Assembly (NCBI GenBank): GCA_021298595.1
Contig: JAJTHL010000009.1
Coordinates: 62,001-126,000, forward strand
Origin: Alphaproteobacteria bacterium
GTDB taxonomy: Bacteria > Pseudomonadota > Alphaproteobacteria > Caedimonadales > UBA1908
Length of the DNA stretch: 64,000 nt
Reading direction: 5' to 3'
Below the pieces are notes generated by a model. It made no database searches and was not told the origin of the DNA. It saw only the letters and a list, made by a program, of their open reading frames with translations. Numbering within the stretch: position 1 is the stretch's first letter; each line of letters begins with the position of its first letter. The position numbers and the translations under genes are program-made. Of this stretch, positions 1-64,000 are shown piece by piece.

Positions 1-8361: not shown

Positions 8362-9489
8362 ATGATGCAACTAGATGAAATGAAAATTCTTATCATCGAA
8401 GATTCCCTTGATGATGTGGAGCTCTACACCCGCACTCTTAACAAAATTGTTCAGGGGCATATCACAACCTGCAGCACCCCCAAACAAGCACTCGACGTCA
8501 TAAAGAACTACCCAATTGATTTGATTCTTCTTGATTACAACCTACCCCAAATGAGCGGGGTAGATTTACTGCACGAGTTGAAAAAAGAAACAGTTTCCCT
8601 CCCCTGCCCAGTGATCGCACTCACAGGCCAAGGGAGCGAACACGTTGCGGTGAGCTTTATGAAGCTCGGGGTCTCGGATTACTTACCTAAAAGCAAGATC
8701 TCTCCCGAAACCCTTTCCATTGCCATCTACCGCGCTTTGGACCGCTTTAATGTAAAGAAGATGGAAAAAGAGAAGCAGATTGAACGGATACGTTTTGCCC
8801 ATACTGTGGCCCATGATCTTAAGGCTCCCTTGGGCCGTATCAGCTCTTATGTGCGTCTGCTCAGTAAAAAAGTACCCGATGAGGCCCTCCATTATCTTCA
8901 GAATATCAAGGAAGATGCGGCCTATATGACGTCCTTTTTAAGCAACCTTCTCTTTTACGCGGAAATGGGGCGGTCCTCTTTGGCAAAGGATCAAGTTGAC
9001 TTACACTACGCCGTTGAGCGCGCCTTAAGTAATCTTGAAATTGAAATTAATGCCCGAAAGGCTGAAGTACATCTCACAAGCCTTCCCTTCATAGAGGGAG
9101 ATCTGATCTCTCTCACACAGCTCTTTCAAAATCTCATTGCGAACTCGCTAAAGTACTGTGAAGGAAAACCGCTCATTGAGATCGATGCTTTGGTCGAAAA
9201 TGATCGTCTCTTAGTCTTTGTCAGAGATAATGGGATCGGCATCGACAAAAAAGCGTCAAAAAAAGCCTTTGAGCCCTTTTCCCGTCTGGACACGAAACTT
9301 AATGTTGAAGGTGTTGGGTTGGGCCTTGCGCTATGCAAAACCATTGCAAAGCAACACCACGCAAAAATTGACATTGAGCCTAACAAGTCCTCCGGCACAA
9401 CGGTCACAATTTCCTTTCCTTTTAAGAAGAAAAAGAACAACCTTTATGGTCTTGAAGACCATAGGTCAAAAAATGTGCTCACTTCCTGA
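8362..9489 (+). CDS. Sensor histidine kinase with N-terminal receiver domain
   Basis: A cytoplasmic 375-residue protein without membrane segments. Residues 7-125 form a receiver (Asp13/14, phosphoacceptor Asp58 in LLDYNLP, Lys110). A helix leads to a HisKA domain with His151 in AHDLKAPLG, then a HATPase domain with N box (NLIANSLKYC), G1 box (DNGIGI) and G2 box (GVGLGLALCKT). The order receiver-then-kinase means input is by phosphorylation rather than by a sensor domain. It probably passes the phosphate to or from the neighbouring lone receiver. Two adjacent ATGs (8362, 8365) are possible starts. Confidence 0.9.
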   Translation: MMQLDEMKILIIEDSLDDVELYTRTLNKIVQGHITTCSTPKQALDVIKNYPIDLILLDYNLPQMSGVDLLHELKKETVSLPCPVIALTGQGSEHVAVSFMKLGVSDYLPKSKISPETLSIAIYRALDRFNVKKMEKEKQIERIRFAHTVAHDLKAPLGRISSYVRLLSKKVPDEALHYLQNIKEDAAYMTSFLSNLLFYAEMGRSSLAKDQVDLHYAVERALSNLEIEINARKAEVHLTSLPFIEGDLISLTQLFQNLIANSLKYCEGKPLIEIDALVENDRLLVFVRDNGIGIDKKASKKAFEPFSRLDTKLNVEGVGLGLALCKTIAKQHHAKIDIEPNKSSGTTVTISFPFKKKKNNLYGLEDHRSKNVLTS

Positions 9490-9651
9490 GATTATTCGAA
9501 TAAAGAGAAGGTGTAGCAAAATAAATAGTGAAACCTAGAGTGTACATAGCCGTTTCAATTGTAGCTATGGCAGACGTTGTTCAACTCTAACCAGAGGCTC
9601 ATAATTGAATTTAGCTTTTACTGTCCGTGCCCCCCTTTGATAAAAGACATC

Positions 9652-10107
9652 CTAATTTTTAAGCACATCCTTTGGTAAAATCACCGTATTCATCCAATAG
9701 GTTTTGATACTTTCGCAGATCTCTTGCATTTTTTCAAAGTTCACCGGCTTTTGCATATAAGCATTGGCGCCCGTGTCGTAGCATTTTAGGACGTCCTTTT
9801 GGTCCAAAGATGTCGTAAAAATGATGACTGGAATCATTTTCAAATGGGGCGTTGACTTAATGATGCTAAGCATCTCACGCCCATCAAGTCCCGGTAAGTT
9901 CAGATCCAGGATTATAAGACTCGGCAACTCTTTTGAGGTTTTTTCATACTCACCCGAAAAATTCTTCAAACAATAGAGGGCTTCTTTTGTATTTTTAAAC
10001 CAAACAATAGGTGCATCAAAGTCCGCTGCCTTGAAGCCACGTACCATCGCTTCCCAATCATCATGGTTATCCTCCACAAGAAATACAGCCTGCTCTTTAC
10101 TACTCAT
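9652..10107 (-). CDS. Rcp1-like single-domain response regulator
   Basis: A 151-residue receiver with acidic residues Glu12-Asp13, phosphoacceptor Asp68 in ILDLNLPG, Thr in IIFTTS and Lys in YMQKPVN. The Rcp1-type features are the long loop before the phosphoacceptor and a C-terminal extension. The chosen ATG at 10107 overlaps the TGA of the upstream kinase (ATGA), which indicates translational coupling; the open frame continues upstream to 10173 but would overlap the kinase by 70 bases. Confidence 0.9.
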   Translation of the reverse strand: MSSKEQAVFLVEDNHDDWEAMVRGFKAADFDAPIVWFKNTKEALYCLKNFSGEYEKTSKELPSLIILDLNLPGLDGREMLSIIKSTPHLKMIPVIIFTTSLDQKDVLKCYDTGANAYMQKPVNFEKMQEICESIKTYWMNTVILPKDVLKN

Positions 10108-11276
10108 ACCCCTATCCCCTTGCCGATTGTAAAAAAGAATGTTGTACCCTTGCCCAGCTCTGACTCTAACCAAATGCGCCCACCGTGACGCTCGATAATC
10201 TTCTTCACAAAGGTAAGACCTACACCAGTTCCCTTAACCGTCTCATCTTCATCATTCAGCCGTTTAAAGATTCTAAACACTTCGCCATGGGATCTTGGCT
10301 CTATCCCGATGCCGTTGTCTTTTACGTAAAAGATCTTCTTTTCCTGACGCGCCTCAGTATCGTAGCCTTTTTTTGCATCTTTAACGCCGATTTCAATAAT
10401 TTTTTCTTCTTTATCATTATATTTAACCGCATTAGTCACAAGATTTCTAAATGCTTCTTTAATCCTGACCCCGTCACAGAAAATTGTTGGTAGTGCCTTT
10501 GGAACCAAAAATTTTATGTTGCGCCCTTCGTGGGCACTATGCGTCATCTCAACGATGTCTGACACAATCTCGTTGAGATCCACATGACGAACGGCAAGTT
10601 CTTGTTTGCCAATGCGCGAAAAATATAAAAGCTCGTTAATTAACTGTTCCATTTTCTCGCATAAGTATACCATACGTTCAATACGCTTTATACCACTTTC
10701 ACTTATTTGATCGGCGTGGTCCTCTTTTAAGAAAATGGCATTATTGCTGAGTCCCCTTAAAGGTTCTTTTAAATCATGGGAGGCGATATAAGCAAAATCA
10801 TCAAGCTCTTGGTTGCTTCTTTTTAACGCTTGAATATATGTTTCCATCGCTTCTTGAGCGTTTTTTCGTTCGCTAATATCACGCACAGTTCCTACAAACA
10901 TCAGTTGATCGCCCAGCCACATCTCATTCACGCCAAGCTCCATGGGAAAAGTATCGCCATCTTTTCTCTTGCCATACACCTCACGACCGTGACCAATCAC
11001 TTTTGGTGTTTTTGTTTCAAAATAGTTCTGAAGGTATTCGTTATGTTCAGCGCTGTAGGGAACCGGCATCAGCATCTTCACGTTTTTGCCCATCACTTCC
11101 TTTGGGGAAAAACCAAAAATTCGCTCAGCGGCGGGGTTGTATGCCTTGATATTGCCAGTTTTGTCTATGATGATCAGACCATCAAGGACCGTATTCATGA
11201 CAGGCCATAAGTGACTTTCGCGCGCAAATTTGTTGTCCTGATCAGGACTTTTCTTTTCATGAATATTCTTGGTCAC
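10104..11276 (-). CDS. FixL-like PAS sensor histidine kinase
   Basis: A soluble 390-residue kinase. Residues 25-140 form a PAS domain very like the oxygen-sensing haem PAS of FixL. It keeps a histidine (His78, SAEHNEYL) in the position of the haem ligand and an arginine 20 residues later (Arg98, IGHGREV), the same spacing as His200-Arg220 in Bradyrhizobium FixL. A HisKA domain (His167, SHDLKEPLRG) and HATPase (DNGIGI, GTGVGLTFVKKI) of the phytochrome-kinase type follow. The start is GTG at 11276 with GGAGG six to ten bases upstream. Its product pairs with the downstream receiver. Haem binding is inferred, not shown. Confidence 0.9.
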   Translation of the reverse strand: MTKNIHEKKSPDQDNKFARESHLWPVMNTVLDGLIIIDKTGNIKAYNPAAERIFGFSPKEVMGKNVKMLMPVPYSAEHNEYLQNYFETKTPKVIGHGREVYGKRKDGDTFPMELGVNEMWLGDQLMFVGTVRDISERKNAQEAMETYIQALKRSNQELDDFAYIASHDLKEPLRGLSNNAIFLKEDHADQISESGIKRIERMVYLCEKMEQLINELLYFSRIGKQELAVRHVDLNEIVSDIVEMTHSAHEGRNIKFLVPKALPTIFCDGVRIKEAFRNLVTNAVKYNDKEEKIIEIGVKDAKKGYDTEARQEKKIFYVKDNGIGIEPRSHGEVFRIFKRLNDEDETVKGTGVGLTFVKKIIERHGGRIWLESELGKGTTFFFTIGKGIGV

Positions 11277-11412
11277 CCCTGCCTCCCCACTGTAAAATAT
11301 TCTATTAAAATATAGGTTATATTTTGATAGGCCAGCAAATATTTTACAATAAAAATAGAAGAGATCTTTAGTTTTTTAAATATGGCGTGGGATTTTGGCA
11401 AAAAGATTTAAG

Positions 11413-11488
11413 TGGTGGGCGCTACAGGAATCGAACCTGTGACACTCTGATTAAAAGTCAGATGCTCTACCTACTGAGCTAAGCGCCC
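11413..11488 (-). tRNA. tRNA-Lys (TTT)
   Basis: Minus-strand tRNA with acceptor arms GGGCGCT and AGCGCCC, discriminator A and encoded CCA. The anticodon loop CTTTTAA gives TTT, and the T-loop GGTTCGAATCC is canonical. It reads AAA and AAG lysine codons. Confidence 0.97.
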
Positions 11489-11670
11489 ACATGAGGCACA
11501 AGATAGTAGTAGATAACCCAACGGTCAAGGGTTAGTTGCACAAAAATGTTCATCTTTTGAAAATGCCCAACCAAGGGTGTGGCCTGTATGCCAGCCTACG
11601 CAGACATCACCGTGGTTAAATATCCTATCCCTAGGTCGATTAAAAACTCGCCAAGCGCTTTGTCCATAAT

Positions 11671-11883
11671 TTAGTGCAAATACCCCGGATAAACATTTTC
11701 AGCCCCACTAAGCGCATGGATAATTGGAATATAAATCAAACATAGAAGCAAAAGCACCGCCATCATCTTCGCAAATACCCCGTGTCTCTTGGGATTTTCA
11801 GAGAGTTTCTTAAACTTATCCTGGTTGTCTAAACTACAGAAATCGAACTTTGCAGATTGGTATAACTTATCTACCTTGGGCAT
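11671..11883 (-). CDS. Small single-span membrane protein, unknown
   Basis: A 70-residue protein with a polar, charged N-terminal half and one hydrophobic segment (MMAVLLLLCLIYIPIIHAL) near residues 39-57. The start is supported by AAGGAG nine bases before the ATG. It stands alone between tRNA-Lys and a long AT-rich spacer. No family is recognised; the good ribosome site is the main argument that it is real. Confidence 0.5.
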   Translation of the reverse strand: MPKVDKLYQSAKFDFCSLDNQDKFKKLSENPKRHGVFAKMMAVLLLLCLIYIPIIHALSGAENVYPGYLH

Positions 11884-12546
11884 TTTCTCAAACTCCTTCC
11901 TGGTTACTTATCCTCCTCTCCGTGAGGCTCAATGTAGTATGGATAATACATAATAAAATATTAATAATCGGTAAACAAAAGTAAGAAAAATTTTATCTAT
12001 TTTACTTACCTTCATAGATGAGTTTTACTATTATTTTTCTAAAAAATTCAATAACCTTCCACACTGACAAATATCTTGCCTGTTAACACTTTTACTTTTC
12101 TATATATTTCTTATAATGTTCCAAGTTGGCATGTATTAAAAAATCGTAAATTAAAGTAAACTATTTTCTCTCTCCGCGTTAACTCCTTGATTACATGTTG
12201 ATTGATTTTTTAGGTAAAAGGTTAACACATGAAGGCATTTTTTTGTTCTATGACACCTTTTTCTTTGCTCATTTTGCCCTTAAAAAGGCTTCCTGCCAAA
12301 AGATGTATCGCTAGTACACCACATTAGAAATTACACCCATTGGAGCGTTTATTACTATTTTGAGAATAAAAACGTAATGTTGAAATTACGTTTGAACATC
12401 CTTAATCTTTACTTCAAAAATGTTTTGAATACGGTCGATTTTTTATAAGAGATATCTTACGCTGAGGGGCGCACAATCAGCGTTGACGCAAAATGGGGAA
12501 AGCACTATTCTGGGGGCAACAGTGACGGCTTTTGGTATCCTTTGCC
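11884..12546. other. Long AT-rich spacer upstream of atpB
   Basis: About 660 bases with no established gene. It contains a 32-codon ORF (12229-12327, plus) with an AAAGG-type ribosome site and a hydrophobic product, which may be chance. Shortly before atpB, ACGCTGA (12459-12465) and TCAGCGT (12477-12483) can form a hairpin with an 11-base loop in the leader. The atpI gene that usually precedes atpB in this class is absent here. Confidence 0.4.
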
Positions 12547-13269
12547 ATGCAAAACCCTATGCATCAATTTCTTATTAAAGAACTGATCCCCTTGCATCTT
12601 GGTGGATATAACATATCCTTCACGAACTCCTCCCTTCTTATGGTGATTGCCACTACATTGATCATCGCCATTCAGTTTTTTGGCCTTCGGGGACAAACGC
12701 TGATACCAAGCAAGCTCCAAGCCTTTTACGAGATTAGTTACGAATTTGTTACGGGTCTCGCCAAGGACAACGCCGGAAGTGATGCCAAGAAATATTTTCC
12801 TTTTATTTTCTCCCTTTTTATGTTCGTGCTCTTTGGCAATCTTTTAGGCATGCTGCCTTATAGTTTTACCTTTACGAGCCATATTATTGTGACCTTTGCC
12901 CTTGCCTTTATGGTTTTTCTCACGGTGACGGCCGTGGGGTTTGGAAGGCATGGTCTTGGTTATTTTAAACTATTGTGCCCCCACGGGGTCCCCCTTGCCG
13001 CCGCCCCTCTTGTGATTTTGATCGAACTTATTTCGTACCTAATGCGTCCCATCACGCTGGCCCTTCGACTATTTGTCAACATGATGTCGGGACACATGAT
13101 TTTAAAGTTATTTGGAACATTTACGGTCATGATGGGCGTCTGGGGCGCTGTGCCCCTTGCCTTTATCATTGGCATGACTGCCTTTGAGTTTTTCATCGCA
13201 GGTCTACAAGCATATGTTTTTACTATTTTGACGTGCGTGTACTTGAATGACGCTCTTCACTTGCACTAG
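12547..13269 (+). CDS. atpB: ATP synthase F0 subunit a
   Basis: The 240-residue subunit a forms the proton half-channels next to the c-ring. The conserved helix with the essential arginine is seen in LALRLFVNMMSGH, and the C-terminal helix in FEFFIAGLQAYVFTIL. Several further hydrophobic helices give the usual five or six spans. The ATG at 12547 fits the family start (MQNPMHQF, short lead before LGGYNISFTNS). An upstream in-frame TTG at 12532 is less likely. It is first of an atpB-atpE-atpF'-atpF unit. Confidence 0.95.
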   Translation: MQNPMHQFLIKELIPLHLGGYNISFTNSSLLMVIATTLIIAIQFFGLRGQTLIPSKLQAFYEISYEFVTGLAKDNAGSDAKKYFPFIFSLFMFVLFGNLLGMLPYSFTFTSHIIVTFALAFMVFLTVTAVGFGRHGLGYFKLLCPHGVPLAAAPLVILIELISYLMRPITLALRLFVNMMSGHMILKLFGTFTVMMGVWGAVPLAFIIGMTAFEFFIAGLQAYVFTILTCVYLNDALHLH

Positions 13270-13325
13270 GTTTTAGGGTAAGAAGAAAGTCAGCAATTGT
13301 TTTTCAACAGGAGGTTGTAAGGAAA

Positions 13326-13553
13326 ATGGAAGTAGCAGCAGCGAAACTTATTGGTGCGGGCCTGGCCGTTGTAGCGCTTTTTGGCGTGGGTATCGGTCTT
13401 GGTATGATTTTCTCTAGCTTTTTGGGTGCCGTCGCAAGAAACCCATCCGCTAAAAATGACCTCACGGGTCCCATGTATATTGGTGCCGCTCTCACTGAGG
13501 GGATTGCCCTTATCGCCTTTGCGGTGGCCCTCATTATCCTTTTTGTGTTCTAA
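13326..13553 (+). CDS. atpE: ATP synthase F0 subunit c
   Basis: A 75-residue hairpin of two helices joined by the polar loop ARNPSA (Arg38-Asn39-Pro40). The proton-carrying carboxylate is Glu58 in GAALTEGIALIAF. The N-terminal helix has the GxGxGxG packing motif (GVGIGLG). Length is typical of an alphaproteobacterial c subunit. An AGGAGG and a closer AAGGAAA precede the ATG, matching the high expression needed for the c-ring. Confidence 0.97.
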   Translation: MEVAAAKLIGAGLAVVALFGVGIGLGMIFSSFLGAVARNPSAKNDLTGPMYIGAALTEGIALIAFAVALIILFVF

Positions 13554-13574
13554 TACGACAAGAGGGATAGATCG

Positions 13575-14081
13575 ATGCCGCAGTTTGATATCGCAACCTT
13601 TACACCCCAGCTATTTTGGCTTTTTGTGTGCTTTATCACACTGCTTATTTTTTCAGCCAGGGTTGCCCTGCCTCGGTTGGAAAACGTCTTAAGTGTTCGA
13701 TGGCAACACATCGAAGGAGCGCTCGAGGAGGCACAAAGGTTAAATCATGAAGCCGAATCCCTTGTGGCCGCCCTTGAAGAGGAACTTGCCGAGGCGCGTA
13801 AAAAAGCCCACCATGATGTGGTCGAGGCCTCACGTCATCTGAATGCTGAGCTCACACAAAAGAAAGGGGCGCTGGCAAACCAGCACAAACAACGCTTCAG
13901 AGATAGTGAACGCGTCATTTTACAAAAAAAAGCTACCACCATGGGTTATGTCCAAGACATTGCAACCGACGTGACGTCCACGTTGGTGTCTTCTCTCTTG
14001 GCCTATGAACTCACCAACTCAACCATCCAAGAAGCCGTGGGAGAACGCGCAGAAAAAGAAAGGCGTTCCCATGCTGTTTGA
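13575..14081 (+). CDS. atpF': ATP synthase F0 subunit b'
   Basis: A 168-residue stator subunit: one N-terminal membrane helix (LFWLFVCFITLLIFSARVALP) and a long charged helix. The opening PQFDIATFTPQLFWL is typical of b' (AtpG) in alphaproteobacteria and photosynthetic bacteria. It sits between c and b, as expected. Its end overlaps the next gene by 11 bases. Confidence 0.9.
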   Translation: MPQFDIATFTPQLFWLFVCFITLLIFSARVALPRLENVLSVRWQHIEGALEEAQRLNHEAESLVAALEEELAEARKKAHHDVVEASRHLNAELTQKKGALANQHKQRFRDSERVILQKKATTMGYVQDIATDVTSTLVSSLLAYELTNSTIQEAVGERAEKERRSHAV

Positions 14082-14580
14082 TGCATCATTCTGGGTTTTT
14101 GTAGGTTTTATTGGCCTTTTCTCCCTTGTTGGAGGAAAGCTCTACCGGTTTGTGACGCAGACACTCGAGGACCGCGCAAAAAAAATCCAATATGACATCG
14201 AGGAGGCGGCCAAGCGACGTCAAGAAGCCGTGACACTTTTAAAAACATGTCAACGCCGCAAACTAGAAGCGGAAGAGCAAGCCCATGAGATCCTCGCCCA
14301 CGCCGTCGAAGAAGCCAAACGTCTGCGTGAAAAAGTCCTTGAAGAACTAAAAGAACACACCCAGGCTGAAGAACGCCTTCTCCATGAACGCATCCGTCAA
14401 GCCGAAGAGCAGGCCCTTCAAGAAATCAAAGAGCGCGCTTTGGAGCTCTCGTTTTTTGCCACAAGGGATTTGGTTCAAAAACATCAAACGCCTGACTTTG
14501 AAGCTTCTCTTTTCCAAAAAAGTCTTCTTACCCTGGACGATACTACCTATCCTTTTGCAAAGACTGGCCTTTCTAAGTAA
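14071..14580 (+). CDS. atpF: ATP synthase F0 subunit b
   Basis: A 169-residue stator subunit with one N-terminal span (FWVFVGFIGLFSLVGGKLY) followed by a long charged coiled coil (residues about 30-140) that reaches the F1 head. The ATG at 14071 lies inside the end of atpF', an overlap that couples translation. The open frame extends further upstream but the ATG at 14071 fits the family. The F1 genes are not nearby, the normal arrangement in this class. Confidence 0.92.
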   Translation: MLFDASFWVFVGFIGLFSLVGGKLYRFVTQTLEDRAKKIQYDIEEAAKRRQEAVTLLKTCQRRKLEAEEQAHEILAHAVEEAKRLREKVLEELKEHTQAEERLLHERIRQAEEQALQEIKERALELSFFATRDLVQKHQTPDFEASLFQKSLLTLDDTTYPFAKTGLSK

Positions 14581-14716
14581 GGCCTCATCCAAGACCTTCA
14601 TAAGATGGGCTTTTAGGCGATTTTTTATTCACATTTTCAATATGTTATAATTTTTATCTTGAAGTTAAGACGATACCTCGCGTACTAACCTCCCAGTAGT
14701 TCTCTCAATCTTACCC

Positions 14717-15646
14717 ATGCCCGCATCACATAACGCTTCTTTCACACCAGGCCGCATCAGCAATCCCTATACCCTCGCACCTTACTGGACCGATTCTTTC
14801 AAAGCAGGGTTCAAGTTTGTTTTGAAGCCAAACGCGTTCTTACGAAAAGCGATATGCCTTGATTTTCTTTTTAACCTCCTGTTCTTTTTTTCAATGTTCT
14901 GTATCGGAAAAATATCAGAACTCCACGTACAAGAAGACCTTAGTGAGTCACACCTGCCTTTGTTCGGTTATTGTCTCTTCATAGCACGGTTTTTGCTCCT
15001 ATATGCCCTCGTTGTCGGTGTCACGCGCCATATCTGTCTTGGAGAATCTGAATGGCGTTTCTACAAAAATCTCACGCGGTCTTACTTTTGGAGACGACTC
15101 GTCACTTTTCTTTTACAACTGACTTTTTATGCCGCATGTATCTGGCTGCCTCTTAATTTCTTACTCAAGGGGGAACTGCTGGCCCTTATAGGCATAATAC
15201 TTTTTGTCCCACTTCTTGTTCTGCAGAGTTACCTATTAGGACGCCTCACCTTCTTGCCTTATCAAGCCACCTGCAAGAAGGGTGAGAGCCTGCGCGAGAC
15301 CCTGTCACTTGCTAAAGGAACCGTTTTGCGAACACTCATGTTGAAGTGGGCTTCTCTTAAAATAGTAAACATCTTTCTGGGTATCATCTTTTTTTCTATT
15401 GAGTTGATGAGTTATACATTTTTAGAGCAGTACCTATATGCTTTATGGAAAAGCAAGGTCATCATAATTGTTTTTAGCCTTTTTTCTTCTTTATTTTTAA
15501 CTTTATATTTAGCTTATTTTGCCGCACTCGCCCATTATTACCAGTCAACCTACGTGATAAAGCGTACCTTTAAACCCGCACCGCGCACAGAATTTCCGCC
15601 CGTACCGCAGCCCCTTGCTGACGCGATCTCTGCCTCCACCTCCTAA
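14717..15646 (+). CDS. Polytopic membrane protein, unknown
   Basis: A 309-residue protein with about six hydrophobic segments, a 40-residue polar N-terminus and a Pro-rich polar tail. No family is recognised. A segment reading SLAKGTVLRTL before the last helices has a counterpart (RLTKGKTLLIT) in the next gene, and both proteins have similar length and helix pattern, which suggests a tandem duplication. Its start lies about 140 bases after atpF. Confidence 0.6.
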   Translation: MPASHNASFTPGRISNPYTLAPYWTDSFKAGFKFVLKPNAFLRKAICLDFLFNLLFFFSMFCIGKISELHVQEDLSESHLPLFGYCLFIARFLLLYALVVGVTRHICLGESEWRFYKNLTRSYFWRRLVTFLLQLTFYAACIWLPLNFLLKGELLALIGIILFVPLLVLQSYLLGRLTFLPYQATCKKGESLRETLSLAKGTVLRTLMLKWASLKIVNIFLGIIFFSIELMSYTFLEQYLYALWKSKVIIIVFSLFSSLFLTLYLAYFAALAHYYQSTYVIKRTFKPAPRTEFPPVPQPLADAISASTS

Positions 15647-15660
15647 CACAAGAGAGATCC

Positions 15661-16410
15661 ATGATTGATTCTTTGCCTTCTTCTGTAGTACCCACGTCAG
15701 ACGTCACACAAAACGCACCTTACGCCTTGAAATGGGGATATGTTTTTAGTGTGACCGGCCTTTATTGCTTTTTTCATGTGATGTTTACACAGATTGTAAT
15801 TTTTTTACATTTAGAGAGCGGCTTTCTTCTGAGCTTCTTTTTCTATAGCTTTCATTTGTGTTATCTCATTCGGATCTTCCGGCACTGCACCCTTGGTGAA
15901 GAGGATTTTGATTTTTTCTCGTTATACAAACAAGAACCCTTTTGGGAGTCACTCTTCGCCGTTTTCTATTTTTGGGTGTTTCTGTTTATTGTGGCAGGTC
16001 TTTGCTTTGGCATCTGGTTTTTTGTGGACTGTCTTTTGTACAACCTGCCCTCAGCAGGAAAAACGTTGGCCCTTGTTGTCGGTCCCTGCGTTCTTGTCTT
16101 CTTATTGATAACTCTACCAAAATTTATCATGGTTACAATGAATGCCGCTTCTGGTCGTGGGATTTATCTGCGCTATATCTTTCGCCTGACCAAAGGAAAA
16201 ACGCTTTTGATCACTGTTCTTGGACTTTTAAGCGTCTTCGGCCAAAGCATGAGTGGCTATGGAAGAACGTATTTAAGCGGAAATCTTATTGACTTTTTTT
16301 GGCTTTACCCTCTCGTACTATTGGCCACTGTTTGCTACTTACCTCTTGTGTGTACCTACGCCAGCCTTTACGCGCAAAAAGGAGCGACCACATCCAAAGA
16401 AGGGATTTAA
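15661..16410 (+). CDS. Polytopic membrane protein, possible paralogue of the preceding gene
   Basis: A 249-residue protein with about six membrane segments, starting 15 bases after the previous stop, so the two are probably co-transcribed. Both carry a charged LxKGxxL segment at the same relative place and a CTLGE/CLGE motif after the third hydrophobic block. No known domain is seen. Function is unknown. Confidence 0.6.
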   Translation: MIDSLPSSVVPTSDVTQNAPYALKWGYVFSVTGLYCFFHVMFTQIVIFLHLESGFLLSFFFYSFHLCYLIRIFRHCTLGEEDFDFFSLYKQEPFWESLFAVFYFWVFLFIVAGLCFGIWFFVDCLLYNLPSAGKTLALVVGPCVLVFLLITLPKFIMVTMNAASGRGIYLRYIFRLTKGKTLLITVLGLLSVFGQSMSGYGRTYLSGNLIDFFWLYPLVLLATVCYLPLVCTYASLYAQKGATTSKEGI

Positions 16411-16449
16411 GGGGCACAGAGGCTCCTTTTAAAACGTTAACTGAGCCCC

Positions 16450-17121
16450 TTAAAAATCAGGGTCGGTGTAGTAATAGGCAGGAGTGATCCCGGGGATACG
16501 GTCCTCGAGCAGGGGGCGCATGCTGGGGCGTGACTTGATGCGGGCGTACCATTCCTTGACGTCGGGATAGGTGTCCCAGGGAACGTGCCCCAGGTAATCA
16601 AGACATGAAATGTAGGCTGCGCCCGCCATGTCCGCCAGGGAGTAATCCTCCCCCGCAAGCCAGTGTCGCCTGCCAATAAGCCATGAAAAATATTCAAGAT
16701 AATCGCCGAATTTTTTTAAGCCCTCGCGCATGACTTGGGAATCCAGATATCCCAAACCAAAATGACGCTTGAGGGTTTTTTCAAAAACAACCTTGTGCAT
16801 GACCTCTTGATAAAAGTCGGACGCAAAAAGGGCGCAAAGCGAGCGCGTCTGGGCGCGCGCGGCCGGCGTGTTGCCTAAATAACTGTGGGGACCAGGATAG
16901 GCTTCTTCTAGGTATTCACAGATGACCTGTCCGTCCGTAAAGACCGCTTGGTTCAGCTCCACAAGGGCTGGCACTTTGGCGGTAGGGTTAATTTCGCAAA
17001 ACTCTTCCCGCTTTTTCCAGTAAGGCTCGACTACAGCTTCGAATTCTAGCTTTTTCTCAGCCAAAAGAAGGCGCACATAACGGCCAGATCCGCACAGGGG
17101 CCAGTGGTACAAAGTTCGCAT
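16450..17121 (-). CDS. Glutathione S-transferase-like protein, FzlA type
   Basis: A 223-residue protein with an N-terminal thioredoxin-like GST domain (MRTLYHWPLCGSGRYVRLLL, then NPTAKVPAL before the cis-proline) and an all-helical C-terminal domain (WLAGEDYSLADMAGAAYIS). The extended tail ending in YYYTDPDF resembles FzlA, the FtsZ-binding GST homologue of Caulobacter that tunes division. The start at 17121 follows AAGAGAG; an upstream in-frame start at 17199 is less likely. It is divergent from uppP, a cell-wall gene, which fits a division role. An ordinary GST cannot be excluded. Confidence 0.75.
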   Translation of the reverse strand: MRTLYHWPLCGSGRYVRLLLAEKKLEFEAVVEPYWKKREEFCEINPTAKVPALVELNQAVFTDGQVICEYLEEAYPGPHSYLGNTPAARAQTRSLCALFASDFYQEVMHKVVFEKTLKRHFGLGYLDSQVMREGLKKFGDYLEYFSWLIGRRHWLAGEDYSLADMAGAAYISCLDYLGHVPWDTYPDVKEWYARIKSRPSMRPLLEDRIPGITPAYYYTDPDF

Positions 17122-17192
17122 AACTCTCTTTACTTCGCGCTTATTGTTGGATAGGGATACACCTATTCTTGTGTACCATGAAGAGGCCCCTA

Positions 17193-18005
17193 ATGCCACT
17201 GTCTCACATCGCCCTTCTTGCCATTGTGCAGGGCCTCACCGAATTTCTTCCCGTTAGCTCGTCCGGGCACCTGATTTTGGTGCCCAAATTCCTTCATTTT
17301 AAGGATCAGGGCCTTGCCATGGACGTCGCCCTTCATGTGGGCACCTTGGGCGCAGTCCTTGTGTATTTTTGGCGCGACGTTTTCAAGATGATTGGCGGCT
17401 TTTTTAATCTGCTTCGTGGCCGCGTCGAAGGGGGCGGCAGGCTCGCCCTTTTTTTGATTTTGGCCACCATTCCCGCCGTGATTTTTGGCACCCTTGTCAG
17501 CGCTTATGGCACGGTCGGGCTTCGCAGCATTGTCTTTATCGGATGGACAACCCTTGGCTTTGGCCTTCTTCTTTTTGTGGCCGACAAAATCGGCTCCCTA
17601 GAAAAATCCATGACCCATATGACGGCCTTTCGGGCTTTCCTCATCGGTCTTGCCCAGGCAGTCGCCCTTTTACCAGGCACCAGCCGGTCCGGGGCGTGTC
17701 TGACCATGGCGCGCTTCCTTGGGTTTAAACGTCCGGACGCCGCGCGCTTTGCCTTTCTCTTGTCGATTCCGGCCATCATTGCGGCGGCCTCCCACACGGC
17801 CTTTAAGATGTACACCTCAGGCGCCCATTTCACCCTGTACAGCGACGCCTTCTATGGCATGGCTATCGCCTTTGTGGTGGGCCTTTGCACCATCAATTTT
17901 ATGATGCGGTTTTTGGCAAAGTCCGATATGAGCCCCTTTGTGATTTACCGAGTGTGTCTTGGGGGATTCTTATTGGCGTTAGGATACGGGTGGCTGCGGT
18001 TTTAG
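17193..18005 (+). CDS. uppP: Undecaprenyl-diphosphate phosphatase
   Basis: A 270-residue, multi-span enzyme that recycles undecaprenyl pyrophosphate to the monophosphate carrier for peptidoglycan and LPS. Signature motifs are visible: GLTEFLPVSSSGHL near the N-terminus and LLPGTSRSGA in the second half. The ATG at 17193 has AGAGG seven bases upstream and places the motif at the usual position; the frame opens earlier with TTG at 17169 and ATG at 17178. It is divergent from the FzlA-type gene. Confidence 0.95.
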   Translation: MPLSHIALLAIVQGLTEFLPVSSSGHLILVPKFLHFKDQGLAMDVALHVGTLGAVLVYFWRDVFKMIGGFFNLLRGRVEGGGRLALFLILATIPAVIFGTLVSAYGTVGLRSIVFIGWTTLGFGLLLFVADKIGSLEKSMTHMTAFRAFLIGLAQAVALLPGTSRSGACLTMARFLGFKRPDAARFAFLLSIPAIIAAASHTAFKMYTSGAHFTLYSDAFYGMAIAFVVGLCTINFMMRFLAKSDMSPFVIYRVCLGGFLLALGYGWLRF

Positions 18006-18125
18006 AGCGCCGAATTCATTCAATGAAAGCTGTTTTCCTAAATGTGATTCGCATTTGTTTAAGTTTACACTCTAGCATTTTTTATTTATCCTAGTCTTAG
18101 TATAACTATTATTATATAGGGAAAA

Positions 18126-18605
18126 ATAAGAAATTTTTTGTTTGCTGGGGCCTTTTGTCTTCTCGCCGCCGGGCAGACCAGCGCAGAGGTGATTACCGTC
18201 GACGGCGTCTATGACGAAACGCCAGGCCAAAGTTACAGTGCTGTAGGCGGCACCCTTCAGGTCTCGATGACTTCCGGAAGTTCTCCTTACACTTTGAAAA
18301 TAGGACCCGTCGCTAGCAAACAAGAAAATGTTGTGCCCTATGGCGAAAACGCAAAAATTGAGATGGACTATGGTTTGTTAGACACGCCCAAAAACGTCGA
18401 GAAAGTGCCCAAAAAAGTGACCATCAAAGTCTCCACTTCGGGTCGCGTTGCCAACTTAAGTAAAGAGACAAAAGTTGTCATTCCAAGAGACACACAAAAT
18501 CCTTCCAATAATTTCGACAAAAGATACCACGTTGTTATCAAAAGCTTTACGCCAGGCCTTAAAGGGAAGCCTGGGATTATAGATGTTGCTATCGAACCCC
18601 TTTGA
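18126..18605 (+). CDS. Small exported protein, unknown; start codon possibly ATA
   Basis: A protein of about 159 residues with a signal peptide ending near TSAE and a beta-rich, Lys-rich mature part. No ATG is available. The standard candidate is TTG at 18138, but it has no ribosome site and would cut the n-region. An in-frame ATA at 18126 lies six bases after AGGGA and adds IRNF, a normal charged signal start. So initiation at ATA, or an ATG lost by mutation, is likely. The gene has no known relative and ends against metG (convergent), with a hairpin between. Confidence 0.6.
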   Translation: MRNFLFAGAFCLLAAGQTSAEVITVDGVYDETPGQSYSAVGGTLQVSMTSGSSPYTLKIGPVASKQENVVPYGENAKIEMDYGLLDTPKNVEKVPKKVTIKVSTSGRVANLSKETKVVIPRDTQNPSNNFDKRYHVVIKSFTPGLKGKPGIIDVAIEPL

Positions 18606-18613
18606 TTTGTCAC

Positions 18614-18649
18614 AAGGGGGCAGCGAGTATCTTCATGCCTGTCCCCCTT
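18614..18649. terminator. Hairpin between convergent genes
   Basis: AAGGGGGCAG and CTGTCCCCCTT form a ten-pair stem with one bulge and a 15-base loop. It lies between the small exported gene and metG. No T-tract follows, so terminator function is uncertain. Confidence 0.4.
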
Positions 18650-18664
18650 GATGAGACGTTGCTG

Positions 18665-20191
18665 TTATTGGTTCTCAAGCCGCGGAAACACACCTTCTGG
18701 TGTGGGAAGGACGACCCCCGGGGTCAGCGCTTTGTCTAGAAACGCGAACGAGCGCCTGTCTTCTGGCACGCTTAGCTGATCCAGGATTTTTGCACACGCC
18801 CCAGGCGTGATGGGCTGAGCCAAGATCGCAATGCGGCGTAGCACCTCCATCAAAACGTACAAGACGGTCTCCATGCGCGCCGTATCGGTTTTGCGCAAAG
18901 ACCAGGGGGCGGCCGCGTCCACATAACGGTTGGCCTCGGCAATACCGGTCCACAAGATCTCGCAGTAACGGCTGAGCGCTTGCTGATCAATGGCGGCGCG
19001 GGTTTCTTTTAAGAACGGCTCGATTTGGGCAAGAAGCGCTTTATCCTCGGGGTGAAAATCTCCTGGTGTCGGGACGACGGCGCCCGCGTGCTTGGCCACA
19101 AAGGACAAGACGCGCTGGGACAAGTTTCCAAAATCATTGGCAAGGTCCGAGTTGGTGCGCCGGCGAATGGCGGCGTCCGAAAAGTCCCCGTCCCCACCAA
19201 AGGGAATTTCGCGCATCATAAAATAGCGCACCTGATCAAGGCCGTAAGTTGCAACCAGGGCGTGGGGATCGATGGTATTACCAAGGGACTTGGAGATCTT
19301 TTGCCCTTCGTTGGTCCACCAGCCATGGGCAAACAAGCGTTTTGGCGGGCTGATACCAGCCGCCATCAAAAAGGCCGGCCAGTAAACCGCGTGAAAGCGT
19401 AAAATATCCTTGCCCACCAAGTGCACCACATTTGGCCAGTGCTCTTTATAAAGGGGGGCGTTTTCATCGGGAAATCCAAGGGCCGTTAAATAGTTGGTGA
19501 GCGCGTCCAGCCACACATACATGACGTGCACCTCGTCGCCCGGCACCGGCACACCCCATCCAAAGGTCGAGCGGGAAACGGACAAGTCACGAAGACCGCC
19601 TTCCACAAATTTCACGACTTCATTACGCCGCGATTGAGGCCCCATAAAGTCAGGATTATTGGCATAAAACTCAAGAAGGGGCTCTTGCCACTGGGACAGA
19701 TTAAAAAAATAGCTTTCTTCTTCGACCCACTCGACGTCCGCCCCTGTAGGCGCTTTGCCGTTCACAAGCTCTTTTTCGTTATAAAAAGCCTCATCCCGCA
19801 CGGCGTACCAACCAGCATAATGTCCTTTGTAGATATGACCGCGCGTGACAAGGCGTGTCCAAATGGCTTTGGCACAGGCGTGGTGGGTGGGCGACGTTGT
19901 GCGAATGAAGTGATCATCACTGAGGTTCAACAGGGTTGAAAGCGCCTTAAACTTTTCGGCAAACCCGTCCACATATTCTTTTGGAGACACCCCTGCCTTT
20001 TCGGCCGAACGCTCGATCTTTTGACCGTGCTCGTCTGTGCCTGTCAAAAAGAAAACGTCATACCCATCCAGACGCTTAAAGCGCGCCAAAACGTCGGCGG
20101 CCACACTTGTGTAAGCGTGCCCAATGTGGGGGGCGTCATTGACGTAATAAATGGGGGTCGTGACGTAATAGGAAGGATTCTTTGCAGACAT
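18665..20191 (-). CDS. metG: Methionyl-tRNA synthetase
   Basis: A 508-residue class I synthetase that charges tRNA-Met. HIGH is at residues 22-25 and KISKS near residue 300 (GQKISKSLGN). The connective peptide lacks the CPxC zinc knuckle of the E. coli type and there is no C-terminal EMAP domain, as in many alphaproteobacteria. It is last in the rlpA-dacA-tmk-holB-metG run, starting nine bases after holB. Confidence 0.97.
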   Translation of the reverse strand: MSAKNPSYYVTTPIYYVNDAPHIGHAYTSVAADVLARFKRLDGYDVFFLTGTDEHGQKIERSAEKAGVSPKEYVDGFAEKFKALSTLLNLSDDHFIRTTSPTHHACAKAIWTRLVTRGHIYKGHYAGWYAVRDEAFYNEKELVNGKAPTGADVEWVEEESYFFNLSQWQEPLLEFYANNPDFMGPQSRRNEVVKFVEGGLRDLSVSRSTFGWGVPVPGDEVHVMYVWLDALTNYLTALGFPDENAPLYKEHWPNVVHLVGKDILRFHAVYWPAFLMAAGISPPKRLFAHGWWTNEGQKISKSLGNTIDPHALVATYGLDQVRYFMMREIPFGGDGDFSDAAIRRRTNSDLANDFGNLSQRVLSFVAKHAGAVVPTPGDFHPEDKALLAQIEPFLKETRAAIDQQALSRYCEILWTGIAEANRYVDAAAPWSLRKTDTARMETVLYVLMEVLRRIAILAQPITPGACAKILDQLSVPEDRRSFAFLDKALTPGVVLPTPEGVFPRLENQ

Positions 20192-20200
20192 AGCGCTCGC

Positions 20201-21235
20201 TTAAGCTCCGTTAAAGACGCGTTCTAATGCCAGGATCAAACCATGCCTTGTGTCAAAACTCAAGCGTTTGGCCTCTTGAAAGTGCGAAATAAGGCCCTGC
20301 CACAGGTGCGTCCACTCGGGCGCTGGGCGCGAGGCAATCAGATGGGACTCAGGCCTTTGTGAAAAATCACGCGTCTTTTCGTAGGAGGTCACAAGCCAAA
20401 ACCGAAGCCAGGCCGGTAAAAATACACTAAAAAGATCAACCTTCATAGCAAGATCATCGCTTTTGGTGGGAAAGTGGGCATCCAGAAACGGTGTCACGTC
20501 CGCCCGTCCTTTTTCGGCCACGCCCCGCACAAGCTTTTGAAAGTCATCGTAAAAGCTCACGTTAAAAAGGCTTGCAACCGCGCCCAAAAGGCCGGGAGAT
20601 CCGCCCAAAATGAGACTAAGATCTTGGGCCGCATTCTGAGTAAGGGACAGATTTTGCTGTGCCAGCACAAGACGCGTCTCGTCTTCATTAAGAGGAGAAA
20701 ACAGAAGTGTTTGGCACCGAGATTTCAAGGTCGCCAAGAGATGCCCCGTCCCGTGATGAATTAGTAGGATCAGACACTTTTCAGGAGGCTCTTCGAGGAC
20801 CTTCAAAAGCGCTTGAGCGGCCTGGGGGGTCAGCTCATCCACGCTGTCAATGATTCCCACGCGCCATCCCCCTTCTAAGGAGGTCCTTGAAAAAAAGGTC
20901 TTCAGCGCGCGGCTGGTTTCGATGGACAAATCACGGGGCATTTTCCCGTCACGGTCGGCCTTACGCTCCATAACAAAAAGACCCGCCTCAGCCCCTGCCC
21001 CCACCCGCCTAAAAAGAGGGTTGCTTGCCTCCATCTCAAGGGAAAGAGGACCGCCCGTGTGCGCCAAAAGCCCCCTTGCCACATGATAGGCAAAGGTTGC
21101 CTTGCCAATCCCCTTGGGCCCTTCTAGAAGTAGCCCGTGGGGCAGCCGTCCGCGGGCAAACGCGTCTTGAAGCCACGAGCGTTGCGCCTGGTGTCCCACA
21201 AGAGTTGGTGTCAGACGAGAGGGACACAGAGTCAT
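20201..21235 (-). CDS. holB: DNA polymerase III subunit delta'
   Basis: A 344-residue clamp-loader subunit. The AAA+ core has a Walker A-like GPKGIGKATFAYHVA near residue 40 and the sensor region KVLEEPPEKCLILL with a downstream LATLKSRCQTL (SRC motif). The zinc-binding cysteines of E. coli delta' are absent. It begins one base after the tmk stop codon, the common tmk-holB-metG order of alphaproteobacteria. Confidence 0.93.
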   Translation of the reverse strand: MTLCPSRLTPTLVGHQAQRSWLQDAFARGRLPHGLLLEGPKGIGKATFAYHVARGLLAHTGGPLSLEMEASNPLFRRVGAGAEAGLFVMERKADRDGKMPRDLSIETSRALKTFFSRTSLEGGWRVGIIDSVDELTPQAAQALLKVLEEPPEKCLILLIHHGTGHLLATLKSRCQTLLFSPLNEDETRLVLAQQNLSLTQNAAQDLSLILGGSPGLLGAVASLFNVSFYDDFQKLVRGVAEKGRADVTPFLDAHFPTKSDDLAMKVDLFSVFLPAWLRFWLVTSYEKTRDFSQRPESHLIASRPAPEWTHLWQGLISHFQEAKRLSFDTRHGLILALERVFNGA

Positions 21236-21236
21236 C

Positions 21237-21881
21237 TTAAACGGCGTCCTTTTTCAAGAACCGGGTCTCGGCCTCGTGCCAAAGGATTTCTGTCAGATCT
21301 TTTAAGGAAAGGCTCGCGTCCACGACACAGCAGCGAGCAGCAAAGGTTTTTCTGAGCTCTAGAAAGGCGTTTCTGACCTCCTTGTGAAAAGAAAGACCAA
21401 GCTGCTCGAACCGGTCTTCGCCTTCACGTCTGGCGGCCGCACGCGCAAGACCGACCCCAGGATCGAGATCAAAAATAAAGGTTAGGTCAGGCTCCATGCC
21501 TTCTGACAACTGCGCATAAATTTCTTCGATTACGTGCGCGTCAAGACCGCGCAGGCGTTGATAGACCCTTGAAGAATCAATATAACGATCACATAGCACC
21601 CATGTTCCCGCTGCAAGGGCCGGTTTGATGGTTTTCACTAAATGATCACGTCTTGAGGCACTGAGGAGCAAATACTCGGTCAGCACGTCCCAGCGCCCCA
21701 CATCCCCTTCAACAATGAGGGATCTGATTTTTTCCGCCCCCGCACTGCCACCTGGCTCGCGCGTCACAAGACACGGAATCCCGTGATGGGATAAAAGGGC
21801 TGCAAAGGCCCTGATTTGGGTCGACTTTCCTGTCCCCTCCCCTCCTTCAAAGGTGATAAAGGGTGCGGGCTGGTACCCCAT
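21237..21881 (-). CDS. tmk: Thymidylate kinase
   Basis: A 214-residue dTMP kinase. The P-loop is FEGGEGTGKST (residues 11-21), the nucleoside-binding segment is DRYIDSSRVYQ, and a lid arginine stretch (ARAAARREGEDRFE) lies near residue 150. Its ATG shares one base with the dacA stop (TAATG), a coupled junction. Confidence 0.96.
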   Translation of the reverse strand: MGYQPAPFITFEGGEGTGKSTQIRAFAALLSHHGIPCLVTREPGGSAGAEKIRSLIVEGDVGRWDVLTEYLLLSASRRDHLVKTIKPALAAGTWVLCDRYIDSSRVYQRLRGLDAHVIEEIYAQLSEGMEPDLTFIFDLDPGVGLARAAARREGEDRFEQLGLSFHKEVRNAFLELRKTFAARCCVVDASLSLKDLTEILWHEAETRFLKKDAV

Positions 21882-23014
21882 TAATTATGCCCCCACAAAA
21901 GATAGTTCATGGCGGCTTTGATCCGAGGAAAGAACCCAGCGCGCTCGGACGCACTGCCCGCAAACACGGCCTTTTCAAGAGGGGGGCGGCCGGGCACAGT
22001 GATCACGACTTTTCCGACCTTTTGGCCCGCGGCGATGGGCGCTGCCACGGGATTTGTGTACACAAGCTCCATCTTCAAATCTTGTAGCTGGTGACGGGGA
22101 AGGGTCACATAAACGTCTTCTTGGACGATCATAGGGACTTGCCCTTCTTTCCCTAGCCATACATCCAAAAAGCCCACGGATTCGCCCTTCGCAAGAATCT
22201 TGGGACTGGCAAAATAAGAAAATCCCCACGACATCAGGGCTTTGGCATCATCGGCCCGCTTTTGCTTTGAAGGCGCGCCGTTAATGGCCAAAATCAGGCG
22301 CCTGCCGTTTTGAACGGAGGACGCCACAACCCCGTACCCGGCCGCGTCCGTTGCCCCTGTCTTTAGACCGTCTGCGCCCATATTCACGTACAAGAGGGGA
22401 TTACGGTTCATTTGTTTGATTTTGTTATGGGTGAACTCTGTCTCGGAGTACATGGCATAATATTCAGGATAAAGCTCGATGGTTTTTTGAGCCAAAAGCA
22501 CCAAGTCACGCATGGTGGACAAGTGTCCGTCTGCCGGCAGGCCTGTGGCGTTTTTAAAAGTGGAGTGGGTCGTGCCTAGCTTTTGCGCTTCTTGATTCAT
22601 GCGCTCGGCAAAGGCGTCTTCGTCGCCCATAAGCCCTTCAGCCAAGGTGACGGCCGCGTCATTGCCCGACTGAATGATAAGCCCTCGAAGCAAATCAGCC
22701 ACACTCACCTGCTCGTTCACGTTCAAGAACATGCGAGAGCCTTCCATTTTCCAGGCTTTTTTACTTACGGTATAAAGATCTTTGAGGGTGACTCTGCCTG
22801 ATTTCAAGGCTTGAAAAACCATGAGGGCTGTCATGAGCTTACTCATGGACGAAGGGGGGACGAGCTCTTGAGACTCTTTATCAAAAAGAACCGTATTGGT
22901 TGTCGTGTCAATGAGATACGCCTGCTTTGACACCACCTCTATGGCGCGCGTACTTGTGGCCAAACACAGCACAGACACCAAAACAGCGACGCTCTTTTTC
23001 ATGCAAACCCTCAT
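21881..23014 (-). CDS. D-alanyl-D-alanine carboxypeptidase (PBP5/6 family)
   Basis: A 377-residue periplasmic penicillin-binding protein that trims the terminal D-Ala of peptidoglycan stem peptides. A signal peptide (residues 1-24) precedes the active-site SxxK (Ser56-Lys59, SSMSKLM), SGN (SGNDAAVTLAE) and KTG (KTGATDAAGYG). The C-terminal part has the PBP5 beta domain and a possible amphipathic membrane anchor. An alternative ATG lies four codons in. It follows rlpA by 11 bases. Confidence 0.94.
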   Translation of the reverse strand: MRVCMKKSVAVLVSVLCLATSTRAIEVVSKQAYLIDTTTNTVLFDKESQELVPPSSMSKLMTALMVFQALKSGRVTLKDLYTVSKKAWKMEGSRMFLNVNEQVSVADLLRGLIIQSGNDAAVTLAEGLMGDEDAFAERMNQEAQKLGTTHSTFKNATGLPADGHLSTMRDLVLLAQKTIELYPEYYAMYSETEFTHNKIKQMNRNPLLYVNMGADGLKTGATDAAGYGVVASSVQNGRRLILAINGAPSKQKRADDAKALMSWGFSYFASPKILAKGESVGFLDVWLGKEGQVPMIVQEDVYVTLPRHQLQDLKMELVYTNPVAAPIAAGQKVGKVVITVPGRPPLEKAVFAGSASERAGFFPRIKAAMNYLLWGHN

Positions 23015-23025
23015 GTTACTTCCCC

Positions 23026-23898
23026 TTAGCTTTGATCTTGTACTTTGACACGTTTGAGTAGATTTAGCAGACTGTGCGCTTCCTCGCTATCTTTCATGGG
23101 CCCCAGCAGTACATGATACTGTCCCTTTTCTTGGCCTTTAAGCGGCACGAGGCTCACACCTGCCTTTGGAAAAAGCGCCATAAAGGTATCCGCTTTTTCG
23201 TGGGCTTTGGCAAGGACCAGCCCCTCGGTTGCTTCAATGAAATACCCATCGTCTTCTTCGACGAGTTTAGGCGTATGGGCAGGCTTTTTATGGGCAACAA
23301 AGGTCGTTTGTGGTTTTTTCTTTTTGAGGGGCGCTGCCTTTGCAAGTTGCGTCACGCCTTTTTTACCACTTTTTCCTGCCTTTTCTTCAGCCAGCACCAA
23401 GGTATCCTCGATACAGGTTTCGACGCGCACTTGACCTAGCCCTTCTTTGTGAAAGCCCAGCATCTGGGCGGCTTTCTGGGACACGTCAATGATGCGCCCT
23501 TCCACAAACGGACCCCGATCATTAACACGAAGCTTAATACTGCGCCCATTTTTGAGATTAGTTACACGCACCACACAAGGGATCGGGACCGTTTTGTGGG
23601 CCGCCGTCAGCTTATTCTTATCGAATATCTCACCGTTGGAGGTGGGACGACCATGGAATACATCTGTCCCTCCATAGTAGGATGCAATTCCCTCTTTGGC
23701 ATACTCATAATGAGCCTGGGGGTAGTACCACGTTCCATTAATCTGGTAGGGTCTATTATAGGCTCGCTTCGCAAAAGTTGGATGGCAGGGGGTTGTGCCA
23801 GCTTCGTCGCAAACCTCTGGGCCACCGGCACACCCGACAAGAAGGGCGGCTCCTGCCACACTTAAAAAAGTCAGTACTTTTTTAAAGGGTCTAGTCAT
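23026..23898 (-). CDS. rlpA: Septal ring lytic transglycosylase RlpA family lipoprotein
   Basis: A 290-residue lipoprotein with lipobox LLVGC (Cys23). Residues about 70-160 form the double-psi beta barrel with GIASYYGG, a conserved His (FHGRPTSNGE) and catalytic-type Asp (RVNDRGPF). A Lys-rich linker leads to a C-terminal SPOR-like domain (about 215-285) that would bind denuded glycan strands at the septum. It opens the envelope operon. Confidence 0.9.
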   Translation of the reverse strand: MTRPFKKVLTFLSVAGAALLVGCAGGPEVCDEAGTTPCHPTFAKRAYNRPYQINGTWYYPQAHYEYAKEGIASYYGGTDVFHGRPTSNGEIFDKNKLTAAHKTVPIPCVVRVTNLKNGRSIKLRVNDRGPFVEGRIIDVSQKAAQMLGFHKEGLGQVRVETCIEDTLVLAEEKAGKSGKKGVTQLAKAAPLKKKKPQTTFVAHKKPAHTPKLVEEDDGYFIEATEGLVLAKAHEKADTFMALFPKAGVSLVPLKGQEKGQYHVLLGPMKDSEEAHSLLNLLKRVKVQDQS

Positions 23899-24077
23899 TT
23901 TTAATTACATCACACGCAAAGACACTCCTTGGACTTAGAAGAAGTCTTGCCCCAGGTCAACTCCCCTTGAGGACCTTTTTTTATAGGCCAAGGAAAGGCC
24001 CTTAAAAAATAAAAATTCCCCCTTGCAAAAAAATGACAGCGCGCTATTATCCCACACATCAAAAGTCCTTTTATTGG

Positions 24078-24152
24078 GCGGGCGTAGCTCAGGGGTAGAG
24101 CACAACCTTGCCAAGGTTGGGGCCGAGGGTTCGAATCCCTTCGCCCGCTCCA
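24078..24152 (+). tRNA. tRNA-Gly (GCC)
   Basis: Acceptor arms GCGGGCG and CGCCCGC, discriminator T and encoded CCA. The anticodon stem CAACC/GGTTG encloses loop TTGCCAA, giving GCC. The T-loop is GGTTCGAATCC. It reads GGC and GGU glycine codons. Confidence 0.97.
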
Positions 24153-24279
24153 AAAAAGATTCTTCTAAATTTCTTTACTCTTTTTTGACAATTTTTTCAT
24201 ATGATGCTTTAAAGTTGCTGACAAGGCTCTGGACAGGCGGTAAAGTGAGCCCCATCTGTTTAGACTACCGAGAGTACCT

Positions 24280-27200
24280 ATGGATATCATAGACGACAAA
24301 GAAGACTTGCTTCAACGAATCACCAGCATCCTCAAGCGTCAGGTGGACCCTTCACAACACGCTTCTCTCAAACGCTTTGTAATGGCCTTTTATGGGTACC
24401 AACATTTAAAGATTCTCAGGCGCTTGACCCCTGAACGAATTGCAGACGGCCTCCTTCGTCTATGGACGTTCTGTCAGCAGCGTGAGGCCGACACACCAAA
24501 GTACGACGTTTACTACCTAAAGCCCGCTTCTATTGATACATCTCCTGAGCGTCTTGTCATTCAGCTCATAAATGACAATATGGCCTTCTTGGTTGCCTCT
24601 CTTATTCATTTTTTGAACCGCATAGGCCTTAAACCACGCTTGGTTGTGCACCCTGTCCTTTACGTCCAACGTGACAGTACAGGTAATCTCTTGTCTATTA
24701 CTGAAAAAGGAAGTCTTGACCCCAACGTCAAAGAGGAATCCTTAATTTACTGTGAAATAACCGAAATGGTTACCCCTGAAACCGTGCAAACCGTCTTAGA
24801 GGGACTTCCCCAAACCCTTCTCGAAGTGAGACAGGCGACCCAAGATTGGGACGCCATGCGCCGTCAAGTGCGTGAGGCGATTAAGGACGTTGAGGTCAGC
24901 CGCTATCAAGGGGAATATGTCCGTATTGAAGAATCCAAAGATTTCCTAAGGTGGATTGAAGACGACCACTTTACTTTCCTAGGTTATTGTAAATACGAGT
25001 TGTACGGTGAGGACGGACGGCTTTTGCGTGAACCCCAGGCAACCCACGCTTTGGGTATCTTACGCGACGAAGAACAACGCCGTCTTGATCGTATTTTTGA
25101 AGGTGTCGGCTACTCTCAGGCCACCCGGCATCTGATTATGAAGCCAAGCCCCCTGATCATTAACAAAACAACACAGCTTTCTCTCGTGCACAGGGACGTC
25201 CCCATGGATGTCATTGGGGTACGCTTTCTTAACGAGGCAGGTGAGGTTATTGGCCTTCATATGTTTTTGGGCCTTTTCACCTCCATCGCCTATGATAGTA
25301 GCGCTCGGGATATTCCGTACTTGCGGCGCAAAGTGGAGCGCGTCATTGAAAATGCTGGTATTGAGCCCACATGGCACGATGGTAAATCCCTGATCCATGT
25401 CCTTGATACGCTTCCACGGGATGAATTGTTCCAAGCCTCAGTAAGCGAACTCACTCAAATCGGTATGTCGATTGTGCGCCTACAAGTGGAACAGCGCGTG
25501 GCTTTGTTTATGAGACCTGATATTTTCAAGCGGTTCATGTCATGTCTTGTTTATGTACCAGGGGATGTCTTTGACTCAACCTTGATGGACAAAATGGGCG
25601 CTGTGCTCGCCAAAGAGCTTGGTGGAAAATTGGGCGTTGTCAAGGCGCAATTTGGGGCTTTTACCTTTGCCAGGATCCACTTTACCATTAACACACCCAA
25701 CGGGGCCAAAGATTCATACAATATTTCTTACATCGAACAGTTGTTGATGGAGGTGGCAAAATCTTGGAGCGATGACCTCAGAAACGCTTTAAACCTCACT
25801 TTCACCGAGTGGAAAAGCGCTCGTATCTTCCGTCTCTATCGAAACGCTTTCACCCGCGCCTACCAAGATCGCTTTGTGGGACAAGATGTGGTGAGCGATA
25901 TTGATTATATTGAATCAATCTACGCAGAGAAATCTTTCACAACACGGGTCTATGTCCCTAATCCTGATGAGCCCACACAGATTAAGCTTAAGTTTTTTCA
26001 CAAAGCAACCCCCGTTGCCCTTTCTGATATTTTACCAACCCTTGAAAATCTGGGACTTCGCGTCATCAGTGAAATCCCCTTTAAGGTGTCTAGGGAAGAA
26101 GCTGATGACGTGGTTTGGATCCATAGCTTTGATATGGAAATCAAACATATGGCACAAGATGTAGGCCAGGAGGGATTTGATCGTTTTCTCCAAGCCTTTA
26201 CGGCCGTGTACACCAAGCAAACAGAAGATGATGGGTTTAATCGTCTTGTCTTGGCCGCAGACCTTAGTTGGCGTCAATGCTCTTTGATCCGGGCTTACGC
26301 CCATTATCTCAAGCAGCTTGGCATGACCTACAGCGCGCCCTTTGTCCAAATGACCCTTGTACGGCATGCTGACATTACCCGTTTACTGGTTGAGTTGTTC
26401 GAAGCACGCTTTGACCCTACCTGCACCTCAGGGAACGCCGATCTTATTGAAAGTATCCTTAAAGCGCTTGATAATGTTGATAACCAAGACGAAGACAGGA
26501 TTCTTCGGCGCTATCTTAACGCCATTCTTTCAACCTTGCGCACAAACTATTTTAAGACTGACGATGCAGGCAAAGTAAAACCATTTATCTCTTTCAAGTT
26601 TGACTGTGCTGCACTGGTGGAAATGCCCCTGCCGAAACCCCTCTATGAAATTTATGTTTACGCTCAGGATGTTGAGGCTGTTCACCTGCGGGGGGGGCGT
26701 GTGGCGCGTGGCGGCATTAGGTGGTCTGATCGCCATGAGGACTTCCGCACAGAAGTGCTTGGCCTCATGAAGGCACAGATGGTGAAAAACTCGGTTATCG
26801 TTCCCGTGGGCTCAAAGGGCGGCTTTATCGTTAAAAAAAGCCTCGACGGTCTTTCCCGAGAAGACGTACAACAAGTTTCGGTCGCTTGCTACCAAACCAT
26901 GATCAGGGGCTTGCTTGACCTCACGGACAATCTTGTCAATCATGAGATTGTGCCGCCGACACAAGTCCTAAGGTACGATGGGGATGATCCTTACCTGGTG
27001 GTGGCAGCCGATAAGGGCACGGCCACTTTCTCTGACTACGCCAACGCGGTGTCCCAAGAGTACGGATTTTGGCTTGCCGATGCTTTTGCCTCGGGCGGGT
27101 CGGCCGGCTATGACCATAAAAAGATGGGCATCACCGCCAAAGGCGCCTGGGAATCCGTTCGAAGACATTTTCGCGAACTGGGGCTTAACGTCGATACCAC

Positions 27201-29121
27201 CGACTTCACCGTTGTGGGGATTGGCGACATGTCCGGTGACGTTTTTGGAAACGGGATGCTTCTCTCGCCTCACATTCGCCTTGTGGGCGCCTTTAACCAT
27301 GCCCATATCTTTGTAGATCCAAATCCAGATGCTCAAAAAAGCTATCTTGAACGGGCGCGACTTTTTGGTTTGCCGCGCTCATCCTGGGCAGACTATGACC
27401 CTTCATACTTGTCTGCGGGAGGGGCGATTTATGAACGACGATCAAAGGTCATTAATGTAACCCCTGAGATTCAAGAAATGCTCTCCCTGCCCCGGCCCAT
27501 GGTTAGTCCCCAGGATCTCATTCGCGCTCTGATGACCTACCAAGCAGATCTTTTGTGGTTTGGGGGAATCGGTACCTATGTCAAATCCAGCCAAGAAAGT
27601 AACGCAGATGTGGGGGATCGCAGCAACGACGCCCTTCGTGTGAATGCCAAGGACTTGCGATGCCGCGTGATTGCAGAAGGCGCTAATCTTGGTGTGACAC
27701 ATCTTGGTCGCATCGAATTCGCAAGACGCCTTCATGGCCGCATTAACACTGACGCCATTGACAATTCGGCGGGCGTTGATTGTTCGGATCATGAGGTGAA
27801 CATCAAAATCTTACTTGGTTCGGTGATGGCTAAAAACAGACTTGATGTGGGTAAGAGAAATGCTTTGCTTGAGAGCATGACACAAAATGTTGCCGAGCTT
27901 GTGCTGCGCGATAACTATAAGCAAAATCTGTGCCTCAGCGTGATGGAGTCTTCGGGAACAGAAGTTTTTGATCAAAAAGTACGACTGATTCGCAAACTTG
28001 AAAGTCTTGGACGTCTTGACCGGTCCCTTGAATATTTGCCCGATGATAATAGCCTTGCTGAAATGCAAACCTCTGGTAGACCCTTTGTCAGACCAGAGTT
28101 GGCCATTCTTCTGGCCTACTCAAAAATCCAACTCTACGCGGATCTTGTGGCCATGGATCTGGTCAAAGATCCCTTTTTCGAGGGAAGGCTGATTGCCTAC
28201 TTTCCAGACCTTATGCGCACAGACTATGCCCTTGACATTCTCGCCCACCCCTTAAGAGACGAAATCGTCGCCACAATAATCGTGAATGAGGTCGTGAACC
28301 ACATGGGGGCATCTTTTGTGTATGAGGTTCAAGACAAAACAGGTAAATCTTTGTCGATGATTTTCAAAGCCTACTTTCTTGCCATGGAAGTCTTTAACTT
28401 TGAAAGTTTTTTTGAAGAGCTCGAGTCCTATGACGGCAAGATTGACGCAATTCAGCAAACACGGGTGTACCGAGAACTCCTCAAGGTGCTCAAACGCACA
28501 ACCATTTGGCTTTTGAATCACTACCCGCTCGAAGGATCGTTATCCGATCTTGTGCATGATCTCTCCATTGGGGTGGGAGCATTCTTGGGCGATCTAACCG
28601 ACTGCCTTGACGCAGAAGGAGAAAATAAACTTGCTCAAACGGTTGTTTTTTATCAAAACTTTGGGATAGATCAAGGATTTGCAGAAAGGTGCGCCCTTCT
28701 TGCCATCGCCGCAAACTCTCCCAATATTGTCCTGTTGGCTTCAGCGACCGGCTTTACCATGCGAGAGGTTGGGACTTTGTACTTCCATCTGGGGAGTCGC
28801 TTTAGTTTTGGTAAAATCAGAGCGCAAGTAAGAAGCATTACAACAGCATCGCCCTGGATTAATCAACAGCTCATGGGCCTTCTAGAGGATCTTTACAATT
28901 ATCAAAGTGACTTAACTTTGCGTGTGATTTCTCTTGCCCATGATAACCCTAAAGCCCTGGAAGATGGCGGCAAAGCTCTTATGGCTCAATTCGAAATCGA
29001 TTATACAGAAATTGTTACGCGGCTAGACCGGATGTTCTTAGAGGCCAACATCGCCCGGTGTCGAGACATCGCGACCCTAACTGTTGCCACAAGAGAACTT
29101 CGACTTCTTAGTCAATCTTAA
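24280..29121 (+). CDS. gdhB: NAD-specific glutamate dehydrogenase, large (L_180) type
   Basis: A 1613-residue enzyme that deaminates glutamate to 2-oxoglutarate with NAD. The length matches the L_180 class of proteobacteria. The N-terminal third carries ACT-like regulatory segments. The catalytic core around residues 825-1000 shows RGGIRWSDR, MKAQMVKNSVIVPVGSKGGF and the NAD-binding GIGDMSGDVFGNGM. The long C-terminal region (SLEYLPDD, RPFVRPELAILLAYSK) is typical. It stands alone before tkt and suggests glutamate is used as a carbon and energy source. Confidence 0.97.
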   Translation: MDIIDDKEDLLQRITSILKRQVDPSQHASLKRFVMAFYGYQHLKILRRLTPERIADGLLRLWTFCQQREADTPKYDVYYLKPASIDTSPERLVIQLINDNMAFLVASLIHFLNRIGLKPRLVVHPVLYVQRDSTGNLLSITEKGSLDPNVKEESLIYCEITEMVTPETVQTVLEGLPQTLLEVRQATQDWDAMRRQVREAIKDVEVSRYQGEYVRIEESKDFLRWIEDDHFTFLGYCKYELYGEDGRLLREPQATHALGILRDEEQRRLDRIFEGVGYSQATRHLIMKPSPLIINKTTQLSLVHRDVPMDVIGVRFLNEAGEVIGLHMFLGLFTSIAYDSSARDIPYLRRKVERVIENAGIEPTWHDGKSLIHVLDTLPRDELFQASVSELTQIGMSIVRLQVEQRVALFMRPDIFKRFMSCLVYVPGDVFDSTLMDKMGAVLAKELGGKLGVVKAQFGAFTFARIHFTINTPNGAKDSYNISYIEQLLMEVAKSWSDDLRNALNLTFTEWKSARIFRLYRNAFTRAYQDRFVGQDVVSDIDYIESIYAEKSFTTRVYVPNPDEPTQIKLKFFHKATPVALSDILPTLENLGLRVISEIPFKVSREEADDVVWIHSFDMEIKHMAQDVGQEGFDRFLQAFTAVYTKQTEDDGFNRLVLAADLSWRQCSLIRAYAHYLKQLGMTYSAPFVQMTLVRHADITRLLVELFEARFDPTCTSGNADLIESILKALDNVDNQDEDRILRRYLNAILSTLRTNYFKTDDAGKVKPFISFKFDCAALVEMPLPKPLYEIYVYAQDVEAVHLRGGRVARGGIRWSDRHEDFRTEVLGLMKAQMVKNSVIVPVGSKGGFIVKKSLDGLSREDVQQVSVACYQTMIRGLLDLTDNLVNHEIVPPTQVLRYDGDDPYLVVAADKGTATFSDYANAVSQEYGFWLADAFASGGSAGYDHKKMGITAKGAWESVRRHFRELGLNVDTTDFTVVGIGDMSGDVFGNGMLLSPHIRLVGAFNHAHIFVDPNPDAQKSYLERARLFGLPRSSWADYDPSYLSAGGAIYERRSKVINVTPEIQEMLSLPRPMVSPQDLIRALMTYQADLLWFGGIGTYVKSSQESNADVGDRSNDALRVNAKDLRCRVIAEGANLGVTHLGRIEFARRLHGRINTDAIDNSAGVDCSDHEVNIKILLGSVMAKNRLDVGKRNALLESMTQNVAELVLRDNYKQNLCLSVMESSGTEVFDQKVRLIRKLESLGRLDRSLEYLPDDNSLAEMQTSGRPFVRPELAILLAYSKIQLYADLVAMDLVKDPFFEGRLIAYFPDLMRTDYALDILAHPLRDEIVATIIVNEVVNHMGASFVYEVQDKTGKSLSMIFKAYFLAMEVFNFESFFEELESYDGKIDAIQQTRVYRELLKVLKRTTIWLLNHYPLEGSLSDLVHDLSIGVGAFLGDLTDCLDAEGENKLAQTVVFYQNFGIDQGFAERCALLAIAANSPNIVLLASATGFTMREVGTLYFHLGSRFSFGKIRAQVRSITTASPWINQQLMGLLEDLYNYQSDLTLRVISLAHDNPKALEDGGKALMAQFEIDYTEIVTRLDRMFLEANIARCRDIATLTVATRELRLLSQS

Positions 29122-29193
29122 CTGACTTATCCTTGACGATCACACACTGCCTCAGGCATTGTGGGATCAGCATTTTATCTTTAAGAGGGCCCC

Positions 29194-31206
29194 ATGCAAC
29201 AGCAGCCTCCTGTATCTGAACAGGAATCCTGGTTTTTAAGCGAAGCCGCCACCGCGCTTCGGTTTCTGGCCGCAGACGCCGTGGAAAAAGCAAAATCTGG
29301 ACATCCTGGCATGCCCATGGGGATGGCCGATGTGGCGACAGTCCTTTTTACAAAATTCTTGAAAATTAATCCCCATGACCCTTTGTGGCCTGATCGTGAC
29401 CGTTTTGTATTGTCAGCTGGGCACGGCTCCATGCTGCTTTACGGGCTTAATTATTTAAGTGGATATAAGGAAATGTCCCTTGAAACACTTAAGTCTTTTC
29501 GTTCCCTTGGCAGCCTTGCAGCCGGCCACCCTGAGTATCATCCCACAGCCGGCATTGAAACCACCACAGGCCCCTTGGGTCAGGGTCTTGCCACAGCCGT
29601 GGGCATGGCCCTTGGCGAAAAGCTCCTCGCTCAAGAATTTGGTGTCGATCTTGTGAATCATCATACCTATGTAATTGCGGGTGATGGGTGCCTCATGGAA
29701 GGCATCAGTCAAGAGGCCATCACCTTGGCAGGCCATTTAAACCTCTCGCGTCTTATTGTCCTTTTTGATGATAACCATATCTCCATCGACGGCGGTACAG
29801 ACCTTTCCACCAGCGAGGATACCCTTGGCCGTTTTGAGGCAGCTGGCTGGCTGGCTGAGCGCATTGACGGTCACGATTTCGCCCAGATTGAGGCGGCCCT
29901 TACCCGCGCCCAGACGGCCACAAAGCCGACCCTCATTGCGTGTCGAACGACCATTGGAAAGGGTGCGCCCAAAAAGCAAGGAACCTCAGACACACACGGA
30001 TCTCCTTTGGGGGCCGCCGAAATTGAAGCCGCGCGCGAAGCCCTGGGATGGCATCACCCGCCCTTTGAGATTCCCCAAAGCCTTGTGCAGCACTGGCAAA
30101 AAAAACTTACAGACCGCGTCTTCCCCCTTTATCATGCCTGGCAAGACCGCTTTGGGAAAATGGACGCACCGTTAAAAAAGACTTTCTCTGACCGCATGGC
30201 GGGAACACTTGCCCCCGGCTGGACAAAAGCCCTGGACACTCTCAAGGACCAGTTCCTTGAAGACAAACCCTCCCTTGCCACGCGCCAATCCTCCGGAAAA
30301 GTCCTTGACGCGCTTGTCCCAACTTTGCCCGAGCTTTTAGGGGGATCAGCTGATCTCACAGGCTCAAACAATACCCTTGCCAAGGGAATGAAAGGAGTCA
30401 CGCCCCACGACTTTTCTGGACGCTACCTTCATTACGGCATCAGAGAGCACGCCATGGCAGCCGCCATGAACGGTCTAGCTCTCCATGGGGGTTTTGTGCC
30501 TTACAGCGGAACCTTCCTTGTCTTTTCGGATTATTGCCGTCCTGCTATTCGCCTGGCTTCCCTGATGAAGCAACGCGTCATTCACGTCATGACCCACGAC
30601 TCCATCGGCCTTGGTGAAGACGGCCCTACCCATCAACCCATCGAGCATCTCACAAGCTTGCGGGCCATTCCTGGCCTCCAGGTCCTGCGCCCTGCTGACT
30701 GCCTAGAGGCTGCCGACTGTTGGGAAATGGCGCTTACTTATCAAGGGCCTTCTGTAATGGCGCTCACAAGGCAAGCTTTGCCCGCCTTGCGCCGTGAAAA
30801 AGAAAACCGCGCGCAAAAAGGTGCTTACATCCTAGAGGAGGCCACCAAAGACCACAAAGTCACTTTGATTGCCACAGGATCCGAGGTCAGCATCGCGGCT
30901 GCCGTGCGCGCCGCCCTTGAGGAAAAAGGGGTCGGCACGCGTCTTGTCTCCATGCCGTGCACTTTGCGCTTTGATCAGGCTTCCAAGGCATACCGGACAA
31001 GCGTCCTTGCTCCCCATACCCTCCGTGTGGCCATCGAGGCTGCGTCGCCCTGGGGATGGGAGCGTTATGTGGGCGAAGACGGTCTTATCTTTGGGATTGA
31101 TACCTTTGGGGCGTCAGCCCCTTATCAAGAGCTTTATGCTCACTTTGGTTTGACGGCGCCGGCAATTACTGAAGCAATCACGACACATCTCGCATCAACG
31201 TCATAA
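29194..31206 (+). CDS. tkt: Transketolase
   Basis: A 670-residue thiamine diphosphate enzyme of the non-oxidative pentose phosphate pathway. The ThDP motif appears as GDGCLMEGISQEA near residue 160, then DDNHISIDG; the pyrimidine-domain motif is YGIREHAMAAAMNG near residue 415; HDSIGLGEDGPTHQPIEH follows. It is complete. It has AGAGGG upstream of the ATG and is followed after 17 bases by gap, so they form an operon. Confidence 0.97.
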   Translation: MQQQPPVSEQESWFLSEAATALRFLAADAVEKAKSGHPGMPMGMADVATVLFTKFLKINPHDPLWPDRDRFVLSAGHGSMLLYGLNYLSGYKEMSLETLKSFRSLGSLAAGHPEYHPTAGIETTTGPLGQGLATAVGMALGEKLLAQEFGVDLVNHHTYVIAGDGCLMEGISQEAITLAGHLNLSRLIVLFDDNHISIDGGTDLSTSEDTLGRFEAAGWLAERIDGHDFAQIEAALTRAQTATKPTLIACRTTIGKGAPKKQGTSDTHGSPLGAAEIEAAREALGWHHPPFEIPQSLVQHWQKKLTDRVFPLYHAWQDRFGKMDAPLKKTFSDRMAGTLAPGWTKALDTLKDQFLEDKPSLATRQSSGKVLDALVPTLPELLGGSADLTGSNNTLAKGMKGVTPHDFSGRYLHYGIREHAMAAAMNGLALHGGFVPYSGTFLVFSDYCRPAIRLASLMKQRVIHVMTHDSIGLGEDGPTHQPIEHLTSLRAIPGLQVLRPADCLEAADCWEMALTYQGPSVMALTRQALPALRREKENRAQKGAYILEEATKDHKVTLIATGSEVSIAAAVRAALEEKGVGTRLVSMPCTLRFDQASKAYRTSVLAPHTLRVAIEAASPWGWERYVGEDGLIFGIDTFGASAPYQELYAHFGLTAPAITEAITTHLASTS

Positions 31207-31223
31207 AACAAGGAGAAATAGCC

Positions 31224-32231
31224 ATGGGAACACGCATTGCCATTAATGGGTTTGGACGCATTGGGCGCTTGGTCCTGCGGGCCCTTTGTGAACGAAAAGA
31301 TGTCGATCTTGACATTGTTGCCATTAATGATCTCACGACCCCTGCCACCAACGTTCACTTGTTCAAATATGATTCGGTGCACGGTCCCATTTCCCATGAC
31401 ATGCGTCTTGAGGACACAACCCTTCACCTCAATGGCCATAAGATTGCCATGCTCTCGCTCCCAAAGCCTTCTGAACTTCCGTGGAACGATCTCGGCGTTG
31501 ACATCGTCCTTGAGTGTTCTGGGCGTTTTACAAAAAAGGAAGAGGCAGCCGCCCACTTAAGTGCCGGTGCAAAGCAAGTCCTGATTTCAGCGCCCGCAAC
31601 CGGCGTGGATGCCACCGTCGTGTATGGCGTCAACCATCACGTGCTTTCTGACAAAACCCTTGTTGTTTCCAACGCGTCCTGTACCACAAACTGTCTGGCC
31701 CCGGTGGCACAAGTACTTCACAAAACCTTGGGCATTGAAAAAGGATTTATGACTACGATTCATGCATTTACGGGCGATCAGCGCCTTGTGGATACGGGGC
31801 ATTCTGACCTGCGCCGTTCAAGGGCCGCGTCCTTATCCATGATTCCGACTTCCACAGGGGCGGCGCGCGCTGTGGGACTTGTTCTGCCAGAGCTTTCGGG
31901 CAAAATTGACGGCGCTGCCGTGCGCGTGCCAACTTCTAACGTCTCTTTTGTCGACTTTAAATTTCTCAGCCGTACTCCCACCACCGTCGAGGCCGTGAAT
32001 AACGCGCTAAAGACTGCAGCGGAGGGGCCTCTTGCGGGTATCTTGCGTTATGAGGACCAGCCCCTTGTGTCGGCCGACTTTAACCATGACGCCCACAGTA
32101 GTATTGTCGACGCCTTGGAGACCCAAGTCATCGGAGGCAACTTTGTGCGTGTCGCCGCGTGGTATGATAACGAGTGGGGTTTTTCCAATCGAATGCTCGA
32201 CACCGCCGCCGCCATGGCCAAACACCTGTAA
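31224..32231 (+). CDS. gap: Glyceraldehyde-3-phosphate dehydrogenase, type I
   Basis: A 335-residue enzyme of glycolysis or gluconeogenesis. The NAD-binding GFGRIGRLVLRA opens the protein and the active site is Cys153 in NASCTTNCLAP. The C-terminal WYDNEWGFSNRM is typical. AAGGAG lies well placed before the ATG. It ends at a clear hairpin terminator. Confidence 0.97.
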   Translation: MGTRIAINGFGRIGRLVLRALCERKDVDLDIVAINDLTTPATNVHLFKYDSVHGPISHDMRLEDTTLHLNGHKIAMLSLPKPSELPWNDLGVDIVLECSGRFTKKEEAAAHLSAGAKQVLISAPATGVDATVVYGVNHHVLSDKTLVVSNASCTTNCLAPVAQVLHKTLGIEKGFMTTIHAFTGDQRLVDTGHSDLRRSRAASLSMIPTSTGAARAVGLVLPELSGKIDGAAVRVPTSNVSFVDFKFLSRTPTTVEAVNNALKTAAEGPLAGILRYEDQPLVSADFNHDAHSSIVDALETQVIGGNFVRVAAWYDNEWGFSNRMLDTAAAMAKHL

Positions 32232-32237
32232 CGAAAA

Positions 32238-32270
32238 GGGGGGCAAAATGCCCCCCCAGACTTTTATATA
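32238..32270 (+). terminator. Terminator after gap
   Basis: GGGGGGCA and TGCCCCCC form an eight-pair stem with an AAA loop (32238-32256), followed by a short T-rich run. It separates the convergent gap and TIGR02300 genes and could serve both. Confidence 0.7.
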
Positions 32271-32279
32271 AGAATGAGA

Positions 32280-32552
32280 TTACTCGTCTTCTCTGACTTC
32301 TGTCTCGATCAATTCTTCTTCGTCAGTATCTAAAACTTCATCGTCCTCTTCCATCTCAAGTTCAAAAACCTCATCCACAGTCACTTCTGGTTTTTGCGCC
32401 CGGCCTTTGGCCACGTATTTTGAGGTAAATTCGTCCGCTTGGAATGTCTTGCCACACTTGGGGCATGTCATGGGATCTTTATTAAGATCATAAAAAGGCG
32501 CGCTGCATTTACGGCAACTACGCTTGGTTCCTAGTTCTGGCTTAGTGGTCAT
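32280..32552 (-). CDS. TIGR02300 family zinc-ribbon protein
   Basis: A 90-residue protein with two CxxC pairs (RSCRKCSAPFYDLNKD and MTCPKCGKTF), the strong mark of this family in alphaproteobacteria. The C-terminal half is acidic (EEDDEVLDTDEEE). The start at 32552 has AGGAG suitably upstream; the frame opens 16 codons earlier. Function is unknown; zinc binding is inferred from the cysteines. Confidence 0.9.
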   Translation of the reverse strand: MTTKPELGTKRSCRKCSAPFYDLNKDPMTCPKCGKTFQADEFTSKYVAKGRAQKPEVTVDEVFELEMEEDDEVLDTDEEELIETEVREDE

Positions 32553-32754
32553 GAAAGACTCCTGCTCTTTGAAAAGATACTTCCTAAAAGGCCTTGCCAT
32601 GATCTGCGGGCAGAGTCAAAAGTTTTTTCACAAAACGTGTTTTTTAGACCCATTGCGGCGGATAAAATTTGTCGCGTTTAACGGATCCAAATCACTTGGC
32701 ACACATCCTGCATAATTGAGTACAGATAGAAATGTAATTCAAGGAGTGTTCGTT

Positions 32755-33480
32755 ATGTTATCTCGGGATGTGGCCCTTTCCATGCAGACCGCCATTCAAC
32801 GGGACGTTGATGTTGTCACCCACAATATCGCGAACCTCCAAACCGCTGGCTTTAAAACAAAACTTATGGTCTTTAATGAGGCTGCCGTGAAAAAAAGTGC
32901 AGCGCAGGATTATTCCTTTGTTCAGGACCTTGCAACCATTCGCGACAACACCCCCGGATCCTTCAAGAATACGGGCGACCAGTACCATGCCTATATCGCA
33001 GGGCCTGGTTATTTTGCTGTACAAACACCAGGTGGTATACGTTATACCCGAAACGGCGCCTTTGTTCGGGACGCCAATAACCAAATTACAACCGTCGAAG
33101 GCTATCCTGTTATGGATGTCAATAACGGCCCCATCGCTGTACCCGATGACGTATCTCAGATCTCTTTGGGGCATGACGGCACATACTCGGACGGCGTCAA
33201 TGATTTAGGACAAATTGGCATTTTCACCTTTGCCGATGATAACGCCCTTAAAGAAGAGGCTGGCACACTTTTTAGCACTGACCAAGCCCCCATTCAAAAC
33301 ACAAACGCCAAGGTGTTACAAAGGGGTTTTGAAGCTTCTAACGTCAACTCAGTTGCAGAAACAACGAAACTGATGTCGCTTCTGAGGTCCTTTCAACAAG
33401 TTCAAAATTACCTAGAACAGCACAGCAAGCTTGAAAGCTCCATGAGTCAGCAACTGATAAAAATAGCGCCCGCCGCTTAA
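32755..33480 (+). CDS. flgF: Flagellar basal-body rod protein FlgF
   Basis: A 241-residue proximal rod protein. The N-terminal flagellar rod signature is VDVVTHNIANLQTAGFK, and the C-terminal helix has VLQRGFEASNVNSVAE. It lies directly before flgG. The ATG at 32755 has AAGGAG eight bases upstream; the frame opens earlier at a TTG. Confidence 0.88.
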   Translation: MLSRDVALSMQTAIQRDVDVVTHNIANLQTAGFKTKLMVFNEAAVKKSAAQDYSFVQDLATIRDNTPGSFKNTGDQYHAYIAGPGYFAVQTPGGIRYTRNGAFVRDANNQITTVEGYPVMDVNNGPIAVPDDVSQISLGHDGTYSDGVNDLGQIGIFTFADDNALKEEAGTLFSTDQAPIQNTNAKVLQRGFEASNVNSVAETTKLMSLLRSFQQVQNYLEQHSKLESSMSQQLIKIAPAA

Positions 33481-33503
33481 AAACTAAGAAGAAAGGAATA
33501 CCA

Positions 33504-34292
33504 ATGTCCATTGCACTGGGAAACGCCTCCACCGGAATGGGAGCCATGCAAGACCTCACCAACGTCGTCACAGGCAACATTGCCAACATGAAAACAACGG
33601 CATTCAAAGAAAAAGTTGCTCTTTTCGCAACCCTCATGTCCATAGACAAAACCCGCGTAGGCTCGCTCACTGCCACCACAGGAGAACGAGTGCCTGTGGG
33701 TGTTCAAATTGGTCTTGGGGTGCAGATGCAGGCGGTCAGCCCCATTCTGACCCCGGGCACCCCCGTTCAAACGGAAAACCCTTATCACATCATGATCCAG
33801 GGACCTGGTTTTTTTCAAATTGACCTGCCCTCTGGCGACATTGCTTATACCCGGGCGGGCACTTTTGAGGTCAATGAAAATGGAGTTATCGTCACCCAAG
33901 AAGGCAACACCCTTGTGCCAGGGATTACGATCCCCTCAGACGCCCAGTGGGTCAAAGTAAACGCGGCCGGCGAAGTATTTGCAAAAATTCCTGGCAACCC
34001 AACGCCGCAAAGCGTCGGGCAATTAGAGCTTGCAACATTTGCAAATCCTGCCGGATTAGAGGCCTTGGATAACAACATGTTTTTAGAAACAGCCTCATCG
34101 GGTGCCCCCATTGTAGGTACACCCAATACGGACGGTTTTGGCAAGCTTCTACAACATTGGTATGAGGGATCCAACGTGAACTCAGTCAAGGCCATTACTG
34201 ACCTCATCGAAGCTCAGCGCGCGTTTGAAATGAACTCAAAATCTGCCAAAACAGCTGACGAAATGGAAAAGCAGCTGAATTCTTTGGCATAA
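33504..34292 (+). CDS. flgG: Flagellar basal-body rod protein FlgG
   Basis: A 262-residue distal rod protein. It has the N-terminal LTNVVTGNIANMKTTAFKEK and the C-terminal QHWYEGSNVNSVKAITDLIEAQRAFEMNSK, both typical for FlgG. Length matches the family (260-262). AAAGGAAT lies just before the ATG. It is followed by flgA after ten bases. Confidence 0.93.
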   Translation: MSIALGNASTGMGAMQDLTNVVTGNIANMKTTAFKEKVALFATLMSIDKTRVGSLTATTGERVPVGVQIGLGVQMQAVSPILTPGTPVQTENPYHIMIQGPGFFQIDLPSGDIAYTRAGTFEVNENGVIVTQEGNTLVPGITIPSDAQWVKVNAAGEVFAKIPGNPTPQSVGQLELATFANPAGLEALDNNMFLETASSGAPIVGTPNTDGFGKLLQHWYEGSNVNSVKAITDLIEAQRAFEMNSKSAKTADEMEKQLNSLA

Positions 34293-34302
34293 GGAGCGCA
34301 TC

Positions 34303-35070
34303 ATGAAAAAAGTCGGTTTGATCATTTTGCTCGGCATGTCTTGGAAAACGGCCTACGCTTATCGTACCCTTCAAGATCTAGACACCGCAAATAACCCTTT
34401 ATTCCAAGAACGAGGGATCAACGCAAACGAACTGGCGCCCCTTGTGCAAGAAGCCGCGCGCGACGCCGTAGATCAAAACGTTGAGATTACGCTAGACGAG
34501 CAAACAGTCCCCCTTTCCAAAGATGCCCTTGAAACCGCCTCGGTCTTTGATTTTGCCGTTGAAAAAGACGGTCTACACTTTACCGCTCTGATCCAGGCGC
34601 CCTCTCTTAAGGAACCCTTTACCATTAGCGGCACATACTATCCGGCAAAAGAAATTCCGGTACTTCGGCGCCTGCCGGCACCGGGTGACGCCATCACAGA
34701 ACAAGACCTTGTCTGGAAAAAAGTTCCCCTGCGCAAGCTTTCTCGGACCACCTTAACAAAAACTGAAGACATCTTAGGGTGTGTGGTCCGCTCTCATACC
34801 CTCAAAGTCGGTGTGCCCCTGCGTCATATGGATGTGGAAAAGCCTCTTCTCGTCAAACGAAATGAAGCTGTCCTGATCACTGTCCAAGATGCAAAAATCT
34901 CTTTAACACTTGAAGGAACGGCCCTCGAGCAAGGCGAAAAAGGGCAGCGGATCCGGGTCCTTAATCCCATGAGCAAGCGCACCCTTTACGGCGTCGTTGT
35001 GGATCACAAACGCGTTGAAATCGAGCGTCCCATGCGCCTTGCCCAAACCTTTGAAGGAAACCGGTCATGA
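34303..35070 (+). CDS. flgA: Flagellar P-ring formation chaperone FlgA
   Basis: A 255-residue periplasmic protein with a signal peptide (MKKVGLIILLGMSWKTAYA). The SAF domain is visible in the C-terminal half: RRLPAPGDAITEQDLVWKKV followed by VKRNEAVLITVQDAKIS and RIRVLNPMSKRTLYGVV. FlgA helps FlgI assemble the P-ring. Its stop overlaps the ATG of flgH by four bases. flgI itself is not in the window. Confidence 0.88.
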   Translation: MKKVGLIILLGMSWKTAYAYRTLQDLDTANNPLFQERGINANELAPLVQEAARDAVDQNVEITLDEQTVPLSKDALETASVFDFAVEKDGLHFTALIQAPSLKEPFTISGTYYPAKEIPVLRRLPAPGDAITEQDLVWKKVPLRKLSRTTLTKTEDILGCVVRSHTLKVGVPLRHMDVEKPLLVKRNEAVLITVQDAKISLTLEGTALEQGEKGQRIRVLNPMSKRTLYGVVVDHKRVEIERPMRLAQTFEGNRS

Positions 35071-35834
35071 CATTTTACCCTCTCTCATACGCCAAAACCA
35101 CCTGCACGGTTGTGGCTTTGACAGGCCTGCTTCTCCTAGGAGGGTGTCAAACAACGGACCAACTATCACGTATTGGCGAGCTGCCCGTGATTACTCACAT
35201 CCAGGATCCCACAAGGACACCAGATCACCAACCCGTGTCCATGCCCATGCCCAGTCCCACCCCAGCCCCGCAGCAGCCAAATTCCCTTTGGCAGGCAGGT
35301 GCCAGAACCTTTTTCAAAGATCAACGCGCAAGCCGAGTGGGGGATATCTTGACGGTCCTTGTGCAGGTGGACGACAAAGCGGACATCAGCAATACAACAG
35401 TACGGAATCGTACGACTAGCGAAAAAACAGGCATCACGGGACTTTTTGGGTATGAAAAGAAATTGGATGCTATTTTACCCAAGACCGTGGACGCTACAAA
35501 TCTGATTGGGATCAACAGCAAGCCAAGTCACACAGGTGTCGGCACCATTAGTCGTAGCGAAAAAATCAATATGAAGGTGGCAGCAACTGTCATTCAAATC
35601 CTGCCCAACGGCAACTTTGTGATTTCAGGACGTCAGGAAATGCGGGTCAACTATGAAGTCCGAGAAATGCTCCTCCAAGGCATTGTTAGGCCCGAAGATA
35701 TCTCCTCGGCCAACACCATCCCCTACGAGAAAATCGCCGAAGGTCGCTTTTCTTACGCTGGTCGTGGTCAGCTGGATGATATGCAGCAGCCCCCCTACGG
35801 TCAGCAAGTGCTGAACGCCCTCTCTCCGTTTTAA
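35067..35834 (+). CDS. flgH: Flagellar L-ring protein FlgH
   Basis: A 255-residue outer-membrane lipoprotein with lipobox LLLGGC (Cys27). The L-ring signature is ARTFFKDQRASRVGDILTVLV and the end reads LPNGNFVISGRQEMRVN and GRFSYAGRGQLDD, typical of FlgH. Its ATG overlaps the flgA stop (ATGA). Length is close to the family mean (about 230-250). It ends the four-gene unit. Confidence 0.95.
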   Translation: MTFYPLSYAKTTCTVVALTGLLLLGGCQTTDQLSRIGELPVITHIQDPTRTPDHQPVSMPMPSPTPAPQQPNSLWQAGARTFFKDQRASRVGDILTVLVQVDDKADISNTTVRNRTTSEKTGITGLFGYEKKLDAILPKTVDATNLIGINSKPSHTGVGTISRSEKINMKVAATVIQILPNGNFVISGRQEMRVNYEVREMLLQGIVRPEDISSANTIPYEKIAEGRFSYAGRGQLDDMQQPPYGQQVLNALSPF

Positions 35835-35844
35835 AATCATATGA

Positions 35845-35896
35845 GGAGCGTCTTGTTTTGCCTTAAAAGAAAAACATGACGCCCCTTGATTTTTCC
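35845..35896 (+). terminator. Terminator after flgH
   Basis: GGAGCGTC (35845-35852) and GACGCCCC (35878-35885) pair with one mismatch, with an extended inner stem, and are followed by a T-rich run. It lies shortly after the flgH stop and before tRNA-Ser. Confidence 0.55.
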
Positions 35897-35923
35897 TTCA
35901 GTTTTCTATAGACAAGAGGCAGT

Positions 35924-36014
35924 GGAGGGGTGGCCGAGCGGTTGAAGGCGCACGCCTGGAAAGTGTGTATACGGTAATCCCGTATCGCGGGTTCGAATCC
36001 CGCTCCCTCCGCCA
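35924..36014 (+). tRNA. tRNA-Ser (GGA)
   Basis: A 91-base class II tRNA with acceptor arms GGAGGGG and TCCCTCC, discriminator G and encoded CCA. The anticodon loop CTGGAAA gives GGA. The long variable arm (TATACGGTAATCCCGTAT) is the mark of tRNA-Ser. It reads UCC and UCU codons. Confidence 0.97.
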
Positions 36015-36111
36015 GTACCAATACAAAACCTTCCTCTTTTTTTGACTGCTATAGCTTTTACACTTTCTTTGTGGAAAACTGAGCTTTAGATAACGTCTAT
36101 CTGTGCGCTTC

Positions 36112-37542
36112 ATGAGACCACATTTTTCTTCTTTTGTTTTTTATCGAGTCATCTTCTTGGGATTGTTTGTCGGCACGCCCCTCCAAAGCGCGGTGCTTGT
36201 CAATGACATCACAACCCTCAATCCCATCGTTGTCAGTAGTGTTGTGACGCCGACGTCCGTGGAAGAGCTGTCGCGCCTTGTGACCACCCACAAAGGACCC
36301 ATTTCCATAGGGGGAGGTCGTTATAGCCAAGGCGGTCAGACAGCCACCGAAGGCGCTCTTTTTATTGATATGCGCCGTCTCAACCATATCGTGCGCTTAG
36401 ATGTGCCTCGCAAAGAAGTGACCGTTCAAGCTGGTGCCACGTGGCGCCAAATCCAAGAGGTGATCGATCCCAAGGGTCTTTCTCTTAAAATCATGCAGAC
36501 CTACTCTAACTTTACGGTGGGAGGGTCCCTCAGCGTAAATGTGCATGGTCGGTATGTGGGGGAAGGTCCCCTTATCGGCTGTGTCAAATCCATAAAAATC
36601 ATGCTGGCGGACGGGACGCTTCATACCGCCACCCCGCACCAAAACGCTGAACTTTTTTATGGTGCCATTGGCGGGTACGGAGGGCTCGGCGTCATCGTAG
36701 AGGCAACCTTTGATCTTACCACCAACGAGGCCATCGAGCGCACGACCAAAACTATGCCTGTCAGCGCCTATCAATCCTTTTTTATGAAAGAGATCAAGGC
36801 ATCAAAGGTCGCCGTTTTTCACAACGCAGATCTTTATCCGCCTGCCTATAAAAACGTGCGCGCCGTCACGTGGTCCTTAACCCGCAAACCTCTCACCACC
36901 AAAGACAAGCTTGCCCCTAAGGATAAACTCTCTGGCATCGAACAGCTTTTTTTATCGTGGGTTACCAAAGGGCATTTTGGCAAAGCCGTGCGTGAATCCT
37001 TTTATGATCCCTACACGTACGCTAAAAAAGTTGTCCAGTGGCGTAACTACGAAGCCAGCTATGATGTGGCAGGTCTAGAGCCGCCCTCACGGGACACGCT
37101 CACCTACGTTCTGCAAGAGTACTTTATCCCTGTGGACCGTTTTGATGCGTTTGTGCCAAAACTTCGCCGCATTTTTCAAAAGCACCGCGTCAATGTGTTG
37201 AACGTGTCCATTCGCCACGCCCTTCCTGACCCTGGATCGCTTCTTGCGTGGGCACGGCGCGAAGTCTTTAGCTTTGTTGTATATTATGCCCAAGGCGTAA
37301 CGCCGCGTGACCGCAAGGAGGTCGCTCTTTGGACGAGTGAGCTCATTGACGCCGCCCTGTCAGAAGGGGGAAGTTATTATTTGCCTTACCAGATTATTGC
37401 AACGCCTGCACAGTTCGCCAGAGCTTATCCCAACCACCCAGCGTTCTTTGCCCTCAAAGCGCGCGTGGATCCCACCTATAAGTTTCGCAACAAGCTGTGG
37501 GACCATTATTACACCCCCTTTGTGGAAAAGAACCATGACTGA
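36112..37542 (+). CDS. Exported FAD-binding oxidoreductase, aldonolactone oxidase-like
   Basis: A 476-residue protein with an N-terminal hydrophobic export signal. Residues about 40-210 form an FAD PCMH domain (ISIGGGRYSQGGQT, TVQAGATWRQIQEVI, SNFTVGGSLSVNVHGR, AIGGYGGLGVIVEATF). The place of the His that binds FAD covalently in L-gulonolactone oxidases is Tyr in GGRYS, so FAD is probably non-covalent. The C-terminal half (YYLPYQI, FRNKLWDHYY) resembles the ALO domain. It overlaps the next gene by eight bases. The substrate, perhaps a sugar lactone, is unknown. An upstream GTG at 36103 is an alternative start. Confidence 0.8.
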   Translation: MRPHFSSFVFYRVIFLGLFVGTPLQSAVLVNDITTLNPIVVSSVVTPTSVEELSRLVTTHKGPISIGGGRYSQGGQTATEGALFIDMRRLNHIVRLDVPRKEVTVQAGATWRQIQEVIDPKGLSLKIMQTYSNFTVGGSLSVNVHGRYVGEGPLIGCVKSIKIMLADGTLHTATPHQNAELFYGAIGGYGGLGVIVEATFDLTTNEAIERTTKTMPVSAYQSFFMKEIKASKVAVFHNADLYPPAYKNVRAVTWSLTRKPLTTKDKLAPKDKLSGIEQLFLSWVTKGHFGKAVRESFYDPYTYAKKVVQWRNYEASYDVAGLEPPSRDTLTYVLQEYFIPVDRFDAFVPKLRRIFQKHRVNVLNVSIRHALPDPGSLLAWARREVFSFVVYYAQGVTPRDRKEVALWTSELIDAALSEGGSYYLPYQIIATPAQFARAYPNHPAFFALKARVDPTYKFRNKLWDHYYTPFVEKNHD

Positions 37543-38299
37543 GTTGATCCCGCTTTACCGCCACATTGAAGATTATTTTTTCAAAGGAATCTCGTTGAAA
37601 ACCCTTGATTTGAGGGGCCAAGCCCACGCCTACATGACAGGCGCTCCTCATATCAATTTTATTTATATCACAAAAAAACCAACGGCTTTGGAAAACATTC
37701 TGGCCCAAGGTGCCTCGTTCTTTGATCAAACAAACCTTTCCTTTGAGGTCATTATTCCCCAGGACTTTTGCACGCCCCCTACTATGACTCTTCTCAATAA
37801 GATGAGGTATACCCAAACTGACCAAGCTGTCGCGATGATGCTCAATATAAAGGACTTCGACGATGAACACGGGTCGCATTTTCATGAAGAGATCACTGTC
37901 AAAGTTCAAGATGAGCATTTAGACGCGTGGGTGTCACCCCTCATAGATGCCTTTGGTTGTCCTGTTGAAACTGGTCCCATCTACAAGGCCGCCCATGAAC
38001 GCGCTCTGAAAAAACGGGTTCACCTGTACCATTTCACCCTTTTTCAACAAGAAAGACCCGTCGCGTCGATCACTTTGTCGCTGTGGGGGGAGCTCGCGCG
38101 CCTCGATGATGTGGGGACCTTGCCCGCGTTTCAAGGAAAAGGATATGCGACCCTTCTCATCCAGCATGTACTTTCAAAAGCAAAACAACGCGGCGCGCGC
38201 TACTGCTTTTTAGAATCATCGGCCTCCGGGCTTAGGCTTTATAAAAAAGTTGGTTTCACGCCTCTGTTTAATAATAATGTTTATGCGAAAAACACATGA
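37535..38299 (+). CDS. GNAT family N-acetyltransferase
   Basis: A 254-residue protein with a C-terminal GNAT domain. The acetyl-CoA motif A is seen in DDVGTLPAFQGKGYATLLIQHVLSKA near residues 190-215, then LESSASGLRLYKKVGF. The N-terminal 120 residues have no known domain. The ATG at 37535 overlaps the end of the FAD oxidase gene; an open frame further upstream is only a shadow. It overlaps the next gene by ATGA. The acceptor substrate is unknown. Confidence 0.82.
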   Translation: MTELIPLYRHIEDYFFKGISLKTLDLRGQAHAYMTGAPHINFIYITKKPTALENILAQGASFFDQTNLSFEVIIPQDFCTPPTMTLLNKMRYTQTDQAVAMMLNIKDFDDEHGSHFHEEITVKVQDEHLDAWVSPLIDAFGCPVETGPIYKAAHERALKKRVHLYHFTLFQQERPVASITLSLWGELARLDDVGTLPAFQGKGYATLLIQHVLSKAKQRGARYCFLESSASGLRLYKKVGFTPLFNNNVYAKNT

Positions 38300-39327
38300 A
38301 GCTTGACCTTTATGACACAAAAATTATCAGATGTCTCGAGGAGGCGTACGGCCTTTGCATCGAGTCTCTCACCCTTCTTCCCATCGGCGCTGATTTCAAA
38401 ACAACCGTTTACCGAGTCGCCGCGCCTCTTGGGAAATCCTATTTCCTGAAAGTGCGAAGTGGCCCGTTTCTAGAGGCGTCTGTGACGGTGCCTAAATATC
38501 TGTGGGATCTGGGCGCGCGCCACGTGATCTCTCCCCTTCCCACAAAATTTGGTGATCTTTGGCTAACACTCGGCGCGGCCAAGGCGGTTCTTTATCCCTA
38601 CGTCGAAGGCCACACCGGCGCCGGTACGCCGCTTTCAAAAGAACACTGGCACGATTTTGGCGCCGCCGTCAAAAACCTACACCTCACAGGCTTTCCAGAA
38701 AACGTCACCCAAGACATCCCAAAGGAGCAATTTTCTTCAACAGCTGGAATCGTGGTTAAAGAGTTTCTCACGCGCATAGAGGGCCCGCCCTTTGAAACGC
38801 ACGTTGCCAAAAAGACGGCCGCTTTCTTGCACTCAAAAAGCGCGGAGATTCGGCGTATCATTGAGCAAACCGAGATCCTTGCTAACATCCTACAAAGCCG
38901 CCCTCTTGAGAAGGTTCTATGTCACGCCGATCTTCATGGGTGGAATTTACTGATTGATCAAAGCAGCACCCTTTTTATTGTTGATTGGGACACGCTGATA
39001 TTTGCCCCTAAAGAGCGCGATTTGATGTTTGTTGGGGCTGGCATTTGGGATACAACCCTGTCGCAGGCTGAAGAATCAGCCTATTTCTATGCAGGCTACG
39101 GTCAGGCGACCATCAACCACGAGGCCCTTTGCTATTACAGGTTTGAGCGTATTCTTCAAGATCTTGAAGAATACGTCACCCACATAATTTCTTCCCAAAG
39201 GGAGGATGCAAAGTCCCTGGCGGAATCTTTTCACTATTTAACGTCTAACTTTCGTGCTGATGGGACCATCGAGCGAGCCTGGGCTTCTTGGAAGATCGCA
39301 AGCTCCCGCGCAAGAGGGAGGTCATAG
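38296..39327 (+). CDS. Aminoglycoside phosphotransferase (APH) family kinase
   Basis: A 343-residue protein with a kinase-like fold. The catalytic loop is CHADLHGWNLLID (residues about 213-225) and the metal-binding DxD-type motif is VDWDTLI. The segment RDLMFVGAGIW is found in spectinomycin-phosphotransferase-like members. The small-molecule substrate cannot be told; drug resistance should not be assumed. It ends the overlapping three-gene unit. Confidence 0.82.
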   Translation: MKLDLYDTKIIRCLEEAYGLCIESLTLLPIGADFKTTVYRVAAPLGKSYFLKVRSGPFLEASVTVPKYLWDLGARHVISPLPTKFGDLWLTLGAAKAVLYPYVEGHTGAGTPLSKEHWHDFGAAVKNLHLTGFPENVTQDIPKEQFSSTAGIVVKEFLTRIEGPPFETHVAKKTAAFLHSKSAEIRRIIEQTEILANILQSRPLEKVLCHADLHGWNLLIDQSSTLFIVDWDTLIFAPKERDLMFVGAGIWDTTLSQAEESAYFYAGYGQATINHEALCYYRFERILQDLEEYVTHIISSQREDAKSLAESFHYLTSNFRADGTIERAWASWKIASSRARGRS

Positions 39328-39629
39328 CTCATTATCCCCTCCACGCTGGTGGAGAGTGTGCAACAACTTACCTGAAACCTTTCTATATGGTTGAAGGTAA
39401 CAAGAACGTTTTTCAAAGAAAAGGAGACCCTACGAGCAAAAACCACACGCCAAAAAATGTGTCGTGTGTGTAGCTTTTGCGGACGACCTATCCCGCGTTA
39501 AGTCTGCTAACCGATGAAAGCAATCGCCACATATCACGCCAAAATGTTCATACCTTCACATGGTTGATTGAACAAACTTTCATTTGCTAGTAACATGAAT
39601 ACATACAAAAAAAGTTTATAAGTATTTTT
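39328..39629. other. Spacer between APH-like gene and terC
   Basis: About 300 bases, no gene. It holds two inverted repeats: CTCCACGCTGGTGGAG near 39340 and TTACCTGAAACC/GGTTGAAGGTAA at 39368-39400. One may end the preceding transcript. A yybP-ykoY manganese riboswitch, common before terC-type genes, was looked for and its core was not seen. Confidence 0.4.
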
Positions 39630-40565
39630 ATGTTTTTATGGCTCTCTTTTATCGCTGTTGTCCTGGTTTTGCTCTTTCTTGATTTAGGGGTTTTCCACCG
39701 CAAAGATCACGAAATTGGCTTCAAGGAAAGCCTTGCCATGAGTGCCTTTTACATCATAGCAGGTCTTTTATTTGGTTTATGGACTTGGTATATACGCGGG
39801 TTTGACGACTTTGCGTTATTCATGACAGGTTTTCTTGTTGAAAAATCATTGTCTCTCGATAACATCTTTTTGATTTCAATCGTTTTTTCATCCCTTTCCA
39901 TTCCTTTGAAATATCAACACCGTGTCTTATTTTGGGGTATTTTGGGGGTGATCATTCTGCGAGGCTTGATGATTGGTTTAGGCGCGCAGATTATTAGCCA
40001 GTTTCACTGGGTTTTATATATTTTCTCTGCTTTTATGCTTTTTACTGGGATCAAAATGCTCTTTGTGTCAGAGCAAACCATCGACATTGCCAAGAACCCC
40101 TTGCTTATCTGGATTCGCCAGCATTTAAACGTGACCGATAGGTTGCATGAGCAAAAATTCTTTGTTTATCAAAAAGATAACCAGACTCAAAAGAAAAAAC
40201 TATTTGTGACACCTCTCTTTATCGCCCTTATCACTATAGAGTTTATTGATCTTATTTTTGCCGTTGATAGCATCCCCGCCATTTTTTCCCTTACACAAGA
40301 TACATACATTGTCTATACAAGTAATATTTTTGCCATCCTTGGATTGCGAGCCCTTTACTTTGCCTTGGCGGCGATCATTCCTAAGTTTTATTATTTGAAG
40401 TTCGCCTTGGCAGCTATTTTGATCTTTATTGGATCCAAAATATTTATCGCTGAGACTTTTGGGCTTGTAAAGATTCCTCCCGCCATCTCTTTGAGCGTGA
40501 CGATCGGATTTTTGGCCATTGGTATTCTTGCTTCATATATTAAAGATCGACAAAAAAAGGGATAA
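39630..40565 (+). CDS. TerC family membrane protein (Alx-like)
   Basis: A 311-residue protein with about nine membrane segments. Family marks are VLLFLDLGVFHRKDHE, FLVEKSLSLDNIF with the intramembrane acid residues, and EFIDLIFAVDSIPAIF in the second half. TerC/Alx proteins are tied to manganese or metal handling and envelope metal supply; the exact ion is not readable. No ribosome site is strong. It is followed after eight bases by the ion channel gene. Confidence 0.92.
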   Translation: MFLWLSFIAVVLVLLFLDLGVFHRKDHEIGFKESLAMSAFYIIAGLLFGLWTWYIRGFDDFALFMTGFLVEKSLSLDNIFLISIVFSSLSIPLKYQHRVLFWGILGVIILRGLMIGLGAQIISQFHWVLYIFSAFMLFTGIKMLFVSEQTIDIAKNPLLIWIRQHLNVTDRLHEQKFFVYQKDNQTQKKKLFVTPLFIALITIEFIDLIFAVDSIPAIFSLTQDTYIVYTSNIFAILGLRALYFALAAIIPKFYYLKFALAAILIFIGSKIFIAETFGLVKIPPAISLSVTIGFLAIGILASYIKDRQKKG

Positions 40566-40573
40566 GATCTGTT

Positions 40574-41344
40574 ATGTTCGCATCACTTTCATTGCATTTT
40601 CAAAAAGTCATTTCTACGAAAATTTGGGTCACGTTTATTACTTCTCTCATTATCACGAATACAATTGTCCTTGGTATGGAAACATATCCCGCCGTCATGG
40701 CGCGCCATGGGACTTTGCTGACGCGCATTGACCAAACGATTCTTGTTGTTTTTGTGATCGAGATTTTAATCCGGTTTGTGGCGTACAGAGCCAACTTTTT
40801 TAAAGATCCTTGGTCGCTCTTTGACCTATTTGTTGTCAGTATATCACTTTTTCCCGCTCAAGATGCCTTTAGTGCCTTACGTTCAGCAAGAGCCCTGCGC
40901 GCCCTTCGTTTAATTTCCACATTTCCTAAACTGCGAAAGGTAATCGAAGGACTAGTCATGGCCATTCCTGGCATATGCGCCATTGCAGGTGTCATGGCCG
41001 TGATCATGTGCGTTTTTGGCTTAATTGCAAGCAAGCTTTATGGACCCTATTACCCCGAATGGTTTGGAAATCTTCACCTATCGATTTTTAGCTTGTTTCA
41101 AATCATGACGTTGGAAGGTTGGCCAGACATTGTGCGCACTGTCATGGCACAAAAACCTTTTTCTTGGGTTTTCTTTGTGACCTATATTTTGATTGCCACC
41201 TTTAGTGTACTTAACCTTTTTATTGCTGTTGTCGTTGACGCCATGCAGCGCAATCATCAAGAAGAGCCCGATACCAATCTTCAACATCAAGAGAATATTG
41301 AAAAAAAACTTGATGCCATCTTCAATGCCATCACCAAAAAGTAA
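40574..41344 (+). CDS. Voltage-gated cation channel, bacterial NaV (NaChBac) type
   Basis: A 256-residue, six-helix channel subunit. S1-S4 are seen, with S4 RSARALRALRLIST carrying three or four arginines spaced by three. The pore helix and selectivity filter read FQIMTLEGWPD with filter Glu181 (TLESW in NaChBac). S6 is FSVLNLFIAVVVDAM and a C-terminal coiled coil (residues about 230-253) would hold the tetramer. Gly in place of Ser after the Glu may change sodium over calcium preference. It is co-transcribed with terC. Confidence 0.88.
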   Translation: MFASLSLHFQKVISTKIWVTFITSLIITNTIVLGMETYPAVMARHGTLLTRIDQTILVVFVIEILIRFVAYRANFFKDPWSLFDLFVVSISLFPAQDAFSALRSARALRALRLISTFPKLRKVIEGLVMAIPGICAIAGVMAVIMCVFGLIASKLYGPYYPEWFGNLHLSIFSLFQIMTLEGWPDIVRTVMAQKPFSWVFFVTYILIATFSVLNLFIAVVVDAMQRNHQEEPDTNLQHQENIEKKLDAIFNAITKK

Positions 41345-41536
41345 CCCTGTCTTTCAGTCGTTTTCCCTCCACGGAATTTGAACGAGGTTACAGCATGTCC
41401 CCTTATGCCGTGTGCACCCACCTTGATCTAAGCTTGTGGCGTTAAGGTGATGTCATAGGCCATTATAAGATAATAACAAAGGTAGGGCCAAAGCCCAGAT
41501 TCTAAACAAAAAACAATCTTTATACGCTGCACGGCG

Positions 41537-42118
41537 CTATTCTTTAAGTCGCGCGACACAAAAGCAGTCGGCTGTATGATCATTCACAAGGCCGACCGCC
41601 TGCATGTAGGCATATATAATTGTGGAGCCCACAAAACTCATGCCGCGCTTTTTAAGATCTTTTGACAGCGCGTCCGATTCTTTGGACGTAGACGGTACGT
41701 CCGCCATACTCTGGGGCCTCCCTTGCAAGGGTTTTCCACCTACAAAAGACCAAAGATACGCATCAAAGGAGCCAGCCTCTTTTTGAATCTCTAAAAAAAC
41801 ACGGGCATTTTGGCGCGCAGCGTATATTTTAAGCCTGTTTCTGATGATGGCAGGATTCTCTCGGAGCGCCTCAAGAGCTTCATCCCCCATAAGGGCGACT
41901 TTTTCGGGTACGAATCCCAAGAACGCCTGCCGATACCCCTCACGGCGCTTCAAGATCGTCTCCCAGCTAAGGCCTGCCTGGGCACCTTCCAAAATCAACA
42001 TCTCTAAGTGTTTTTGATCATCATGGACGGGCACGCCCCACTCGTTATCGTGGTAGGCTACATAAAAAGGCTCTTTACCAACGGCCCACCAGCACCGCTT
42101 GAGGGAGTCATGGGTCAT
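41537..42118 (-). CDS. tag: DNA-3-methyladenine glycosylase I
   Basis: A 193-residue base-excision enzyme that removes 3-methyladenine. Typical sequence: RCWWAVGKEPFYVAYHDNEWGVP at the start, ILEGAQAGLSWETILKRREGYR, and the C-terminal GSTIIYAYMQAVGLVNDH. The structural zinc ligands Cys near residue 9, His near 22 and the NDHTADCFC cluster are kept. The start at 42118 has AGGAAAGG upstream. It lies after the HMA gene, separated by 14 bases. Confidence 0.94.
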   Translation of the reverse strand: MTHDSLKRCWWAVGKEPFYVAYHDNEWGVPVHDDQKHLEMLILEGAQAGLSWETILKRREGYRQAFLGFVPEKVALMGDEALEALRENPAIIRNRLKIYAARQNARVFLEIQKEAGSFDAYLWSFVGGKPLQGRPQSMADVPSTSKESDALSKDLKKRGMSFVGSTIIYAYMQAVGLVNDHTADCFCVARLKE

Positions 42119-42132
42119 CTTTTCATCCTTTC

Positions 42133-42819
42133 CTAATGCACAAGCATCCAAAGGGCCATGGCGGCCATTGCTACATCCTCCACGACCGTCAACGTCGACA
42201 TGGGCAGGTTCAAGGTTGTGCCAAGACACGCACACTGGATCGCTTTTTTATGAAGAAGCGCTTTAATAACGCCTATACTGCTAACCCCCATTAACACAAG
42301 GGTTGCGTATAACGTCACCTTAAGTGATATCTCAAACAAATACAAAAAGCCAAGGATCAGCTCTAAAAAGGGATAAAGATATCCGTAAAAAGGAACGCGC
42401 GCCGCCAGCACGTCATAGGTCCGATACGCCTCTTGGAACCCTTTCAAATCAAAAAGCTTAAAGGTGCCAAACACCAAAAAGAAGCCGGCCATAAAGTGCG
42501 TCATCCAGTGGGAAGCGCCTCCCTTGAAACTGACAAGGGCCAGCATCCCCACAATAAGAAGAAGCGGTCGGTAAATGGAAAACCAAGTGCGTACTTTCTC
42601 GAGAATAGAGATCTTTTGATCGGTGACAAGAGTGTACGGTCCCCGTTTTGACAAGAGCGCGTTTAGGGCGTCAATCCCTAGTGGTGGGTCCTTGGAAAAC
42701 AAAACAGCCGGAGGTGTCAGCGTTACCTGAACGCCTTCATCGTAAGGGCGCAACGCGTCCTTAATTTTATCAACGCACGCTTGACAGTGAATCCCTTGAA
42801 CAGAGTAATGTCTGGTCAT
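42133..42819 (-). CDS. HMA domain fused to MauE-like membrane protein
   Basis: A 228-residue protein. Residues 1-65 form a heavy-metal-associated domain with MxCxxC-type site GIHCQAC (Cys12, Cys15). Then come four hydrophobic segments of a MauE/DoxX-like domain, ending with the redox-type motif CACLGTTLNLPMSTL. The pair of metal-binding and membrane domains suggests copper handling with thiol redox. It is divergent from csoR, with a palindrome between. The ATG at 42819 has a run of six G upstream; an extra ATG precedes it. Confidence 0.85.
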   Translation of the reverse strand: MTRHYSVQGIHCQACVDKIKDALRPYDEGVQVTLTPPAVLFSKDPPLGIDALNALLSKRGPYTLVTDQKISILEKVRTWFSIYRPLLLIVGMLALVSFKGGASHWMTHFMAGFFLVFGTFKLFDLKGFQEAYRTYDVLAARVPFYGYLYPFLELILGFLYLFEISLKVTLYATLVLMGVSSIGVIKALLHKKAIQCACLGTTLNLPMSTLTVVEDVAMAAMALWMLVH

Positions 42820-42855
42820 CACACCCCCCTTGCGTGTCCCCTACTCTTCTTCTAT

Positions 42856-42874
42856 TATACCCCCCAGGGGTATA
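42856..42874. promoter_or_regulatory. CsoR-type operator between divergent genes
   Basis: The palindrome TATACCCC-CCA-GGGGTATA has perfect eight-base arms. CsoR/RcnR-family proteins bind G/C-tract palindromes of this form. It lies in the 78-base spacer between the HMA-MauE gene and csoR, so it can repress both. Loss of repression would follow Cu(I) binding. Confidence 0.8.
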
Positions 42875-42897
42875 TAAGCAAGACCTATCAAAGAGCC

Positions 42898-43200
42898 ATG
42901 GCCCACCATCCAAAGTACGCGGCTTTTGCAAAACGGATCCACGGTCAAGTGGGTGGCGTCGTGCGCATGATTGAAGAAGGGCAGTACTGTCCCGATATCC
43001 TCATGCAACTCAAAGCCGCCCGCGCGTCCCTGCGCACCCTTGAAGGGCGCCTCTTGCAGCAGCATTTAGAAGGTTGTGTCCAAGACGCATTTTCCAGCGG
43101 TAATAAAGCTGAAATCGACAAAAAAATCCAAGAACTTGTAAGCCTCATGAAGCGTTACGACGATGACGGGCCCCTGGCCGGAGAGAGGCAAAACCTTTGA
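42898..43200 (+). CDS. csoR: Copper-sensing transcriptional repressor, CsoR type
   Basis: A 100-residue all-helical regulator of the DUF156 family. Cys31, His56 and Cys60 have the same spacing (25 and 4) as Cys36-His61-Cys65 of M. tuberculosis CsoR, which coordinates Cu(I). This pattern separates it from FrmR and RcnR. No DNA-binding helix-turn-helix exists in this family. The ATG at 42898 is the family start; no strong ribosome site is seen. Confidence 0.92.
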   Translation: MAHHPKYAAFAKRIHGQVGGVVRMIEEGQYCPDILMQLKAARASLRTLEGRLLQQHLEGCVQDAFSSGNKAEIDKKIQELVSLMKRYDDDGPLAGERQNL

Positions 43201-43225
43201 CATAGAAGAAAAACATTCCTAGTCT
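43197..43225 (+). promoter_or_regulatory. Promoter of the Nudix gene
   Basis: TTGACA (43197-43202), 17 bases, TAGTCT (43220-43225). The start of transcription near 43232 favours the ATG at 43267 for the Nudix protein. The -35 box overlaps the csoR stop. Confidence 0.6.
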
Positions 43226-43266
43226 TGTCTGCATTTCTTATGGGGATAATAGAAAAGACTAGAGCC

Positions 43267-43752
43267 ATGAAGGCGTCTAAGCAAGATCCGCAATCATTTT
43301 TTGTATGCCCGAATTTGATAATCTTGGACGGGCAAAAAATTCTTTTGTTACGTCGCGCGCACTGGGCTCCCGTTTTTCCAGGACACTGGCATCTTCCCAC
43401 GGGGAAAATTGAAGAAAATGAGTCTCCAAGACAAACCATCATCCGTGAAACTTGGGAGGAAGTTGGCCTTGCCACAAATCCAAAACTCGGCACGATTGTC
43501 TATGTCCAGACCCGCAAGTTCGAAAATCCTGAATTAGTGTGGAAAGATCTCAGTTTGTTCTTTGTCCTGCATCAATTAGATGAAATCCCTGTAAATAAAG
43601 AACCCCGCCTTCATGATGCCCTGGAATGGTTTGATGTGACCTGCTTACCAACCCCCATGATCCCAGTGGTAAAATTTGGGATTGAACAATACTTGAAAGG
43701 GGACCTTTATGGAGAGTTCGTAAGTACTGATTCCTGTGCAAAAAATTTGTAA
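43267..43752 (+). CDS. Nudix hydrolase
   Basis: A 161-residue pyrophosphohydrolase. The Nudix box reads GKIEENESPRQTIIRETWEE followed by VGL, matching Gx5Ex7REUXEEXGU. The N-terminal strand has ILLLRRAHWAPVFPGHW. The substrate cannot be named; it may be a nucleotide-type sanitiser. The frame opens earlier (TTG at 43225, ATG at 43240), but the promoter position argues for 43267. The gene ends with a doubled stop TAATAA. Confidence 0.88.
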   Translation: MKASKQDPQSFFVCPNLIILDGQKILLLRRAHWAPVFPGHWHLPTGKIEENESPRQTIIRETWEEVGLATNPKLGTIVYVQTRKFENPELVWKDLSLFFVLHQLDEIPVNKEPRLHDALEWFDVTCLPTPMIPVVKFGIEQYLKGDLYGEFVSTDSCAKNL

Positions 43753-44347
43753 TAACGACCGTTCAATTCAACCGCGCAAGCCCCCCAAATTGCACCCTCA
43801 AGGCAAGCCTGGACCGATCCCATTGGCCTGATCATTCCTCAGAAGGGATATTCTGTCGTGCACAATGATTTCCAGGGTCCCGTGAAGTCCCAGCACCTTC
43901 CCCATGATACGCGGTTTAGATCAGGTTAATCTTCTTGGCCAAAACGCTGTGATGCAAGTGGGAAACCTTGCGCTATCCATAGACAGAGAATTAAGTTAAG
44001 TCGCTGCGTGTTTCCAAATTCACGCCCCCCGCCCCTTTCCCGTGAGCAGCGTGGGGGACTTCGAGTCTGGCTTTCTTGTCTTAGAAGGGGAAACAACTTA
44101 AGGAACGACTTTTTATAACGAACACACGTCCGTGCCAACCGGCTAAAATGGTTGCTCCTTATTTTTCAAGGCCCCCTTCATTTTCCTTTTCCGACCGATC
44201 ACGGTATGGCTCTTCACAACGAAATCAGCGGATCAGAACCATAGGTATAGGAGGATTTTGCGCACGCGCTTTCTCCTAAGCACTTCGAGCGGCTTGCAAG
44301 CACCATTGATGTTTTTATCAAAAACAATCCTAAATAACAGGGCACAA
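43753..44347. other. Non-coding or decayed region
   Basis: About 590 bases without a supported gene. Just after the doubled stop, the Nudix frame is open for another 57 codons (43756-43929) with protein-like text (DPIGLIIPQKGYSVVHNDF), but there is no ATG, so it may be a decayed C-terminal extension or separate remnant. The rest holds no recognisable RNA. Confidence 0.35.
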
Positions 44348-44382
44348 AAAAAGGGGCGCTCCTTTAAGGAGCGCCCCTTTTT
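44348..44382 (-). terminator. Strong rho-independent terminator of the lipase gene
   Basis: GGGGCGCTCC and GGAGCGCCCC form a near-perfect stem, extended by A and T runs on both sides (arms 44348-44364 and 44366-44382). It lies just downstream of the lipase stop on the minus strand and could work in both directions. Confidence 0.85.
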
Positions 44383-44396
44383 CTTTTTTGAGGTTT

Positions 44397-53885: not shown

Positions 53886-55844
53886 TTGACCCCCACCCCT
53901 CAACCTTTGTGGACCCCGTCCCCCGAGCAGATTCGCGCCGCCAATATCACCGCGTTTGTGAGCAACGTCGAGGCGCGTGAAGGATGTGTTTTTTCGTCTT
54001 ATCATTCCTTTTATCAGTGGTCTGTGGATCAAGACGGCCAGTTTTGGTCGTACTTTTGGGACTTTGCGGGTGTGAAAGCCGCAACGAAAGGCGACACCTT
54101 TTTTCAGAAGGACCCTCAGTTTGAAAGATGTCGCTTTTTCCCAGAGGCCAGCCTGAACTACGCCGAAAACATACTTCGAACACGTACGGACGCCCCTGCC
54201 ATCATCTTTTGGCAGGAAAATAAAGAGCGCGTTCAAATGACCTTTAACGAGGTTTATGACGCCGTCTCGCGCTTTGCGCAGGCGCTGCGTCAAAGTGGCA
54301 TCAAGCCCCTTGACCGTATCGCAGCCGTCGGCCCCAACCGCCCCGAAATGGTGATTGCCATGCTCGCTGCCGCCAGTATTGGGGCCATTTGGTCCTCGTG
54401 CTCTCCGGACTTTGGGGTCCCCGGCATCGTTGATCGTTTTGGACAGATCGAACCTAAGCTCCTCATTGCTTGTCAAAACTTTGTGTACAAAGGGGTTTCC
54501 TTTGACATTGCAGACAAAATCATCGCCCTTGAAAAAGAGCTGCCAACCCTTGAAGAAATCATCCTGGTGCCAAGCCTTGATAAAAGAGGCGTCTCCTTCC
54601 CCCGAAAAGTCTCTGCCTATCAAGATTTTGTCACGCCTTTTACCCCACGTGAGATCACCTTTGAACACGTCCCCTTTGATCATCCTCTTTTTATTCTTTT
54701 TTCCTCGGGCACCACAGGAAAGCCTAAATGCATCGTCCACGGTCATGGCGGCGTCCTTTTGCAGCACCTTAAAGAACATCAACTTCACTGTGATCTAAAG
54801 CCTGGTGACCGCCTCTTTTATTACAGCACCACCAGCTGGATGATGTGGAATTGGCTTGTCTCGGGCTTGGGGTCGGGTGCCACCCTCCTTCTTTATGATG
54901 GCTCGCCTTTCCATCCTACTCCGAACATTCTGTTTGATTATCTCGAGCAAGAAAAAGCAACACATTTTGGCACATCGGCCAAATACATCGACGCCCTTCA
55001 TAAGGCCGAAATGAGTCCCCGCAAAACCCATGACCTTAGCCACCTTCGGATGATCCTCTCCACAGGATCCCCCTTGGTCGCCGAAAGTTTCGAGTACGTC
55101 TACAAAGAGATCTCACCCAACATCTGCCTTGCCTCCATTTCAGGGGGCACGGATATTGTGTCTTGCTTTGCCCTTGGCAATCCTGTGGCGTCCGTGTGGC
55201 CAGGAGAGCTTCAAACAAGGGGTCTTGGCCTTGCTGTCGATGTGTTTGACGCAGAAGGAAAACCTGTGCGCGGCCAAAAAGGAGAGCTTGTGTGTACAAA
55301 ACCCTTTCCTTGTATGCCGGTCGCCTTTTGGAATGACCCGGACGGCGCCAGGTATCATAAATCCTATTTCGAGCACTTTCCTGGCATTTGGCGTCACGGA
55401 GACTTTGTCGAGCTGACCTCCCACGACGGTATTATTATTCATGGCCGTTCGGACACAATCCTCAATCCAGGCGGGGTGCGCATTGGTACCGCGGAGATTT
55501 ACCGGCAAGTCGAGCAGCTGGAAGAGGTGGTGGAAAGCCTTGTCGTTGCCCAGCAATGGGACGGCGACGTGCGCGTCATCTTGTTTGTGAAGCTTCGTGA
55601 CACTGACACGCTGACGGACGGCCTGCGCACAAAAATCCGTCTTCAGATCCGGGAAAATACGACGCCTCGCCACGTGCCCGCAAAAATCCTTCAAGTTCCT
55701 GACATCCCACGCACGGCCACAGGAAAAATCGTTGAGATGGCCGTTACGGATATCATCCACGGACGCCCTGTCATTAATAAAGAGGCGCTCGCCAACCCCC
55801 AGGCCCTTTCGTATTACGAAAACTTAGAGGCCCTTAAAAGCTGA
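53886..55844 (+). CDS. Acetoacetyl-CoA synthetase
   Basis: A 652-residue AMP-forming ligase that activates acetoacetate for lipid synthesis or ketone-body use. Adenylation motifs are FILFSSGTTGKPKCIVHG, GGTDIVSCF, WRHGDFVEL and the C-terminal PRTATGKIVE lysine. The opening LWTPSPEQIRAANIT and SLNYAENIL are typical of AacS. The chosen TTG at 53886 has GGAGAG six bases upstream; an earlier TTG at 53868 has none. Its 3' end overlaps the ArnT-like gene by 31 bases. Confidence 0.93.
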   Translation: MTPTPQPLWTPSPEQIRAANITAFVSNVEAREGCVFSSYHSFYQWSVDQDGQFWSYFWDFAGVKAATKGDTFFQKDPQFERCRFFPEASLNYAENILRTRTDAPAIIFWQENKERVQMTFNEVYDAVSRFAQALRQSGIKPLDRIAAVGPNRPEMVIAMLAAASIGAIWSSCSPDFGVPGIVDRFGQIEPKLLIACQNFVYKGVSFDIADKIIALEKELPTLEEIILVPSLDKRGVSFPRKVSAYQDFVTPFTPREITFEHVPFDHPLFILFSSGTTGKPKCIVHGHGGVLLQHLKEHQLHCDLKPGDRLFYYSTTSWMMWNWLVSGLGSGATLLLYDGSPFHPTPNILFDYLEQEKATHFGTSAKYIDALHKAEMSPRKTHDLSHLRMILSTGSPLVAESFEYVYKEISPNICLASISGGTDIVSCFALGNPVASVWPGELQTRGLGLAVDVFDAEGKPVRGQKGELVCTKPFPCMPVAFWNDPDGARYHKSYFEHFPGIWRHGDFVELTSHDGIIIHGRSDTILNPGGVRIGTAEIYRQVEQLEEVVESLVVAQQWDGDVRVILFVKLRDTDTLTDGLRTKIRLQIRENTTPRHVPAKILQVPDIPRTATGKIVEMAVTDIIHGRPVINKEALANPQALSYYENLEALKS

Positions 55845-57481
55845 TCAGGGGAAACAAGATAAAGGCTAAGACATCCCTTGGTGGCAAGGTGTGTCGCACC
55901 TGGAAAGGCAGCACGAAATTTCTTTAAGCGGTCCTTGTGAAGAACCATAAGGCCGCCGTGGAGCGCAAACGTTGTTTTTGAAGGAAAACGCTCTGGCTTT
56001 TCCCGTTTGTTCATAGCATGCCACAGATCTTGGCTTTTACTTGCCACAATGCGCACGGTTTTATCCCAGTAAAAGGGAAGAGCTGATATTTTCTCGTAAT
56101 CCCGGTAAAGGTAAAGGGGCGCGTCATACCGGGCCGAAAACTGGGCCATGGCTTTACCGGAAACTTGATCTTCGAGGGCCGGCATAAGCGTGCCCGCAAC
56201 GACTAGAAGGGCTGCCATCCCGCCCCCCAGAAGCAAAGGCCGCATACCCAAGCCGCGCGTTCGTAAGACAAAGCATAGGGTAACAACCCCTGCCCCCATA
56301 AGGCTCCAAACCAGATAAAAGGTCTCTCCGGCAAACGAAGTCACGTCTTTGGCCTGCGGCGGAAAGGGAATCACGCCCTTTAATCCGAGCCACACACCAA
56401 GGGGCACCGCCACCCCTACCAGCGCGCCCCAGAAAAACGCCACCCCCTGGCGCGTATCCCTTGCCACAAGGGGTGCAAGCAAAACAGAAAGCGCCGGCAT
56501 CACCGTCACAAGGTAGTAATTGGCTTTGGCCCTGGAAAACGAAAAAAACAGAAAAAATACCCCAAACCAACACAAGAGAAAAAACTTAAAAGGATCTTTT
56601 GGACTGATTTTTTCTTTTAAAAAATTCGGAAAAAACAAAGTCCACGGCAAAAAATAGACGAGTAAGCGCGGCAGATAGTAATAGAGAGGCCCCTCGTAAT
56701 AATCCTTGGGAAGACGCTTTCCTAAAAAGCGCAACACATGTTCGTTCACAAAGTAGAACCACGCAAAATCAGAATTTTCAAGGCTTGCCATCACGTGCCA
56801 AGGTGCGGCGATCGCCAAAAATAAAAGAACACCTAAAGGATCAAGGGGCGCAAAAAAAGAGACGCGCGCGCCCATGACAAAAGCGTAATAGATGATCCAC
56901 ACAAGACCCACCAACACAAGGGCAATAAGCCCCTTGGTCATGACCGCCAGCGCCATGAGGGCATAAAACCCTAAAAGGGGGCGCCTTGCCAGATTTTCCG
57001 TCCAACAAAAAAAACATAAAAGCGCAAAAGTAAGCCACGCCGTAAAAACGCCGTCAAAGAAGACCGTGCGAAAAAAAAGAATGAACCCAAGGCTGGTGCT
57101 TAGGATGAGCGCGGTATAAAGCCCCGTTTTTTGTCCCAAGCGCCTTGCGGCAAAAAGCCCCACACCCATAGATGTGATAAAGCCAAAAAAGGCCGGTACA
57201 AACCGCGCGCCCCACTCATTCACCCCAAACACTTTAAAGGAAAGGGCAACCATCCAATACAGAAGAGGCGGCTTTTCAATGTAGGTCAAACCGTTCAGGG
57301 TCGGGATCACATAGTTGCCCGAATGCAGCATCTCTTTTGCGATCTGCGCGTACATCCCTTCGTTATTGTTCAAAAGGGCGTAGCTACCTATCCCCCAAAA
57401 GGACATGAAGGCACTAAACGTCCCCACCACAAGCCAGGGGATCATTTTTCTGACAGGGGGATTTAAGAAAATCCTTTTCAT
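55814..57481 (-). CDS. ArnT-like glycosyltransferase (GT83 / PMT family)
   Basis: A 555-residue multi-span enzyme using a polyprenyl-phosphate sugar donor. The first loop motif NNEGMYAQIAKEMLHSGNYV and IEKPPLLYWM is typical of ArnT and relatives. The transferred sugar is unknown; lipid A or another glycan is possible. It is last of the rnhA-DUF192-dapD-arnT run and starts nine bases after dapD. Confidence 0.88.
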   Translation of the reverse strand: MKRIFLNPPVRKMIPWLVVGTFSAFMSFWGIGSYALLNNNEGMYAQIAKEMLHSGNYVIPTLNGLTYIEKPPLLYWMVALSFKVFGVNEWGARFVPAFFGFITSMGVGLFAARRLGQKTGLYTALILSTSLGFILFFRTVFFDGVFTAWLTFALLCFFCWTENLARRPLLGFYALMALAVMTKGLIALVLVGLVWIIYYAFVMGARVSFFAPLDPLGVLLFLAIAAPWHVMASLENSDFAWFYFVNEHVLRFLGKRLPKDYYEGPLYYYLPRLLVYFLPWTLFFPNFLKEKISPKDPFKFFLLCWFGVFFLFFSFSRAKANYYLVTVMPALSVLLAPLVARDTRQGVAFFWGALVGVAVPLGVWLGLKGVIPFPPQAKDVTSFAGETFYLVWSLMGAGVVTLCFVLRTRGLGMRPLLLGGGMAALLVVAGTLMPALEDQVSGKAMAQFSARYDAPLYLYRDYEKISALPFYWDKTVRIVASKSQDLWHAMNKREKPERFPSKTTFALHGGLMVLHKDRLKKFRAAFPGATHLATKGCLSLYLVSPDQLLRASKFS

Positions 57482-57490
57482 TAAGTCCTC

Positions 57491-58300
57491 TTAAGGGCGC
57501 AAGAGATCATTAATGGCTGTTTTTTCACGCGTCTTGGCGTCAACTTGCTTGATGATGACCGCGCAGTAAAGGTTCACCCCGCCTTGTGTTGGCAGGGCAC
57601 CTGGCACCACTACACTGCGTGGCGGGACCACACCGTAGGAAATTTCTCCCGACGCACGGTCGAAAATGGGGGTGCTGGCCCCAAGTTTGACCCCCATGCC
57701 AATGACAGCGCCCTCTTGCACAAGGACTCCTTCAACGATAGCGCTTTGCGCACCCACAAACACATGATCTTCTAAAATCACAGGCGCTGCCTGCAAGGGT
57801 TCAACGACGCCGCCAATAACAACCCCCGCTGACACATGGCAACGCTGACCAATTTGCGCGCACGACCCAACATCAGCGCCAATATCAATCATGGTCTCTT
57901 CACCCACATAGCTTCCAAAGTTAATAAAGCTCGGCATCAAAACGCATCCTGGGGCCACATATGTTCCTTTGCGCACAAGCGCTCCCGGTACCACGCGAAG
58001 ACGCGCTTCTTTAAAGCGCGCGTCATCCCATCCTTCAAACTTGCTGGGGATTTTGTCGTACCCTGGGCAGGGATAGGTCAAAGGCCGATTTTCTTGCAGG
58101 CGAATATTCATAAGGAGCGCTTTTTTTAGCCACTCTTGGACTTGCCAGACGCCGCCTTGATAGACCGCCACACGCAGGCGCCCAGCGTCCAAGGCATCAA
58201 TGACCTCGTCTAGAACCCGTGTCAGGCCCTCTTGTTGCAAAGCGGGCGCATCAAAAGGGGCGGCCCAGACTTTTTCTATCATAGGTTGATAGTGTTCCAC
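57491..58300 (-). CDS. dapD: Tetrahydrodipicolinate N-succinyltransferase
   Basis: A 269-residue left-handed beta-helix enzyme of the succinylase lysine and meso-DAP pathway. Hexapeptide repeats (LVRKGTYVAPGCVLMPSFIN, IDIGADVGSCAQIGQRCHVS) and the N-terminal helical part are clear. Start is GTG at 58300 with AAGGAGGT six bases upstream. It implies that meso-DAP for peptidoglycan is made. Confidence 0.95.
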   Translation of the reverse strand: MEHYQPMIEKVWAAPFDAPALQQEGLTRVLDEVIDALDAGRLRVAVYQGGVWQVQEWLKKALLMNIRLQENRPLTYPCPGYDKIPSKFEGWDDARFKEARLRVVPGALVRKGTYVAPGCVLMPSFINFGSYVGEETMIDIGADVGSCAQIGQRCHVSAGVVIGGVVEPLQAAPVILEDHVFVGAQSAIVEGVLVQEGAVIGMGVKLGASTPIFDRASGEISYGVVPPRSVVVPGALPTQGGVNLYCAVIIKQVDAKTREKTAINDLLRP

Positions 58301-58312
58301 GGGCGCACCTCC

Positions 58313-58750
58313 TTAAAATGTGACCCTGAGGGCCTCGCAGCTTACCTCCGCGCCGACCTTAAGGTGAAGTCGCTTCACGGTTCCTGCCGGCAATTCAAGG
58401 GCGGCGCGCACAGGCATTTTAGAGGGCACATGACGTAAAGAATTTGCTTTAAGCGCTTCAAGTTGCAAAATTTTACCCCTACGGTCTAAGTAGACTAAAT
58501 CCAGATCAAGGGGGGTATCCTTCATCCAAAAAGTGACCTCCCTGGTTTTGGGAAAAATAAAAAGCATCCCGTGATCTTTTGGAAGATAGGTCACCCCCAT
58601 GAGGCCTTTTTTGAGGCTTTTAGGGGTCGAAGCCAAGGCCACATGAAAGGTCTCGCCCTGAACCTGCAGGGGATGATCAAAGGATGAACCAACACAAGCG
58701 CTTGCCACAAGTCCCCATAGACATACCGCCTGTCCTAAGAATTTTTTCAT
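58313..58750 (-). CDS. DUF192 family exported protein
   Basis: A 145-residue protein with a signal peptide (CLWGLVASACVGSS; lipobox-like cysteine possible). DUF192 marks are LMGVTYLPKDHGMLFIF, VTFWMKDTPLDLDLVYLD and ALELPAGTVKRLHLKVG. The function of the family is unknown. It lies between rnhA and dapD with gaps of 4 and 12 bases. Confidence 0.88.
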   Translation of the reverse strand: MKKFLGQAVCLWGLVASACVGSSFDHPLQVQGETFHVALASTPKSLKKGLMGVTYLPKDHGMLFIFPKTREVTFWMKDTPLDLDLVYLDRRGKILQLEALKANSLRHVPSKMPVRAALELPAGTVKRLHLKVGAEVSCEALRVTF

Positions 58751-58754
58751 ATTT

Positions 58755-59231
58755 CTAGGAACTTACTTGTTTGAGGGTTGCCTGCATCATTTCTTGAACA
58801 ATGGCGTTTCGCGCCAAAACGTCGGCGCGCTCGTTTTCAGGATGGCCGCTATGTCCCTTGACCCAGGCCCATTCAACTTGATGCTGACTGCATAACTGAT
58901 CAAGCTCTTGCCACAGGTCTTGGTTTTTTACGGGCGTATTGGACGCCGTACGCCACCCCCCTTTTTTCCATTTTTCCACCCAAGAGGTCATACCGTCCTT
59001 AAGATAGGTGCTATCCGTATATAGCTTGACGCGGGAAGACGCGGGAAGCGCTTTGAGCCCTTCGATGGCCGCCATCATTTCCATGCGGTTATTGGTTGTG
59101 TGCGTCTCGCTCCCAGACAGCTCTTTTTCGCCTTCATGTGTGCGCACAATAACGCCCCACCCACCAGGGCCAGGGTTACCGCTGCAAGCCCCATCCGTAA
59201 AAAGCTCAGCAATGGCGATGTGTGTGTTCAT
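58755..59231 (-). CDS. rnhA: Ribonuclease HI
   Basis: A 158-residue endonuclease that removes RNA from RNA-DNA hybrids. The metal-binding acid residues lie in LFTDGACSGNPGPGGWG (Asp13), NRMEMMAAIEGL, LYTDSTYLKDGM and ENERADVLARNA. The ATG at 59231 has GGGGAGAAAG upstream; the frame opens nine codons earlier. It is divergent from the CDGSH gene. Confidence 0.96.
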   Translation of the reverse strand: MNTHIAIAELFTDGACSGNPGPGGWGVIVRTHEGEKELSGSETHTTNNRMEMMAAIEGLKALPASSRVKLYTDSTYLKDGMTSWVEKWKKGGWRTASNTPVKNQDLWQELDQLCSQHQVEWAWVKGHSGHPENERADVLARNAIVQEMMQATLKQVSS

Positions 59232-59267
59232 GAGGCTTTCTCCCCTACTTGATGTCATCTCTGCTTT

Positions 59268-59546
59268 ATGCTTACCTTACACCGCATGATTGGTAAAGAG
59301 GAAGAGACCTTGGATCACCCCCACTGCCCACAAAATAGCCCCTACTGTGTTGAGGTTGAAGAAGGAAAAACTTATGCATGGTGCACTTGTGGGCTGAGCC
59401 TTACCCAACCCTTTTGTGATGGACAACACAAGGGCACAGGCTTTCGGTCTCACAAATGGGTTGCGCCCAAAACCGAAAAAGTCTTTTTGTGTGGATGCAA
59501 AAGAACAGGCAAAGAACCTTTCTGCGATGGGAGCCATAGCCTCTAA
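59268..59546 (+). CDS. Double CDGSH iron-sulfur protein
   Basis: A 92-residue protein with two CDGSH motifs: CTCGLSLTQPFCDGQH and CGCKRTGKEPFCDGSH. Each binds a 2Fe-2S cluster by three Cys and one His. Bacterial members of this type are soluble and their role is unclear (redox or iron). The ATG at 59268 or at 59286 may be used; neither has a strong ribosome site. Confidence 0.88.
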   Translation: MLTLHRMIGKEEETLDHPHCPQNSPYCVEVEEGKTYAWCTCGLSLTQPFCDGQHKGTGFRSHKWVAPKTEKVFLCGCKRTGKEPFCDGSHSL

Positions 59547-59588
59547 AGACCTTCTCGCCTATCAAAAATGTAATACGGAGGATAAAAA

Positions 59589-59960
59589 ATGAACAAGTCT
59601 GCCCTTATGGGCCTTTGGATCCTGAGTATTTTCGTTGCGTCACCAGGAAAAACAAAAGACTTACCTGTTTCTTATATCCAGGAAAATATCGATAAATTTC
59701 TTAATGGTCAGACTGTTTATTTTGCCCCTCTCAAAACAGACTTCAAAGTCTGTTACCAGCGTGTGGGGTATGAACATGCACCCGTTCCTCGCACGACACA
59801 AATCAAAGAATCAACTGAGTCCTTATCACCAAAAATCCATCGGCATTTTAAATCTTATCAACTTTTCTCCGTGCAACGCGCCCATCAAGAACGTGTGGAC
59901 CTTATCGGCATTTGCCCTTTTGTGCGCGAAGAAATGATCCAAGTCCCTAAAGGATTTTGA
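59589..59960 (+). CDS. Small exported protein, unknown
   Basis: A 123-residue protein with a signal peptide (LMGLWILSIFVASPG) and two cysteines in the mature part (FKVCYQ and GICPF) that could form a disulfide. GGAGG lies six bases before the ATG. It stands between the CDGSH gene and tRNA-Val. No family is recognised. Confidence 0.65.
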   Translation: MNKSALMGLWILSIFVASPGKTKDLPVSYIQENIDKFLNGQTVYFAPLKTDFKVCYQRVGYEHAPVPRTTQIKESTESLSPKIHRHFKSYQLFSVQRAHQERVDLIGICPFVREEMIQVPKGF

Positions 59961-60008
59961 CCAAAGGGTTGCGCTTTGATCAAAGAGGGTGTATATCCCC
60001 ATAGAAAT

Positions 60009-60083
60009 GGGCGCATAGCTCAGCGGGAGAGCGCTACGTTGACATCGTAGAGGTCGCTGGTTCAATCCCAGTTGCGCCCACCA
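60009..60083 (+). tRNA. tRNA-Val (GAC)
   Basis: Acceptor arms GGGCGCA and TGCGCCC, discriminator A and encoded CCA. The stem CTACG/CGTAG encloses loop TTGACAT, giving GAC. The T-loop is GGTTCAATCCC. It reads GUC and GUU valine codons. Confidence 0.97.
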
Positions 60084-60118
60084 TTTTAGTCATAGTGATA
60101 CGCTTTATTGAGGGACTC

Positions 60119-60580
60119 ATGACACGCATTCTTTCATTTTTGCTACTGGGATTTTTGTCGGCCTTCCCCGGGTTGATGGCCTCATCCTTGACGGGCGTTC
60201 AGGTGAACCAACCTTGGACGCGTCCCGGCATAAAGGATGGGACTACGGCCGCCTATATGGAACTTAAAAATATAAACCCTTACCCTGTTGTGATCCAAAG
60301 CGCTTCCTCTCCCTCAGCTCGGGAAGTTCAACTCCATGAAACAAAAGAAGAAAACGGAGTGATGAAAATGCGCGAGCAATCATCTTGGACCATCGAACCC
60401 GGACAAACCCTTGTTTTAAGCCCGGGGGGGTATCATCTTATGCTCATTGGACTGCACCATGACGTAACGACAAAAGACACTCTCTCCCTAAGCCTTACGT
60501 CGGACAAGGGAGAAGCCCTCCATCTGAGTATGCCCGTTAAAGGAGGCGCTAAAAAGGCAGAGTGCCATTGTCACGACTAA
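60119..60580 (+). CDS. PCu(A)C periplasmic copper chaperone
   Basis: A 153-residue protein with a signal peptide. The copper motif HX10MX21HXM is exact: His in LHETKEENG, Met ten residues later, then HLM 21 residues on. These proteins deliver Cu(I) to the CuA or CuB site of cytochrome oxidases. The Cys-His tail (ECHCHD) could bind metal as well. GAGGGAC lies before the ATG; the frame opens 8 codons earlier. Confidence 0.93.
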   Translation: MTRILSFLLLGFLSAFPGLMASSLTGVQVNQPWTRPGIKDGTTAAYMELKNINPYPVVIQSASSPSAREVQLHETKEENGVMKMREQSSWTIEPGQTLVLSPGGYHLMLIGLHHDVTTKDTLSLSLTSDKGEALHLSMPVKGGAKKAECHCHD

Positions 60581-60629
60581 AAAAGAGCATTATTAACCTA
60601 TTATTAATATGCTTATGTTGAAGTTTGCC

Positions 60630-60663
60630 GCCCCGAAATCACTTCGGGGCTGGTTTGTTTTTA
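60630..60663 (+). terminator. Terminator after the copper chaperone gene, before dnaG
   Basis: GCCCCGAA and TTCGGGGC form a stem with a short loop (60630-60650) followed by a T-rich run. It separates PCu(A)C from dnaG; it might also act as a leader hairpin for dnaG-rpoD. Confidence 0.65.
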
Positions 60664-60678
60664 AAAACTGGATGAGTA

Positions 60679-62502
60679 ATGCGCTTTTCTGATCGTTTTG
60701 TCGATGAGGTGCGAGGACGCCTTTCTCTGACCGACATCATTGGTCGGCGGGTCAAGCTCATTCGTTCAGGCCACTCTCTCAAGGGGTGCTGTCCCTTTCA
60801 TCAGGAAAAAACTCCTTCGTTTCACGTCTATGAGAAAGATGGTCATTATCATTGCTTTGGGTGCGAAGCGCACGGGGATGCCATCGAGTTTGTCCGTCTG
60901 ACAGAAAACCTGTCCTTTGCCGAGACCATCGAGCGCCTCGCCCATAGTGTAGGGCTGGCATTACCCCGCGAGACGCCAACTGAGACAGAAGACACCCAAA
61001 AGCGCACGCGCCTTCGCGCCGCCATGGAAGCGGCCTGCAGCTTTTTTGAAGGAGAGCTGCGCGGATCAAACGGGTGGCGGGCAAGGTCCTATCTTGCAAA
61101 ACGCGCCCTCCAAGAAGACACCTGGCAGCGCTTTCGCTTAGGATACGCCCCTTCCCATCAAGAGTTTTTGACCTTTCTTTACCAAAAAGGATTTACCCCT
61201 GCAGAGCTTCAAGAAGCGGGTCTGAGCGTCGTGGGACAATCGGGCGAGCATCGAGGCAGGTTCCGTGACCGGATCATGTTTCCCATCCTCGACCGCCAGG
61301 GTCGCGTCATTGCCTTTGGCGGACGTCTTTTAGGACCCGGAGAGCCCAAATATCTGAACTCTCCTGAAACACCCCTTTTTCATAAAGGCCATGAACTGTA
61401 CGCCCAGTCAGAGGCCGCCAAAAGCAGATCGTCAACCGATGACCTTTTGGTGTGTGAAGGCTATATGGATGTCATCGCCCTCTTCCAAGCAGGCTTCAAA
61501 AAGGCCGTTGCTCCCCTGGGGACGGCGCTCACGCCCCAACAATTGCAAAGTATTTGGCGCCTAAGCCCAGAGCCTGTTTTGTGCTTTGACGGGGACGCGG
61601 CCGGACAAAAAGCAGCCGTGCGGGCGCTTGAGCGCGCCCTTCCCCTATTGGTGCCTGGAAAATCCTTGAGTTTTTGTCTTCTTCCCAAGGGAGAAGATCC
61701 CGCAAGTCTTCTTGAGCGCGGGGACGGCGACACGCTTAAAAAAGCACTTTCCTTGAAAAAGCCCCTTCTTGAGATGTTGTGGTCCGAAATGGTTCAAAAG
61801 GCAGGTGACATTTCGACCCCTGAACGGCGAGCTAAGTGGGAAAAAGAGATTTTCGAGACCATCACCCCCATCAAAGACGAAACAATTAAAGGTCACTACC
61901 GACGGTTTCTACAAGATAAGCTCTTTCATCACTTCAGACCCCGCCGTCAAGGGAAAGGGCCGGTCAGGGCCGCCCCAGGCACACCGCCGCTTTCGAGCCT
62001 GCGTGCCAATGCCGCGTGGCTTCGCGCGCGCGCCCTTTTGGTGACCTTTTTAAATCACCCTTTGCTCCTTCAAAATGAGGCTGACGTCTTTTTAACCCTG
62101 ACCTTCCCATCTGCCGGGGCCGAGGCCATTCGCCTTCAGCTTCTTGACGCCCTTCACGAGGAAAAAAAGCTTGACGCAGACGCCTTGAATGCCCACCTAA
62201 AGGATAAGGGATTAGAGGACGCACTTGCCACAATCTTGCAACCGGATATTTATACACATGCCCCTTTTGCCAAAAAAACCACGCCCGACCAAGATGTGAA
62301 GGAAGGATGGCGCAGTCTTTTAGAAAGCAGGCACTTATTAGAAGAGGGGATCCCGGAGGTGCGCGCCTGGCAAACCTCCCTATCTAAGAATATGACCCCC
62401 GATGTTTGGACCAAGGTGCAGCGCCTACGCACCTCCATGGACGAGCACGCACAACAACTCGGCCAAAGTACTGAAAAAGAGAGGATGGAAAAACAAGGAT
62501 GA
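60679..62502 (+). CDS. dnaG: DNA primase
   Basis: A 607-residue primase. The CHC2 zinc ribbon is Cys38, His41, Cys59, Cys62. The middle has [19 protein letters not shown], the Toprim acid [13 protein letters not shown] and [12 protein letters not shown]. The C-terminal part is the helicase-binding domain. The stop overlaps the rpoD start by ATGA, the standard alphaproteobacterial pair. Confidence 0.96.
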
Positions 62503-64000
62503 CAGCCATATCAAAAAAAGTGGACACGCCTGAAGATACAAACGAGGGCGCAGCCTTCAAAAAAAAGGGAGACCTCAAGCATCTTCTTAAAAAACTCTTA
62601 GATAAAGGAAAAGAGCGCGGTTACTTAACCTATGACGAACTTAACGAGGCCCTTCCCCAAGAACAAATGTCGTCCGAGCAAATCGAAGACGCCATGTCTG
62701 TAATTACAGATATGGGCATTGACATCGTGGACTCCGAAGAAGACGTTGAGGGTCCCTCAGAGCTTGGTCTTGACGTAGAGGACACGGAAGAAGAGGACGA
62801 AAGCGGTAATCTTAAGGACGAGGATACGGCAGGCCGCACAGACGACCCCGTACGTCTTTACTTACGTGAAATGGGGCGCGTCGAGCTTCTTTCCCGTGAA
62901 GGTGAAATCGAGATCGCCAAGCGCATTGAAGAAGGGCGCATGGAAATGATCGACGCCATTTGCGAAAGCCCCCTTACCATTCGCGCCATCATCAACTGGC
63001 GTGATCAAATTCTAGAAGACCAACTCCTTCTGCGCGATGTGGTAGATCTTGAAGACATGTACGCCAACAGCGCCTTTGAAGCGGATCCCGAAGCCGGCGA
63101 CGTGCCCTTAGACGCCCCTCTAGCTTTGCCTGCCGAGACAAAAGAGGCTGACGCAAGCGAAAGCGAAGAGTCAAAAACCCATAAGGCAAAAAGCGATGAA
63201 GAAGGCAGTGAGGGCGAAGGGACAAGTGAAGAGGTTAGCGAAGAAGACGAAGACGAGTCAGGTCAGTCTTTGGCAGCCCTTGAAGAAAGCCTTAAGCCCC
63301 AAATTCTTGAGACGTTTAATCTTATTGCTGAAACATACGCACAGTTCCACGAAATCCAAGTAGAGCGTTTGCGAGCCGCCCAAGAAAGCGGGACCATGTC
63401 TTTGCCCCAGGAGGCCAAGTTCAAGTCCTTGAAAGAAGCACTTGTTCGCCTCATGAGCAGCGTACGCCTCAACAGCTACCGCATTGATATCTTGGTTGAA
63501 GACCTTTACAACTTAAACCGTAAACTTGTAGGCCTTGAAGGAAAAATGCTGCGCCTGGCGCAGGATTCCGGCATCAAACGAGAAGAGTTCTTATCAACAT
63601 ACTTTGGCAACGAACTGGATCCTGAGTGGATGGAGACCATTGCAAAGAAGACCACCAAGGGCTGGGGAAATTTTGTCGAGAAACACGCCGTAAGCGTCAT
63701 GACCCTGCGCGAGCGTATTGCAGAGATCTCTGTGGAATCTGGCCTCAACATCGCGGAGTTCCGCCGTATCGTTACCGCCGTCCAAAAAGGTGACCGCATG
63801 TCGGCGAAGGCAAAAAAAGAAATGATCGAGGCGAACCTTCGTCTTGTAATCTCCATCGCCAAAAAATACACCAACCGCGGTCTTCAGTTCTTGGATCTGA
63901 TCCAAGAGGGTAACATTGGTCTGATGAAAGCGGTGGACAAGTTCGAGTATCGCCGGGGATATAAATTCTCGACCTACGCGACCTGGTGGATTCGTCAAGC
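62499..64000 (+). CDS. rpoD: RNA polymerase sigma factor RpoD (partial, continues past the window)
   Basis: Open from ATG 62499 to the window end (500 codons). Region 1.1 is at the N-terminus; region 1.2 is [12 protein letters not shown]; an acidic non-conserved insert lies near residues 190-250; region 2 is seen in [37 protein letters not shown] and the start of region 2.3/2.4 [13 protein letters not shown]. Regions 3-4 lie outside. This is the housekeeping sigma factor. Confidence 0.97.

Follow-up and report, generated by a model that had tools for sequence, protein, structure and literature searches.

Results

Four signalling genes at the locus

The stretch of DNA analysed here, subsequently called the window, comprises 64,000 nucleotides. 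Its minus strand encodes a 390-aa sensor kinase at positions 10104-11276, whose gene begins with a GTG start codon preceded by the Shine-Dalgarno-like sequence GGGGAGG and runs through an ATGA overlap into the next gene, which codes for a lone receiver. A receiver-histidine kinase and a second lone receiver are encoded close by on the plus strand. The genes and their relevant features are:

7856..8323 (+): second lone receiver with Asp87, upstream of the receiver-kinase gene; also in the sister species and in locus L141
8362..9489 (+): receiver-histidine kinase, REC-HisKA-HATPase (Pfam), 375 aa, LhfE-like layout, with Asp58 and His151
9652..10107 (-): lone receiver of Rcp1-type position and length; Response_reg domain only, phospho-acceptor Asp68, 4-base overlap with the kinase gene
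10104..11276 (-): PAS-HisKA-HATPase sensor kinase, 390 aa; dN far below dS in comparison with the sister species
10113..10844 (-): phytochrome-type histidine kinase core, residues 145-388; phospho-acceptor His167, with N, G1 and G2 boxes intact
10869..11213 (-): FixL/DosP-type PAS domain, residues 22-136 (Pfam PAS, E=5e-16; FixL in the PDB, E=2e-32)
10983..10985 (-): codon of Arg98, by alignment the predicted distal O2-stabilising Arg (BjFixL Arg220, DosP Arg97)
10989..10991 (-): codon of His96, by alignment a possible sixth haem ligand (position of DosP Met95 and BjFixL Ile218)
11043..11045 (-): codon of His78, by alignment the predicted proximal haem ligand (BjFixL His200, DosP His77)

Phospho-acceptor and ATP-site motifs are intact in all four proteins, and comparison of the window with its sister species MCMED-G24 detected strong purifying selection on all four genes. 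Their relative order, both lone receivers included, is the same in MCMED-G24 and in L141. Scans for promoters and terminators yielded hits at chance level, and a plasmid search with the lone receiver returned distant, generic response regulators only. Elsewhere in the window, a 668-aa protein with a class 3 lipase domain is encoded at 44397-46403 (minus strand), and a 445-aa ORF at 3345-4682 (plus strand) has no Pfam match at E 1e-5.

The PAS domain resembles the haem domains of FixL and DosP

According to Pfam, PAS-type, HisKA and HATPase_c are the only domains of the sensor kinase; neither a further sensor domain nor a PAS-GAF-PHY bilin-binding module was found in the protein. The original prediction described the PAS domain as FixL-like, with His78 and Arg98 spaced as in FixL. 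Indeed, its gapless alignment with the B. japonicum FixL haem domain spans 127 residues, 56 of which are identical (44%). Here, His78 pairs with His200 and Arg98 with Arg220, and the residues, their distance of 20 positions and their coordinates all proved correct. The distal residues Val93, Leu114 and Val116 keep the hydrophobic kind seen in FixL. When the PAS domain was compared with the PDB by phmmer, FixL ranked first (E = 2e-32), followed by DosP (about 1e-13), while other PAS domains matched at 1e-6 or weaker.

The fold of the domain was modelled with AlphaFold2 from an alignment with 24 relatives, leaving out one relative with an ambiguous base (pLDDT 87). In the model, His78 lies within the F helix (predicted helix 74-88) and Arg98 where the G strand begins; within the PAS core, certainty is lowest for the F-G loop between them. 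A Foldseek search of the PDB with this model returned FixL or DosP haem domains as its top 32 matches, with TM scores up to 0.90 and an rmsd of 1.2-1.3 A to single FixL haem domains, a comparison that depends partly on sequence similarity and employs a model without haem. The search with the full-length kinase was swamped by kinase folds and is uninformative on the PAS domain. A reading of the domain as a flavin-binding (LOV) domain was rejected, since LOV structures ranked below all FixL and nearly all DosP matches in Foldseek. The domain carries a histidine on the F helix of a FixL-fold PAS, which places it with the FixL/DosP-type haem PAS domains, and judging from its sequence it probably binds haem.

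The His-Arg pair is conserved but common

The frequency of the pair was assessed in a sample of 197 distinct PAS domains gathered from relatives. A His occupies the position of His78 in 160 of them, and 154 of these 160 also possess the Arg, whereas just 2 of the 37 domains without the His keep it (Fisher P about 4e-30, relatedness ignored). In domains lacking the His, the F-G segment is mostly shorter or different and the IIGxGRE motif mostly absent. The co-retention in 154/160 domains, together with the phmmer match to FixL, rules out a chance origin of the spacing. Six residues, i.e. His78, Tyr81, Tyr85, Ile94, Gly95 and Arg98, are invariant in an alignment of 26 PAS-kinases with 37-82% identity, which were picked for a strong PAS match. 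The spacing is no special mark of gene 10104-11276, as most of a large PAS clade has the pair; a PAS domain as similar as that of the window is carried by 115 of 385 sampled alphaproteobacterial genomes. These comparisons indicate that the His-Arg motif is genuine and conserved and probably has a function, but that it is also common. Among the other PAS proteins of the same genome that were read, none has a His-Arg pair in a PAS domain.

A separate observation concerns locus L083 (genome G015, 1.7 Mb; the same locus as L152), which has the four-gene module. In its PAS domain, the His persists while the Arg and the F-G motif have been lost; this is a possible decaying haem site, indicating that the site can decay.

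Position 96 is occupied by a candidate sixth haem ligand

Gapless alignment of the PAS domain with E. coli DosP (K-12 sequence) matches His77, Met95 and Arg97 of DosP to His78, His96 and Arg98, the second of which had escaped mention in the original prediction. In ferrous DosP, Met95 serves as the sixth ligand and is displaced by O2; the M95L variant of DosP is five-coordinate. The engineered M95H variant is six-coordinate and ligand-switchable like the wild type, its potential being -122 mV as compared to 45 to 70 mV for wild-type DosP (PMC4263535). The resemblance between the window PAS and DosP thus includes a residue of coordinating type at the Met95 position, while the two differ in that DosP is a c-di-GMP phosphodiesterase and has Met where the window has His. 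Precedent for possible bis-His coordination comes from the haem PAS of FG214 from Fimbriimonas ginsengisoli, whose ferric haem is chiefly bis-His (PMC13060918). FG214 was hit 34 in the Foldseek search; it is a one-component HTH protein, and its fold alignment to the window PAS is only about 20% identical.

Across the 154 PAS domains with both His and Arg, position 96 is Ile in 87, Thr in 36 and Met in one case, and His is found in the window alone. In the sister species MCMED-G24 (83% identity), this position is Leu. Hence, His96 was ruled out as a family feature, being unique to the window species in this sample. It could render the haem of the window protein six-coordinate, unlike the five-coordinate haem of FixL, and as a one-species feature it may reflect drift or a real switch. 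We tentatively suggest that the protein might be a natural bis-His (His78/His96) haem PAS kinase driving a phytochrome-type relay in an intracellular bacterium, and that its Leu-bearing counterpart in the sister species might be five-coordinate like FixL, in which case a single residue would have switched gas versus redox sensing within the genus. If this were true, the window PAS would be the wild counterpart of the laboratory variant DosP M95H.

In Marinibactrum halimedae, a 514-aa ORF (L151) combines a FixL-type PAS domain (residues 146-265) with a phytochrome-type kinase and has Met at the position of DosP Met95; on this alignment it is a possible DosP-like six-coordinate sensor.

The kinase core is of the phytochrome type

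The original prediction assigned the kinase module to the phytochrome type. This is borne out by an identity of 52% between its core and the kinase of a true phytochrome (L216, PAS_2-GAF-PHY), compared to 23-25% with FixL-type kinases, two of which adjoin a FixJ-like REC-LuxR gene. The best matches of the kinase in the PDB are bacteriophytochromes as well (E=6e-51), and on the curated NCBIfam FixL model it scores 177 bits, well short of the cut-off of 850. The protein therefore has the kinase core of a bacteriophytochrome and lacks its bilin module, and 10104-11276 is not a FixL. With FixL it shares the PAS fold, the proximal His, the distal Arg, hydrophobic distal residues and the 20-residue spacing of His and Arg. 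It differs in kinase type, in having Asn84 and Lys92 for Arg206 and His214 and His96 for Ile218, and in a genome without FixJ, FixK and cbb3 oxidase.

A similar gene set is widespread and recalls the Lhf system

The surroundings of the kinase gene were surveyed in 80 loci of named relatives, 31 of which are of the Rhizobium type and thus non-independent. A lone receiver is encoded directly beside the kinase in 73 of these loci, a third gene for a REC-HK or REC-GGDEF protein lies close by in 60, and 59 combine all three components under a strict rule. Other carriers of the module belong to Pseudoalteromonas, Vibrio, Planctomycetes, Nitrospirae and Alphaproteobacteria, and the input domains vary among its members (FixL-type PAS, MASE1, CHASE8, NIT and phytochrome). 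The true PAS-GAF-PHY phytochrome of L216 has the same partners; its lone receiver is 0.4 kb away, which leaves the locus outside the strict-rule count. At four loci (L087, L086, L193 and L201), the third gene encodes a receiver-GGDEF protein instead of a receiver-kinase, which ties the module to c-di-GMP. Genome G312 contains three pairs of kinase and lone receiver with differing input domains (L080, L081 and L082), one of which (L082) is without the His-Arg pair.

In R. palustris, the bacteriophytochromes BphP2/P3 engage in phosphotransfer to their cognate lone receiver LhfD, the receiver-kinase LhfE (42 kDa) acts downstream and LhfA is the regulator (PMC6879726). The window locus likewise groups the genes for a phytochrome-type kinase, a lone receiver and a 375-aa receiver-kinase comparable in size to LhfE, a likeness judged by gene set and layout, with LhfD and LhfE matched by description. 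In this respect it has the composition of an Lhf-type module, in which sensor kinase, lone receiver and receiver-kinase are encoded together. However, its sensor is a FixL-type PAS rather than a bilin-carrying PAS-GAF-PHY module, and it possesses a second lone receiver in place of an adjoining LhfA-like transcription regulator. We infer an Lhf-type gene set whose bilin light sensor has been exchanged for a predicted haem PAS. The parts are known; what sets the locus apart as a variant is their combination and the additional histidine at position 96. A further parallel is FlbS of Brucella abortus, an intracellular alphaproteobacterium, which is reported to be a FixL-like sensor that binds haem.

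The lone receiver rather than FixJ had been proposed as the output of the kinase, with no direct transcription output. The latter holds for the pair of kinase and lone receiver, the receiver consisting of Response_reg only. As to the former, the lone receiver 9652-10107 does replace FixJ, and the genome has no LuxR-type HTH; but this receiver is not the whole output arm, since the receiver-kinase 8362-9489 and the second lone receiver 7856-8323 belong to the same conserved relay module.

Genome context

The genome to which the window belongs measures 1.72 Mb and is 97.5% complete. Its sole haem-copper oxidase is the aa3-type CtaD, a cbb3 oxidase being absent, and a bd oxidase is also present. 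Neither this genome nor that of the sister species encodes a LuxR/GerE HTH domain, and hence no FixJ, or an HTH_Crp_2 domain above cut-off, and hence no FixK. The genome yields 21 receiver-domain and 10 PAS matches. It further encodes two TLC-type ATP/ADP translocases (G000:C26:92276-93742 and C43:14746-16206), which are also found in the sister species and in 0/14 control genomes. On account of these two translocases, an intracellular life within a host is probable.

Discussion

We consider it likely that the locus encodes a haem-PAS sensor kinase that feeds an Lhf-like phosphorelay, in which the bilin light sensor is replaced by a haem gas or redox sensor. The PAS domain would bind haem b via His78, while Arg98 would hold O2 on the distal side and His96 may act as a displaceable sixth ligand in the window species. 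By analogy with FixL and DosP, binding of O2 or oxidation of the haem would shift the F-G loop and thereby switch the joined kinase on or off. Gene order and the analogous BphP2/P3-LhfD pair suggest that His167 would then donate its phosphate to the lone receiver whose gene is translationally coupled to that of the kinase, with Asp68 as the acceptor. From there the signal may proceed to the receiver-kinase 8362-9489 and the second lone receiver, as LhfE is genetically downstream of BphP2/P3. The final output would be located elsewhere in the genome and, given the 21 receiver-domain matches, could be any of several proteins.

The place of the lone receiver in this chain is uncertain, because lhfD of R. 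palustris is dispensable for light-intensity sensing (PMC6879726). It is possible, though we regard it as doubtful, that the lone receiver serves for feedback inhibition or as a sink for phosphate and that the direct target of the kinase is the receiver domain of 8362-9489; this would alter the signalling step alone and leave the sensor the same. Precedents are FixT, a single-domain receiver that inhibits FixL in Caulobacter (PMC7078487), and LovR, which was proposed to dephosphorylate LovK (PMC6530869); moreover, LH4 induction remains intact upon deletion of lhfD (PMC6879726). However, the receiver of the window carries all phosphorylation motifs and is translationally coupled to the kinase, and its position beside the kinase recurs in 73 of the 80 loci. 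This fits an obligate cognate partner, although a sink is still compatible with it.

An unlikely alternative concerns the sensor itself: the PAS domain might bind no haem or another small molecule, with the His-Arg pair kept for structure and the kinase answering another cue or relaying signals via PAS dimerisation. PAS domains of this type often occur as tandem copies, some of which may have no sensing role, the F-G loop is the part in which the models are least certain, and the FixL propionate contacts Arg206, which we take to be the counterpart of R200 in SmFixL, and His214 are replaced by Asn84 and Lys92. No other combination at these positions is as frequent in the clade as Asn and Lys (62 of the 154 domains with His and Arg), and a search for clade members of this form with measured haem binding found none. 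SmFixL variants at R200 retain haem binding (PMC10765370). FixL and DosP fall into one PAS cluster (cluster 3), in which more than 9700 sequences keep the His and are predicted to bind haem, while 40% of the cluster lacks it (PMC10468136). What argues for haem is that domains without the His nearly all lack the Arg as well, and mostly IIGxGRE too, that His78 and Arg98 are invariant across 37-82% identity, and that the bacterium makes haem, its genome encoding a ferrochelatase.

Classical oxygen control by a divergent FixL, which would switch high-affinity respiration through a FixJ/FixK arm encoded elsewhere, is highly improbable: the PAS domain is FixL-like and the aa3-type and bd-type oxidases could be switched, but the low identity to FixL kinases, the failure on the NCBIfam FixL model and the lack of LuxR/GerE and Crp-type HTH domains and of a cbb3 oxidase already contradict it unless a FixJ-like regulator sits in the unassembled part of the genome, and loss to an assembly gap is unlikely because the sister genome has no such regulator either.

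Taken together, the haem-PAS relay that we favour would mean that many bacteria reuse, in combination with a haem sensor, a signalling module that is familiar chiefly from light receptors of bacteria. Species of the Rhizobium leguminosarum group and Pseudoalteromonas are among its carriers, in which the real output is concealed behind the lone receiver. The residue that decides between five- and six-coordinate haem in DosP is not the same in the window species and its sister. With Leu and His96 present in two natural proteins, the question of five- versus six-coordination, so far addressed mainly with engineered mutants, becomes testable. For a probably intracellular bacterium without LuxR-type and without clear Crp/FNR regulators, the locus provides a candidate oxygen or redox input.
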